Made by a program: the position numbers and the translations under genes
The notes under the pieces: generated by a model
Databases searched by the model: none
Told to the model about the DNA's origin: nothing
What the model saw: the letters and a program-made list of their open reading frames with translations, nothing else
Part shown: in pieces, positions 1 to 51,801 of the stretch
How the letters are laid out: each line of letters starts with the position of its first letter
Position numbering within the stretch: the first letter of the stretch is position 1
Assembly: GCA_026396875.1 (NCBI GenBank)
Contig: JAPLVY010000009.1
Span: forward strand, 1-51,801
DNA: 51,801 bases
Direction of reading: 5' to 3'
Source of the DNA: Candidatus Falkowiibacteriota bacterium
Lineage (GTDB): Bacteria; Patescibacteriota; Patescibacteriia; Patescibacteriales; UBA12465

Positions 1-514
1 CGTTGTCACCGAATAAATCAGTCTTAGCGGTAGGAGCTAAAACGGCCACCTTGGCATAGGATTTTACCTGGGCATCAGAAAAAAATGATCCCTGATCCAT
101 CTCTAAATTACGTACTTGAATATACTGAGCACTCGCACCCAAGATTGTGGTGTTGGTGTTATTATTTTTTTGAATAACCTGATAGCGTCTGGAAAGCTCC
201 GGAGAAACAGCCACAATGTTGCTAACCTGACTTTTTATTGCCTCAGCATCTTGGATGGTTAAAGTCTGTGCACTACCTCTACTAGCATTTGCCGGGCTAA
301 AACCCTTGCTTTGAGCACCAGGGATTATCATTACCAAGTTCGAACCAATGGACTGGATACTACTAGTTATTGAACTCTGTGCCCCTTGGCCAATAGAAAC
401 CATAGCAATTACCGAACCAATACCAATAACAATACCGAGCATGGTTAGACCCGAACGAGACTTGTTGGCGGTCACCGCACTATAAGTTTCTCTCAATAAA
501 TCACTAGTCAACAT
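1..514 (-). CDS. ABC transporter permease, MacB/FtsX type (3' end beyond window)
   Basis: Reading from ATG at 514, the frame stays open to the left edge (about 171 codons). The start reads MLTSDLLRETYSAV, then TMLGIVIGIGSVIAMVSIG, the usual first membrane helix of MacB-type permeases. A periplasmic-type domain begins after it. The C-terminal three-helix block is outside the window. The gene follows the ATPase (549-1220) and the membrane fusion protein (1230-3167) on the same strand, so the three should form one tripartite-like efflux or export system. The substrate cannot be read from sequence. Confidence 0.88.
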   Translation of the reverse strand, partial: MLTSDLLRETYSAVTANKSRSGLTMLGIVIGIGSVIAMVSIGQGAQSSITSSIQSIGSNLVMIIPGAQSKGFSPANASRGSAQTLTIQDAEAIKSQVSNIVAVSPELSRRYQVIQKNNNTNTTILGASAQYIQVRNLEMDQGSFFSDAQVKSYAKVAVLAPTAKTDLFGDN

Positions 515-548
515 AAATTAAATTTTAGATACAATAAAAACTGCTATT

Positions 549-1220
549 TTAATCATTGACGATTTCTCCGTCACGCAAACGAATAATCCGGTCGGCATGT
601 TTGGCAATTTCCAAGTCGTGAGTAATTAAAATGATAGTCCTCTTTTCTTTTTTGTTTAGATCCTTAAATGTCTGTAAAACAATCTGACCCGTTTTTGAAT
701 CGAGGTTTCCCGTCGGTTCATCAGCAAGAATTAAAGCCGGGTTATTCACCAAGGCGCGAGCAATCGCCACTCTTTGCATTTGACCACCAGAAAGCTGATT
801 AGAAAAATGATGCCAACGGTCCTCGGGCATAGAAACTGCTCGCAAGGCTTTCTTGGCGATTTCGTCACGTGTAGTCGCTGGAACTTCCGCGTAAATTAGG
901 GGTAAAGAAACGTTGCGCAAAACTGTAGAGCGGGAGAGTAAATTAAAAGACTGAAAAACAAAACCAATTTTATTTCTTCTGATCGCAGCCAATTCGTCAT
1001 CGGAAAGCTTGGAAACATCAGCACCATCCAGAAGATATTCGCCGCTAGTTGGCGAATCGAGAGCACCGAGAATATTCATGATCGTTGACTTCCCCGAACC
1101 AGACGGACCAGTGATAGCAACAAATTCACCCGCTTTAATCTCAAAACTAATATTTTTTAAAATTTTAGTTTCGAGTTCACCGGCGAAATATGCCTTACAA
1201 ATATTAACAAATTTTATCAT
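549..1220 (-). CDS. ABC transporter ATP-binding protein, MacB/LolD family
   Basis: A 223-residue cytoplasmic ATPase with all motifs intact: Walker A GPSGSGKST near residue 38, signature LSGGQMQRVAIARA near 143, Walker B LILADEPTGNLD and the switch histidine in LITHD. Length and motifs are typical of the LolD/MacB ATPase family, which powers mechanotransmission-type permeases. It begins 9 bp after the membrane fusion protein gene and is followed by the permease, so the partners are clear. Mutual regulation by the upstream sigma factor is an inference from gene order. Confidence 0.93.
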   Translation of the reverse strand: MIKFVNICKAYFAGELETKILKNISFEIKAGEFVAITGPSGSGKSTIMNILGALDSPTSGEYLLDGADVSKLSDDELAAIRRNKIGFVFQSFNLLSRSTVLRNVSLPLIYAEVPATTRDEIAKKALRAVSMPEDRWHHFSNQLSGGQMQRVAIARALVNNPALILADEPTGNLDSKTGQIVLQTFKDLNKKEKRTIILITHDLEIAKHADRIIRLRDGEIVND

Positions 1221-1229
1221 AAGAAATAA

Positions 1230-3167
1230 TTAATTTCTTGGAACTCCAGCGGAAGCGCCTCTGGTTGCAGTAGCCCCACCAGTCGGTGCTCCGCCGCGAT
1301 TGCCACCAAACATGCTAAATCCGCTAGCAGCGGCAGCGGCAGTAGTGCTACTGGCAATTGTTCTGGAAATCACCAGATCACCCTCGTTTAGACCACTAAT
1401 AATTTCTGACTGAGAATCATTTGACTCTCCAACCTGTACTTGCTGACGAACAGGTTTAACGGTTGAACTTACCGGCCTGCGACCATTAGCGCTAACACCT
1501 GGTAAAGTTTCTACATAGCTATTGTTTTGCAAACCGGTTTTTACCGCTTCGCTGGGAACCAGAAGAACCCCGTCACGGGAACTAACAATAATATCCACAG
1601 AAGTACTCATCCCTGGTTTAATCCTCGCATCTTGAGAATCAAAAGCTATTTTTATACTATAGTTGACCACTCCTGAAGTAACTGTTCCCACACCACTAAT
1701 CTCACTGACTTTGCCCTTAATTTTAAGATCCGGCAAGGCATCGAAAGTCAAATCGGCATCCTGGCCAACCTTAATTTTAGCCGTGTCTACTTCATTCAAT
1801 TGAATAATAGCAATCTGCTGCTTGGTGATAATAGTAGCAAGAGCAGTTGCTCCAGACACCGTAGCGCTAGAGCCGGCATCCAAGCCGACAGTGGCACTAA
1901 GCGCTGCTACTTGACCGTCAATTGGTGATTTGACTAATGTTTTATCGAAATTCAATTGAGCAGATTCCAAATTAGCGCGAGCAGAAACTAATTGCGAATA
2001 AGCAGATTGGGTGGTTGATTTATCGGCTGGAGCAGTCAGTTTGGCATATTGAGCTTGAGCATTGTCCAAAGATTGTTTAGCACTATCAACTCTGGCTTGC
2101 GCTGAATTTGTCTGAGAGACCAGAGATAGCTGAGCATTGGTTAAACTATTTTGTGCGTTAACTACGGCATCACTAAGGCTTTGGCGACTGCTTTGAACAG
2201 AGGAGATACCGTTATTAATTGAATTGATCTGAGAGTTGATGGAATTTTTATAAGAATCTAGGTCGGCTTGAGTAAACGAAGCACTGGAAACTGAATTTTG
2301 GAGGAGATAAGAAGCACTGTTTACGACAGCTAGGGTTTTGTTTAAAAGATCTAAAGTGCTATTAGCTGCCATACTGATATTCGCATTATCTCGAGAAGAC
2401 TTGGCTGCATCCAGACTGCTTACCGCCGGTGCAACATACTGGTTGGCCATGTCATATTCATTCTTGGTCTGGCTCAAATAACTACTATTTAGAGCACCCA
2501 GGGCAAGCTTTGCGTCTTGATCATTAAGGATTTTATTCACTAAATCGAGAGCGCCACGACAAGCAACAATTTCTGATTCGATTGTGCTTATAGCCTGAAA
2601 CCTTTTGCTATCAGAAGAATACGAAGAAGAAATGTCAGCAATTCTATTTAGACTATCCTGGGCCTGAGACAAGGTCTGATTGGCGGTCTTTATGGTCTGC
2701 TCGTAATCATTTTGCGCCTGTTGATAATTACTCTGGGCAGTGTTCAAAGAGAGTTGGCTAATCTTTATATCTGAAGAAGCGGCTCCTGATAATACTTTGT
2801 TGTAATTGGCTTGAGCACTTGCGAAACTAGCTCTGGCCTGAGTCAGGGAAATAAGGGCAGTCCTTTGGTCAACGATCGCAATCACATCCCCAGCTTTGAT
2901 GTTTTGTCCGAGAGCGACTTTAACGGCAGTTATTTTACCAGAAGTTTCCGGCTTAACATCCACCTGAGAAATTGCAGAGACCTGACCGGTTCCAGAAATC
3001 AAAACCGTTAAGTTTCCCTTTTCGGCAGCCGCCAAGACATATTGGGGAGTAACTTTCTTAGGGAAAACCTTGGGATAAATAAAATAAACGGCGGTACCGA
3101 TAATTAAAAGCCAAATAAGATATTTGACGCGTAAGAAACGCTTCAGAAAGGGGATGATTTTGTTCAT
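1230..3167 (-). CDS. HlyD/MacA-like membrane fusion (periplasmic adaptor) protein
   Basis: 645 residues with one N-terminal membrane segment (about 14-32), then a lipoyl/barrel-sandwich half (GTGQVSAISQVDVKPETSGK), a very long alanine/serine/glutamine-rich coiled-coil hairpin (about 105-395), the returning lipoyl half (VKSPIDGQVAALSATVG) and beta-barrel domains. The C-terminus is glycine/alanine-rich low complexity. It is longer than usual for MacA (about 370 residues) because of the extended hairpin. It lies first in the run adaptor-ATPase-permease and would connect the transporter across the envelope. The start has no Shine-Dalgarno-like motif, as is usual in this window. Confidence 0.88.
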   Translation of the reverse strand: MNKIIPFLKRFLRVKYLIWLLIIGTAVYFIYPKVFPKKVTPQYVLAAAEKGNLTVLISGTGQVSAISQVDVKPETSGKITAVKVALGQNIKAGDVIAIVDQRTALISLTQARASFASAQANYNKVLSGAASSDIKISQLSLNTAQSNYQQAQNDYEQTIKTANQTLSQAQDSLNRIADISSSYSSDSKRFQAISTIESEIVACRGALDLVNKILNDQDAKLALGALNSSYLSQTKNEYDMANQYVAPAVSSLDAAKSSRDNANISMAANSTLDLLNKTLAVVNSASYLLQNSVSSASFTQADLDSYKNSINSQINSINNGISSVQSSRQSLSDAVVNAQNSLTNAQLSLVSQTNSAQARVDSAKQSLDNAQAQYAKLTAPADKSTTQSAYSQLVSARANLESAQLNFDKTLVKSPIDGQVAALSATVGLDAGSSATVSGATALATIITKQQIAIIQLNEVDTAKIKVGQDADLTFDALPDLKIKGKVSEISGVGTVTSGVVNYSIKIAFDSQDARIKPGMSTSVDIIVSSRDGVLLVPSEAVKTGLQNNSYVETLPGVSANGRRPVSSTVKPVRQQVQVGESNDSQSEIISGLNEGDLVISRTIASSTTAAAAASGFSMFGGNRGGAPTGGATATRGASAGVPRN

Positions 3168-3184
3168 ATAATTAATTATTTTTA

Positions 3185-3952
3185 TTATTTTCTTGGCATC
3201 ACCGGTATTCCGGGAGAGCGTCGCGGCAATAATGGCTTAATTAGGTTACATTTTTTATGGCATCCTTCCCAGGGGAAAATTTCTGAGGCGATAAACACTC
3301 CCGGTGATCCGGGGTGTCCATTAATCAGAACCATTTGCTCCGGAACGATCAAAACCGCTGCCTCTTCTACGGTATCATCGCGGAAAATTATTCGCCATTC
3401 TTGACCGTTAAAATCCTGCAAGATAAAAGCCTCGTCAGTAGTTGATCCGATCTTCCCAGCCAAAGCACCCTCTCCTGGTCTTCCCCAGGCCGGAATGCGT
3501 GCATCAAAAATCTGACCATAAAAAGGAAGACGGCGAGAAAGCTCGATATTCATCCGGCGATGTATTCCCATCCCGGAAATCAAAGCCCCTAAAATTATAC
3601 TACCACATAGGGAGGCAACCACCAGCAAATAAGCTGGATATTTATAACTCTTCTTTAAGTGTTTTAAGTTATAATAAATCACCCCAATTAAAAGTAGAAA
3701 AACCAGAAACCAGGCATAAGGAACAGAGACGAGAAGCCAGCGAATTTTCCCAGTATCATGCGGGTGGCTCAAACCGAATCCCTGAAAGTAGGTAAAAAAA
3801 ATGATTAAGGAAAAAGCCAAACCACCGAGAAGAGTTGTGAGTCCAGCCAAGCCCCAAAGAACGCAACCGCGCATTAAAAAATACCACTTTGGGCGGGGTT
3901 TGATTGATTTTTGATTAATGGTCATTAAGACCTTGTCGCTAAGATCTTGCAT
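3185..3952 (-). CDS. Multipass membrane protein, possible anti-sigma factor
   Basis: 255 residues with a short cytoplasmic N-terminus, three predicted membrane segments (about 28-52, 70-95, 103-127) and a C-terminal soluble domain that looks beta-rich (FILQDFNGQEWRIIF). It overlaps the ECF sigma factor gene by 14 bp, which is the classic sigma/anti-sigma arrangement. I see no zinc-finger anti-sigma (ZAS) motif, so the role is inferred from position only. It could instead be an envelope sensor that feeds the ABC system downstream. Confidence 0.55.
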   Translation of the reverse strand: MQDLSDKVLMTINQKSIKPRPKWYFLMRGCVLWGLAGLTTLLGGLAFSLIIFFTYFQGFGLSHPHDTGKIRWLLVSVPYAWFLVFLLLIGVIYYNLKHLKKSYKYPAYLLVVASLCGSIILGALISGMGIHRRMNIELSRRLPFYGQIFDARIPAWGRPGEGALAGKIGSTTDEAFILQDFNGQEWRIIFRDDTVEEAAVLIVPEQMVLINGHPGSPGVFIASEIFPWEGCHKKCNLIKPLLPRRSPGIPVMPRK

Positions 3953-4508
3953 ATTTTTCTTTTAACTCTTTTTTTGCGGAATAGATCAGCGTTGCCACGC
4001 TGCCATTTGGTTTCTTTAAAATGTCAGAAATTTCCTCATAACTTTTTTCTTCAAAAAAACGTAAGACTAAAATTTCGCGGTGAATCGGTTTTAAAACAGA
4101 AAGCATCGTCGCAACCTCTTTCTTCAAGTCCTTGCCTTCGATCTCAGCAGTTAAATCTATTTCTGCCCGTAGACGATTGGCAAGGAAATCATCAATTTCC
4201 ACGGTCTGGGGGCGAGCGCTTTTTGCCCGATGGTGACTAATTACCTGGTTGTGGGTGATACGATAAATCCAAGAAGAAAACTTCAAGTCATTATCAAAAT
4301 CATTTAAGTTCTTATAAACCTTGATAAAAATATCCTGAAGAACATCCTCGACTTCCTCTTCGCCAAAATTGGATATCCGCCTAATGTAACGAGCCAACTT
4401 ATCGCTGTAACGATTCATAATACCAGCAAAAAAGGCCTGGTCTTCCAAGGCTAAAAGGACTAATTCATTGTCTGTTTTAGAAGAATAATCTTCTGGAGCT
4501 TTTGGCAT
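3939..4508 (-). CDS. RNA polymerase sigma factor, ECF (sigma-70 family)
   Basis: Contains sigma region 2 (DVLQDIFIKVYKNL, then FSSWIYRITHN) and region 4 (LKPIHREILVLRFFEEKSYEEISDIL, with a C-terminal helix-turn-helix). It lacks regions 1 and 3, which defines the ECF group. I prefer the ATG at 4508 (189 residues) over an upstream GTG at 4544, because AAAGG lies 8 nt before the ATG and nothing comparable precedes the GTG. It is first in a run with the membrane protein and the MacAB-like transporter, which suggests an envelope-stress regulon controlled in cis. Confidence 0.88.
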   Translation of the reverse strand: MPKAPEDYSSKTDNELVLLALEDQAFFAGIMNRYSDKLARYIRRISNFGEEEVEDVLQDIFIKVYKNLNDFDNDLKFSSWIYRITHNQVISHHRAKSARPQTVEIDDFLANRLRAEIDLTAEIEGKDLKKEVATMLSVLKPIHREILVLRFFEEKSYEEISDILKKPNGSVATLIYSAKKELKEKYARS

Positions 4509-4722
4509 CTGATTAGCCTTTAGGCCCGAAATCTTCGGGATCACAGCAGTTAATACGCAAAAAACAGGAAATTATTTTGTTTTTTCCAATTTTTTCTCAA
4601 TATTTTTAAGGCGATTGATTATTTCAAAAATTCCACTCTAATACCTGATAATGATAGTATGCCACCTTTTCTCATCACATTAATCTAATTCTAGCATTTT
4701 ATATCTACTTTAACTATAAATA

Positions 4723-5889
4723 CTATTTATTTTTTTCATAATTGACGCTCCAGGCGCCAGAAAGTGGCTGTACCAAAGAACTAATGTTAGAAATCATTAC
4801 TGACTCATCGTTTTCAAAAAAACCATTATTACTCCAGTTATTAGTACCAAATACTGCAATTTGATCATCAACTATCAATAGGTGATGGTGTAAAAAAGAA
4901 TTTAGATTGGCATCGCCAGAGAGTTTGGCGGCCTCCAAATTTCTTTTTTGATCAGTTATTATTTCCAAATTCCCGAGGTGACGACTGACTTTTTGCTGGT
5001 TCATTAAAGGAAAAACCGAATCGGCGAGGGAATAGTTGGAATCATCGGCAATTATCTGCACTTCTTTGTTTGCGGAAATATCTACCAAAACCTGAGCTAA
5101 TGGTTTACTAGTAAAATTCCAGATCATTATTTTTATTCCTCTCTGAGCGCTCTTAATTAGTTCTTCCATGCGCCCCTTTAAACCATTGTGCGTTTCTGGC
5201 GTGAACCAAACTTCTAGAAAACCTTGAGGGTACTCCAGCCGAGTCATTAGACTGGAAATTCCGCCATTTAATTTATCGCGACCGCGCTCTCCTTTTAGTA
5301 AACGAGAAAATTCTTCACCAAAAATATTAATTATTTCTGGACGAGTGGTATCAAGTAAAAAGCATGGATCATATTTACCCTGCAAATAGGTAAAATTATA
5401 AGAACCAAAAAATAGTCTTCCAGTCTTCTCCCCCCGATCAACAATCATAAATTTGTGATGCATTGAGCCGCCCCCCGCGGAGAAATTGATGCGCTTGATA
5501 TTTTTGGGGAGATTTTCAAAAATCTTGTCATGCCCTGCCTTGTTCTTGTTGCCAAGCATAATTGTTACGGCCACTCCTCGATTAGCGGCGCGATAAATAG
5601 CCTCGCGAATTAAAATATTGTCCATTGAATAAACCGCTAACTCAATGCTCTTTTGGGAATCGTCAATTGCTTTAATAAGAATGGGGGCGAGATTGTCATC
5701 ACCCAAGTCATTATTGAAATATAATTTACCAGAAAAATCATCAGCAATAACAATAGTCCGATGATCTTGAGAATTTGTACCGTGAAGACCAACAAAGAAA
5801 AACCTAAAGAAAATAAAGACCAGGCACAGAGAGATAACTAGGGCCGTGATAGCAAAAATTAATCCTCTTTTTTTAGTACTTAATTTCAT
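4723..5889 (-). CDS. Membrane-anchored phospholipase-D-like (HKD) protein
   Basis: 388 residues. An N-terminal signal anchor (about 9-33) is followed by two PLD-like halves. The first HKD motif is intact (H144-x-K146-x4-D151, followed by GSYN). In the second, lysine is replaced (H334-x-H336-x4-D341, followed by GTNNWSNN). PLD-superfamily enzymes use one motif from each half for phosphodiester transfer, on lipids or nucleic acids. The K-to-H change makes activity uncertain. The topology suggests the catalytic part lies outside the membrane. Its start overlaps the ABC-like gene by 17 bp, and it is third in the reverse-transcriptase operon. The substrate is unknown. Confidence 0.85.
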   Translation of the reverse strand: MKLSTKKRGLIFAITALVISLCLVFIFFRFFFVGLHGTNSQDHRTIVIADDFSGKLYFNNDLGDDNLAPILIKAIDDSQKSIELAVYSMDNILIREAIYRAANRGVAVTIMLGNKNKAGHDKIFENLPKNIKRINFSAGGGSMHHKFMIVDRGEKTGRLFFGSYNFTYLQGKYDPCFLLDTTRPEIINIFGEEFSRLLKGERGRDKLNGGISSLMTRLEYPQGFLEVWFTPETHNGLKGRMEELIKSAQRGIKIMIWNFTSKPLAQVLVDISANKEVQIIADDSNYSLADSVFPLMNQQKVSRHLGNLEIITDQKRNLEAAKLSGDANLNSFLHHHLLIVDDQIAVFGTNNWSNNGFFENDESVMISNISSLVQPLSGAWSVNYEKNK

Positions 5890-7573
5890 ATTTTTGATAG
5901 TAAGTTAAATAGTTATTTTCTTTTCTAGAAAAGATAATAAATGTCGATTCCGGCAATGATTTCTCTAGCGTCGCTAGGGCGTCTTTAATCTCCTGGTACC
6001 CAAGATCTATCCAAAAATTATCAATTACAATTAATCTTGGTCTCCTTTTTAGACACCAAAGGGAAAATATCGCAAAGGCTGACTTTGGACTAGCAAGCGC
6101 GGCGGCAGCGCTGGCATTAAAATTATTATCTGGAGCGACCAGGGAAAAAAGTGATGGATTCAAAGAAAGAAGTTCTATGGTTTTTTCAATTTCAGAAAAA
6201 TTCATCTCCGCCCTATCTCTGCCGACAATTAATTCAAGCAGACTCTTCTCGGAATAAAATCCCGGATCAAAGAAACAGATGCCGTGTCCGAATCTCTGAA
6301 ATGACCGATAACTAAAACGACGACCATCAATTTTTATTCTTAAAGCCTTTGATTGAAAAGCACCCATTCCAGAAAGAGCCTTAGCTAGAGCACTTTTCCC
6401 AACGGATAAGTTGGAATAAAATAAATATTTTTCTCCAGGCGAAAAAGCTAAGTGACAATGACGCCAATAACTAGCGCCCTTGAAGAGCTTTAATTTCCGA
6501 CTGTAGAAATCTAGGCTATGATGAAAAGCCAATCTTTTCTCTCGCTGAGAAAACTTGGTTCGCTCAACAACTGAAAGAAATAGCCCCATCTTTCCTGGCC
6601 AAAAATAAAGACCGATGCGTAAGCTCTCATAAATCGCTCGCGAAAAATAAATTAGAAGGAAAAGCAGTAAAAATTTTCCACCCGAGCTAATTGAACCAAA
6701 ATCAGAGAAAAACTGCGCCGAGAAGAAATGAGAAAAGATCGAAACCACTAACAATAAGGCAAAAACTACCTTGGCGCAAAGTTTAATCCACAAATCTCTT
6801 CTAACCCTGAAGAACGAATCAAATTTTACCAGCCTATCAAATCGTCTCAGGGAATCATTCTCCCTATTCATAATTTTTAAAAAATATTTTTCCGTGCTTG
6901 AATCATCAATCTCCTCCATGATCCTAGAATAGAAAGTGACCTCTTGGGAAATATAATTTTTTGAAACCAAATACGAAAGAAAGGCAATAATTACCGAGGA
7001 AAAAATTAAAATCAAAATAATTAGAGACCAGTTTAACCCACTCCAGACAGACAAAATGGTAATAACCAATAAATTAATGAGCCAGCGTAATAGACCAAAA
7101 AAAGAATTACTAAATCCCATTGAAGCCAAAGGGAGTTGATAGGAGATCTTAGCGATCAAACCAGCTTTATTGTGATAATTTATTTTATCTAGCGGTTGAT
7201 TAATATAATTTTTAAAGATTCTTCTCCGAAGTTTGTTTGCAAAAAACACCCCAAGAGTTTTTTCCTGACGAATTGAAAAATAAGAATTAACAAAAAAGAC
7301 CAGCAATAACAAAACCAGGAACTGCCAAAAAAATGTTGCCAAAAAATACGTCTTCTGCCCCACCAATTGATTGCGGCTAAAAATTATCAAAATAGCCTCA
7401 ACTAATCCCTGCGAAAGCAAGAGAAAACCGAGAGCCACCAGGGAGAATCTCCGATTTCTGAAAAAATCGCGCAAAAAATTAAAGTGCAAATCGCTCAGTT
7501 CAATTTTTTGAAATTTACTGCGCGTTTGACGAGCCTGGCCGATTAACTTTATTTGTTTTCTAATTCCTTTCAT
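5873..7573 (-). CDS. ABC-exporter-like protein with degenerate ATPase motifs
   Basis: 566 residues laid out like a half-size exporter: about six membrane segments (43-65, 76-97, 160-178, 182-204, 265-285, 300-318) and a C-terminal nucleotide-binding-like domain (about 355-566). Each catalytic element is eroded. Walker A is SNLSVGKSA (387-395, first glycine lost). The signature LSGGQ is LASPKS (493-498). Walker B is LIVIDN (514-519, catalytic Glu to Asn). The switch histidine region reads IIFSRKE. It may bind nucleotide through GKS but probably does not hydrolyse it well. It overlaps the RT gene by 14 bp and the PLD gene by 17 bp, so translational coupling is likely. Confidence 0.75.
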   Translation of the reverse strand: MKGIRKQIKLIGQARQTRSKFQKIELSDLHFNFLRDFFRNRRFSLVALGFLLLSQGLVEAILIIFSRNQLVGQKTYFLATFFWQFLVLLLLVFFVNSYFSIRQEKTLGVFFANKLRRRIFKNYINQPLDKINYHNKAGLIAKISYQLPLASMGFSNSFFGLLRWLINLLVITILSVWSGLNWSLIILILIFSSVIIAFLSYLVSKNYISQEVTFYSRIMEEIDDSSTEKYFLKIMNRENDSLRRFDRLVKFDSFFRVRRDLWIKLCAKVVFALLLVVSIFSHFFSAQFFSDFGSISSGGKFLLLFLLIYFSRAIYESLRIGLYFWPGKMGLFLSVVERTKFSQREKRLAFHHSLDFYSRKLKLFKGASYWRHCHLAFSPGEKYLFYSNLSVGKSALAKALSGMGAFQSKALRIKIDGRRFSYRSFQRFGHGICFFDPGFYSEKSLLELIVGRDRAEMNFSEIEKTIELLSLNPSLFSLVAPDNNFNASAAAALASPKSAFAIFSLWCLKRRPRLIVIDNFWIDLGYQEIKDALATLEKSLPESTFIIFSRKENNYLTYYQKYEIKY

Positions 7574-8858
7574 AATGGAATTTTTTATAAAAATGGTAGA
7601 GGGAAAATATTCCCAGATGACCCAAGCGTTTTTCTAGCAGGCGGCGATTGCGTGGTGAGTAGTGTCCATAAAAAAATTTGGTCATGATTTGAAAGAATCT
7701 TTCCGAACAATCTCTGATTTGCTTCGAGTCATTAATTTGTGGCTTATCTTTAATAATCTTTTCAAAACGAAAGTTAAAATTATTTTTTTCCTCGATCATT
7801 ATTTTCCTTAGCAAATAGTCCTTACGCTTGTCCGGCAAATGCTTATAGGACAGGAGTTTTTTCCATTCCGTTTCAATCCGGCGTAAATAACCTTGCTCCA
7901 AGCTAATCAATCCACCCTCAAAACAATATCCCAAAAAGGAAAATTTTGACTTAGCGGGACCACAGTACAACTTATTTTCGTTGATTCTTAGTTTTCTAGC
8001 TAAAAGGTCAGCAGACATTTCTTTCTTTATTACTTCAAGCTTGTCATCATTTTGATCCAAGATTGCAATATCATCACCGACCCGCAAATAAAAAGGAACA
8101 AGTTTTTGGTATTTAAAATCCAGATCGCTCAAGTAAAAATTAGCGAACTCGGCAATCAGTGGCACCCCTTGAATCAGGCCGAATTGTGGCATCACCATCT
8201 TGCCGTCGCGGTAAGCACAATTAAAAATAAATAGCCGGAGCACCGCCAGAACCTTCTGATCGGAAAATATTTCTTCGAGCCGACCAGAAAGCAGCTGCCG
8301 ATCAATCAGGTCGGAATAATTTTCTAAATCAATAATCAAAGCATAATCTTGCGAAAAATCACGACGATAGCGATGCCCAAAATATTTCGCTGCCAGATAT
8401 GGAGGTTTGCCGGGACGGTAAGAAAATAAGCGATCAGAAAAATTTTTCTCAAATACCGGAAGAACTATCTGAAAAATCGCTTGAGCCTTTATTCTCTCTT
8501 TGAGACTATATATAAAAATTTCCCGATTTTTTTCGGGATTATTTTTTTTGGGTATTTTCACCAATAAGGCTGGAGAAATTTCTTTTTCGCTCACTAATTC
8601 CTCGCGAATTAGGAGAAGCAACTCTTCGGAACGCAAATCGTAATGCTCCAATAAAAGATTGTCTAAACCGTGGTAACTAGCACTCTTACCCTCAATGGTG
8701 AATTGCTCGACTATTTTCAAATAAGCCGCCCGCAGGTTAGCGTCAGAAATTATTTCGGAAAACATATTTTTCAAATTATCCTCAAGATATCTAACGGAAA
8801 ACCGATAAATATTGGTTAAATCCAACGAGGCGAAGGGTCGCAAGACCCTGAACCACAA
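7560..8858 (-). CDS. Reverse transcriptase (RVT_1), unassigned bacterial lineage
   Basis: 432 residues. RT motifs in order: KIPKKN (101-106) with SLKERIKAQAIFQIVLPVFE; SDRLFSYRPGKPPYLAA; motif A IIDLENYSDLIDR (D177); motif B QGVPLIAEFAN (230-240); motif C LRVGDDIAIL (D262, D263); motif D-like LRINENKLYCG; and FSFLGY (306-311). The catalytic aspartates are present, so polymerase activity is plausible. Motif C is VGDD rather than YADD, and motif B lacks the usual SP or the SQ of diversity-generating RTs. No endonuclease or maturase domain is evident in the last 110 residues. The frame starts at TTG 8858 with AAAGAG 7 nt upstream; ATG 8765 is an alternative. It is first gene of the RT-ABC-PLD run. 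Confidence 0.85.
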   Translation of the reverse strand: MWFRVLRPFASLDLTNIYRFSVRYLEDNLKNMFSEIISDANLRAAYLKIVEQFTIEGKSASYHGLDNLLLEHYDLRSEELLLLIREELVSEKEISPALLVKIPKKNNPEKNREIFIYSLKERIKAQAIFQIVLPVFEKNFSDRLFSYRPGKPPYLAAKYFGHRYRRDFSQDYALIIDLENYSDLIDRQLLSGRLEEIFSDQKVLAVLRLFIFNCAYRDGKMVMPQFGLIQGVPLIAEFANFYLSDLDFKYQKLVPFYLRVGDDIAILDQNDDKLEVIKKEMSADLLARKLRINENKLYCGPAKSKFSFLGYCFEGGLISLEQGYLRRIETEWKKLLSYKHLPDKRKDYLLRKIMIEEKNNFNFRFEKIIKDKPQINDSKQIRDCSERFFQIMTKFFYGHYSPRNRRLLEKRLGHLGIFSLYHFYKKFHYERN

Positions 8859-8879
8859 ACCATCACTCTTTAATTAACT

Positions 8880-8993
8880 GACATTAACAGTAATAAAAAA
8901 TCAAAATTTAATGGCTACTAATATCCCTCTTTCAAGGGTTTTGAGGATAATTATTAAGTATACTAGCGAACCAGTTTACTGCTTAATAGTATA
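8880..8993 (-). other. RT operon leader with nested inverted repeats
   Basis: This stretch, within the gene-free gap 8859-9126, contains TATTAAG (8952-8958) matched by CTTAATA (8982-8988), and TATACTA (8959-8965) matched by TAGTATA (8987-8993). The two pairs compete. A further imperfect hairpin pairs ATCCCTC with GAGGAT (about 8922-8948). The outer arms touch the predicted -10, so they could be an operator. Read as RNA they could form a structured leader, as reverse transcriptases such as retrons often use. Both readings are inference. Confidence 0.35.
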
Positions 8994-9016
8994 TAACAAA
9001 TAGTAATATTGGGCAA
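8988..9016 (-). promoter_or_regulatory. Predicted sigma-70 promoter of the RT operon
   Basis: On the minus strand, a -35 TTGCCC (9016-9011), a 17-bp spacer and a -10 TATACT (8993-8988). The matches to consensus are 4/6 and 5/6 with ideal spacing. It predicts a transcript start near 8981 and a leader of about 120 nt before the RT start. Confidence 0.5.
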
Positions 9017-9074
9017 TTTACTGAACAAAAGGGGTTGACAAAGAAATAATAGGCCCATCTTAGATTTTTTAAAA

Positions 9075-9104
9075 TAAAAAAGAGTCTTTTTTTAAAAAGA
9101 CTCC
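9075..9104 (-). terminator. Rho-independent terminator after the 67-residue ORF
   Basis: Minus strand: GAGTCTTTTT and AAAAAGACTC pair (9082-9091 with 9094-9103), followed by a T-rich tail. It separates the 67-residue ORF from the RT operon, so the latter needs its own promoter. Confidence 0.7.
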
Positions 9105-9126
9105 AGAAGATTGATACTAGCGGTTC

Positions 9127-9330
9127 CTATTTTTTCTCCTCATTTACCAAGGCTTTAAACCCGGCCTCAAAAAGCAGATCCCATCTCGGGTTCTGGCCCC
9201 AGCCCTTCGCTTTTCCTAGCTCGGTGAGGGCAAAATTCATGTTGCTTAATTTCTCTTCGCGTATTGTATTCAGAGCTTCATCCTTCTGACGATGCGGATT
9301 GATGATTAATACATAAGGTGGTTCATCCAT
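9127..9330 (-). CDS. Small hypothetical protein (67 residues)
   Basis: A short soluble protein rich in charged residues, with the central segment WGQNPRWDLLFEAGFKAL. No signal peptide or membrane segment. It sits between the tRNA-Gln gene and a good terminator, so it may be a monocistronic unit or the tail of the ftsX/tRNA transcript. I do not recognise the family. The frame is supported by its fit between the two flanking terminators, not by homology. Confidence 0.5.
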   Translation of the reverse strand: MDEPPYVLIINPHRQKDEALNTIREEKLSNMNFALTELGKAKGWGQNPRWDLLFEAGFKALVNEEKK

Positions 9331-9364
9331 AATGATCGAATTTATTGTTAATATTACTAATTTT

Positions 9365-9398
9365 TATAAAACAAAAATAGCATATTTGATGCTATTTT
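9365..9398 (-). terminator. Terminator downstream of tRNA-Gln
   Basis: AAAATAGCA (9374-9382) and TGCTATTTT (9390-9398) form a 9-bp stem with a 7-nt loop. On the minus strand it is followed by TTTGTTTT, just after the tRNA 3' end. Confidence 0.65.
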
Positions 9399-9406
9399 GT
9401 CAATTG

Positions 9407-9477
9407 CTCGGGGACATGGACTCGAACCATGATCGACGGCTTCAAAGGCCGCTGTCCTACCATTAGACGATCCCCGA
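9407..9477 (-). tRNA. tRNA-Gln (anticodon TTG)
   Basis: The minus strand folds as a cloverleaf. The acceptor TCGGGGA pairs perfectly with TCCCCGA. The anticodon loop is CTTTGAA with TTG at positions 34-36, and the T arm CATGG-TTCGAGT-CCATG is perfect. The 3' CCA is not encoded in full. It lies between ftsX and the 67-residue ORF. Confidence 0.93.
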
Positions 9478-9542
9478 ATATTATATTTTGCTAGTTCATA
9501 CCTGAAAAACGCTTTTAATCTTAACCAAAAGTGATAGACAAG

Positions 9543-10394
9543 TCAAACTTTAGAATACTTTCTCACTGCCAACAAACTGGCGAGTGAAGAAGCGAAAGCG
9601 GCAGCAAGGAACTCCGCACCAAAGATGACCAGGAAATTAGTAATAAAATAGGAGACGATATTAATATTATATCCAGTGAAGAATACCTCCAAATAAGGCT
9701 GCAGAAGGCTCAGGAAGGGAAAAAATATACTTGTAATAATCAGTGTGGCAATTAAACTATAAATCATAATTTCAATTTCTCGGCGGTGAGTATAAATTGT
9801 TACCTTAACCGTATTATAGATTACCAAAAGACTAGTGAGAGAAAAAACAATAATCACAAAAATTCCCGCCTCATTTATCTTATTAGTAATATAGTCGATT
9901 TTCTTAATGATGGAAGCGTTGTCGGCGAAATCTCTCGACTCAATAATATCGCTGTCGAGACGTTTCAAACTTTCTACCAATTGTGGCGCTTGAGCAGTGT
10001 CTTTCGGCGAAATTGTTAAACTTGGAGAAAGGGGGTTCTTTCCTAATTCTCGCAGGGCTTCGATGACCTGTTGATTATTTTGATTTTTATCTCTAAATTT
10101 TTGCAAAGCCTGCTGTTTGGAAATATAATCGACTGATTTTACATTGCCTAATTCCCCAATGCGATCTTTGAGCGCCATGATTTCATCTTCCCTGGCCTCA
10201 CTCTTCAGATAAAGACTAAAATCCACCTTACCTTTAATCACCGAGATGGCATTATCAGAAATCACCCGCACCGTAGCCATCATATTAATAGAAAAAAGCG
10301 TTAAAACTAGGATAGTAATAGTCGCCACTGAAAGCCAAATATTTCTCGAGATATCTTGAACACTAAATTTTATAATCCGAAAGAAATTGTTCAT
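9543..10394 (-). CDS. ftsX: Cell division ABC permease FtsX, with an internal deletion
   Basis: 283 residues with the FtsX layout: N-terminal helix (about 20-42), a large extracellular loop (KVDFSLYLKSEAREDEIMALK), then three C-terminal helices. Directly after the conserved RREIEIM, the usual segment of about 19-20 residues (normally of the form LVGAxxxFIRxPFxxEG, the coupling region) is missing and the sequence continues IYSLIATLI in frame. FtsEX couples cytoplasmic ATP hydrolysis to activation of peptidoglycan hydrolases at the septum. It lies directly after ftsE, 5 bp apart. Confidence 0.9.
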   Translation of the reverse strand: MNNFFRIIKFSVQDISRNIWLSVATITILVLTLFSINMMATVRVISDNAISVIKGKVDFSLYLKSEAREDEIMALKDRIGELGNVKSVDYISKQQALQKFRDKNQNNQQVIEALRELGKNPLSPSLTISPKDTAQAPQLVESLKRLDSDIIESRDFADNASIIKKIDYITNKINEAGIFVIIVFSLTSLLVIYNTVKVTIYTHRREIEIMIYSLIATLIITSIFFPFLSLLQPYLEVFFTGYNINIVSYFITNFLVIFGAEFLAAAFASSLASLLAVRKYSKV

Positions 10395-10399
10395 ATAAT

Positions 10400-11080
10400 T
10401 TACAAGATGTATTTTCCGTGAGCTTGATCGGAAATAATTGAGCCATGCTCCATTGCTACAACTCGTCGGTTAAGACGATTAACAATCTCACGATTATGGG
10501 TCACCAAAATAATCGTAGTTCCAAAACGATTAATCCGTAGCAGTAAATCAATAATTTCATCAGCGTTAATCGTGTCTAAATTTCCCGTTGGTTCATCGGC
10601 CAAAAGAATCTTTGGTTGATGCACCAGTGCCCTGGCAATTGCCACGCGCTGCGCCTCGCCGCCAGAAATTTCTCCTGGATAACGGTTTGCCTTATCTTCG
10701 AGGCCAACGATTTTTAGAACACTAGGAACAATTCGTTTAATTTTAGAATTGGTGCCACCAGAAACTTCCAGGGCAAAAGCAATATTTTCCGCCAAGGTTT
10801 TTCTGGGCAATAGCTTGAAATCTTGAAAAATAACCCCGATTTGCCGACGTAAAAATGGTACTTCCCGACGGCTCAGGCGAGTAATATCCCAACCGCCGAT
10901 AGTCACGCTGCCATCGTCTACCCGCTCTTCACCAATTAATATTTTGACCAATGTGGTCTTACCGGCACCGCTTTGTCCGACAATTGAAACAAATTCACCA
11001 GGCTTAATATCCAGGTTGATTCCCTGCAAAACCTTGGAGTAACGACCGTAAGTTTTGTAAACATTTTTGAGGTGAATCAT
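10400..11080 (-). CDS. ftsE: Cell division ATP-binding protein FtsE
   Basis: 226 residues, full length, with Walker A GQSGAGKTT (about 35-43), signature ISGGEAQRVAIARAL, Walker B ILLADEPTGNLD and the switch histidine in LVTHN. It is the cytoplasmic ATPase of FtsEX, transcribed 5 bp upstream of ftsX and 20 bp downstream of an RlpA/DD-carboxypeptidase fusion. All ATPase residues are intact, which contrasts with the shortened FtsX. Confidence 0.95.
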   Translation of the reverse strand: MIHLKNVYKTYGRYSKVLQGINLDIKPGEFVSIVGQSGAGKTTLVKILIGEERVDDGSVTIGGWDITRLSRREVPFLRRQIGVIFQDFKLLPRKTLAENIAFALEVSGGTNSKIKRIVPSVLKIVGLEDKANRYPGEISGGEAQRVAIARALVHQPKILLADEPTGNLDTINADEIIDLLLRINRFGTTIILVTHNREIVNRLNRRVVAMEHGSIISDQAHGKYIL

Positions 11081-11100
11081 AAAAAAAGAATTGGGAAAAA

Positions 11101-12420
11101 TTATTTGGAAACTGCGAAATCAATTATCTCTTTTGTGTCTTCGATTGTGGCCGCTGAACTGGAAGCGCCAAACACCACAACAATTAAGTTCCCCTGAGGT
11201 GTGTCCACTCTGCTCATTAAGCAGTGACCAGCTTCTTCAAGGTAGCCGGTTTTAGAGGCATTAACCTGATTTTCGCCCGAGCTCAAAAGCTTGCTGGTAT
11301 TCTTTAGGGTGTGGGCTTTCTTGGTATTAATAGTCTTAAAAGAATAGGTTTTGGCGGTATCAATTTTTTGTAAAGTTTTATCTTTCAGTGCCTCTTTGGT
11401 TATTATAGCATAATCGTTAGCTGAACTCACATTGTCTGGCGATAATCCAGTTGGTTCAACAAACTTGGTATTTTTTGCACCCCATTTTTTTACCATGCCA
11501 TTCATTTTCGAGATAAAAACTTCTCTCTTTAAACCGCTAGCTCGCACTAAGCTCTCTACTGCATTATTAGCCGAGCCAACCAGGGCGGAATAGAGCAAAT
11601 CCTTCGCAGTCATTGTTTCCCCCTCTTTAACCAGAAGCTTGGCTGATTCCCAGGGAGAACAATATTCATAATTAAAATTCTCATCGGCCTTCTTGTAGGT
11701 GACCACTTTATTTAAACTGGTTTTGGTGTCCAAAAAAACTTTTGCAGCAACAATCTTTGTTAAGCTTGCCAGAGGCAGTTTATCATTAGAATTTTTATCA
11801 TAAGCTACTTTACCGGTCTTCTCCCAAATTGCTACGGCAGTTTTGGCATTTATTTGTGGCTTGTCTTTGGCGCTTGCAGTTACCGCTGGTTTTCCTGACA
11901 TTACTTCTGTCGGAGTAACCATGGGAATGGCAGCGGTGGCACTAGCCAATTCTGCTGGCTCAACCTTAACTTTGATTAACCCGACGCTTTTCTTGGCAAT
12001 CTTTTCAAAGGCAACCAAATCTAAATCTATCGCCCTGTCCGGGAGTTTATTTCTTTCTGGTCCATAATCATTAACTGTAATCACTACACTTTTATTGTTT
12101 TCCAGGTTGGTAACTTTCAACTTTGTGCCTTTAGGAAAATCCGGAGAAGCCGCGAACAAACCACCCTTAAATCTATACCAAGAGGCAGTGCCGAAAGCCA
12201 AGGAATCTGGCTTGATAAACAAAGCAACAAGCGATCCGGCTGGGATAGTCGCGCTCACTGAACCAGTTTTCCGGTTATCAATACTTGGAAAGGCTTGCCA
12301 TTTTTTGGTCTCGGAATTATAGGAGAAAATTTCTTTTACACTATCGCTCGGAGAAAAATAATTAATCTGCACTGTTGAAGTGGCAACATTGTCGCCAAAA
12401 TATTGATACCAAGGACTCAT
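11101..12420 (-). CDS. RlpA-like double-psi barrel fused to D-Ala-D-Ala carboxypeptidase (peptidase S11)
   Basis: 439 residues. Residues about 76-153 match the RlpA-like DPBB fold (GTASWYRFKGGLFAAS, VNDYGPERNKLPDRAIDLD), a septal peptidoglycan-binding or lytic domain. Residues about 190-439 are a penicillin-binding S11 domain with all three active-site motifs: S219-L-T-K222, S283-A-N285 and K390-T-G392. Such enzymes trim the terminal D-Ala from stem peptides outside the membrane. No signal peptide is visible from ATG 12420. The frame is open upstream for about 25 more codons (LIIVIVIKEVSLENEG) with no standard start, so the true N-terminus is uncertain. It precedes ftsE-ftsX, so these may act together in septal wall remodelling. 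Confidence 0.88.
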   Translation of the reverse strand: MSPWYQYFGDNVATSTVQINYFSPSDSVKEIFSYNSETKKWQAFPSIDNRKTGSVSATIPAGSLVALFIKPDSLAFGTASWYRFKGGLFAASPDFPKGTKLKVTNLENNKSVVITVNDYGPERNKLPDRAIDLDLVAFEKIAKKSVGLIKVKVEPAELASATAAIPMVTPTEVMSGKPAVTASAKDKPQINAKTAVAIWEKTGKVAYDKNSNDKLPLASLTKIVAAKVFLDTKTSLNKVVTYKKADENFNYEYCSPWESAKLLVKEGETMTAKDLLYSALVGSANNAVESLVRASGLKREVFISKMNGMVKKWGAKNTKFVEPTGLSPDNVSSANDYAIITKEALKDKTLQKIDTAKTYSFKTINTKKAHTLKNTSKLLSSGENQVNASKTGYLEEAGHCLMSRVDTPQGNLIVVVFGASSSAATIEDTKEIIDFAVSK

Positions 12421-12471
12421 TCTTAACCATTCAGCATTACGTCCTTCGTTTTCCAGGGAAACTTCCTTTAT

Positions 12472-12477
12472 TACAAT
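12472..12477 (+). promoter_or_regulatory. Possible -10 element for tRNA-Thr
   Basis: TACAAT (5/6 match) lies 15 bp before the tRNA 5' end. The -35 region (TTTTCC near 12449-12454) is poor. The 72-bp gap must hold promoters for both the tRNA and the divergent peptidase gene. Confidence 0.35.
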
Positions 12478-12492
12478 AACGATGATTAGCCC

Positions 12493-12568
12493 GCCCCTTT
12501 AGCTCAACTGGTAGAGCAACGGTATCGTAAACCGTAGGTTGTCGGTTCAAGTCCGGTAGGGGGCTCCA
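12493..12568 (+). tRNA. tRNA-Thr (anticodon CGT)
   Basis: The acceptor GCCCCTT pairs with AGGGGGC with one G-T pair. The anticodon stem is ACGGT/ACCGT with loop ATCGTAA, so the anticodon is CGT. The discriminator T is followed by an encoded CCA. It is one of the few plus-strand genes here, divergent from the peptidase gene. Confidence 0.93.
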
Positions 12569-12587
12569 AATCAAGATTAAGATCACG

Positions 12588-12614
12588 GAAAACGCCCGAT
12601 TGGGGGGCGTTTTT
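12588..12614 (+). terminator. Terminator between tRNA-Thr and mscS (works on both strands)
   Basis: AAAACGCCC (12589-12597) pairs with GGGCGTTTT (12605-12613), followed by T-rich sequence on the plus strand. On the minus strand the A-tract becomes a T-tract, so it can also end the mscS transcript arriving from the right. Confidence 0.75.
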
Positions 12615-12617
12615 ATT

Positions 12618-13556
12618 TTAGGCGAAGATAAGATTAACTTCTTCGCATCTTTTTTTTATTTTGAGAATAAATTTTTCGGTCGCGGCAAAATATGCCTCCT
12701 GATCAGTCGGTCCAAAATACCAAACCTGGAAAACCAAAGAATTGGTCGTGGTCTTAACAAAAGAAGCCCTTGATATCTCAAGGCCGGCAACCTGAGCGGC
12801 TTCCGCAATAATGCGATGAGCCTGAGTTATCTTGTCGGAGGAATTATTGAGCGAAAATCCAAAGTCCAAAGTTCCGCGACGTTTGTCCTGCTTCTTAAAG
12901 TTATTTACCTTTCCGGCCACCAAGAGAGAGTTGGCAATCACAACCTCTTCTCCCGAATCAGCGCGTAATCTCGTGCTCCGCCAACCAATCTTTTCCACCC
13001 TTCCCCCTTCTCCGCTAACCACAATGTAATCGCCAACGGCAAACTGACGATCAATGTAAACGGTGATTGAGCTGAACAAGTCACTAAAAATCTTCTGAGC
13101 GGCCAAGGCCAAGGCAACTCCGCCAAAACCGAGTCCAGCGATTAGCGAGGTGACGTTAACCCCCATCATTGCCAGGGCCAAAAGCAGACCAACAACAATA
13201 AAAAAGGCCGAGATGACAAAGGAAATAATTCCCGAAAAATCTCTTACCGCCTGATTGCCAGCAGCTTTCTTTAAAAAATGCCTGGAAACAACCTTGGAAA
13301 TATTAGCAGCCTGCAGGGACAAAACGACAATCAATAGGCTGTCAAAAAAATGGCTCCAAAAAATAGACAGACCCAGGAATTGAAAACCAATCCACAGAGC
13401 AACGGAAATATAGAACCAAGGGCGAATGGAGCGAATAAAATTCACCGCATAGTCACCAACTTTAAGGCTTTTACTTTTTAGAGACCTGAGATAGCGAGCA
13501 AGGAAAAAAGTCTTGATTAATTTAAATACTAAAAGAAAAATCAAAAAATAAAACAA
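12618..13556 (-). CDS. Mechanosensitive channel MscS family protein
   Basis: 312 residues from a TTG start. Membrane helices at about 1-20, 45-68, 72-95 and 112-135, then the pore helix region (GLGFGGVALALAAQKIFSDL), with the gating beta domain (DRQFAVGDYIVV, GGRVEKIGWRSTRLR) and a C-terminal alpha/beta domain. It releases solutes under membrane tension. The frame continues upstream to an ATG at 13625, placed right after the ftsB-like stop, but that extension is interrupted by TAG at 13575-13577. So either TTG 13556 is the start or the gene carries a nonsense mutation at codon 17. Confidence 0.85.
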   Translation of the reverse strand: MFYFLIFLLVFKLIKTFFLARYLRSLKSKSLKVGDYAVNFIRSIRPWFYISVALWIGFQFLGLSIFWSHFFDSLLIVVLSLQAANISKVVSRHFLKKAAGNQAVRDFSGIISFVISAFFIVVGLLLALAMMGVNVTSLIAGLGFGGVALALAAQKIFSDLFSSITVYIDRQFAVGDYIVVSGEGGRVEKIGWRSTRLRADSGEEVVIANSLLVAGKVNNFKKQDKRRGTLDFGFSLNNSSDKITQAHRIIAEAAQVAGLEISRASFVKTTTNSLVFQVWYFGPTDQEAYFAATEKFILKIKKRCEEVNLIFA

Positions 13557-13631
13557 AGCGAATAGATGTTTTTCCTAGAAAGCCGGAATGAAGGGATGAA
13601 TAATTGGCAAAATATTATAATTCATAAAAAA

Positions 13632-13988
13632 TTACTTAAAAAAATACTTGAACCACTTGAGATAATTGCTCTCAGCCTTGGTTTCTGGCAATAATCCCGA
13701 AGAGGTGCCAAGCTCCTCCTTAATCACAGCGACATTCTCTCCTGGTTTTTTTAAACCCAGATTGAGCCTGGCTGTTTCCTCTAAGGATGAGTCTGACTGG
13801 AAATACGAGATTGTGTCTCTTAGTTTTTTATTATCGACTTCTTTGGAACTAATTTCTTTTTTGAAATCGCTAATTTCAGATTCCACCGCTCTTTTCTGGC
13901 GCCAATTGCGCACCAAGGGTAAGCAAACCAAAACAATCAACAAAATCCAAAGGATGGCGTAAATTTTTTGCTTGGTTTGTGAGGACAT
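13632..13988 (-). CDS. Septum formation initiator, FtsB/DivIC family
   Basis: 118 residues: short cytoplasmic N-terminus, one membrane helix (about 8-26), a coiled coil (about 30-65) and the family's C-terminal signature ARLNLGLKKPGENVAVI. FtsB/DivIC proteins form a complex with FtsL and FtsQ/DivIB that activates septal peptidoglycan synthesis. The gene is followed at once by the mscS region and preceded by a glycosyltransferase. The C-terminal 30 residues are variable and lysine-rich. Confidence 0.88.
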   Translation of the reverse strand: MSSQTKQKIYAILWILLIVLVCLPLVRNWRQKRAVESEISDFKKEISSKEVDNKKLRDTISYFQSDSSLEETARLNLGLKKPGENVAVIKEELGTSSGLLPETKAESNYLKWFKYFFK

Positions 13989-14027
13989 AAATTAAATATT
14001 TTGAAGAAATAGTGAGCAGAAAATTTA

Positions 14028-15656
14028 TTAATTCCTAATTTTTGGAGTAATCCAGAAGCCCATGTATTTTCCTTTCATCAATCTGATCTGTGCATCAAGA
14101 CAGGGGATTGCACCAAAAATAATAATCGTTATTGGCACGCAAACCCATTCCAGAATCATAGCAATATTTTTCCAAGCTGAATACTCTTTTGGTCTCTTTG
14201 GCAAAAGTAAGGAAGAAATAACTGCCGAAAGCACCATGCCAATTAACGCTAAATTCATCAAGAAAGAAGAAATTGTTGGTAGATTGCCAGATAAAACTGT
14301 TGAATTAAAACGATCACCACCCAAAAGCATGGGCATCCAACCAATAACCGCAATGATTAGGGCGTTGGTCGCCCAGGAATGAAAACCGTAAACTTGCACA
14401 AGGATATGACTAATTACCGGACGCTTCTTGAGATGCTTCCAATTTTTAATGGCGTTAAACATCAAGTAGGGCAAACTCTCCACTCCCCAGGCCCAGCGCC
14501 TCTGCTGTTTATACAAACTGCGCGCTGTCAAATTCATGGTGTGATCAGCAGTAATATCCATGGAAACCAGATGATAAAGAGGCTCGACTCGATATTCCCC
14601 CCGATAATACATTAGACAATTCCAGAAGATTCTAGAATCCTCACTCACCATATTAGTTGACCAAAAACCGATATCCAGTAGGGCCTTGTAGGTCATGGAG
14701 TGCGAGGAATAAGTGACCAGACTTTCCTGTCTCACCTGCATCATCATCTGCCAAAAAGTATTAGAAGAAGCAGCAACGCGAGAAAAGAATGAAGCCTGCC
14801 AAATATTGTTATGAAACACTGGAATCGGCTGATAGCTCGAGCGATAGGGCGATGGTACAGTTAAAAACTTATGAGACAAGCAATGGAAATATCCGGGAAA
14901 TAAGATTGTATCAATATCGAAGACGCTAACCAGAATTCTTGAACTTGGAATATTTTCTGGATCAATAATTAAGGCTTTGGCCTGTTTGGTGGCCCAGGCT
15001 TGGTTAGACCCCTTACCTTTTACTTCACCAACGATACCATCTGGATGATAAGTAACCAAGAAATTACGGAAACGCCCGCCAAACTCTTTTTGCATAAGAG
15101 CCCCCTTCTCCTTGGCAAATTCACCACATCTTTCTTCTAACGCCAACACAACAATGATTTGCTCCGGAGGAAATCCGTCATTTAAAATTGAGTTGAGACA
15201 GGTGCGCAAAATATCTGCGCTCTCCATCGCATTTGGCAAAACCACCATTTGAATAATATTCTCCCAGCGCAAGCCGGCATCAGACAAAGAATCTTTTTGA
15301 TTTTCAGTATTTTCAATTTTCAAAACTAGCTCCTCATTAGTTTTTCCTTCGGGAAATTTTTTATTGGTTTCCAGGGAGAGTTTTTCACAAGCTAAAGCCC
15401 AATCTATTTTTTTACCCTTTTTTAATTTGAAGTAAGAGACCAAGAGATAGATTGCCAAATAAATAACTAGCAGGAGCCAGTATACATCAAAGGCGATCAT
15501 GAAAAAGGCGACCCAAACTGGCTTAAAATAAGAAAGGACAAGCAACACCAGTAGCGTGGCGATGGAAAAAAACCCTGGAAAAATTTCCAAAAGGCGATAG
15601 AGACGATAATCTCTCCCCTCTAGGTCAGTCGCTTTGCCAATCTTTAGATAATCCAT
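14028..15656 (-). CDS. Membrane glycosyltransferase, GT2 family
   Basis: 542 residues. Two N-terminal helices (about 30-50, 53-78), a catalytic GT2 domain, then C-terminal helices (about 410-540). GT2 signatures: the DxD-type FDIDTILFPGYF, the acidic VSEDSRIF and QQRRWAWG (the QxxRW motif of processive enzymes). These features place catalysis on the cytoplasmic side with the sugar chain moved across the membrane. It probably makes a cell-surface polysaccharide or glycolipid. Donor and product cannot be told. It is followed by the ftsB-like gene. Confidence 0.85.
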   Translation of the reverse strand: MDYLKIGKATDLEGRDYRLYRLLEIFPGFFSIATLLVLLVLSYFKPVWVAFFMIAFDVYWLLLVIYLAIYLLVSYFKLKKGKKIDWALACEKLSLETNKKFPEGKTNEELVLKIENTENQKDSLSDAGLRWENIIQMVVLPNAMESADILRTCLNSILNDGFPPEQIIVVLALEERCGEFAKEKGALMQKEFGGRFRNFLVTYHPDGIVGEVKGKGSNQAWATKQAKALIIDPENIPSSRILVSVFDIDTILFPGYFHCLSHKFLTVPSPYRSSYQPIPVFHNNIWQASFFSRVAASSNTFWQMMMQVRQESLVTYSSHSMTYKALLDIGFWSTNMVSEDSRIFWNCLMYYRGEYRVEPLYHLVSMDITADHTMNLTARSLYKQQRRWAWGVESLPYLMFNAIKNWKHLKKRPVISHILVQVYGFHSWATNALIIAVIGWMPMLLGGDRFNSTVLSGNLPTISSFLMNLALIGMVLSAVISSLLLPKRPKEYSAWKNIAMILEWVCVPITIIIFGAIPCLDAQIRLMKGKYMGFWITPKIRN

Positions 15657-15662
15657 AGAAAA

Positions 15663-16238
15663 TTAATTAATAATTCCTCGACGCTTCATTTCAAAAAAAC
15701 AACGGGCACAGGCCTTAACGTCAACTAGCGCATCATGAGCATCACTAAAGTTTTCCTGAAAAAGGAACTGATGAAGTTCTGCTAAGTTTGGCCACTTAAA
15801 GCCACTGCGCCCCGGCAAGCGGCACAAATTAACTCCCAATTTCATGGTGCAGACCTTTGTCGCTTGCTGTAAAACATTATCTCTTTGACTCCTTAGAAAC
15901 TCGCTACCAACAATCTTATCATCGAAATCAATATTATGTCCCACCAAAAAATGGGCCCGAGAAACTGCATCAGCGAACCTGTTTAATGCTTCATCCAGCG
16001 GAACCCCCTCGTTCATTGCTCTTTCCTGACTAACTCGATGGATCTTTGCAACCTCTTCGGGAATAGTAAAACCCTCTGGCTTCACGATAATGCTTTCCTC
16101 TTCCCAGAGGTTGCCATCACCATCATAAAACTGCCAGGCTAATTGCACTAAGCGGGGCCAATTATCAAAATCCTCCAGGGGCGCCTGATAATTTTTAGGG
16201 AGGCCCGTGGTTTCGGTATCAAACACTAGATAATACAT
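15663..16238 (-). CDS. 3'-5' exonuclease, DnaQ/PolC-epsilon family (DEDDh)
   Basis: 191 residues with the DEDDh motifs: ExoI FDTETTG (D7, E9), ExoII VGHNIDFD, and ExoIII DAHDALVDVKA (H-x4-D). Metal-dependent exonuclease acting on nucleic acid 3' ends, either as a proofreading subunit or in repair. It stands alone rather than fused to a polymerase. It is between the T4SS-type ATPase and the GT2 gene, with gaps of 5-20 bp, probably in one transcript. Confidence 0.9.
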   Translation of the reverse strand: MYYLVFDTETTGLPKNYQAPLEDFDNWPRLVQLAWQFYDGDGNLWEEESIIVKPEGFTIPEEVAKIHRVSQERAMNEGVPLDEALNRFADAVSRAHFLVGHNIDFDDKIVGSEFLRSQRDNVLQQATKVCTMKLGVNLCRLPGRSGFKWPNLAELHQFLFQENFSDAHDALVDVKACARCFFEMKRRGIIN

Positions 16239-16257
16239 AAATTAGATAAACCTCACT

Positions 16258-18255
16258 TTAATTACTACTAGGAATCCTGGAGAAATCTATTTCTTCTCCT
16301 TCGCCAAACTCTTCGCCGGCAGATACGGATAGATTGCTAGAATTTGTTTTTGGTTCTTCTTTTATTTCCCTGCCCTTAAAATTTACTGGACGCAAATTGC
16401 TAAGACTAGAAAGAGACACTGGCTCAGGAGTATTGGCGGCTTTCTCGAACATTTCTTCAACATAATTTTCAGCCCGCTTCTCGGCTTCTTTCAATTTGGT
16501 AAGTTCTGCTTGTTTTAATTTTTGGCGGGCTTCAGTTTCAACTCTTTTTTCCTCTTTCTTAAGAGTTAGGCAATTCTGACAATACACAGGACGAACACCA
16601 TCCGGCTGAAAAGAAACGAAAGTCACTGCTCCACAATTACTACATTCGGTAGATATTTTTCCTGGTGGAATTCTATTGGGAGACGACACTGGCGTGGTAG
16701 CCAAAGTTGGCGCCGCAACAACAGCAACCCTGGGAGCTGCGACAACCGGACGCTGAATAACCGGCTTACTTGTCTGTTGACCAGCTGGCGCCTGATTGCT
16801 TTTTTCTTGCGAAACAGCTGGGTTAACCGCAGTTAAGCCTGGCGCTTGCATAGGGGGGTAGACTGGTGGCGTTCGCACTGAACTTGGAGGAATATAATTA
16901 TTTCTTGGTGGAAAATTTTGGTTACCCGGTTTCGTGAAAGATTTTTTCTCCTGCAATTCTTTTTCTTTGTCCTCCTCTTCGCTCTCATGCCATTTCATAA
17001 TTCTTTCCTCCACTAAAGCGCGAGGGGAGGAATACTTCTCACGCGAAACATCAATAATCTTCTGAGTGTTACCAGTTTTTTCCTCCACCCTGAGTGGTGG
17101 CAAGCCGCGGGCAGAAAATGGATTAGAGGTAATGCCATCAATCATTAACCTTAAGTACATTTCGTATTTTGGCAAATTAACGATGTCCTCCTCGGTGAAT
17201 GTTGGTGTAAACTCTTTGACTAAGTCCTCAGCATCGGTCGCACCAACCCGGAAGACAATCAATGTGCCGACGTTACCAAAAACTGCAGCCTTTACTGTGT
17301 CTCCTAATTGTTCGATATATTGATGGGCCATGATTAAATTTAAACGATATTTTCTGGCCTCCGAAAGAATGTTAGCAAAACTATCAGTAGAAAAGTTCTG
17401 AAATTCATCAATATAAAGATAAAAATCTTTACGTTCGCTTTCAGCGATATCTACCCTACTCATGGCCGCTAATTGAATTTTGGTAATCATCATTGCTCCC
17501 AATAAAGCGGAGTTGTCTTCACCAATTCTCCCTTTACTGAGATTCATGATTAAAATTTTTCCTTCATCCATTATTTTACGGATATCGATAGAAGATTTGA
17601 CTTGGCCAATAACATTACGCATCAAAGAACTAGATAAGAACTGACCAACCTTATTTTGAATTGGCGAAACGGCTTCGGAGGCGAATTTATCGGCATAACC
17701 GGCAAATTCTTTTTCCCAAAACGATTTAACCATCGGATCCTTGATATTTGTGACCACTTTCTTGCGATAAGTTTTATCAGAAAGCATACGTACCACTCCC
17801 AGAAGAGTAGAGCCCGGATAGTCTAAAATAGCTAAAATTGCATTACGCAAAATATACTCCAAGCGTGGCCCCCAAGAGTCAGCCCAAAGTTTTTTAAAAA
17901 CTCCAATCAAACCAGAGGCGACAAGATGTTGCAAGTGAGGCTCAACCTGTTCAACAACGTTAAAAGCAATTGGATAATCAATATCAGCAGGATTTAAATA
18001 GACCACATCATCAATTCGGTTTCTGGGAATAAATTCAATAATTTTCTCAGCCAAGTCTCCGTGAGGGTCAACTACCGCCACACCACGTCCAGCCCTAATG
18101 TCATCAATAATCATGTTCTCTAGGATCGTGGACTTACCCATTCCGGTTTTTCCAATCAAATACATATGACGACGACGATCGTCGGTCTTGATACCGAATT
18201 TTTTAAATTCGTTTCGGTAAGTTGTCTGTGCAAAAACTGCAATTTCACTATTCAT
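16258..18255 (-). CDS. Conjugation/T4SS-type ATPase with C-terminal zinc ribbon (TraG/VirD4-like)
   Basis: 665 residues. Walker A GKTGMGKST (35-43) near the N-terminus, AVVDPHGDLAEKI, and Walker B LYIDEFQNF with the downstream MAHQYIEQL typical of VirD4/TraD-like coupling ATPases. After residue 410 comes a charged and proline-rich linker, then a CSNC...CQNC zinc ribbon and a lysine/glutamate-rich helix. No N-terminal membrane helices are seen, unlike classical VirD4. Such proteins are common in CPR chromosomes, where they may drive DNA or pilus transport; the role here is unproven. It overlaps nothing and follows a small membrane protein by 4 bp. Confidence 0.82.
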   Translation of the reverse strand: MNSEIAVFAQTTYRNEFKKFGIKTDDRRRHMYLIGKTGMGKSTILENMIIDDIRAGRGVAVVDPHGDLAEKIIEFIPRNRIDDVVYLNPADIDYPIAFNVVEQVEPHLQHLVASGLIGVFKKLWADSWGPRLEYILRNAILAILDYPGSTLLGVVRMLSDKTYRKKVVTNIKDPMVKSFWEKEFAGYADKFASEAVSPIQNKVGQFLSSSLMRNVIGQVKSSIDIRKIMDEGKILIMNLSKGRIGEDNSALLGAMMITKIQLAAMSRVDIAESERKDFYLYIDEFQNFSTDSFANILSEARKYRLNLIMAHQYIEQLGDTVKAAVFGNVGTLIVFRVGATDAEDLVKEFTPTFTEEDIVNLPKYEMYLRLMIDGITSNPFSARGLPPLRVEEKTGNTQKIIDVSREKYSSPRALVEERIMKWHESEEEDKEKELQEKKSFTKPGNQNFPPRNNYIPPSSVRTPPVYPPMQAPGLTAVNPAVSQEKSNQAPAGQQTSKPVIQRPVVAAPRVAVVAAPTLATTPVSSPNRIPPGKISTECSNCGAVTFVSFQPDGVRPVYCQNCLTLKKEEKRVETEARQKLKQAELTKLKEAEKRAENYVEEMFEKAANTPEPVSLSSLSNLRPVNFKGREIKEEPKTNSSNLSVSAGEEFGEGEEIDFSRIPSSN

Positions 18256-18259
18256 ATTT

Positions 18260-18496
18260 TTATTTCAAAAATTCAGAATAACTACCCAAATAGCTCTTAA
18301 TGAGCGGTGGCAAGTAGAAAAAGCCAATGGCGAGAGGAATGATAATAATCAAAAGACGAACGGTCGCCCAGACATTTTGCCACTTAATATATTTTCGAAC
18401 ATGAGTTAAACTCTCGGCAATCTCCTCACTCAAAGCGATATTCCTCTGAAGTAATTGCCTTAAATCCTCTTCATTACTCTTTGTTTCTTCGACCAT
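18260..18496 (-). CDS. Small single-pass membrane protein with coiled coil
   Basis: 78 residues: an acidic coiled-coil-like N-terminus (EEDLRQLLQRNIALSEEIAES) and one membrane helix (about 46-68) with a short tail. It lies 4 bp before the T4SS-type ATPase, so it could be its membrane anchor, which would fit the missing membrane helices of that ATPase. That link is inference from position. Confidence 0.7.
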   Translation of the reverse strand: MVEETKSNEEDLRQLLQRNIALSEEIAESLTHVRKYIKWQNVWATVRLLIIIIPLAIGFFYLPPLIKSYLGSYSEFLK

Positions 18497-18500
18497 AAAA

Positions 18501-19241
18501 TTATCTTAGCTGGCAAATGCCAACGAATTTGCTGCCAATTATTGCCATCTCCTCCATCTCTTGACTACTATAAGCCTTCTTCCCTTGCAACATGGGGTCG
18601 ACAAGCTCTGTGTCTGACTTAAATTTTTGCAGATACCAAGCGTCTGCCCCCTTAATCACTTGACCCATTTCAGAAAAATCATCAATTTCAAGTAATCCAG
18701 GAGTAACGGTGGTGCGAAATTCATGGGGGAGACCACTCTCAATCACCATTTTAACACTTCTAAGCAACTTCTGGCAATCAACAGGAACACCAACAACTAA
18801 TTCATATTTTGCTAGCGGTGCTTTTAAATCCATGGCCAAATAATCAATCAATTTCTGCTCTAGAAGCTTGGCTAGCGTTTCTGGGTTAGTTCCATTGGTG
18901 TCCAGTTTTATTTTAAACCCGAGCTCTCTAATCTTCGTAATAAATTCTGGTAAATCATGATGCATGGTGGGCTCACCGCCAGTTATCACTATCCCATCTA
19001 ATTTACCCACCCGGCTTTTTAGAAAAAGAAAAAGGTCTTCCTCCGGAACCGGGGAAAAACCTTTATTCTTGTATTCTTCTATCCCGCCTAACTCTTTTGA
19101 GGGCCAGACAAGCATGGGATTATAGCAGAAGTGGCAACGGAAATTACAACCAACGGTGAAAATGATAGCTGACAAGCAGCCTGGGTAGTCAATCAGACTT
19201 AATTTTTCTAATCCTCCGATTTTCATAGGGTTTGTTGGCAA
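18501..19241 (-). CDS. nrdG: Anaerobic ribonucleoside-triphosphate reductase activating protein (radical SAM)
   Basis: 246 residues with the radical SAM motif CNFRCHFC (C32, C36, C39) and the SAM-binding GGEPTMH. It generates the glycyl radical on NrdD by reductive cleavage of SAM. The N-terminus KIGGLEKLSLIDYPG is typical of the NrdG-like PflA-related group. It lies downstream of nrdR, nrdD and the small glycyl-radical ORF, which supports the assignment over pyruvate formate-lyase activase. Confidence 0.9.
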   Translation of the reverse strand: MPTNPMKIGGLEKLSLIDYPGCLSAIIFTVGCNFRCHFCYNPMLVWPSKELGGIEEYKNKGFSPVPEEDLFLFLKSRVGKLDGIVITGGEPTMHHDLPEFITKIRELGFKIKLDTNGTNPETLAKLLEQKLIDYLAMDLKAPLAKYELVVGVPVDCQKLLRSVKMVIESGLPHEFRTTVTPGLLEIDDFSEMGQVIKGADAWYLQKFKSDTELVDPMLQGKKAYSSQEMEEMAIIGSKFVGICQLR

Positions 19242-19306
19242 TCCGGGAAATCCGAAAGACCACGCTGCCTATTTCCAAAGTCCCGAGGAAGCCACTTTTT
19301 TATTTT

Positions 19307-19492
19307 TTAACAACAGGAGTTATCTACTTTATAGGTCTTGCGATCTTTGAACTCGGCCGCTTTACCTTTATTGAAATTTTGCACTGGAGTTAACCAGCCA
19401 ACAACTCGGCTGTAAACGACGCATTCTTGACGCTCAGTTTTAATTGGGCTCATATTTTTTTGTGTGGCCACCGGCCTTTGTCTTTTTTGCAT
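19307..19492 (-). CDS. Stand-alone glycyl-radical domain of anaerobic ribonucleotide reductase
   Basis: 61 residues. The segment ECVVYSRVVGWLTPVQNF (glycyl radical candidate G32 in RVVGWL) followed by NKGKAAEFKDRKTYKV matches the C-terminal tail that normally ends NrdD. Here it is a separate ORF, 53 bp after the nrdD stop and in a different frame. The extreme C-terminus is Cys-Cys, as at the end of the nrdD product. The start could be ATG 19492 or ATG 19453. It would act in trans, as GrcA does for pyruvate formate-lyase, or reflect a split of nrdD. Confidence 0.7.
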   Translation of the reverse strand: MQKRQRPVATQKNMSPIKTERQECVVYSRVVGWLTPVQNFNKGKAAEFKDRKTYKVDNSCC

Positions 19493-19545
19493 GGGGACAA
19501 ATTGACGGCTGACTCTTACTTATATTTTAATTTAAATAATAACAA

Positions 19546-21618
19546 TTAGCAACACGCTGGATTATTCGCTCCCGCGTCCTGACGTTCTTCATCGGTGGTA
19601 CCGACAAAACCGATTTCTTCATCACATTTTGGACAATATTTGTGCTCACCAGCCAAATAACCATGTTTTGGACAAATAGAGAAGGTGGGGGTGATTGTAA
19701 AATAAGGCAAACGATAATTATTCACTATCTTCTGAACTAGTTGTTTGGTTGTTTCTGGGTCCTTAATTCTTTCACCCAAAAATCCATGAAGCACAGTACC
19801 GCCAGTATATTTTATTTGCAAGTCATCCTGAAGATCAAGAGCTGTGAAGATATCATCGGTGTGACTAACTGGAATGTGTGAAGAATTGGTGTAATAAGGA
19901 TCAGCGTTATCATTTTTAACCGCGTCATCATTGGCAAAAACAATATCTGGAAAAAGTTCTTTATCTTTTTTGGCAAAACGATAAGTGCAGCCCTCGCCTG
20001 GTGTTGCCTCGAGATTGAACAAGTCGTTAGTTTCGTTTTGATAATCCATCAATCTCTCGCGCATAAAGTCCAGAATCTCGCTAGCGAACTGATGTCCTTC
20101 TTCTTCGGCCAAACTTTTTCCGAGCAAATTCAAGGAAGCCTCATTCATGCCGTTAATACCAATGGTGTTGAAATGATTTTGCCAATAAGAGCCGAAGCGT
20201 TCGTGAATATCTTTTAAATAGAACATCGAATAAGGAAATAGGCCGTCTAGGGTAAACTTTTCGATCACCTTTCTCTTGATGGCCAGGCTCTCTTTGGCAA
20301 CTTCCATGAGCTTGGTTAAACGAACTTTGAATTCTTCTTTGTCTTTTGATAAATAACCGAGACGGGCCAGATTAATAGTCACTACACCCAAAGAACCAGT
20401 TAAAGGATTGGCGCCGAATAGGCCGCCGCCACGTTTACGCAGTTCTCTGTTGTCTAAACGTAGGCGACAACACATTGAGCGAGCGTCATCACGATTCATG
20501 TCAGAGTTTACAAAGTTGGAAAAATAAGGAACGCCATATTTTGAAGTCATCTCCCAAACTGGTTTCAAGCATTCACGATTCCAATCAAATTCTTTGTCCA
20601 CTGTATATGTCGGGATTGGAAAGCCGAATACCCGGCCAGTGGAATCTCCGGCAATCATCACCTCTGCAAAAGCCTGATTAAACATATCCATTTCTTTTTG
20701 GAAATCTTTATATTTTTCCGGCATCACTTCACCACCAATGATCACACTCTCTTCGCCAATCATTTTCGAAGGGGTGACATCAAGGGTAACGTTGGTAAAT
20801 GGCGTCTGAAAACCGACGCGAGTTGGCACGTTGACATTAAACATGAATTCCTGAAGACCTTGCTTTACCTCTTCATAATTAAGACCATCATAACGAATGA
20901 AGGGGGCAAGGTAGGTGTCAAAATTGGCAAAGGCCTGTGCTCCGGCGGCTTCGCCCTGAAGGGTGTAGAAAAAGTTGACTACTTGTCCCAAGGCACTACG
21001 AAAATGCTTTGCTGGCTTGCTTTGAATTTTTTCCTTGACTCCACCAAAACCACGGATAAGCAAATCTTTCAAGTCCCAACCGCAACAATATGGAGCGAGC
21101 ATGCCCAGGTCATGAATGTGCAAATCACCATTAACGTGGGCTAAGCGGATGTTTTCTGGATACAACTTATTCAACCAATAACGAGCCGAGATGGCGGAGG
21201 CTAGATAATTGTTTAAGCCTTGGACAGAGAAGCTCATATTGCTATTTTCTTTCAAGCGCCAATCTGAACGACCCAAATAATCTTCCATTAATTTTTCATC
21301 AGCGGTCGCTTGGTTTATGTCTCTCACTTGGCGATGCTGTTCACGATACAAGATGTAGGCCTTGGCAATTTTAATTTTCTTGTCGCTAATCAAAGTCTCC
21401 TCAACTACGTCCTGAATTTCTTCCACTGCCGGAATGCTATTCGGGTGAAATTTTTTGTTAACACGGACGACTACTTCGTCGGCCAATCTTTTAACCTCAA
21501 CTTCATCATATTCATCAACTGCCTTGGCGGCATTAGTGATGGCGTGCAAGATTTTTTCTTCAGAGAAAGAGGCAATGTCACCTGATCTTTTCCTGATTTT
21601 GGTAATCACTTCGGACAT
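19546..21618 (-). CDS. nrdD: Anaerobic (class III) ribonucleoside-triphosphate reductase, large part
   Basis: 690 residues. An N-terminal ATP-cone (about 3-95), then the ten-stranded barrel with the vicinal cysteines MCCRLRLD and GGGLFGANPLTGSLG. The C-terminus has the zinc site (CPKHGYLAGEHKYCPKC) but stops at PACC without the usual RVxGY glycyl-radical tail, which appears in the next small ORF. The enzyme makes dNTPs without oxygen. It is 20 bp downstream of nrdR and lies under the predicted NrdR boxes. Confidence 0.92.
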   Translation of the reverse strand: MSEVITKIRKRSGDIASFSEEKILHAITNAAKAVDEYDEVEVKRLADEVVVRVNKKFHPNSIPAVEEIQDVVEETLISDKKIKIAKAYILYREQHRQVRDINQATADEKLMEDYLGRSDWRLKENSNMSFSVQGLNNYLASAISARYWLNKLYPENIRLAHVNGDLHIHDLGMLAPYCCGWDLKDLLIRGFGGVKEKIQSKPAKHFRSALGQVVNFFYTLQGEAAGAQAFANFDTYLAPFIRYDGLNYEEVKQGLQEFMFNVNVPTRVGFQTPFTNVTLDVTPSKMIGEESVIIGGEVMPEKYKDFQKEMDMFNQAFAEVMIAGDSTGRVFGFPIPTYTVDKEFDWNRECLKPVWEMTSKYGVPYFSNFVNSDMNRDDARSMCCRLRLDNRELRKRGGGLFGANPLTGSLGVVTINLARLGYLSKDKEEFKVRLTKLMEVAKESLAIKRKVIEKFTLDGLFPYSMFYLKDIHERFGSYWQNHFNTIGINGMNEASLNLLGKSLAEEEGHQFASEILDFMRERLMDYQNETNDLFNLEATPGEGCTYRFAKKDKELFPDIVFANDDAVKNDNADPYYTNSSHIPVSHTDDIFTALDLQDDLQIKYTGGTVLHGFLGERIKDPETTKQLVQKIVNNYRLPYFTITPTFSICPKHGYLAGEHKYCPKCDEEIGFVGTTDEERQDAGANNPACC

Positions 21619-21638
21619 AGGGATTTTTTTAGATTTTA

Positions 21639-22097
21639 TTATTTTTTTTCTTTAATTAATTTATTTAACTCCTTGCGGAATTCCTGGGCGTCCTTAAATG
21701 ATTCATAGACTGAGGCGTAACGAATATAAGCCACTTGATCAACTTTCTTTAATTGCTTCATGACGATGGCACCAACTTGCCGGGAAGTGATTTCGTTTTT
21801 TTTCAAACGTTGCATTTCTCTTTCAATGGAGTGAACAAGTTTTTTGAAATTATCTTCGGTTATCGGCCGCTTCTCAAAAGATTTTTTTAAACCACTAACT
21901 AATTTCTCACGACTATACGACTCACGACGGCCGTCTCTTTTGACAATTGCGAGGTCCAGAAGTTCAACCTCTTCATAAGTTGAAAAGCGAAAACCGCACT
22001 TCAAACATTCGCGGCGTCGGCGGATGGAAAGGCCATCGGTGGCCACGCGTGAATCCACTACTTTTGTGTCATCAAAGTAACAAATTGGGCATTTCAT
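21639..22097 (-). CDS. nrdR: Transcriptional repressor NrdR
   Basis: 152 residues, full length. N-terminal zinc ribbon (C3, C6, C31, C34) with RRRRECLKCGFRFST, then an ATP-cone (VKRDGRRESYSREKLVSGLKKSFEKR). NrdR senses dATP/ATP and represses ribonucleotide reductase genes by binding tandem NrdR boxes. It is the first gene of the nrdR-nrdD cluster. Two box-like palindromes lie just upstream, so it is probably autoregulated. Confidence 0.96.
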   Translation of the reverse strand: MKCPICYFDDTKVVDSRVATDGLSIRRRRECLKCGFRFSTYEEVELLDLAIVKRDGRRESYSREKLVSGLKKSFEKRPITEDNFKKLVHSIEREMQRLKKNEITSRQVGAIVMKQLKKVDQVAYIRYASVYESFKDAQEFRKELNKLIKEKK

Positions 22098-22111
22098 AAA
22101 AAATTGATAAA

Positions 22112-22158
22112 TTCAACATTTTGTGGGGTTTTTTACCACCTACCACTAAATGTTGTGC
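22112..22158. promoter_or_regulatory. Tandem NrdR boxes
   Basis: Two 16-bp palindrome-like sites: 22112-22127 (TTCAACATTTTGTGGG) and 22143-22158 (CCACTAAATGTTGTGC). The second matches the CAC-N8-GTG pattern of the NrdR box well, the first only in part. Their centres are 31 bp apart, three helical turns, as is usual for NrdR. Confidence 0.65.
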
Positions 22159-22167
22159 TCAATTTAC

Positions 22168-22173
22168 ATTCTA
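22168..22173 (-). promoter_or_regulatory. Predicted extended -10 of the nrdR operon
   Basis: On the minus strand TGCTAGAAT gives an extended -10 (TGn plus TAGAAT, 5/6 match). The predicted start is near 22162, so the NrdR boxes sit just downstream and could block elongation or initiation. Confidence 0.45.
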
Positions 22174-22276
22174 GCAGAATTTAAGGACCAGGGAAAGGGT
22201 GTAAAAATAACGAATATAAGCGAGAAAAATAAGTCATTGACACCCACCATAAAAAACTGTGGATAAGTACAAAAAA

Positions 22277-22304
22277 GGAGACTGAATCAGTCTCCTTTTG
22301 TTTT
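22277..22304. terminator. Bidirectional terminator
   Basis: GGAGACT (22277-22283) pairs with AGTCTCC (22289-22295), with A-tract before and T-rich sequence after. It lies between the integrase end and the nrdR promoter and insulates the two. The rest of gap 22098-22462 holds the NrdR region and two inverted repeats. Confidence 0.7.
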
Positions 22305-22319
22305 ATATTTTTGAGAAAT

Positions 22320-22365
22320 AATTAATTCATTCTTTTCCGAATAAATGCTGGATAGTGAATTAATT
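22320..22365. repeat. Perfect 10-bp inverted repeat near the integrase end
   Basis: AATTAATTCA (22320-22329) and TGAATTAATT (22356-22365) with 26 bp between. It sits at the prophage/host junction and might be part of an attachment site, but AT-rich repeats also arise by chance. Confidence 0.35.
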
Positions 22366-22425
22366 CTCCGCTGGCAGTAAAATTCTCACTTTTTAACTCA
22401 AATTATACTTGTATTATAGCATACG

Positions 22426-22458
22426 GGTGGGGGTTGGCAAGTCCAACCCCCACCTTTT
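22426..22458 (+). terminator. Strong GC-rich hairpin after the integrase gene
   Basis: GGTGGGGGTTGG (22426-22437) pairs with CCAACCCCCACC (22443-22454), a 12-bp stem with loop CAAGT and TTTT following on the plus strand. It lies directly beyond the integrase stop. The minus-strand side has no T-tract, so it is a better terminator for plus-strand transcripts. Confidence 0.6.
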
Positions 22459-22462
22459 AAAG

Positions 22463-23371
22463 CTAAAAATTCATCAATCTTTGATGAATCTGTTTCAGCT
22501 CCGGATTAACATAATGAGTATAGACTTGCGTACTCCGAAGATCACTATGCCCCAAGAACATCTGAACCGCCCTCAAGTCTGCCCCATTCTTGAGCATATG
22601 GGTTGCAAACGAGTGCCTAAAACTATGAGTGGAAATGTCACTTCTTAACCCTGCCCGCTTAACATACTTCTTAACCACCTCCTGAGCCGACCTTTTTCCT
22701 ATCCTACCATTATTCAATTCAGTCCATTCGTTCCTCTTTCTAGTAAAGGTAAAAAGAGCTGGGTAATTATCCTCCCTTGTTTTGAGATACTCCGTAACCC
22801 AATACATGGCTCTCTCATTCAAATATACCGTCCGAATCTTATCAAATTTGCCCTGAACTATTATCTCCCCGCATTTTATATCAATATCCTTATTAAGTTT
22901 TATCATTTCCTCAAGCCTCATGCCGGTGGCGAACAAAACCTCTAAAATCGCTCTATTTCTCTTACCCTCATCATTCCCCGTATTGATCGTAGCGATCATC
23001 CGCTGAAATTCATCTTGATTAAAAAATATAATCCTATCAGCCGCTCGAACGCCTTTTGGCACGCAGGATGGTGGCATGGCCTTAATTCCCTTCTTTTCCA
23101 TGCAAGTCAGAAACATTCTAATCATCTTAAGTTTTTCGCTAACTGTAGACAGCTTTATCTTCCTGTTTTTCTGATATGCATGGTCAGTATCCAGTAAATG
23201 CTTCTTATATTTTAAAATCAGCTCCTCGCTTATCTGTTTTACGTCAACATCACCAACCCATTCATAAAAATGACGAAAATGATGTTCATAATTAATGACC
23301 GTCTTTTTTGAATGGTTTTGCTCAATTTCACACCACTCAAAAAATTTTAGCCCCGCCTCTGTTATCATCAT
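22463..23371 (-). CDS. Tyrosine recombinase/integrase (XerC/D-like)
   Basis: 302 residues. SAM-like N-terminal domain (about 3-95) and a catalytic domain with R152 (FATGMRLEEM), K175 (GKFDKIR), H249-x-x-R252 (THSFRHS), H275 (LGHSDL) and nucleophile Y284 (VYTHY). It catalyses site-specific recombination for prophage integration and excision. The gene starts with an ATGA overlap with an upstream 94-residue ORF and ends next to a strong hairpin. A chromosomal Xer role is less likely given the phage genes behind it. Confidence 0.9.
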   Translation of the reverse strand: MMITEAGLKFFEWCEIEQNHSKKTVINYEHHFRHFYEWVGDVDVKQISEELILKYKKHLLDTDHAYQKNRKIKLSTVSEKLKMIRMFLTCMEKKGIKAMPPSCVPKGVRAADRIIFFNQDEFQRMIATINTGNDEGKRNRAILEVLFATGMRLEEMIKLNKDIDIKCGEIIVQGKFDKIRTVYLNERAMYWVTEYLKTREDNYPALFTFTRKRNEWTELNNGRIGKRSAQEVVKKYVKRAGLRSDISTHSFRHSFATHMLKNGADLRAVQMFLGHSDLRSTQVYTHYVNPELKQIHQRLMNF

Positions 23372-23652
23372 ACCATTATTGCATCAGCCAAGTTAAAGCC
23401 CTCAACTGCGAAATCGGCTAGACTGATAATAATGAATGAAAACATCAAAGTGCCTAATGCCCTTTGAAACAACTCAACCCTGCCCCTAAATCTTTGCAGG
23501 CTTGTTTTTGGCTTAAGGTAACTATTGCTAACTACCTCCTGCACCTGATCGACTGTTAAATAATGCTCCCTGCCACAGTCATGGCACTCACCGAGAAAAA
23601 TTTTCCCTCCATAGGCATAACGGCCTAGGGCTTTGTGGTTCGCTTTGTTCAT
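23368..23652 (-). CDS. Small protein with Cys pair and C-terminal membrane helix
   Basis: 94 residues: a CxxC pair (GECHDCGREHYL) near residue 23-26, a basic linker and one hydrophobic segment (about 66-90). It overlaps the integrase gene by 4 bp (ATGA), so the two are probably translated together. It could influence integrase or excision, but no excisionase-like helix-turn-helix is visible. Family not recognised. Confidence 0.7.
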   Translation of the reverse strand: MNKANHKALGRYAYGGKIFLGECHDCGREHYLTVDQVQEVVSNSYLKPKTSLQRFRGRVELFQRALGTLMFSFIIISLADFAVEGFNLADAIMV

Positions 23653-23706
23653 AACACCTTTTAGCCAAACAATAAAATAACATTAATATATTATTAATAT
23701 TGCTCG

Positions 23707-23715
23707 TGCTATAAT
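23707..23715 (+). promoter_or_regulatory. Predicted extended -10 promoter for a structured RNA
   Basis: TGCTATAAT: a perfect TATAAT (23710-23715) with TG extension. There is no clear -35, which extended -10 promoters do not need. The predicted start is near 23722. Confidence 0.5.
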
Positions 23716-23721
23716 TAAATC

Positions 23722-23933
23722 AACCCAAGATCGGAGTGCTTTCCTTTATTGGGCGAGAAAAGGCGGACTTTTAGCCGTCTTTTCGGTTAATAAAAACTTA
23801 TCCGGGGTAGATGTTAACGCTTCCCACGGATAAGTCAAATTAATGCCGAAAGTTTGACATTAACCAGCCAATATACCATACTATTTACTTTTTTCCATAC
23901 CAAAAACGACCAAGTATCACACTTGGTCGTTTT
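23722..23933 (+). ncRNA. Candidate structured phage RNA (about 210 nt)
   Basis: Gene-free stretch 23653-24000 with a plus-strand promoter, successive hairpins and a terminator. H1 pairs CCCAA (23724-23728) with TTGGG (23749-23753). H2 pairs GAAAAGGCGG (23757-23766) with CCGTCTTTTC (23775-23784). H3 pairs ACTTATCCG plus GGG (23796-23807) with CCC and CGGATAAGT (23823-23835). H4 pairs GTCAAA with TTTGAC (23834-23858) and partly competes with H3. I found no start codon giving a convincing ORF. Function unknown. Confidence 0.45.
23903..23933. terminator. Perfect 13-bp bidirectional terminator
   Basis: AAAACGACCAAGT (23903-23915) and ACTTGGTCGTTTT (23921-23933), loop ATCAC. It can end the candidate RNA on the plus strand and the cargo operon on the minus strand. 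Confidence 0.8.
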
Positions 23934-24000
23934 AAAATTGAGATAAAATTATTCTAAAGAAAAGATGAAATTTTTATGAAATCCTATATTGCTCTAAAAT

Positions 24001-24342
24001 TTAGATGCCAACATGAGGCTTGCCACTTGCAAATGTTGCTTCACCATTAAAATATGACCCGCCCCGAAAATACCACTCGCTCCTACCAATCACATCAACC
24101 GCATTCTCTGGTTTTATGTGCTTTAATTCATTCCCTGCAATTAAACACCTAAACCATCTCCCTGATTTACTAAACGCTTCGTACTCGACATGGTAGCATA
24201 GCCACAACTTACTACATTGAGGACACCTTCTTACTGACACATCTCCAAATCTCCCTTCTGTTTCGTCTACCCCCTCCATTAAAACATCCCAGTTTGGTGA
24301 ATAAGTACTCGGCGTTTCACATGTACACTTTGTAATTTCCAT
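24001..24342 (-). CDS. Hypothetical Cys-rich protein (113 residues)
   Basis: Soluble protein with CTC near the N-terminus and CPQC near residue 40, possibly a zinc-binding pair of knuckles, followed by an aromatic-rich segment (LWLCYHVEYEAF, SGRWFRC). It starts 4 bp after the lipoprotein stop and is the last gene before the bidirectional terminator. Family not recognised. Confidence 0.65.
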   Translation of the reverse strand: MEITKCTCETPSTYSPNWDVLMEGVDETEGRFGDVSVRRCPQCSKLWLCYHVEYEAFSKSGRWFRCLIAGNELKHIKPENAVDVIGRSEWYFRGGSYFNGEATFASGKPHVGI

Positions 24343-24346
24343 ATTG

Positions 24347-25462
24347 TTATTTAAAATCGATATTTTCGCCCAATTCTTTTACATCTTCACCTGTTTTTGG
24401 ATCGGTGATGTAATAATGATCATAAGAACCCTCTTTGTCTTTGTAGTATCTGTGATGATTTGTAATCAACATGCCTTTGTATTTTCCATTCTTTACAACT
24501 TCTACATAATTACTATCAGTAATAAATCTAATGTCATCCGTTTTAATATTAACCGAAAAAACTGCTTCAGATGTTGTCCATGCCGCCGAACTAAAATATA
24601 AATAATTTCCGTCAATCGAAAAATCACTAAGTATTAAATTGCGAATCTCATCAAATGGAAAATTATCTTTATTCACATTCGCTATTTTAAGATCTTTTAT
24701 TTTTCCACTCTTTATCAGTATTCTATCCTTTTTTGATTTTAAATTACTTATCCAAATTTCATTGAAATTTACTGAATCAACTGGATCGTATACAATGTTT
24801 TCTGCATCTTTAGTAAATGCGCTAAATTCCCCATTTTGAGAAGTAATGATCTTGTTTTCATCACTCTTCGGCATAGTCGCCGTTGAGCTAGAAACATCCT
24901 CAACTTGATATTTAATTCTTACCTCTTTTAAGAGCCTAAAATCATTATTTTCCCAAACATAATAACTAGTTGTCATCCAATCTGGTCGCTTTGATAAATC
25001 ATTGCCATAAAATTCGTAAATATCATAAGGATCATTTACGATTAATAATTTACTTTCTGGCTTATATTTCGATCCAAGAGCTGACCCCACGTTCGGAAAA
25101 TAAACCTTTCCGTCAGTAGAATCTATAACTGCAATAGACTGGCACATTGTACCACATCCAATACTTACTATTTTGTAATGGAACGCAAAATTTGAATCAC
25201 TGCCGATTGTATTATTCAGAATTGTTCTAAACTGATTAGCCTTGGAATTATTACCTAAATCAATTTTATTTATTTTTGGCAAATCATCACCCAAATTATT
25301 ACGGATTGAATAATCAGTAAATTTTGGCAACACATCAGAATTAATTTCTGAATATTGGCTAGTCGAACTTGCTTTATCAACTTGTTTGTCTGTTATTAAG
25401 CCATTACGCGAGCAACCGGCCAAGGTTATTATAATTAGCACCAAAAATAGAGTCTTCTTCAT
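24347..25462 (-). CDS. Prophage-carried lipoprotein
   Basis: 371 residues with a lipoprotein signal peptide: KK, a hydrophobic core and lipobox LAGC at residues 14-17, so the mature protein would be lipidated at the cysteine. The exported domain looks beta-rich, with a possible disulfide pair (SIGCGTMCQS) and propeller-like segments such as SAFTKDAENIVY and IDGNYLYFSSAAWTT. Carried by a prophage, it could alter the host surface (lysogenic conversion), but there is no direct evidence for function. Confidence 0.75.
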   Translation of the reverse strand: MKKTLFLVLIIITLAGCSRNGLITDKQVDKASSTSQYSEINSDVLPKFTDYSIRNNLGDDLPKINKIDLGNNSKANQFRTILNNTIGSDSNFAFHYKIVSIGCGTMCQSIAVIDSTDGKVYFPNVGSALGSKYKPESKLLIVNDPYDIYEFYGNDLSKRPDWMTTSYYVWENNDFRLLKEVRIKYQVEDVSSSTATMPKSDENKIITSQNGEFSAFTKDAENIVYDPVDSVNFNEIWISNLKSKKDRILIKSGKIKDLKIANVNKDNFPFDEIRNLILSDFSIDGNYLYFSSAAWTTSEAVFSVNIKTDDIRFITDSNYVEVVKNGKYKGMLITNHHRYYKDKEGSYDHYYITDPKTGEDVKELGENIDFK

Positions 25463-25467
25463 ATAAA

Positions 25468-26364
25468 TTACAGGGTTGATTCGTAAGACTGTTTTATTAA
25501 ATCAAAAATGTCATCAACCTCCTTCAATGATTTAATTTTTGCCTTTCCTTTATAACCATACTTGTATGAACTAATGTCTTTCACTAAATCTTTTGGGTCA
25601 TTATATTTCGGATCACGAAGCAAAACATCTATATATGTTTTTCCAAACTCAAACCTAGTAAAGCTCATTGTTGTTCGATAAGTTACACCTGTTTTCTGAT
25701 TAACAAATTCTTCGACTCCGGGAAGTGCTTGGATTTTTTCCTTAATTTTATAAAATATTTCTTTCGCCTCGTCAGAACTACCACCAAGATGATAATTTAT
25801 GTCGTATGTTTGCTCACCATCATCGAAGTCAACTTCAACAACCAACTCATTTTCAATAGCTTTGATCCTTTTCGGCTTATTTGGAACATAAACATTTTCA
25901 ATATAAATAATATCTGACTTGTAAGGCATATATTTATACAATTCAACATTATCTACTTGCTGAACTGCACTGATTGTTCTGTTGTCAAAGCCCTGTGCAA
26001 TTAATAATACCCTAGGACTAGACCAATTAACCTTCTCATCCTTGCCAATTTTATTTGCTACCAGCAAATCAAAATGCTTCTTGTTCTTTTTTAACCAATC
26101 ATAATAAAACAATCCCTGTACAAATATTGCGTTATCCTGACCCCATTTATATTCAATGATTACTGGTGAATTTGTTTCATCCAGCGCCAATGTATCAATT
26201 CTCCCACCATCGCTAGTCGGATATTCATTGGAAATAAATCTCATTCCAAGAAGTTCATCTAAATTGTCAGCAAAAAAATCTCTTAGCTCCGCTTCATTGT
26301 TGAAATGATTTATATCTAACGAAACTTGCTGTGCCTTGTTGTTTTTAATTTGAAAAATTGGCAT
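25468..26364 (-). CDS. PD-(D/E)XK nuclease-like protein with DUF5655-type C-terminus
   Basis: 298 residues. The N-terminal half carries a PD-(D/E)XK core (D57 in GGRIDTLAL, E71-Y-K73 in VIIEYKWGQ), as in NucS/DUF91-like nucleases. The C-terminal half (about 200-298) resembles the DUF5655 domain (TTMSFTRFEFGKTYIDVLLR). A nucleic-acid role is likely; the partner is not known. It is part of a minus-strand run of nuclease-like genes (25.5-27.9 kb) inside the prophage cargo block. Confidence 0.75.
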   Translation of the reverse strand: MPIFQIKNNKAQQVSLDINHFNNEAELRDFFADNLDELLGMRFISNEYPTSDGGRIDTLALDETNSPVIIEYKWGQDNAIFVQGLFYYDWLKKNKKHFDLLVANKIGKDEKVNWSSPRVLLIAQGFDNRTISAVQQVDNVELYKYMPYKSDIIYIENVYVPNKPKRIKAIENELVVEVDFDDGEQTYDINYHLGGSSDEAKEIFYKIKEKIQALPGVEEFVNQKTGVTYRTTMSFTRFEFGKTYIDVLLRDPKYNDPKDLVKDISSYKYGYKGKAKIKSLKEVDDIFDLIKQSYESTL

Positions 26365-26410
26365 ATATTTCTAAAACAATATCCTAAAAATATTGTTATT
26401 AATAAATAGT

Positions 26411-26599
26411 TTAAAGTATCTCTTCTAACTCGACCGCCTCATCCTCATCTACCCCCAACTCATCCATAATCTCCTGAACATGTTCGGCAGTCTCTAAATC
26501 GATATCGTAGTTTTTCATTAAATCTAAAGTATCCTCATCAGGTGCATCAAATTGTTCAGTCTCATCATCGGGATCATTTGTAGGGTCTTTAAAGATCAT
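26411..26599 (-). CDS. Very acidic small protein (62 residues)
   Basis: About 40 percent of residues are Asp or Glu (e.g. DPDDETEQFDAPDEDTLD), with a predicted C-terminal helix. It starts 1 bp after the stop of the PD-(D/E)XK-like gene at 26601. Acidic proteins of this size may mimic DNA, so an inhibitor or regulator of a neighbouring nuclease is conceivable. That is inference only. The C-terminal repeat ELGVDEDEAVELEEIL resembles a UBA-like helix. Confidence 0.6.
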   Translation of the reverse strand: MIFKDPTNDPDDETEQFDAPDEDTLDLMKNYDIDLETAEHVQEIMDELGVDEDEAVELEEIL

Positions 26600-26600
26600 G

Positions 26601-27143
26601 TTATTTTAGTTCATTATTCAACAACTTAAAACCTGCCCCATCCAAGTATTCATTAACATGAAACTTTTCATCTCTAATATCAAAGGCTTCTTTAGTTTTT
26701 GGGTTAACCCAAAATAGATAATCAAATCCTTTTTTATGTTTTTTGGTCAATTCTTGCAACTTGACTGTAGGTATTACAATAGAATGAGGTGAAAGTGTTC
26801 GTCTACCGATTTTTTCAATTTCCTCAATAATATAAACTAAAAAAATAAAATAATCGGCAGTTGCATCATGAACAGTCCCAGCATTCAACTTATACCAACC
26901 ACAGTTGCCATGTCCGTATTTATACATCTCACTCTTTCTTGGTTCGTATGCTCTGCTCCCCTTAACCTGAATTGTTACAGCTTTTTTCGTCTCAACATTC
27001 ATTAAAACCAAATCAATGCCTTTCATTTGTGCATTCATCGGCATTAACACTTCTATATTTTTTTCTGTTTCGCTTCTCAGTATTCCGCAAACTACAGCCT
27101 CATCAGTGTTTAGTGACCAAAAATTTTTATATGCAACGCTCAT
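26601..27143 (-). CDS. PD-(D/E)XK-like protein with a QxK variant
   Basis: 180 residues. D44 (GIDLVLMN) followed by Q59-V-K61 (VTIQVKGS) fits the PD-(D/E)XK fold with the acidic residue of the ExK motif replaced by Gln, as seen in some restriction and Holliday-junction-resolvase-like families. It is 4 bp downstream of a Cas4/RecB-like gene. Substrate unknown; a restriction or recombination role is possible. Confidence 0.65.
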   Translation of the reverse strand: MSVAYKNFWSLNTDEAVVCGILRSETEKNIEVLMPMNAQMKGIDLVLMNVETKKAVTIQVKGSRAYEPRKSEMYKYGHGNCGWYKLNAGTVHDATADYFIFLVYIIEEIEKIGRRTLSPHSIVIPTVKLQELTKKHKKGFDYLFWVNPKTKEAFDIRDEKFHVNEYLDGAGFKLLNNELK

Positions 27144-27147
27144 ATTA

Positions 27148-27900
27148 TTAATTTGTTACTTTATTTCTTGCATCAACATAATTGCAAAAATCGCAATCCT
27201 TGCCAGATGCTGGAATTTTATCAGACATCAAGCACTTATGTGCCTTATTTAATTCTTTCTCAACCCAAGAATCATTCCCCTTATACGGTATAACTTTAAT
27301 ATCAAACTCCAATTTGCCATCAAAAGCCTCGCGATCTGTTTGACCATTACAATAAACAAAATACCCAACATCTGAAACCTTAAATCCATTTTGTCTCATC
27401 AACCATTGATAAATTTCCATTTGCCTCTTATAACCAATCTGGCATTCAGCATCCAAATTAACTTCCGTTGATTTACTTGTCGACTTATAATCAACAATAT
27501 GAATCATGCCACTTTTATCAACCCACAAATCATCAACCGCCCCTGTAAATATAAAATTAGTTGGTTTATGCAAAAACTGAACGCCTTTAAAATTCTCCCG
27601 CCATTCATCAATCATCTTATGCTGAAATGGCACTAAGTCTAAACTATACGCTTTCATTAGCGGATGTGTTGTGCTTTTAACTCTGTGAATGTCAAACTCT
27701 TTCTTCAATAATGCATCAACTGCTGAATTTAAATTAAATGGAAATCCGGGTGGCTGACCAACTCCAAGACGACGATCAACATAAAAACATCTTGGACAAT
27801 TTAAAAATAAATCCAATTTTGAGCGACTAATCTTAAATGGCTCAACAGAATTTGGATCAAATAAATTTCTTGTTCGTTTTGGCTTATAATATTCTGACAT
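27148..27900 (-). CDS. Cas4/RecB-like PD-(D/E)XK exonuclease with Fe-S cysteines
   Basis: 250 residues with four cysteines placed as in Cas4/AddB: C35-x2-C38 at the N-terminus and C236-x2-C239 near the C-terminus, expected to hold a 4Fe-4S cluster. The nuclease core is visible as FTGAVDDLWV and IHIVDYKSTS (D and D-x-K), with QIGYKRQMEIYQWL after it as the QxxxY motif. There is no CRISPR array here, so it is more likely a phage recombination or DNA-end processing exonuclease. Confidence 0.85.
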   Translation of the reverse strand: MSEYYKPKRTRNLFDPNSVEPFKISRSKLDLFLNCPRCFYVDRRLGVGQPPGFPFNLNSAVDALLKKEFDIHRVKSTTHPLMKAYSLDLVPFQHKMIDEWRENFKGVQFLHKPTNFIFTGAVDDLWVDKSGMIHIVDYKSTSKSTEVNLDAECQIGYKRQMEIYQWLMRQNGFKVSDVGYFVYCNGQTDREAFDGKLEFDIKVIPYKGNDSWVEKELNKAHKCLMSDKIPASGKDCDFCNYVDARNKVTN

Positions 27901-27903
27901 ACT

Positions 27904-28386
27904 CTATTTTTTTATCCAATCAAGGTCCATTTCTTTATTAATTCGCAATTTTGACCATATTCTTCCAGCAAAACTAATATGCAAAAAATTTGTTTTTTCA
28001 TCTAACAATTTAATTCTCTGAACGACTTCCTGAATCTGGTCATCTGAAATTGTGTTTGAAGTTGAAATATTTCTTATATCCTTATATAAACCTAAATACT
28101 CATTGCCAAGTGACATATGATCATTAACATTTTTAAAAGCACTATCTTGATTGCTTACAGCTGGTGATAACAACGCCATTATTGAAGATCCAATACTCAG
28201 AAAACTCAAAATTCTACTTAACCATATCGGCATGTCAGGAAAAATAATGATTAAAATAGACAAAATTATCGGCAAGCCAATGTACAATTTTAAAGAAGAT
28301 TTAATCCAATCCGCAGTCCTAAAATGACCCTTGGAAGAATATGCAGACTCCTCTGCGTATCTCATTAGATTTTGTCTATTATCCAT
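27904..28386 (-). CDS. SLATT-domain two-helix membrane effector (CBASS-like)
   Basis: 160 residues from ATG 28386, which I prefer over an in-frame upstream start at 28437 because it lies 4 bp after the CD-NTase stop. A basic N-terminal helix (YAEESAYSSKGHF) is followed by two membrane helices (about 33-51 and 56-73) and a coiled C-terminal region (LGNEYLGLYKDIRN). This matches the SLATT (SMODS-associated two-TM) effectors, which are predicted to permeabilise the membrane when a nucleotide second messenger is made. Confidence 0.8.
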   Translation of the reverse strand: MDNRQNLMRYAEESAYSSKGHFRTADWIKSSLKLYIGLPIILSILIIIFPDMPIWLSRILSFLSIGSSIMALLSPAVSNQDSAFKNVNDHMSLGNEYLGLYKDIRNISTSNTISDDQIQEVVQRIKLLDEKTNFLHISFAGRIWSKLRINKEMDLDWIKK

Positions 28387-28390
28387 ATAA

Positions 28391-29371
28391 TTAAAATTTA
28401 TCACCAAACACAGACTGCCAATAACCTGTTTGGGCATTTAATGCTGGCAACAATGCTTGAGGCTGAAGAGCTTTTTTTGCCAAATTAACTGCATTAATTG
28501 ATAATTGACGATCAACATCGGAAAGATAAGAATCAACAGTGCCACCAAATCCAGTTGCCTCATATAATTGTCCCACCAGATAATCATTTGCATGATTAAA
28601 AAAATATCTAACACCATCCGATATCGAAGTTATTGCCGATGGATGAGTATGAAAAACATTCCAAGCAATCGTTTCTAAATGATATGATCGCAATCTTTCG
28701 TTATTTTTTAATCTATTCCAGTATTTAACAAGCTTAATAACACTTTTTAATTTTTTATTGTGTCTGTCATGTAAACTCTTTGAAATATTTTGATCAATCT
28801 TTGGGTTAGTTTTTAGCCATGACGGATCACTACTGCCAATTGGAATATAATAAAAATCTTGTTGCCCAGCCTCGAAAGGGACAATATGAAAACATGGAAC
28901 AATATCAATTCCTAAATTATTTGATTTTAGTTTTACGTTAACAGATTGACCATCTTTTTTAATTTCAGAATCAGGATGTGATTGATTTAATGTTTTATGA
29001 AATGCATGCAAAACAGCATGAGAGTCTAATAAATTATTCTGATTAATGTGCTTGTGAATTGGACTATGAATGCCATTGCTATTGCCTTTAACATAGTGGG
29101 TGGCTTCCAAACCAGTTGGGACTAAACCTGCGCCATCTAAAATTATCATAACGTCAATATCATCAAGCGGATGCAACTTAGTTCCTCTAGCATATGATCC
29201 ACTCAAAAAATCGCCATCAAGCAACCAAGGAAACGATGAATCCGTCTGCCTTCTGTTGGCTAGCAAATTGCGAATATACGTATGACTTGTAGACCCTTGT
29301 GCTACATGAGTTTGCGCAAGATTTATCTCTTTGTCTAATAAGTTTTGCAGTTTTGATTCTACAACAGACAT
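28391..29371 (-). CDS. SMODS/CD-NTase nucleotidyltransferase (CBASS-like)
   Basis: 326 residues. The nucleotidyltransferase signature is intact: GSYARGT (58-64), D71-I-D73 in PLDDIDVMIIL, and a third aspartate D156 in LGIDIVPCF. The C-terminal half is helical, as in the OAS-like/SMODS fold. CD-NTases make cyclic oligonucleotide signals upon phage infection and activate an adjacent effector. The SLATT gene follows directly. No HORMA, TRIP13 or E1/E2 accessory genes are seen, which would make it a minimal (type I) CBASS. Confidence 0.88.
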   Translation of the reverse strand: MSVVESKLQNLLDKEINLAQTHVAQGSTSHTYIRNLLANRRQTDSSFPWLLDGDFLSGSYARGTKLHPLDDIDVMIILDGAGLVPTGLEATHYVKGNSNGIHSPIHKHINQNNLLDSHAVLHAFHKTLNQSHPDSEIKKDGQSVNVKLKSNNLGIDIVPCFHIVPFEAGQQDFYYIPIGSSDPSWLKTNPKIDQNISKSLHDRHNKKLKSVIKLVKYWNRLKNNERLRSYHLETIAWNVFHTHPSAITSISDGVRYFFNHANDYLVGQLYEATGFGGTVDSYLSDVDRQLSINAVNLAKKALQPQALLPALNAQTGYWQSVFGDKF

Positions 29372-29385
29372 ATCAATTTTTTTAT

Positions 29386-29586
29386 TTATCTATTCTGTGC
29401 CATTGAGGCAACAAGAGCGATAATTGAAAATATTATCAACCAAATAATAATTTTACTTATTTTTTTAGCTATCCCATCTTTGACATGACCGCCAACTGTT
29501 TTCCAGAAATTTTTTGACAACAAAATAGAAACTCCCCACAAGGCTAGCAACACAATTATAACAATGATTATTATTTGACTCATCAT
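29386..29586 (-). CDS. Small two-helix membrane protein (66 residues)
   Basis: Two hydrophobic segments (about 5-22 and 45-62) separated by a basic, glycine-containing loop (KTVGGHVKDGIAKK). It lies between the CD-NTase and the HsdM gene with short gaps. It could be an accessory or a second effector of the CBASS-like pair, or an unrelated small phage membrane protein. Family not recognised. Confidence 0.6.
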   Translation of the reverse strand: MMSQIIIIVIIVLLALWGVSILLSKNFWKTVGGHVKDGIAKKISKIIIWLIIFSIIALVASMAQNR

Positions 29587-29591
29587 AAAAT

Positions 29592-31448
29592 CTAAAGAAT
29601 ATAATTCTTAACTTTTTCCTTTAACTTTGCTATTGCATTTTGCCTGTCTTGGATTTCTTTCTCCTCTTTATCAATTTCAACATTCAACTCATTTACCTTT
29701 TTCATAATACTTAATTGCTCTGAATATTCTGGATACGGCACTTTATATTTTTTAAAATTCCTTTGATTTATTGCTTTTTTAGCTGCACCTCTTGCCAAGG
29801 CTTTAATTATCTCATCACGCATTAACACGAAATAGTTATTATAATAATTCAGATCTATTTTATTATTATACTTTTTACTTGGCGTAAGAATGAAACATAA
29901 ATCACTCGCAATAAATTTTCCATTAATATAATGGGTTCTGCCTAAAGACCCTGATGCACCCATTGCAAATATTATTGCTTCACACTCATGACTGAATTCA
30001 TTGTGGGTTTTCCATTCCTCAGAAGCAGTAATAAAAGTAAATTCACCCGGAACATTTTTAGAACTTTGCACAGTGCCTTTCTCAACCTCAAAAAGCTCGC
30101 CTAATTCAACTGACTTATAACTGTCATGAATTGACTCCTTTTTATAACTTATTCTATTTAATGAAATTCCGTCATTTTCTAAAACTTCTTTTTTGTCTAG
30201 ATAAAAAGCTTTCTCCGAATTAACTTTTTTATTTGAAATAGCTAGTGCAAGTATTAATTTCTTAGCCTCTGGTAAGTCATTTTCTTTAATTGGATTTCTA
30301 TTCCTACCCAAATCAAAACCATCGTGCCTAACCTCATAATGAAGTATTGAGTCAGTTTTTATCTTCCTGTCAAAAAATATTATACTGGTTTTAATGCTTC
30401 CACTATACGGATTAAATGTTCCAACAGGTAATGATACAATAGCGTACAAACCATTCTCTATTAGCATTTTCCTTATTTTTGTGAAATCTTTTGTATAATT
30501 TTCCAATATACCTTCGGGAATTACAACTCCACCCTTACCATGGATGCTCAAATGCTCCAATATATAATCAACGAATAACGCCTCTGCCTTGCCTGATTGC
30601 ACGGCAAATCTTTTGTGTGGAACTATGCCACCATTTGGTGTCATAAATGGAGGATTGGCAAGAATCACATCAAAAGTTTCATCCCAACGTTTTTCGCTTG
30701 TTAAGGTATCATATTCGTGAATTTTCGGCTGTGGAAATCCATGCAAATACATATTAACAAGTGCCAGCTTGACCATGTCAGGGGAAATATCATATCCAAC
30801 AAGATTGCTCATAAGCCTTAATTTTTCATCGGGAGTAAGAGCTATTTCCATATTTTCTTTTAAAATATGCTTATAAGCTGAAATCAAAAAGCCTGCTGTT
30901 CCACAAGCTGGGTCAAGTATTGTCTCATTTTTTTTCGGATCTACAACATCCACCACAAAATCAATAATATGCCTTGGTGTTCTAAATTGTCCAGCATCAC
31001 CTTGGCTTCCTAAAATAGAAAGCAAATACTCAAACGCATTTCCCAAATTTTCACTATTCTCATAAGTAAACTCATTTATTTCCTTTAAGAACAGCATGAG
31101 TGTACGCGCATCACGATATGGTAAAAATGCACCTTTAAAAATATCTCTAAACAATTGTGGAATATGCGGATTCTTCGACATATTCGAAATTGCCTCATCA
31201 TAAAGATTTAGGCGTTCCTGCCCAGAGAGCTTATTGTCTAGTAATTTTGTCCATGAATACTGACTAAAATTATCGGCAAAAAACTTTGCCTCTCCACCCA
31301 ACTCTTCCGACTCTTTGTCCATGTCATCCATAAACTTATAGACGAGTGCAGTTGTAATTTGCTCGACTTGTGCCTTTGGATCCGGAACCTTACCCACAAG
31401 TATTTGACGAGCTGAATCAATTTTTCGTTTTGTTGTTTGATCAAGCAT
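29592..31448 (-). CDS. Type I restriction-modification HsdM fused to a single target-recognition domain
   Basis: 618 residues. The N-terminal HsdM-like region contains the SAM-binding motif DPACGTAGF (179-187) and catalytic NPPF (265-268) for N6-adenine methylation. From about residue 446 a half-HsdS follows: one TRD (VELGELFEVEKGTVQSS through GASGSLGRTHYI) and the conserved coiled coil (QLSIMKKVNELNVEI to the end). Normal HsdS has two TRDs; a single TRD suggests dimerisation and a symmetric recognition site. hsdR follows upstream in the same run, 12 bp away. Confidence 0.85.
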   Translation of the reverse strand: MLDQTTKRKIDSARQILVGKVPDPKAQVEQITTALVYKFMDDMDKESEELGGEAKFFADNFSQYSWTKLLDNKLSGQERLNLYDEAISNMSKNPHIPQLFRDIFKGAFLPYRDARTLMLFLKEINEFTYENSENLGNAFEYLLSILGSQGDAGQFRTPRHIIDFVVDVVDPKKNETILDPACGTAGFLISAYKHILKENMEIALTPDEKLRLMSNLVGYDISPDMVKLALVNMYLHGFPQPKIHEYDTLTSEKRWDETFDVILANPPFMTPNGGIVPHKRFAVQSGKAEALFVDYILEHLSIHGKGGVVIPEGILENYTKDFTKIRKMLIENGLYAIVSLPVGTFNPYSGSIKTSIIFFDRKIKTDSILHYEVRHDGFDLGRNRNPIKENDLPEAKKLILALAISNKKVNSEKAFYLDKKEVLENDGISLNRISYKKESIHDSYKSVELGELFEVEKGTVQSSKNVPGEFTFITASEEWKTHNEFSHECEAIIFAMGASGSLGRTHYINGKFIASDLCFILTPSKKYNNKIDLNYYNNYFVLMRDEIIKALARGAAKKAINQRNFKKYKVPYPEYSEQLSIMKKVNELNVEIDKEEKEIQDRQNAIAKLKEKVKNYIL

Positions 31449-31460
31449 AATAGTTATTAA

Positions 31461-33971
31461 TTATCTCATGTAGACATTTACAGGAACATAGTCTTTTACA
31501 TATTCAGGAATAGTTTCTCGCCAACCATTTAACTCCTTAAATTCAGACATTGTAAATCCAGCATAAACATTTAATTCTGCAAACTGTTTATTATTAATAA
31601 TATCTCTAAATTTTTCATCGGTAACATAAGCTTTTAAATAATTCTTAATGTGTGGGACATATTTACTCTCCGGCTTATAAATTGAGATAAATTTTTCACA
31701 TTCCTCCTCCAACTTCTCATCTTTCGTTTTGAATACATCAATAATCCCAAATGCACGTTCCAGAAACTCACGCCATGAAATTCGGCGATCAAGGTTTTCA
31801 CTCTTTCGTATTTTTTCAAGATTAATAAATAATTGAGGCTTATCTTCATACTTATCGCGCATTATCTGTATTGCCCTATCCCACTGCTCATTTTCAACTG
31901 CTACTTTAACTTCTTCATCTTTCTGCAATTCCTCTCTAGCTTTTTCAAATAATTTCCGATCAACTTTCATGCCCTCAACGCCAACCTTAACCTCAGTTAA
32001 TGTTTTAACTTTATCGGGATTAAAAACTTCTATTTCTGATACATCGACACCGTCAACGCCTCCGCCACCATTTCCTTTTTGCTTAATAGGCAGGTGTAAT
32101 ACCTCATCATAATCAAATTTCTCCTCAAAATATTCGCAATTTGCGAAGAAGTCAAAAAATTTGAAACTATCTTTTTGAGCATTATGCCTCTCTCCATATT
32201 CATCCGTATATTCAAATGTAAATTTTCTAGTCCCTCTTCCCTTAATTTGAATGAAGTCTGTTGGTGAAAATACTGGACGCATCAAAGCAAGATTTAAAAT
32301 ATCCTGACAATCATAACCCGTAGTCATCATGCCGACAGTTACGCAAACTCTAGTTTTGCTTGATTTATAATTTTCTAAAAATTTTGTATGTCCGTTTAAA
32401 TTATTGTTAGCAAAATTAATTGTAAATTGCTGACTATCGGAGATATTCGAAGTAATTTGAACTGCAAAATCTGAATTATATTTATTTGGCCACAATTGTG
32501 TAGCAATTTGATTTAATGTTTGAGCTATTTTCGAAGCATGTCTCTGACTTACACAAAAAATTATACCCTTACCAATCTCACCGCTAATAGGATCTTTTAG
32601 CGCATTCTCAATAAACGTCTGACAAAATACAAGATTTGTTTTTTCCGAAAAAAACTTTTTCTCAAAATCTTTTTGAAAAAATGTCTCTTCCCCTTCTGCA
32701 CCATCTTCATCCTCCATCATTACCGCATAGCCCTTCTCCGATAGTAGCTCGGCAGTAATATCGGTACGTGCATCTGCAACAACTGGGTTAATTAAAAAAC
32801 CCTCACGTACTCCTTCCAATAAACTAAAACGAAATGTAGGCTCACCCTTTTTACAACCAAAAGTTATATAAGTATCCAGCAATTGCCGTCTTTCCCATGC
32901 ACGTGGATCTCTTTGAGATAACTTTTGAGGATCAACATTTTTTAAATAATCCTTAGGCGTTGCCGTCAAACCAAGTTTATATCCTACAAAATATTCAAAA
33001 ACTGCACGTGAATTCCCTCCAATAGCCCTATGTGATTCATCTGCAATGATTAAATCGAAATCAGTTGGTGAAAAAAGTTTTTTATATTTATCCTGTGCTG
33101 AAAGACTTTGCACTGTTGAAATAACAATTTCTGCCTTTTTCCAATCATCTCGATTTTGTTTATAAATAACCGCCGTAAAATCATTACTTAAATACCTAAC
33201 AAAGTTTTTATGTGCTTGATCCTCCAACTCTAATCGATCAACTAGAAATAAAATCCTCTTAGCATTTCCGGTTCGTAAAAATAGCTTGATAACGGCCGCG
33301 GAAATCAATGTCTTGCCCGTGCCAGTTGCCATCTCAAAAAGGAAACGATCATTGCCCGCCTCCGCAGATTTCTGAAGAGCATGAACCGCTCTCAATTGAT
33401 AAGACCTCAATATGCGTAAATTTTCATCCCAAAGATATTGTTCTCGAGTGTCTTCCTTAATATAGCGTGGATCCTCCTTGAAATTAGGGTTTTGCGTTAA
33501 GGCAATATAATCATCGCCAACATTTTCATCTGCCAAACGCTGATTATCAGGCTTAAAACCAAGCCTATGCTTAAGAGATTCTTGAGTTGGAAATTCAGTT
33601 ATAACTTCAGGGTCACCCCTTTCTAGATCCCAAAAATAATGAAGATTTCCATTTGAAAGAATAACAAAACGAACATTTTCTGTGTGGGCATACTTTCTTG
33701 CTTGCTCCTTTCCGTCTAGAGGATTTTTATCCTCCTTCTTTGCTTCTAAGACAACCAAAGGAAACCCATTTTCATCAAGTAGCAAAAAATCAATAAATCC
33801 TTTTTTTGTTGACTCAAAATCTTCGCCAAATGCATCAATTTCTTTTTTTGTAATCTTTATATTTGGCTCCAATGAAATATTTGCCTCACCTTTTTCATCA
33901 TCAAAAAAACGCCAACCAGATGATTGAAGTAAGTTATTGATTTTAATTCTCGCTTTAGCTTCTTTTTGCAT
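31461..33971 (-). CDS. Type I restriction enzyme HsdR (endonuclease/translocase)
   Basis: 836 residues. N-terminal PD-(D/E)XK nuclease (D61, E76-A-K78), then an SF2 motor with Walker A ATGTGKT (215-221), DESH box (311-314), GLTATP and the QIKGRGTRKF arginine-finger motif, and an HsdR-type C-terminal helical domain. It cuts unmodified DNA after ATP-driven translocation, with the neighbouring HsdM-TRD fusion giving specificity. All catalytic motifs look intact, so the system is probably active. Confidence 0.93.
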   Translation of the reverse strand: MQKEAKARIKINNLLQSSGWRFFDDEKGEANISLEPNIKITKKEIDAFGEDFESTKKGFIDFLLLDENGFPLVVLEAKKEDKNPLDGKEQARKYAHTENVRFVILSNGNLHYFWDLERGDPEVITEFPTQESLKHRLGFKPDNQRLADENVGDDYIALTQNPNFKEDPRYIKEDTREQYLWDENLRILRSYQLRAVHALQKSAEAGNDRFLFEMATGTGKTLISAAVIKLFLRTGNAKRILFLVDRLELEDQAHKNFVRYLSNDFTAVIYKQNRDDWKKAEIVISTVQSLSAQDKYKKLFSPTDFDLIIADESHRAIGGNSRAVFEYFVGYKLGLTATPKDYLKNVDPQKLSQRDPRAWERRQLLDTYITFGCKKGEPTFRFSLLEGVREGFLINPVVADARTDITAELLSEKGYAVMMEDEDGAEGEETFFQKDFEKKFFSEKTNLVFCQTFIENALKDPISGEIGKGIIFCVSQRHASKIAQTLNQIATQLWPNKYNSDFAVQITSNISDSQQFTINFANNNLNGHTKFLENYKSSKTRVCVTVGMMTTGYDCQDILNLALMRPVFSPTDFIQIKGRGTRKFTFEYTDEYGERHNAQKDSFKFFDFFANCEYFEEKFDYDEVLHLPIKQKGNGGGGVDGVDVSEIEVFNPDKVKTLTEVKVGVEGMKVDRKLFEKAREELQKDEEVKVAVENEQWDRAIQIMRDKYEDKPQLFINLEKIRKSENLDRRISWREFLERAFGIIDVFKTKDEKLEEECEKFISIYKPESKYVPHIKNYLKAYVTDEKFRDIINNKQFAELNVYAGFTMSEFKELNGWRETIPEYVKDYVPVNVYMR

Positions 33972-33981
33972 ATATTTTGTT

Positions 33982-34530
33982 TTAAGCTACTAAATTTCCT
34001 ATACGTTTGCTCATTGCTTGCGAGCTAACATTATATTTTTTTGCTAGTCTGGCAATAATCTGTACATCATCATCACTATTGTTCAATTTATAACCGCCCT
34101 GCAGATCACTAACAATCATACTCTTTGGCATTAACAATTCAGCTGCAAATTGATTTGCTTGAACTTCTTTAATATTTGTAGTGGATGAAGTAGCATTTGC
34201 ATCTCTAAAATACACGGCTTCAGTCGAATCAATATGAAAATTATCAATACTATGCAAAATAAAATGCCCAATCTCATGAGCGATAGTAAATCTCTGCCTT
34301 TCCTTACAATGATCTTCATTTACTGCGATCGCAGGATTGCCTGACTTACCCTTAATTTTAATTGCACCGGAAATTTCATCTTTAGAAAATTTCATTCTAG
34401 AAACTTCAATTCCCATGTCGCCTGCAATCTTCTCAACATCAACTGGTGCTATACTTATTTCATATTTATTTAGCAACTTCTCTGCACCATCAATAGCGAG
34501 TTTAATTTTTTGATCAATAAAATTAGACAT
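33982..34530 (-). CDS. ImmA/IrrE family metallopeptidase
   Basis: 182 residues with the zinc motif H85-E86-x2-H89 (TIAHEIGHF) and the third-ligand region EVQANQFAAELLMP. Proteins of this family cleave XRE-type repressors to induce mobile elements. The XRE repressor gene lies directly upstream (4 bp away), so the two probably form the lysogeny switch. It could instead act as the toxin-like half of an ImmA/XRE pair. Confidence 0.9.
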   Translation of the reverse strand: MSNFIDQKIKLAIDGAEKLLNKYEISIAPVDVEKIAGDMGIEVSRMKFSKDEISGAIKIKGKSGNPAIAVNEDHCKERQRFTIAHEIGHFILHSIDNFHIDSTEAVYFRDANATSSTTNIKEVQANQFAAELLMPKSMIVSDLQGGYKLNNSDDDVQIIARLAKKYNVSSQAMSKRIGNLVA

Positions 34531-34534
34531 ATAA

Positions 34535-34828
34535 TTATAAATTCTCTAGCAAGTTAATGTCGCTCTTATTTAATAAATGTTTATTATTTCCGTTACTAGC
34601 ATCCAAATCACCTAAAATTTCAACTATATCAATATCTAATGCTCCAGTGATTAGGTAAAGCTGATAAACCGACAACTGTTGTTTACCATTTTCAATTGCT
34701 GAAATAGTGCTTTTATTTAAGTTAAGTCCGGACACTTTACTAAATTCATCAAGTGAGTACTTCTTTTCTTCTCTAATTTTTTTGATATTTTTACCTAAGT
34801 TTAGATAAAAATTTGTTTTATCAAGCAT
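34535..34828 (-). CDS. XRE-family helix-turn-helix repressor
   Basis: 97 residues from ATG 34828. I reject the upstream start at 34942, because the promoter and operator lie inside that extension. The HTH domain covers about 10-65 (NIKKIREEKKYSLDEFSKVSG, with INKSTISAIE-like recognition helix KSTISAIENGKQQLS). The C-terminal tail is short and asparagine-rich. It sits next to an ImmA peptidase, opposite a divergently read small gene, with a palindromic operator overlapping its own -10. It is the likely prophage repressor. Confidence 0.88.
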   Translation of the reverse strand: MLDKTNFYLNLGKNIKKIREEKKYSLDEFSKVSGLNLNKSTISAIENGKQQLSVYQLYLITGALDIDIVEILGDLDASNGNNKHLLNKSDINLLENL

Positions 34829-34836
34829 ATTTTTCA

Positions 34837-34852
34837 ACTGTATATTTACAGT
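34837..34852. promoter_or_regulatory. Palindromic operator of the XRE repressor
   Basis: ACTGTATATTTACAGT: 6-bp arms around a 4-bp AT spacer. It overlaps the last bases of the -10 of the repressor promoter and ends 8 bp before its start codon, which suits autorepression. Confidence 0.7.
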
Positions 34853-34878
34853 ATATATTAATTGAATCGGTTTGTCAA
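34850..34878 (-). promoter_or_regulatory. Sigma-70 promoter of the repressor/ImmA run
   Basis: A perfect -35 TTGACA (34878-34873), 17-bp spacer and -10 TATACT (34855-34850). One of the best promoter matches in the window. Confidence 0.75.
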
Positions 34879-34890
34879 AAACAAACACTG

Positions 34891-34918
34891 TTGACTTAGA
34901 ACAAACAACTATGATAAT
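34891..34918 (+). promoter_or_regulatory. Divergent rightward promoter
   Basis: A -35 TTGACT (34891-34896), 16-bp spacer and -10 GATAAT (34913-34918). It would drive the small plus-strand gene 35042-35173 with a leader beginning near 34925. Confidence 0.6.
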
Positions 34919-34923
34919 ATAAA

Positions 34924-34976
34924 ATGTGAGCGATGAACTCACATCTATATCAAGACACGACTTTGACTAGTCAAAG
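34924..34976 (+). repeat. Two inverted repeats in the rightward leader
   Basis: ATGTGAG/CTCACAT (34924-34930 with 38-44, loop 7) and the perfect 16-bp palindrome CTTTGACTAGTCAAAG (34961-34976). They may be operator sites or RNA hairpins ahead of the small gene. Confidence 0.55.
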
Positions 34977-35041
34977 GTCGAGTGACTTATCAACAATATA
35001 GATTATACCGCTTTCTTAATAAATTCGCAATCGAAAAGCGT

Positions 35042-35173
35042 ATGTCTTCCAAAAACGAACCAAGAAGAACGGCTTATCGGGATTCCGACAACGGTCAATT
35101 CACCACCAAAAGAGAGGCCGAGAAAAGACCAAAGGAAACCGAAAAGGAACGAATCAGGACAGGTAAAAGGTAA
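35042..35173 (+). CDS. Small basic protein with an RDSxxGQF motif
   Basis: 43 residues from ATG 35042 (a GTG at 34982 would add 20). Very basic and hydrophilic, with AYRDSDNGQFTTKREAEKRP, a pattern I recall from many short bacterial and phage proteins of unknown function. It is the only protein gene read rightwards in the prophage portion, driven by the divergent promoter, and followed by a strong terminator, so it is an isolated transcription unit. Function unknown. Confidence 0.6.
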   Translation: MSSKNEPRRTAYRDSDNGQFTTKREAEKRPKETEKERIRTGKR

Positions 35174-35191
35174 TTGTCGTGCCTGAATCGA

Positions 35192-35225
35192 AAAAAAGAC
35201 CTCATTTTTAAATGAGGTCTTTTTA
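35192..35225. terminator. Bidirectional terminator between the lysogeny region and the late genes
   Basis: AAAAAGACCTCATTT pairs with AAATGAGGTCTTTTT around a short AT loop. It ends the small rightward unit and the leftward late transcript. Confidence 0.8.
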
Positions 35226-35238
35226 ACTCAAAGATTGC

Positions 35239-35565
35239 CTATTCAACCAACAATATCAAAGAGAGCGGATCCTTAACTTTTATATTTTTACCACCCAGGC
35301 TCCATTGTTTCATCTGAACAAGCGGATAATTGCTTTTATAATCATAGATGGTAAAAAGCATATCCGATTTACCATTAATTAAAAATGCCCATTCAACCCG
35401 AACCTTACCATCGCCTGACTCCCAATCACCTTCCTGCGTGCAATCATGAGGCTCACCAAGCACTCTCTTTAAATCATCGAGGCTTGCATGAATCGTACCA
35501 ATTCTTCCTGACCCATATGTTTGCTTGCGAGTGGCTGGTTTAAGTTTTAGTTGTGCGTTGATCAT
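35239..35565 (-). CDS. Phage hypothetical protein (108 residues)
   Basis: Soluble, with GRIGTIHASLDDLKRVLGEP and the beta-like KVRVEWAFLINGKSDMLFTIYDY. The last gene of the late run. It starts with a 4-bp ATGA-type overlap with the gene at 35562. I recognise a weak resemblance to small phage proteins of unknown function only. Confidence 0.7.
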   Translation of the reverse strand: MINAQLKLKPATRKQTYGSGRIGTIHASLDDLKRVLGEPHDCTQEGDWESGDGKVRVEWAFLINGKSDMLFTIYDYKSNYPLVQMKQWSLGGKNIKVKDPLSLILLVE

Positions 35566-35750
35566 AAATTTTCTAAATCATTGGTTAGATCCTCAATGAC
35601 GATTTTAATAATCTCTTTCTTAGTTCGATCCTTACCCCTGTAATACAGATCAGAGAAAATAGCCACGTGAACATCGATATTTTCGCTGATTATTTCCAAC
35701 AAGCTCGTACCATTGCGAATATCATCTTTAAGATTTCTCATTTTTATCAT
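35562..35750 (-). CDS. Phage hypothetical protein (about 62 residues)
   Basis: Helical, charged protein (MRNLKDDIRNGTSLLEII, then KIVIEDLTNDLENL). The frame is open from 35789, but the ATG at 35750 (AGAAG just upstream) or 35741 fits better with the end of the preceding gene at 35728. Family not recognised. Confidence 0.55.
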   Translation of the reverse strand: MIKMRNLKDDIRNGTSLLEIISENIDVHVAIFSDLYYRGKDRTKKEIIKIVIEDLTNDLENL

Positions 35751-35919
35751 CGCTTCTATACTTAAACTTAAGCTTCGAATAGTTCGCAATTATTGTTTTA
35801 ACTCGATCCGTGTCAAGATTCGCCAACTTTGAAACCATGATAAAATCAAACATATTGGTCTTGCCTGACAGCCTGACTTTTTCAAACGCCTGAAATTGTT
35901 GCTTTGAAATATTAATCAT
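35728..35919 (-). CDS. Small phage protein, DUF5049-like
   Basis: About 63 residues from ATG 35919. The segment QQFQAFEKVRLSGKTNMFD is typical of small phage proteins with the sGxtNMfD signature. The role is unknown in those too. An upstream start at 35958 is possible but adds an unlikely extension. Confidence 0.6.
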   Translation of the reverse strand: MINISKQQFQAFEKVRLSGKTNMFDFIMVSKLANLDTDRVKTIIANYSKLKFKYRSDDKNEKS

Positions 35920-35995
35920 ATTGCGTTGGATGTTAACGTAGTAAAAAAACCTTGGCAAGAGCCAAAACTATTGCCAAGGTTGGACGCTTTCTTGC

Positions 35996-36451
35996 TTATT
36001 TTTTGAACACATTTGAACTAACCAAGCTACGGACAAACAATAAGTCGACATTCTTGCCCGGGCACGACTTTTGAGCGTAAGCCGAATGAAAGACAATATT
36101 ATCTTTCTTGATACCATATTTCTTGACCAATCCACGCAACAAATCTCGCAAAGCGTAAATCTGTTCCGGTGCTGGTTTTTCAATGTCGAAATTTCCATCT
36201 AGACAAACATGAATACACTGCCCATTATTCATGTTCTCCTGATAACAAGCTGCTGTTTGTTCTCCCTCTTGCCTTGCCTGCTTTATAAAGCCAGACTTGG
36301 CAATCTCATAATTGTACCCAAGATAAAAACCCATTGAACTCTTGAAATTCCACTGTGCCTTGTGGTAATTATTGTTCGCTTCGAACTGATCAGCATTGGC
36401 CATATACGATACTGCCGAATGATGAATCATGATAAACCTTGGTTTTAGCAT
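35996..36451 (-). CDS. Endolysin, N-acetylmuramoyl-L-alanine amidase (Amidase_2)
   Basis: 151 residues, a lone amidase domain. Zinc ligands likely H10 or H11 (FIMIHHSAV), H122 (VFHSAYAQ) and C130 (KSCPGKN). It cleaves the amide between MurNAc and L-Ala. There is no signal peptide and no wall-binding domain. It follows two small membrane proteins, forming a holin-endolysin cassette. Confidence 0.92.
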   Translation of the reverse strand: MLKPRFIMIHHSAVSYMANADQFEANNNYHKAQWNFKSSMGFYLGYNYEIAKSGFIKQARQEGEQTAACYQENMNNGQCIHVCLDGNFDIEKPAPEQIYALRDLLRGLVKKYGIKKDNIVFHSAYAQKSCPGKNVDLLFVRSLVSSNVFKK

Positions 36452-36452
36452 A

Positions 36453-36686
36453 TTAGTGTCTAAAAATTACGTAAATTAAATTGGCAATATTACCGATACC
36501 CAAAAGACCCAAAAGCCACTTGAGGTTTTTAATTGTTGTGGAAACTTCGATCCTAAAGGCAGTATTCTTCATCACATTGCCATTGGTGAAATCAAGTCGT
36601 TTCTTAATCTCCTCATGACCGTCAGAATTATCAGTTTTTAGATCGTTTATTTTGTCGATAATTAAATCGAGTTTGCTAGTCGACAT
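36453..36686 (-). CDS. XhlA-like holin-associated membrane protein
   Basis: 77 residues from ATG 36686; the frame is open to 36746 but the preceding gene ends at 36688. An N-terminal coiled coil (LDLIIDKINDLKTD to KKRLDF) and one C-terminal membrane helix (about 55-74). This matches the hemolysin XhlA layout in phage lysis cassettes. It lies 1 bp upstream of the endolysin. Confidence 0.75.
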   Translation of the reverse strand: MSTSKLDLIIDKINDLKTDNSDGHEEIKKRLDFTNGNVMKNTAFRIEVSTTIKNLKWLLGLLGIGNIANLIYVIFRH

Positions 36687-36687
36687 A

Positions 36688-36852
36688 TTATTGATTTCCA
36701 AAATACTTTTTATAAAATCCCCGGGCGAAAAATACGCCCACTCCAATCAGTAACAACACTGACCCAACAACCACATCAGCCTTAATAAGGCTGACACCTG
36801 TACTAACAAAGATAACCGCAACTGTGAGTAAAAATTCTTTTGTGTAATCCAT
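36688..36852 (-). CDS. Small two-helix holin candidate (54 residues)
   Basis: ATG 36852 to TAA 36688. Two hydrophobic stretches (about 7-20 and 27-43, with GVSLIKAD between) and a basic C-terminus (ARGFYKKYFGNQ). Size, topology and position just before the XhlA-like and endolysin genes fit a holin. Too short for many gene callers, but it fills the gap exactly. Confidence 0.75.
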   Translation of the reverse strand: MDYTKEFLLTVAVIFVSTGVSLIKADVVVGSVLLLIGVGVFFARGFYKKYFGNQ

Positions 36853-36864
36853 ATATTTTATTAA

Positions 36865-39033
36865 TTAAATTATTCTAACAATATTTAGTGTTGCCTGTGC
36901 ATTGGCGTTTGCCCATGCATCAGGATATGCTCCAGCCGTATTGGATAGAAAAAATTGATCGCCAGCGACTAACTGCACAACGAATGAATAGGTCAGGTCT
37001 GTGATGATTGTGCCACCGACTTCATTCGTTCCCTGACTTTGATACAAAACATTGTTCTTATACAACCCAAGCCTTGCCCCCATGTCGCTACTACTATAAT
37101 TTATGAACAGATACGTAATACCTGTGACTAGATAAACCCCACTATTCTTGGCTGTAAATTTTCCGGTAGTCGGATCATACTCATTCATATTGTCCGCAAT
37201 TTTATTCTCAAACTTAATCGGACTGCCAAAGCCATAATTGACTTGCGAATTGCGGTAATACGCACAAAAACTGCCCGAGGGCAAAACTGCTGACGGAATC
37301 TCACCCTTATCATTCAACTTAGCAATCTTGTTGTAATCCGAATAACCAGGAATTTCAATTGCATTACTGGCACAATCAAGGTATGACGTGGCACCATTAC
37401 CGGTAATGTCTGTGCCGGTGCTAGGTGCCAACATTTTCAATACCGAACCATTAAATGCTTTTGTTGATGTTAGTTCGAATCTTCCTAGTACTAAATTATA
37501 AATAAATAATTCTGTTGAACCGGTAACTAGTCTTAGTCGCGATTGCAGAATATTTGCCACATCTGATAATGATGCAATGCTCAACCAAGGATACCCAGAC
37601 ATTGAAAATTGCACATTAGCGGATTGCCAAGCACCATTATACGCTTTGCCATTTGTGTAACCATACATGCCTGAACGATACTCAAATCTCGCACTTCCGC
37701 CTTCGAAAGTAAAACAATACACCTGTCCCCTGATTAACTGAACAGGCGTGGCAAAAGTCCACGTTAACGGCTGAGTTCCTCCTCCGGGTGCTGTGGCCGT
37801 TACTGTTGCGATGATCGTGCCGTTGATATTTTCGCCTTGCCTGATTTGCAGGGTTCTCGTGCCTGCCGTCCAGTTATCAGCCGTAATCGTAATTGAAGTA
37901 ATGTATCCAGTGTCATTAGCCAAAAATGATTGAGCCGTATAACCGCCACTAAACGAACCGCCACCATTGCCAATCAATCCTGCCACCACCGTCTGAACAT
38001 TATTCATCAAATCAATCGCCACATTGTCATAAACAGTGCCGTCAATCGATACTTTTATTTTTCCATTATTTGCTCCATTAGCCAAAGTCTGAAAAATACT
38101 AATTGCACTCGGATTTTTTCCACCCAATAATTTCCCTAATATATTCTGCGTATGCCCAACACCAGCAACCTGTATGGCATTAGCTCCGCAATCCAAATAC
38201 AAAGTGCCACCATTTCCACTTATATCCGCACCCGTACTCGGAGCAATTAATTTCAATATTTGACTGGCCTGACCTGCAATTCCTGACGTAATAACATATT
38301 TGTTTGTCGAATATACAACTGTCTCCAATCCGCCTGTGATATTTCTAATCGCTGTCTGTACAGCACTCGCTATGGCCGAAGTAGTTCCAAGACCGACAAT
38401 CGGCTTAAAATAAACAACCTTTGACATATTGCCACCAGCCGGTCCATATAAATAGCCCTGATTAGCTGATGCGGTTATTCTTAAATAAATTGTAGAACCT
38501 GGCGTGACCGCAAATTCAGTACCAGTTACATCAAAATTTGCCGTACTACCCGGTAAAGTCCCGGTAAGTGTTCCTAGTAAAGTTCCACCACCACCTGATG
38601 CCGTTCTGACCTGAACAGTAATCGTATTAGCACCAGCCGTTCCATAAAGCGTTATTCTTGTTATTCTGATCTGACCAGCTGGCACAACCATTGACTCCTC
38701 ACACGCACTCGTGGTCATAGGTTGATTGGCCGTTGATGAATTTGCTACTGTTATACCAGCAACCTCACTGCCAGTCGTTGAAAGATTAACTGCAACATTG
38801 TCATAAACAACATTATCAATATTTATTTTAAACTTGCCGTTATTCGCCCCCAACCCCAAAGCATCAAAAACCGAAGTCGCACTCGGGCTTGTGCCACCAT
38901 TAAGATAGCCGGCACTCGGATTTATAATGCCATCAATTATTTCTCGCCTAACAGACAATTCGTTATTTAAATCAGAGGCAAACAACTTCTCGCCCGATAT
39001 CCATTTTTTTGTGATGAAACCTAGTAAGCCCAT
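36865..39033 (-). CDS. Tail fibre with internal repeats and C-terminal C1q-like domain
   Basis: 722 residues. Two related units: NNGKFKINIDNVVYDNVAVNL-type (near 63 and again near 326) and the APSTGaDIsGNG-LDC-NAI segment (near 265 and 550). Each unit is interrupted by a Gly/Thr-rich beta domain. The last about 135 residues (SGVYLVTGITYLFINYSSSD, FVVQLVAGDQFFLS) resemble a C1q/TNF-like head, a common receptor-binding module. It is the first gene upstream of the lysis cassette, so it probably determines host binding. Confidence 0.8.
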   Translation of the reverse strand: MGLLGFITKKWISGEKLFASDLNNELSVRREIIDGIINPSAGYLNGGTSPSATSVFDALGLGANNGKFKINIDNVVYDNVAVNLSTTGSEVAGITVANSSTANQPMTTSACEESMVVPAGQIRITRITLYGTAGANTITVQVRTASGGGGTLLGTLTGTLPGSTANFDVTGTEFAVTPGSTIYLRITASANQGYLYGPAGGNMSKVVYFKPIVGLGTTSAIASAVQTAIRNITGGLETVVYSTNKYVITSGIAGQASQILKLIAPSTGADISGNGGTLYLDCGANAIQVAGVGHTQNILGKLLGGKNPSAISIFQTLANGANNGKIKVSIDGTVYDNVAIDLMNNVQTVVAGLIGNGGGSFSGGYTAQSFLANDTGYITSITITADNWTAGTRTLQIRQGENINGTIIATVTATAPGGGTQPLTWTFATPVQLIRGQVYCFTFEGGSARFEYRSGMYGYTNGKAYNGAWQSANVQFSMSGYPWLSIASLSDVANILQSRLRLVTGSTELFIYNLVLGRFELTSTKAFNGSVLKMLAPSTGTDITGNGATSYLDCASNAIEIPGYSDYNKIAKLNDKGEIPSAVLPSGSFCAYYRNSQVNYGFGSPIKFENKIADNMNEYDPTTGKFTAKNSGVYLVTGITYLFINYSSSDMGARLGLYKNNVLYQSQGTNEVGGTIITDLTYSFVVQLVAGDQFFLSNTAGAYPDAWANANAQATLNIVRII

Positions 39034-39041
39034 ATGATAAA

Positions 39042-39251
39042 CTAATTATTTTTTAAATCTGCCTGACTCTTATACTTCGAATTCTTGCTGGGCGTTTCTT
39101 TCATAAAATGGCTCGGCTTGCGTTTGCTCCCGAATGCTTCCTTTGCCCCATCCAAATCAGCCTCTAGCACCTCATACTCAAAGCCTAAATTAGACACTGC
39201 CTGATATGCCTCAATTTTGTCCTTAACATTGATTTTAATCTTCAAAATCAT
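39042..39251 (-). CDS. Small phage structural-region protein (69 residues)
   Basis: An N-terminal alpha/beta-like stretch (INVKDKIEAYQAVSNLGFEYEV) and a basic, lysine-rich tail (KRKPSHFMKETPSKNSKYKS). It starts 2 bp after the preceding tail gene. Function not recognised; it may be a fibre assembly factor. Confidence 0.6.
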   Translation of the reverse strand: MILKIKINVKDKIEAYQAVSNLGFEYEVLEADLDGAKEAFGSKRKPSHFMKETPSKNSKYKSQADLKNN

Positions 39252-39253
39252 AT

Positions 39254-39823
39254 CTAAACGCTTCTTAAAGTATATTTTTGACTAACCACTAAAACGATCG
39301 TATTGGACTTAATCCAATTTAAGCCGGTAATATGCGACCACAAAAGGCCGGTATTAGCACTCGCCAAACCATCAATACAATTGCCAAATTCTGTATAAGT
39401 GCCATTACACTCTGCTTCGGTAAAATAGGCCGTTAAATAGGCAATGTTCTGATCATCCGTACCTGATGCCATATCATTGCGATACACCTCGGCAAATAAC
39501 TGGGTGCGGGCGGGAGTTGTCGAGCCTGATCCTGTGCCAAGCAACGCCTTAGTGATTTCACCGGTATAGGTCATATCGCCTGTCATCCGCCTCGTTATGG
39601 CATTGAAACCAGCATTGCAAATCACATTTTTGTGTTCATCCGCACCAACCAATTCGCCCAACTTATAAAAACTCATGATTTGCGGGATAACGCCTCGCAA
39701 TCTCTCGACTGCCATATTAAACAATCTATCAGCATTACTTAATCCTGACTGATTATAAAATTTGGCTGTAATCTCACCCAGTATGCCGATATTTTCCTCA
39801 ATTTTTTGTTGCATATATTTCAA
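39254..39823 (-). CDS. Phage tail-associated structural protein (189 residues)
   Basis: N-terminal helix, then a pattern seen in phage tail or baseplate accessory proteins: KALLGTGSGSTTPARTQLFAEVYRND, YLTAYFTEAECNGTYTEFG and a C-terminal beta stretch NTIVLVVSQKYTL. The protein at the right edge (51559) has comparable features. It lies between the tail hub and the fibre genes. Confidence 0.65.
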   Translation of the reverse strand: MKYMQQKIEENIGILGEITAKFYNQSGLSNADRLFNMAVERLRGVIPQIMSFYKLGELVGADEHKNVICNAGFNAITRRMTGDMTYTGEITKALLGTGSGSTTPARTQLFAEVYRNDMASGTDDQNIAYLTAYFTEAECNGTYTEFGNCIDGLASANTGLLWSHITGLNWIKSNTIVLVVSQKYTLRSV

Positions 39824-39832
39824 AATTATTCT

Positions 39833-41335
39833 TTAGCCTAAAGTACAACGATCCAATTTAAATTCACGCTTCGGGTCGGTGTTACTTGTCGGCTTGTACG
39901 GTGCGACCACAAAATCCGGCGGTACGCCTGCCCCAAATGGGTCATTCATAATCTCCTCAGTAACTTCAACCGTTTCCTCAATATGATCAATTATTTTTAA
40001 ACCAATTTCTTCGGCAACCTCTACCGTTTCGTTAATAACGTAATACTTCTTCAAAACCACATCTTCATTCAGGGTCAATTTCTTTTTTTGATCGATTAAC
40101 AACTTCTGCAAAAAACTGATAATACCTAAAGTCCTCATAGTGGCCAGCTCGGCCGTCCATTCGCCATGACTGGCAGTTAACATTTTGAGTGACACCCGCA
40201 TAATTAAAAAACTCTCGGCTATATTGCGATTGCTTAAATTAACCTGAATCGTCTGTCCTGATGACAAACCGCTCTCATAAGTCCTAAACGCCCCCTCGCG
40301 AATTGTGAAAGCGTATGCCCCCAATTGAGCCTCACCGTACATCTTCGCCTCCTCGGCACTTTTGATATTCTTATCAACCTTGCTGAATTCGAACCTGCCA
40401 TACTGAGCAATACTCATCTCGTCTTCAACCTGCACCATGATTGGTATCAGATACTTGCCTGAAATTTCAATCACCGCCCCGCTGGCCGGTGCATTTACAA
40501 ACCTGATGTATTTCTCATTGAAATTCCACAAGCAATCAAAACCGACATCATTATCTAAAAAATCCACACCCACATTCATCGCCACACCATTCACCTTGAC
40601 TGTTGGCTTATCAGAAAACTTATAATCAGTCGCAAAACTCTTCTTGCTCCCGTTCCCTGCCTGCGTGCTGGTGCGTGGATTGTCCGATGTAATTTCGCCA
40701 CCCTCGATAATTACCACGTTCCTCAACTGACTCAAGTCGCTATCAACCACCAAACTGTCCCTGATATAGTTGCTGTCATTTTCATCAGTCAAATTAAAAG
40801 GTGCGGGCTTATCATTTTTAGCAAACAAATGAATGTCTTTGTCATAATCGATATACCAGCTGTAATTCAGTAACTCACATAACTCGGTTAAACACTTACT
40901 GATGCTTGTCTGATCAAAAACAATAACATTAATTGTAATCGGACAATTTGTATTTACATGGGTCACGCCCGAGCCTGCTAAATAATTGCTGATAATATAA
41001 GTCACGACTTCGTTGCCTGTTTTATTATCAAAACGCTCGGTCACCAATATGCGATCCAAATCAAGCGTGTAATCTTTAGCCTCAACCTCGTAAAAATTAA
41101 GATCGCCAGAACTGGAACTACCAACCCTGATAATTTTGCCACCGAATATCTTCAACGTGTCATCAAAAACCTCAATCACGTCGCTAATGGCCGGCTTAAA
41201 ATTCTGACCCTCATAAACTCTAATTGTGAAATTGCATAAATTCGGCTGTTCATTGATATTGTCCTCAATGCCAAAACTCTCCCAATCAATCAGGTTCGTT
41301 CTCTCCGTATTATTGATTTTGACAATAACATTCAT
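39833..41335 (-). CDS. Tail hub/baseplate protein (Gp27/Tal-like)
   Basis: 500 residues downstream of the tape measure. N-terminal beta domains (NFTIRVYEGQNFKPAISDVIEVF, VEAKDYTLDLDRI), the segment TGNEVVTYIISNYLAG and then LNYSWYIDYDKDIHLFAKND are typical of the siphovirus tail-hub fold. The C-terminal 100 residues contain a repeated ETVEVAEEIG/ETVEVTEEI motif. Probably forms the distal tail opening. Confidence 0.75.
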   Translation of the reverse strand: MNVIVKINNTERTNLIDWESFGIEDNINEQPNLCNFTIRVYEGQNFKPAISDVIEVFDDTLKIFGGKIIRVGSSSSGDLNFYEVEAKDYTLDLDRILVTERFDNKTGNEVVTYIISNYLAGSGVTHVNTNCPITINVIVFDQTSISKCLTELCELLNYSWYIDYDKDIHLFAKNDKPAPFNLTDENDSNYIRDSLVVDSDLSQLRNVVIIEGGEITSDNPRTSTQAGNGSKKSFATDYKFSDKPTVKVNGVAMNVGVDFLDNDVGFDCLWNFNEKYIRFVNAPASGAVIEISGKYLIPIMVQVEDEMSIAQYGRFEFSKVDKNIKSAEEAKMYGEAQLGAYAFTIREGAFRTYESGLSSGQTIQVNLSNRNIAESFLIMRVSLKMLTASHGEWTAELATMRTLGIISFLQKLLIDQKKKLTLNEDVVLKKYYVINETVEVAEEIGLKIIDHIEETVEVTEEIMNDPFGAGVPPDFVVAPYKPTSNTDPKREFKLDRCTLG

Positions 41336-41336
41336 A

Positions 41337-42971
41337 CTAACTAAGCAAATTACTTGCCTTTAATTTTTTAATCATCATGTCACCGATTTTCTCGGCACTC
41401 TGCCTATCCAAAAATGTATTGCCTGACATGTTAATTACGATACTACCGCCACCGCCTAAGCGATTATTTGGCACAATATTGCCACCGCCACTCGGTACAA
41501 ACAATTCGGGTCCCTGTTCGCCCACCAAATACGCCTGCCCGCCAAAAACACTGCCTCCACCCGCTCTTGCCCCGCCAAACCCAAGCATGCCACTAATGGC
41601 ATTTTTGGCATTAGATACAATATTCAAACTGTTCAGCTTGTTAATCAAATTATCGATATATCCAATAACTGTTGAAATTACTCCGGTCACACTTTCCCAA
41701 CCTGCCTTGAAAAAATTAATCCAACTGACCGCTTTCTCAATGACAATGCTTAAGCCCTGAATCAGGACAATTAAACTCACCTCAATAATCTTGGTCACGG
41801 CAATTAACGCCCCAAGCAGAATCACGCCAATCACCTTGGCCAAGATTTCCAAAAATGGTTGAAGTGGCAACAAGGCTTGCCATAACTTCTGTAACTCCGG
41901 TGACAAGTTCTGTCTGAATACCAGAGCAATGTTATTCCATGATGTCTGAAATATCTCAAGCAACCCCTTATAATCATTTACAATCTTCATGCCCTCCCTA
42001 AATAAATCGGACAACTTCTTGTAAACATCGATCACCTCGATCACAACCGCCCTCATGGCCTGAAAGGCCAGCAATACTGTTGAACCAATTGTTTGTGCTA
42101 TTTCTTTGAGTTTCGGATTTACCTCATTGTCACTGGTATACGCCCAATTCCGAAATGTTTTGATTGCCTCGTAAACATATGAAACCAAAGGCTTCATAGC
42201 ATCATCGAGTAAATCACCCAAGATGAGTTTTAAACTGACAATGCCGTCCTGAACCGACATTGATAACTTATACCAACTGCCCATGGCCTCGTGATATGAG
42301 CCTTGCATGCGGGTAGCCTCCCCTACAACTGCGTTATACATGGCCTGGGTTTTTTGAGCATAAGTCATCTGACTGGTCTTTATACCCAAGGCTTTGGAAA
42401 AATCGCCATAGACTTTAATCAGATTAACCTCAATGCCATACTCACTCAGCAACTCCGGTCGCAATTTAATGATCGACTCCATCATCGCTTTGATTGCATC
42501 GTTTGAATTCTTATTCGAAGCGGCGGCCACATCACGACCACGAGTCACCAATTCCAAGGCTTGCTTTTCGTTCATGTGGGTCATGATAGCCGTCTTAGTC
42601 AAGTCAATGGCCGTTAACATGTCCTTGTTTTCCTCTCTGATACTTTTGACCAAACCGTCAATCTGCTGGCGTGTCCAATCATTATTCTTGCCCAAATTAT
42701 AGATAACTGCCTTTGACTGATCTAACTGACCTGACAAGCCAATGCTTTCCTTGACCAAATCCGTAAAGCCACTAGCAACTTTGGTGACAATACTGGCAAA
42801 AGCGTTATAGGCTAAATTACCCAATGCCACCGCCTTGGTCATCACGCCAAAAGAGTCTGACGATTGTTTAACATTGTCATTCATGTTATTCATCGCCAAG
42901 CCAACCTTCTTGATTTCGCCTGATGCTTCATCAACTGCCTTTAAGATAATTTGTAGCTCTCTATTTTCCAT
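41337..42971 (-). CDS. Tail tape measure protein
   Basis: 544 residues, helical throughout, with hydrophobic segments (about 385-415, 425-440) and the typical C-terminal Gly-rich block (GFGGARAGGGSVFGGQAYLVGEQGPELFV). Its length sets the tail length: 544 residues at 1.5 angstrom per residue gives roughly 80 nm, short for a siphovirus. Its start overlaps the end of the frameshifted chaperone by 11 bp. Confidence 0.9.
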   Translation of the reverse strand: MENRELQIILKAVDEASGEIKKVGLAMNNMNDNVKQSSDSFGVMTKAVALGNLAYNAFASIVTKVASGFTDLVKESIGLSGQLDQSKAVIYNLGKNNDWTRQQIDGLVKSIREENKDMLTAIDLTKTAIMTHMNEKQALELVTRGRDVAAASNKNSNDAIKAMMESIIKLRPELLSEYGIEVNLIKVYGDFSKALGIKTSQMTYAQKTQAMYNAVVGEATRMQGSYHEAMGSWYKLSMSVQDGIVSLKLILGDLLDDAMKPLVSYVYEAIKTFRNWAYTSDNEVNPKLKEIAQTIGSTVLLAFQAMRAVVIEVIDVYKKLSDLFREGMKIVNDYKGLLEIFQTSWNNIALVFRQNLSPELQKLWQALLPLQPFLEILAKVIGVILLGALIAVTKIIEVSLIVLIQGLSIVIEKAVSWINFFKAGWESVTGVISTVIGYIDNLINKLNSLNIVSNAKNAISGMLGFGGARAGGGSVFGGQAYLVGEQGPELFVPSGGGNIVPNNRLGGGGSIVINMSGNTFLDRQSAEKIGDMMIKKLKASNLLS

Positions 42972-43442
42972 TTTGTGCTTCTCTTATTTCCATAATGAAT
43001 GCGAACACACCTCTGATGAATTCGACTTTTTGACCTAAAAACTCCTCTTCAGTCCAGCCCATCTCCTTGCATAAAAACAACTTTATTGTCTGTTGATTCC
43101 ATTCGCTATATCGGACTGCCCGCTTGATTTCATAAACTAATTCGGAGTTACCGCTAAAAAACTCTTTAGGAATGAAAGGTTGTCTTGAATAAACTTCAAA
43201 TCTGTAAAACCGAGGAGATTAACCGAATTGAAATCTACCGGCAACTTTGCCCCATCCTCACCCTCTGCATCCCACTCAATTATCAATCGAGTAATCATAT
43301 AAATCATTTTCTTGAACTCTGACTGTTCACCCTCCAAAGCCTCAAGGTCACCAGCCAGCAAGCCATCCTTGATTTTTACTGCTATGCCACTCTCGGGCAA
43401 AACCAAATCCTTAATAACTCTTGTGTCTCTTAATACCGGCAT
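42961..43442 (-). CDS. Tail assembly chaperone, -1 frameshift product (GT-type, 160 residues)
   Basis: The shorter ORF (43137-43442) carries T TTT TTA at 43161-43155, the canonical -1 slippery heptamer in the right frame (AGT TTT TTA, codons 94-96). A -1 shift continues as SGNSELVYEIKRAVRYSEWN for 64 codons to TAG at 42961, overlapping the tape measure start. The extension is coding-like (MGWTEEEFLGQKVEFIRGVF). This matches the G/GT arrangement found just upstream of tape measure genes in long-tailed phages. Confidence 0.8.
43137..43442 (-). CDS. Tail assembly chaperone, unshifted form (G-type)
   Basis: 101 residues ending in FLAVTPN at TAG 43137. Acidic (about 30-65), helical, and located between the tail tube and tape measure genes, as for lambda gpG. 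The C-terminal five codons after the slippery site are replaced in the frameshift product. Confidence 0.85.
   Translation of the reverse strand: MPVLRDTRVIKDLVLPESGIAVKIKDGLLAGDLEALEGEQSEFKKMIYMITRLIIEWDAEGEDGAKLPVDFNSVNLLGFTDLKFIQDNLSFLKSFLAVTPN
43155..43161 (-). promoter_or_regulatory. Programmed -1 ribosomal frameshift site
   Basis: The minus-strand heptamer T TTT TTA, in frame with the chaperone ORF. A clear downstream pseudoknot is not obvious by eye. Confidence 0.75.
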
Positions 43443-43446
43443 ATGT

Positions 43447-44424
43447 TTAGTAATTAGTCTCTAAATTAGTTAATACCGCCTCAATGCTCTTCGATTCGGT
43501 AGATGAATAAAGCCCCTTAAACCCAACCGTCACTTTAACAATGTCATTATTGTCACCGCCCTCGACTGGATCCTTGAACTTGATCTTGGCCAAATCAATC
43601 TTTAATCGCGGATTGCTCGATGTGCCAATGGTCTTGGTACTGTTAACAATATCTATTCGTAAAGCCTTCTGCGTGCCATTTAAGGCATAATCCTTGAGCG
43701 TAGAATCCTTGAACAAAATCTCAAGCGTTCCCTCTATAGATAATTCCTTATTCAGAAAATCATTCGGCTCATTTGTTCCCAATCGCTTGTCCTCCTCTAG
43801 GTTCTTGGCAATCTGCAAGGTAATTTTGCGGGCATCAATCGCCGTTGCCGAATCAAGCCCTGACAAGCTATCGGCTAACTTAATGCTGACATCCTTGCCC
43901 ATAAAGTAATTTTCAACTTCATAACCAGCACTATTTGCTGACACAGCACTGGCCTTGCCTTTTAACTTAGCCTCGAACTTCACATAGTCATGGGCTTGGC
44001 TTTCAATCTTTAAACTTTCAATCACACAATTGCCATAGGCCTTCTGCTCCACATCGCCCCTCTTAACCTCAATCGTAAAAGTCGGGTGTTTAGCCGACTG
44101 CAAAACAGAAAATGTGTGATCGTATACCGTCACATCGCCCACCTTGGCCACGCTAGACACCTGCCCCAATGCCCCTAACATAAACAAACCGAAACTCTTA
44201 TCAAATGCCTCACCCTGAATCTGGCCATCTGAATACTTATTCTTAACAATCATCTCTTCCGAATCTTCAATGACCCCGCAAGCTCGCTCACTGGCCACCG
44301 TCTCAATTTTGTCATTGTATTCGGCCGTCAAAGGTTTCAACCAATACTTCGGCACAACTTTCGTGCCTCGAACAGTTTCCCGCCCAATACCAATATTATA
44401 TTTTCGCTTGATTGATTCGCTCAT
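43447..44424 (-). CDS. Major tail tube protein
   Basis: 325 residues, beta-rich, with KRKYNIGIGRETVRGTKVVPKYWLK at the N-terminus, a pattern common to phage tail tube proteins. Segments such as IEVKRGDVEQKAYGNCVIESLKIE and KITLQIAKNLEEDKRLGTNEP fit a tube fold with an added C-terminal domain. It sits directly upstream of the chaperone pair, the conserved position. Confidence 0.85.
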   Translation of the reverse strand: MSESIKRKYNIGIGRETVRGTKVVPKYWLKPLTAEYNDKIETVASERACGVIEDSEEMIVKNKYSDGQIQGEAFDKSFGLFMLGALGQVSSVAKVGDVTVYDHTFSVLQSAKHPTFTIEVKRGDVEQKAYGNCVIESLKIESQAHDYVKFEAKLKGKASAVSANSAGYEVENYFMGKDVSIKLADSLSGLDSATAIDARKITLQIAKNLEEDKRLGTNEPNDFLNKELSIEGTLEILFKDSTLKDYALNGTQKALRIDIVNSTKTIGTSSNPRLKIDLAKIKFKDPVEGGDNNDIVKVTVGFKGLYSSTESKSIEAVLTNLETNY

Positions 44425-44585
44425 ATATTTTCTTGATTAATTATTTGATTTAATTGCTCATCGGCATCATGTTTATTTAATGCCTTGATCGTGATGTTAA
44501 ACTCCGGATAATTAAACTCGATTAATTCCTCACGTTTCTCCGGTCTGATTGATTTGTCCTCAATCTCACTTTTTTTAATAGACAT
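44421..44585 (-). CDS. Small phage protein (54 residues)
   Basis: ATG 44585 to TGA 44421, sharing ATGA with the tail tube start. Charged and helical: N-terminus SIKKSEIEDKSIRPEKREEL, C-terminus ALNKHDADEQLNQI. It fills an otherwise empty gap between tail genes. Not recognised. Confidence 0.65.
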   Translation of the reverse strand: MSIKKSEIEDKSIRPEKREELIEFNYPEFNITIKALNKHDADEQLNQIINQENI

Positions 44586-44590
44586 AGATT

Positions 44591-45001
44591 TTAAATTAAT
44601 TGTTTAAGTTTTGTGCAAACTACTTCTAACTGCAAAACCCTCATTAACAACTCCCGATCATCCCAAGCGTAAGAACTAATCACTGATACGTCATCACACA
44701 CCCCGCCCAAGGTATCATCTTCATCAAACATATCGTCAATCCGATCACCAATTGCAATCACCACATCCTCGCCTGACTCCTGACCTCTTGCCTCCTGATT
44801 AATCTCCTGAAATATCTGGACTTTGAATTTATAGGTTTTCTTAACCGTCTTAATACTCTCCCGCTGTTTTGTGTTATCACTACCCAAAATGACGGCTGTC
44901 GGAAACTTTGTGAAATGCCCTTTATTATATTTGAATACCGCCTCAATACCCTCCATGTTGGATAACTTAACGTAAAGGGCATTTAATATTTCTGATCTCA
45001 T
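44591..45001 (-). CDS. Tail terminator-like protein
   Basis: 136 residues. Features of the minor tail U/tail terminator group: N-terminal helix, YNKGHFTKFPTAVILGSDN, and KTYKFKVQIFQEINQE with the C-terminal RVLQLEVVCTKLKQ. Position between the gp10-like and tail tube genes supports this. It starts with a 4-bp overlap with the preceding gene. Confidence 0.7.
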   Translation of the reverse strand: MRSEILNALYVKLSNMEGIEAVFKYNKGHFTKFPTAVILGSDNTKQRESIKTVKKTYKFKVQIFQEINQEARGQESGEDVVIAIGDRIDDMFDEDDTLGGVCDDVSVISSYAWDDRELLMRVLQLEVVCTKLKQLI

Positions 45002-45459
45002 ATGCGTTTGATTATATTTTCTAAAACCTGACTAAATATTTGTCTAACTTCCCCCTCCGCACTCGCTACCGTCCGTTCCACAAACGGATTTGGCTTTGTG
45101 CCTTTCTTGGCAATCGACCGCTGAACGGCGTAGGGATTAATGCCTTTCTTGATTGCCCAAATTCTCAAAGGGTCTCGCGGATTTTTGACCGACACGTAAT
45201 GCGGTGGCGTACCCTCATGCACATCAATGGCGTAATTCTTATCCGGAGCAATGGTCACATTGTTAGGCACCAACCTCATCATGATGCTTTGCCGTAATTG
45301 CCCACTAACACCAATCGGCACTTCCTCCTTTTCAATGCGGGTGATCAATTTACCTGCCCGTTCCAAGCCATCTTGAATTTCTTGATCAGCGATGCTCGGG
45401 AACTGCCTGAATACCTCCCTGATTTCATTTAAATTTTCAAGATGTATTTCAAATGGCAT
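44998..45459 (-). CDS. HK97 gp10-like head-tail/neck protein
   Basis: 153 residues: N-terminal helix, KLITRIEKEEVPIGVSGQLRQSI, YAIDVHEGTPPHYV and PNPFVERTVAS, all characteristic of the HK97 gp10-like family. It is part of the connector to tail junction set. Confidence 0.85.
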   Translation of the reverse strand: MPFEIHLENLNEIREVFRQFPSIADQEIQDGLERAGKLITRIEKEEVPIGVSGQLRQSIMMRLVPNNVTIAPDKNYAIDVHEGTPPHYVSVKNPRDPLRIWAIKKGINPYAVQRSIAKKGTKPNPFVERTVASAEGEVRQIFSQVLENIIKRI

Positions 45460-45460
45460 A

Positions 45461-45769
45461 TCAACTGTTTGGTTTATAAATTATCGCCTCGGCATGCGAC
45501 AATGCTCTGAACTCAATCCTCTTGATGTTCCTGACCACATATTCCACTCCATCACACGTCAATTTGTCCGTTTCCTTTAAATCAACCTCGTAGCCGGTGT
45601 AAAGTTTAAACATCTTGGCTGGGTTGCCCTCACTCAAGATCAGATCCTCGGCTTTAATCGGCATAATCAGACCATTGATCTGACCATAATACTGATATTC
45701 CTCTGTGGTCTTGACCTGATTACTATTCAAGCGATACAAATTTAATGACTTCTCAAAAACAAATCTCAT
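45461..45769 (-). CDS. Head-tail joining (stopper-like) protein
   Basis: 102 residues, beta-rich, with GQINGLIMPIKAEDLILSEG and KLTCDGVEYVVRNIKRIEF. These fit the SPP1 gp16/HK97 head-closure group. It overlaps the adaptor gene by 4 bp. Confidence 0.75.
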   Translation of the reverse strand: MRFVFEKSLNLYRLNSNQVKTTEEYQYYGQINGLIMPIKAEDLILSEGNPAKMFKLYTGYEVDLKETDKLTCDGVEYVVRNIKRIEFRALSHAEAIIYKPNS

Positions 45770-46296
45770 ATATTAAACTTTCGATACTTATGTAAAACTG
45801 CCACAACATCATCTGTTAAAAAATTTTCCCAAATAACTTGTGCATCGCCCAACTTCTCATCCTTAACCCCATCACTTTTACGTTTGTTCCATATCTCACC
45901 CACCATTTTGAGTATGACCATCTTTAAATCACTCGGCACCGCATTAACGTAACCTGCCTTATATGTAATTCGATAATTCAACTCATCCAAAGTGACTTCC
46001 TGCAAAACCACGTACCCTTCACCAGCATCAAGCCGGTAATCAGTCTCGGGAGTAATTACTGCCCAACCCTCTGTTTGAAACTGTTCAACTACCACATCCA
46101 AGACATTCAAGTTGTTGGCCATAAACAAATATCTTGCACCATCGAACAACTCGACAAACTCCTTCTGCTCCATGGCGTTGTCACAAATCGACTCTGCCCA
46201 ACCAATCGCTCCCTTTAACACCAATTCCAATCCCTCATCATCGTCATCGGTATCAATACCAGCATAAATTTTAAACTCATCAACTGTCGCTATCAT
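45766..46296 (-). CDS. gp6-like head-tail connector (adaptor)
   Basis: 176 residues. MIATVDEFKIYAGIDTDDDD, GAIGWAESICDNA and the central beta insert with GYVVLQEVTLDELNYRITYKAGY are characteristic of the phage gp6-like adaptor family. It attaches below the portal. Confidence 0.85.
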   Translation of the reverse strand: MIATVDEFKIYAGIDTDDDDEGLELVLKGAIGWAESICDNAMEQKEFVELFDGARYLFMANNLNVLDVVVEQFQTEGWAVITPETDYRLDAGEGYVVLQEVTLDELNYRITYKAGYVNAVPSDLKMVILKMVGEIWNKRKSDGVKDEKLGDAQVIWENFLTDDVVAVLHKYRKFNI

Positions 46297-46320
46297 AAAA
46301 ATTACTTAAAAATCTTAGTC

Positions 46321-46344
46321 CAATCCCGAACTGCTTCGGGATTG
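46321..46344. terminator. Hairpin upstream of the adaptor gene
   Basis: CAATCCCGAA/TTCGGGATTG, 10-bp stem with loop CTGC, no T-tract. It could be an RNA-stability or attenuation element rather than a full terminator. Confidence 0.4.
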
Positions 46345-46354
46345 AGTAAACCTT

Positions 46355-46579
46355 TTAACTCTTTGAACAAATCTTGTCTGCAATCAGCTTGTCCGCCAAT
46401 TCCGGGTCAAGTCCGGCGGTTTCACCCTGCACATAAGGCGTGTAACTCTTATTGAAAGTCACCCGCACAAGTTTGCTTTTTTTGCTTTTTTCTTTTACCT
46501 CCTGATTATCACCATCGCCTTGGTCTTTTTTCTCATCCTCAAGGGCATTTTTGTTTTCCTTGTCTTTGTCGTTAGCCAT
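46355..46579 (-). CDS. Small charged phage protein (74 residues)
   Basis: An N-terminal half almost entirely Lys/Asp/Glu/Asn, disordered-looking, and a C-terminal half (VRVTFNKSYTPYVQGETAGLDPELADKLI) that resembles short head-region phage proteins. It lies between the capsid and adaptor genes, flanked by strong hairpins on both sides. Confidence 0.65.
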   Translation of the reverse strand: MANDKDKENKNALEDEKKDQGDGDNQEVKEKSKKSKLVRVTFNKSYTPYVQGETAGLDPELADKLIADKICSKS

Positions 46580-46603
46580 AAAATTATTTTAATTTATATA
46601 ATT

Positions 46604-46642
46604 CCCCATCCTCTTCCTCCCCATGCGAAAAAGAGGATGGGG
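46604..46642. terminator. 12-bp hairpin directly after the capsid gene
   Basis: CCCCATCCTCTT (46604-46615) pairs with AAGAGGATGGGG (46631-46642), loop 15 nt. There is no T-tract on either strand. A stem after the capsid gene could partially end or protect the transcript, raising capsid yield. Confidence 0.5.
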
Positions 46643-46649
46643 CAATTAA

Positions 46650-47702
46650 TTATTTAACGCCTGCCAACTTCTTGCCGGCATCAGACAATGTAAAGACACC
46701 GTCAACCGCCTCTGCAACAACCAATTCCGTCTGCAATGTGGCGATTTTCTTGTCCGTATCCACAAACATCGATTCGCCGTCCTTAACCCAGTAATACCAA
46801 GGGTCAAAGAATAAAACCTCGGTCTCATTCATGCCAACACCTAGATTTGCTGGGATATCGGCCATCTCCATAACTGGACGATTAAAGATAGTCTGATCAC
46901 GAACATCAAAAATCGGATTGCCTTGCAAATCTTTCAACTTACGCAATAACTTCATGCCGTTGCTCGAGGTCATAAAGATAGCATTCTGTCGATACTGCTC
47001 TGGCAATTCATAGAACAGATTCACCAAATCATCATAGACAAAATTTGCCCCTGTCTGATTAACCGTTCCGAAACTGGCACTTCGAATGCCGGTTGGTTTA
47101 CCACTGCCATCACCAGCTACGAAAGTTGTCTCCTCCGTATCACGCAACTTGCGTGAACACAACTCACCAATGTAATTGATGATATTGAACGCCGAAGTGT
47201 TCAATAATTTGCGAGGAATCAAAACTCGAGCCGCCAAATAATAATCAGACAAATTCTTTTTATCGATCGTCGGATTACTTTCGGTGATGTTGGCATTTTC
47301 TCCCACCCAATAAGCGGTCACGCCAGTACCCTCAATCGGCAATTGAAATTCTCCTGACAATTGAAAGACGAAAGCTAGCTTCCTGATCTTTGAAATCTTG
47401 TCTTTCTTGGTCAAGATGTAATTTGCCAACTCGGTCGGAATCGTGTAGCCGAATGAAGCATTGCCCGAACTAACCGCTTTTGAATTAATATTATTAAGGC
47501 ATACGTCCTTAATGAATTGAGCTGCTTTTTCCATCTTCTCATCATCAGTCACCACCTTGAACTCTTTCAAGCCAGATTTGGTCTCGTTGATGATTTCCTC
47601 CTTAAGTTCTCCGACAATTTCTTTAACGCCGTCCGAGATTAGGCCTTTTAAGTCCTCCATAGTCACTTCCATGACTTGGGTTTGCTTTTCTTTTGGATCC
47701 AT
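46650..47702 (-). CDS. HK97-type major capsid protein
   Basis: 350 residues. An N-terminal helical delta-like region (about 1-70: MEDLKGLISDGVKEIVGELK), then the HK97 fold: GYTIPTELANYI, VFQLSGEFQLP, YWVGENANITESNPTIDKK, LIPRKLLNTSAFNI, FVAGDGSGKPTGI and MTSSNGMKLLRKLKD. The N-terminus would be removed by the protease encoded upstream. Confidence 0.95.
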   Translation of the reverse strand: MDPKEKQTQVMEVTMEDLKGLISDGVKEIVGELKEEIINETKSGLKEFKVVTDDEKMEKAAQFIKDVCLNNINSKAVSSGNASFGYTIPTELANYILTKKDKISKIRKLAFVFQLSGEFQLPIEGTGVTAYWVGENANITESNPTIDKKNLSDYYLAARVLIPRKLLNTSAFNIINYIGELCSRKLRDTEETTFVAGDGSGKPTGIRSASFGTVNQTGANFVYDDLVNLFYELPEQYRQNAIFMTSSNGMKLLRKLKDLQGNPIFDVRDQTIFNRPVMEMADIPANLGVGMNETEVLFFDPWYYWVKDGESMFVDTDKKIATLQTELVVAEAVDGVFTLSDAGKKLAGVK

Positions 47703-47709
47703 ATTTTTA

Positions 47710-48483
47710 TCACTTAGTTATGCGGAGCAAATACTCCGCCTGTTTATCAATTTGTTTAACCACCTGTCTAATACGGAGAACTTTTTGTGTGTCCGCAAGA
47801 GTATCGACCTTTTGCCCCTCTTCATCAAGGGATTTTAAATAAGCGATATATTTATTGCTCATCTTTATGTTTTGTTTCTCACCGCCCTTATAAAACAATT
47901 TCACCTCTTTGCTTTTATTATCCACTTCTACAAAATCAACCATCGGTTCTGTCTTGCTATTGCCTTTCACGCTAACCAACTCCGTATCAGGATTGGCACC
48001 AGCTAAGACTGGCGACCATTCGTACAACTTAACCTTTTTAATAATCCGATTGTCTTTCTCGTCCCACTCGTAATCAAGAATCTTGAAACCGATACTGAAC
48101 TCATCGATAATGCCGAACTTGATATCTGAATATGCCTCCTTGCCTCGTTGGGTTTCCAAATTAAACTGCCCCTGAATAAATAAACCCTTGTTGTCCTCAT
48201 AAGCCTTTAAAGTCTTGGCAATTGGTTCATCCCAATTATGCATCCATACACCCTTGGGGAGTTTATTATTCAAACTCTCGGAAAATGCCCCTCGGCGAAT
48301 GATGTCACCCACCAAGTCGATGTTGTCGAAAATTGAAACGTAAGCCTCAACCACGCCCTGACTCTGCTCGTCCTTTTGCTCAACTAATTTAATCTCGGCT
48401 TTAGCACGAACCCTGATCATGGTATTTAAATCAAAACCCTTCTCATTCAATCGCTCTTTTATTTCTTTAATTGTTTTGCTCAT
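47710..48483 (-). CDS. HK97-family prohead protease (peptidase S78)
   Basis: 257 residues from ATG 48483 (MSKTIKEI). I reject the ORF's longer start at 48525 because it overlaps the portal-MuF gene by 28 bp. Catalytic features: EAYVSIFDNIDLVGDII, WMHNWDEPI (histidine) and DEFSIGFKI (serine), with LYEWSPVLAGANPDTEL typical of the family. It cleaves the capsid delta domain during maturation. The C-terminal 60 residues may act as scaffold. Confidence 0.92.
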   Translation of the reverse strand: MSKTIKEIKERLNEKGFDLNTMIRVRAKAEIKLVEQKDEQSQGVVEAYVSIFDNIDLVGDIIRRGAFSESLNNKLPKGVWMHNWDEPIAKTLKAYEDNKGLFIQGQFNLETQRGKEAYSDIKFGIIDEFSIGFKILDYEWDEKDNRIIKKVKLYEWSPVLAGANPDTELVSVKGNSKTEPMVDFVEVDNKSKEVKLFYKGGEKQNIKMSNKYIAYLKSLDEEGQKVDTLADTQKVLRIRQVVKQIDKQAEYLLRITK

Positions 48484-48497
48484 ATTAATAAAATTAT

Positions 48498-50543
48498 TTA
48501 TAATGGCGTAAAATCGCATTTGCAATTTGGATGAACTGGAATCTGCCCCGCTATATCTTTAACCGTCCAACCTTGTGTTGCCCTGTCTTGGCAAATCGAG
48601 CAAGCATCAGGCGACAACAACCACTCAACGTCCGTAAAACCATAATGCTCATAAGTTTGCCGATGTGCCTCTGTCACGCCCCTTGATGTTTCGGTGCGGG
48701 CAATCAACTCTGCCCGATAATCAACCGCAAATTCAAATACTTTCTCAACCCTCGTCTTCAACTCCGACAGACTCTCACCCGCTGAAATTCCCTCATTCAT
48801 GGTTTTCTCAAAATCAGCAATCGTAGTCTCGGTAATGCTTACGCCAATCTCCTCGCTAACCTGATCGAGCCATGACTTGATGAAATCCATATCCATGACT
48901 ACATCCTGATCAATCAAGGCACTTGCCCCTGCCACGCCCGTCATCACCGTCTCATACATCAATGGGCTGATAATCTGAATTGTGGCCGTCACCTCATCCG
49001 TTTTGCTGATACTTTTAAAATCAACTCCAACCTGATTGCTTTTCTCAACTGAATTAATAAATCTCTGCTTTTGCTCCAAGAAAAAACTGGCCATTTTGCC
49101 TTTCCATAAACCCTCAAGCCTTGATTCACTTACCATCCGCTCCTGATAAAACTTTGTTTTTTGCTCATCAGTCAATCGGTGATTCTTATTAACAATCTTA
49201 AAAATAATCTGTTTCTTTTTTACCAAGCCTGACATCGCCTTATCGGTTGCCTTCTCGGCCAGCTTATTTATTTTAAAATTACGATTTAATACTCGTTTTT
49301 TGACGTACTCCTGCTTCTTCAAATTTACTCGGCTCAAATTAAATGCCTTGATTCTGATAACCTCCTTCTTCTCACCGCCAATCAAAGGCATGCTGGACAA
49401 TGGCATGTAAATATAATCACCACCTGATACCGGTTGCAGACCCTCGTCGACTCTAATCTCATTCGTAGTCAACCATTTATTCCATCCCTCTGTCTTGCGT
49501 TTCAAGTCCATTTCCTCGTCTGCCTTGGCCAACGGTTCAAAGTCTAACCACAAGTCACTACCAAACATCGGCACCAAGAACTCATTCAACTGTTCAATCA
49601 ACTCGGTGGCCAAAGGCTCTAGTGTCCATTTATTGAAAGCATATTCGGCCGCTACTGCACTGGCACGATTAACATCCTCAAACACGCCAAGGATAGGCTT
49701 AGGCACTCCGAAGATTGATAAGATCTCGTCCCTGTTCATCTTGCGACTTTCAATGAAGTCCAAATCTTTTGGTGGAATGGTTGCCGGCTTGAATTTCATA
49801 CCAGCCTCCAAGACCTGCACATGATATGAATTCTCATAACCCTGAAACTTCTGCTTAAACTCCTTCTTTAAACGACTAATCATGCTCTTACTGGCATTGC
49901 CCTCAAGCTCCAAAAAGCCGGATGGTCGTGCATCGTTCTTAAGCAGATTACTGTTTGACTGCAACATGTAGTCGTCATTCTCCGCTGTCTGCCTAACCGC
50001 CTCAATTACTCCAATACCCTTGTCGGGATTGCGTGGATTATAATTTTTCAACCAAATAACTTCTTCCTTAGCAAAAGTCTTTTTATAGGTACCAATCTCG
50101 TAACTGTAATTTACAATCTGGCCATTATCATCACGAATAACTTTGAAATACTCTGGTCGAGCCAAATATATATTTGCTGGATACTTATCACTCGGATTAT
50201 TCTTCGATAGAATCCAAGGACTAGCACCGAGTAAATCACGATAGACAAAACTCAACTGCAAAAAATTATACTTAGTCATCTCGGGATTAATCCGATACAG
50301 TAAATCCAATAACTCATGTTCAACAACTTCCTCAACCTCACCCTTAGCCTTGAGTCGGTACAACTTAAAATCAATCTGTGCCAAGCCCATTGACCGCCTA
50401 GACACGCAGGCATAAACCCATGACTTATAAAAATCCAAAGCATCTGAACGTGTGATCACACTAGACATCACCCCGCTGTTATAAACAAACGAGAATGGCA
50501 CGCCCTGAGTTACTGTTTTAAATATTTTATTCCAAAAGCTCAT
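48498..50543 (-). CDS. Portal protein fused to MuF-like head morphogenesis domain
   Basis: 681 residues. Residues about 20-400 form the HK97-type portal (DFYKSWVYACVSRRSMGLAQ, LDFIESRKMNRDEILSIFGVP, VNRASAVAAEYAF). Residues about 560-681 are a MuF-like domain (RAELIARTETSRGVTEAHR, WLLSPDACSICQDRA, PVHPNCKCDFTPL). Portals and MuF proteins are usually separate adjacent genes; fusions occur in some phages. It is the connector for genome packaging. Confidence 0.93.
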   Translation of the reverse strand: MSFWNKIFKTVTQGVPFSFVYNSGVMSSVITRSDALDFYKSWVYACVSRRSMGLAQIDFKLYRLKAKGEVEEVVEHELLDLLYRINPEMTKYNFLQLSFVYRDLLGASPWILSKNNPSDKYPANIYLARPEYFKVIRDDNGQIVNYSYEIGTYKKTFAKEEVIWLKNYNPRNPDKGIGVIEAVRQTAENDDYMLQSNSNLLKNDARPSGFLELEGNASKSMISRLKKEFKQKFQGYENSYHVQVLEAGMKFKPATIPPKDLDFIESRKMNRDEILSIFGVPKPILGVFEDVNRASAVAAEYAFNKWTLEPLATELIEQLNEFLVPMFGSDLWLDFEPLAKADEEMDLKRKTEGWNKWLTTNEIRVDEGLQPVSGGDYIYMPLSSMPLIGGEKKEVIRIKAFNLSRVNLKKQEYVKKRVLNRNFKINKLAEKATDKAMSGLVKKKQIIFKIVNKNHRLTDEQKTKFYQERMVSESRLEGLWKGKMASFFLEQKQRFINSVEKSNQVGVDFKSISKTDEVTATIQIISPLMYETVMTGVAGASALIDQDVVMDMDFIKSWLDQVSEEIGVSITETTIADFEKTMNEGISAGESLSELKTRVEKVFEFAVDYRAELIARTETSRGVTEAHRQTYEHYGFTDVEWLLSPDACSICQDRATQGWTVKDIAGQIPVHPNCKCDFTPL

Positions 50544-50544
50544 A

Positions 50545-50871
50545 CTATTTTGGCAAATCGCTTTTAACTTTTATTAAAATGTCATCAAATGTAATTTTTT
50601 GACCATCCTCAAAATTCATCTCAATCTCGGCGTAATACTTACCCACCTCATCAAAGTTGCCGGTCAGAACTGTATACTTAGCCTCGCCCTCAACACCATC
50701 AACCACCACCATGTCACCCTCAAACTTCAATTCCGTCTCACCCTTCTTCTGCACCCTAAACTTTATTCCTGATGCACCGTTCAGATTGATCGCATTGCCA
50801 TTAAAGTCTTTTAAATGAAAAACCAAATCATACTTCTCGTCATCCTTAATTGTCTCTATGTTTATTCTCAT
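50545..50871 (-). CDS. BppU-like N-terminal Ig-type domain protein
   Basis: 108 residues, all beta: YDLVFHLKDFNGNAINLNGAS, GIKFRVQKKGETELKF, and VGKYYAEIEMNFEDGQKITF. This is like the N-terminal domain of phage baseplate upper proteins and other Ig-like attachments. It lies directly upstream of the portal gene, an unusual place for a tail or fibre component. Confidence 0.65.
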   Translation of the reverse strand: MRINIETIKDDEKYDLVFHLKDFNGNAINLNGASGIKFRVQKKGETELKFEGDMVVVDGVEGEAKYTVLTGNFDEVGKYYAEIEMNFEDGQKITFDDILIKVKSDLPK

Positions 50872-51572
50872 GATTTTGATTTAATGAAAAACTCTCTTGC
50901 TCCTTGCGTAACTTCATAAATCTGCTTTCGGACGCTGGAAAATAACTTGGCAAATGTCGACAACTTCACAATCGTGTAAACATCCTTATTAAAAACCAAC
51001 TGATAAAACCTGATTGGAACCAAAGCCACTACTCCAACTACCACCCCACTCAAAGCCTTAAGTCTGATCGAATACTGACTAATATTCACAACCCCTGAAC
51101 CGAACAAATTAATCGCCTGTTTTATCACTGGCTCGGTGTAGTAAACCTTGAAAGCGAAATCATTATTCGGATGACCCGATGTGCCAATATATGACATCTC
51201 GGGTGCGTAAGGGTTACCAAACACATTCTTGCCCCAACTCATATATCCCGCTCCGGGTCTCTGTAAGTTGATATAATAGGTTTTCCCGGGTGTCACTGTA
51301 AAAACATCATTTAACCAAAACTCATTCCAACCCTCAAAACCAAAATGAACTGCTTGATTATACAAATCGGGTCCGGTCAAACTATCTTTAATGCCAATTG
51401 CCATATCTGCCACATTCGGACTGCCCATGGCATACAAATCAATCTTGCAGATATTCTTCATGCCAGCTGGTATGACAATACCCTGACACCAAGCACTGTT
51501 GACTATGGTCGAGCAATCATTAACCGATGTTTGACTGATGCCTAATATCGCCTCCATATCACTGAATCTCAA
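50868..51572 (-). CDS. Beta-rich fibre/appendage-like phage protein with C-terminal basic region
   Basis: 234 residues. The first about 155 residues resemble the sugar-binding-like domains of fibres (GSPNVADMAIGIKDSL, FTVTPGKTYYINLQRPGAGYMS, similar in style to beta domains of the tail fibre at 36865). A hydrophobic stretch (about 172-186, LSGVVVGVVALVPIRFY) and a basic tail follow. It overlaps its downstream neighbour by 4 bp. Function uncertain; it could be a head decoration. Confidence 0.55.
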   Translation of the reverse strand: MRFSDMEAILGISQTSVNDCSTIVNSAWCQGIVIPAGMKNICKIDLYAMGSPNVADMAIGIKDSLTGPDLYNQAVHFGFEGWNEFWLNDVFTVTPGKTYYINLQRPGAGYMSWGKNVFGNPYAPEMSYIGTSGHPNNDFAFKVYYTEPVIKQAINLFGSGVVNISQYSIRLKALSGVVVGVVALVPIRFYQLVFNKDVYTIVKLSTFAKLFSSVRKQIYEVTQGAREFFIKSKS

Positions 51573-51801
51573 GAATTATGGTAAATTCCACCTTATCCCC
51601 GCTATTTACCCCGATGCCTGCAAAATCGCCGTGGATGAGCAAATTTCCGCCCGTAATGGCCGTAAACAGCCCTGCCTCGGTGATTGTTTTGGTCGCATTG
51701 GCCGTATGCATGGAAACCCACTGAATCTTGTCTGATGCTGGCTGTGTCCTCGTAGCCAAAATACGTGCCTCACTTGATTCGTTGAACAAGGTGGTGTTAT
51801 T
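51559..51801 (-). CDS. Phage structural protein, 5' end beyond window
   Basis: The frame is open to the right edge (NNTTLFNESSEARILATRTQ), ending with KVEFTIILEIQ at 51559. The ITEAGLFTAITGGNLLIHGDF stretch is typical of phage tail-fibre or collar beta proteins, and resembles the 39254-39823 protein in style. It overlaps the next gene by 14 bp. The true start is outside the window. Confidence 0.6.
   Translation of the reverse strand, partial: NNTTLFNESSEARILATRTQPASDKIQWVSMHTANATKTITEAGLFTAITGGNLLIHGDFAGIGVNSGDKVEFTIILEIQ

Follow-up and report, generated by a model that had tools for sequence, protein, structure and literature searches.

Reverse transcriptases (RTs) of the group II type bind structured RNA, and VTG and NAxxH motifs are the hallmarks of retron RTs. 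In retrons and in the DRT2, DRT3, DRT9 and DRT10 systems, the RNA adjacent to the RT gene acts as partner or template of the enzyme in phage defence (PMC13213688, PMC12632851). DRT10 joins an ncRNA and an RT to a SLATT membrane protein, and its cDNA has been proposed to control this membrane effector (PMC12632851); 82% of UG17 RTs adjoin SLATT_5 (PMC8934634). Here we describe a locus of Candidatus Falkowbacteria (Patescibacteria) to which DRT10 is the closest system in logic, as both combine a structured ncRNA upstream, an RT and a membrane effector within a single unit and show tight co-evolution of the parts. However, the present locus has a pseudo-ABC protein and a PLD-like protein and no SLATT protein, its order (ncRNA-RT-ABC-PLD) is different, its RT is not a UG17 enzyme by score, and the steric gate of this RT is open.

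The window, i.e., the whole 51,801-nucleotide stretch of DNA analysed, belongs to a 767-kb genome that is 89% complete. Three genes on its minus strand encode an RT-like polymerase (7560-8765; RVT_1, 3.9e-10), a pseudo-ABC exporter of 566 aa (5873-7573; ABC_membrane, 9e-4, below the cut-off) and a PLD-like protein of 388 aa (4723-5889; PLDc_2, 1.4e-29). An earlier note on this DNA had described three overlapping genes of these kinds, and they lie where it placed them, in families that profile searches confirm, with overlaps of 14 bp (RT stop at 7560, ABC start at 7573) and 17 bp (ABC stop at 5873, PLD start at 5889). Its RT start, a TTG at 8858, was abandoned: the RT most likely begins at the ATG at 8765, giving 401 aa, because close relatives start there and most of 8766-8858, including the TTG, is structured RNA. 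The trio of genes thus stood, but the count of parts did not, since a conserved ncRNA of 179 nt directly upstream (8774-8952, minus strand), identified by fold z, covariation and an RNA model (R1), had been overlooked. This four-part unit of ncRNA, RT, ABC and PLD is almost certainly real. The promoter and terminator of the earlier note have counterparts in a pattern scan of the minus strand. A promoter-like TTGCCC-17-TATACT (9016-8988; 9/12) lies about 36 nt 5' of the ncRNA and is weak, because four such pattern matches were found against 1.2 expected; a terminator-like stem followed by a T run (9104-9081; one found against 0.4 expected) lies between the unit and an upstream 67-aa ORF.

The trio was searched for in genomes of the same family, order, class and phylum and in one scan of 84,980 species genomes, which gave 16 full loci with the same gene order in 14 genomes. 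Six further loci came from the RT family search of the source's own bacterial family, with RTs 40-66% identical and all in the order RT-ABC-PLD. This recurrence in 16 full loci puts the arrangement far beyond chance, and it dispels the concern, raised in the earlier note, that the trio might be confined to one strain; the expected conserved trio in unrelated loci was also found, as the neighbourhoods differ from locus to locus. Besides the full loci, there are a near copy cut by its contig (L039) and an RT at a contig end (L066). No member of the RT, ABC or PLD family was found alone in these searches apart from cases at contig ends, and lone RTs in particular, which had been named as a reason for doubt, occur only where a contig ends. 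Among 381 genomes of the class, the RT profile marks eight and the ABC and PLD profiles nine each, i.e., the same eight genomes carry all three genes and the ninth (G010) has a contig that stops inside the ABC gene; its reading as ABC plus PLD without an RT was rejected for this reason. Presence is patchy (8 of 381 class genomes and 2 of 380 phylum genomes), and two genomes, G002 and G006, have two deeply diverged copies each. RT identity among members averages 41% with a minimum of 25%, and a wide gap (E about 1e-25) separates the family from the next RTs. Pairwise distances of RT, ABC and PLD correlate with r of 0.93, 0.91 and 0.94 (Mantel p 1e-4; none of 10,000 permutations reached these values). 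This correlation and their co-presence across genomes show that the three genes travel and evolve together.

Several of the trio neighbourhoods hold housekeeping, pilin or competence genes, and they are not defence islands. Two loci carry unexpected taxonomic labels, 'Omnitrophota' (L037) and 'Flavobacteriaceae' (L039); as the latter sits on a contig of 4 kb and nearly duplicates L038, misbinning is likely and no spread beyond Patescibacteria is claimed. A viral origin suggested by one IMG/VR match (L066) was rejected, since this RT, placed at the end of its contig, has giant surface proteins as neighbours and is more likely host DNA. Elsewhere in the window, a type IV coupling protein/TraD-like ATPase is encoded at 16258-18255, within a block that also stands beside the trio in G006 (L017). 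Positions 22463-51572 form a prophage-like region with integrase, amidase, phage capsid and portal matches in Pfam, which also contains a type I restriction HsdM/S fusion (29592-31448) and an HsdR-like gene (31461-33971).

The predicted RT structure (pLDDT 85) resembles group II intron RTs along the entire chain, with a Z score of 31.1 against 6ar3 (rmsd 3.7, 373 residues aligned), followed by G2L4 (28.7), DGR (27.5) and DRT9 (24.5) RTs. Group II intron RT/maturases (GsI-IIC, E. rectale) are also nearest among PDB sequences. Unlike these enzymes, the trio RT scores only 104.5 bits against the NCBIfam model of group II intron RT/maturases (cut-off 300), has Ser in place of the gate residue Phe143 and forms a separate clade. 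The earlier note had asked for a tree with group II, DGR, retron, DRT/UG and Abi references; in the tree obtained, whose references came from group II/RT-Cas1 and DGR RTs, all 17 members formed a single clade (100/100) with a long branch, separate from both reference groups, so the distinction holds for these groups. A DGR identity was rejected, as the clade is separate and no Avd-like neighbour occurs in the loci; the [ILV]GxxxSQ motif is also missing at its place. UG26 was likewise rejected as home family, since its model gives 92-131 bits, a span that overlaps with the scores of a group II RT and of other RTs from the class. The RT was placed in none of the known families tested, and the fear that it might belong to a well-known family of different function was not borne out. 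Some other RTs were met on the way. The same family and order commonly contain DGR-type RTs accompanied by a small Avd-like protein (L023, 9659-10711; L025, 5698-6729; L024, 2468-3475), and none of them is a member of the trio family. Two further Patescibacteria RTs (L095, L097) combine a YGDD motif C with a normal Phe gate and make up a clade of their own, and a 477-aa RT with an FADD motif on a very long branch (L074, 1042-2472, in G069) has no clear family and is possibly an unplaced RT.

The catalytic Asp residues D146, D231 and D232 are invariant across the family. The steric gate lies five residues after the motif A Asp and is Ser151 in the window protein, a position set on F143 of GsI-IIC without a gap by HMM alignment (counted by hand). 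It is non-aromatic in all 17 members (Ser in 14, Ala in two, Thr in one), whereas Phe or Tyr is present in all 26 other RTs compared. Motif C reads R[VI]GDD (RVGDD in the window protein) versus [YF]xDD in the others, YGDD alone being not unusual among the RTs compared. The sugar gate of RTs is known from F155 of MMLV, and a group II F143A mutant has been made at the analogous position (PMC8857657). As the natural Leu gate of mycobacterial DinB2 permits rNTP use (PMC4176160), rNTP use by the trio RT is a fair prediction, and it is possible that the product may contain ribonucleotides, since the steric gate appears open from the sequence.

The ncRNA, of about 180 nt, ends 8 nt short of the RT start and is composed of a closing helix P1 (8941-8952 with 8774-8785), a hairpin P2, an arm P3 with an apical hairpin, a variable hairpin, a conserved CCTCGTTGGATTTAA stretch and a hairpin P5. 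In most loci the 200 nt 5' of the RT fold better than shuffles (z -3.3 to -7.3) and adjoining windows mostly do not; for 8774-8952 the z is -5.04, with no shuffle equally good. An alignment of eight sequences supports 30 pairs in four helices with 97.5% of cells paired, falling to 40-47% in a partner-sliding control, and compensatory changes occur at 14 of the 30 pairs (26 cells). R1, built from these eight sequences, gives the window ncRNA 169 bits as the single strong match in its genome, and it also finds L020, which was left out of the model (56 bits, E 7e-8), and L021 (28 bits, E 0.014), in both cases directly before the RT. A second model (R2) finds L062 alone, weakly. In total the ncRNA was recognised in 13 of 16 testable loci, L037 being outside the count for want of upstream sequence; the three without a recognised copy are L038, L060 and L065.

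A pseudoknot joins the P2/P3 joint to the apical loop of P3 (8881-8924, minus strand; ATATTA at 8919-8924 with TAATGT at 8881-8886). In a 12-sequence alignment it is paired in all 12 relatives, with compensatory change at four of its six pairs, and the partners covary as GATATTA/TAATATC, GGTATTA/TAATACC, GGCATTA/TAATGCC, GATGTTA/TAACATC and GATATCA/TGATATC; in L062, GTTATCA/TGATAAC was seen by inspection. A motif-free search of single sequences was matched by shuffles too, and the evidence for the pseudoknot lies in the alignment counts. In the interval 8500-9300, Rfam has no family matching the ncRNA (chance-level matches stayed below gathering scores) and no match to group II intron RNA. The conserved RNA lies entirely upstream of the RT gene, unlike intron RNA, which encloses its gene.

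The position of P1 allows more than one role for this RNA. Its 3' arm holds a likely Shine-Dalgarno sequence, GAGG, and ends 6-12 nt from the start codon in eight close loci, and since P1 thus overlies the likely ribosome-binding site, the RNA may regulate translation besides serving the RT, or could be a leader only. In the latter case, a riboswitch-like or autoregulatory element would control how the three genes are translated, with the RT working independently of it, and pseudoknotted multi-branch leaders are indeed common in bacteria. This explanation is judged unlikely: P1 reaches 20-28 bp in L020, L021, L059, L061 and L062, a high stability for an ordinary switch; the distance from its end to the ATG is 37 nt in L020; the RNA turned up solely with RTs of the trio family; and most structured RNAs known to lie beside an RT gene are partners of that RT.

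The pairing of the two ends of the ncRNA by P1 agrees with the a1/a2 feature of retrons. Together with its place directly before the RT and with effector-like genes in the operon, as in Ec86, Ec78 and Eco8, this invites the strict retron or DRT interpretation, in which the RT reverse-transcribes a segment of the ncRNA and the resulting DNA (msDNA-like or repeat cDNA) holds the membrane effector inactive or activates it. On the other hand, VTG and NAxxH are absent in 17 of 17 RTs, the best retron folds reach a Z of about 18 versus 31 for group II RTs, and the UG17 and UG26 scores of about 100 bits do not exceed what unrelated RTs reach (for UG17, 71-91 bits against 87-172 bits for unrelated group II and DGR RTs). 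With the steric gate lost as well, a strict retron or DRT is rather doubtful. A functional complex of RT and ncRNA in the broader sense would be probable.

The ABC-like protein has an exporter-type membrane domain and a nucleotide-binding domain, and MsbA and TM287/288 are among the best fold matches of its model, which is of moderate confidence (pLDDT 73). Membrane domain and overall fold are shared with such exporters; the catalytic Glu, signature motif and H-loop His are not. The earlier note had regarded all ATPase motifs as degraded, which holds for the catalytic Glu (Asn in 13 of 16 relatives, Glu in none), the LSGGQ signature, the Q-loop Gln and the H-loop His, all features of an active exporter, but not for Walker A, whose GK[ST] is kept in 13 of 16 (SVGKS in the window protein), or for the Walker B Asp, present in 16 of 16. 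Going by these residues, ATP binding by the pseudo-ABC is possible, whereas hydrolysis is not expected. The gene is split by a frameshift in two of 16 loci (L021, L059), which might be taken as a sign of a decaying or selfish element with no cellular role. Such decay is very improbable, as catalytic residues are invariant at 25-66% identity, frames are intact in most loci and no mobile genes are attached.

The PLD-like protein consists of one N-terminal membrane helix (predicted inside-to-outside) and tandem PLD domains, the first of which carries the superfamily motif HxKx4D and the second HxHx4D in all 16 proteins. The leading end of the hydrophobic helix is positively charged in 16 of 16, so that, by the positive-inside rule, the enzyme domains should face outwards. 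Proteins of L062, L064 and L038 have a C-terminus about 90 aa longer, with a similar extra stretch. Among solved proteins, mitochondrial cardiolipin hydrolase and NucT are its closest relatives, with Nuc also near, and the substrate could therefore be either lipid or nucleic acid. All share the HKD fold, whereas tandem domains in one chain, the membrane helix and the second-domain HxHx4D distinguish the trio protein.

This kinship is compatible with uptake or salvage of nucleic acids, in which the outward PLD would cut an external strand, the ABC protein would span the membrane and the polymerase inside would copy or convert the strand taken in, perhaps in connection with type IV pili and competence; in H. 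pylori, NucT functions in purine salvage and in transformation (PMC5714352). In four of 14 placed loci the RT has a pilin gene within 3 kb, against about 0.8 expected by a rough count, and single loci adjoin ComEC-like, DprA/ComM-like or PilN/PilO-like genes, named by sequence reading. However, the pilin link is post hoc, weak and missing at most loci, ordinary Patescibacteria have uptake genes without the unit, the ABC protein is devoid of hydrolysis residues, and the ncRNA is left unexplained, which makes uptake quite unlikely.

The preferred reading is a four-part unit, transcribed together, in which an ncRNA-RT complex steers a membrane effector pair, probably against phages; we hold it with about even confidence, and the same applies to a role in cell defence as such. 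We infer that the RT would hold the pseudoknotted ncRNA as a ribonucleoprotein, and that upon a trigger, most likely phage infection, it would make a nucleic-acid product or change state. By the logic of DRT10, the complex should then signal via the pseudo-ABC, probably ATP-bound without hydrolysis and linking the cytosolic RT to the PLD outside the membrane, and the PLD might attack membrane lipid or envelope nucleic acid, by which infection would be stopped. Trio conservation, co-presence, co-divergence, the covarying ncRNA and the invariant RT and PLD residues speak for this reading. Accessory defence genes tend to show diverged copies and patchy presence, and the defence role is favoured because the trio resembles this pattern, with its patchy presence and the two genomes that each hold two diverged copies. 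Against defence count the neighbourhoods, which are not defence islands, and the predicted outward-facing PLD, which is unusual for an abortive-infection nuclease; the three loci where the ncRNA was unrecognised, the two of 16 with a broken ABC frame and the position of P1, by which the RNA could be a leader only, count against the reading as a whole. More speculatively, and with considerable doubt, the RT, its sugar gate lost, might be an RNA-guided enzyme that polymerises RNA or mixed RNA-DNA and is linked across the membrane, through a non-hydrolysing ABC protein, to the outward PLD. We know of no cell with a polymerase-to-envelope signalling machine of such kind.

The architecture is shared with RT-ncRNA-effector systems, and the full feature set of any named family is absent from the trio. 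No PADLOC model claims the RT family as a member, and there is none at all for the ABC protein, which likewise counts against the preferred reading. No RT + ABC + PLD system is described in the literature searched, whose coverage is incomplete, and as HMM, Rfam and literature searches name no such system, its description in the earlier note as a candidate undescribed system stands. Should the polymerase turn out to make RNA, the unit would have to be regarded as a new kind of system, and the open steric gate raises the biochemical question of whether a bacterial RT-fold enzyme can make RNA. The strict linkage of the four parts offers a clean model of communication between an RT-RNA complex and a membrane protein, a question still unsolved for DRT10 and for the other DRTs that have membrane partners. 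If the reading is right, these findings would add a new lineage of RTs, a new family of pseudoknotted RNAs and a pair of membrane effectors, and would mean that tiny-genome Patescibacteria keep an ncRNA-RT-effector system of their own.
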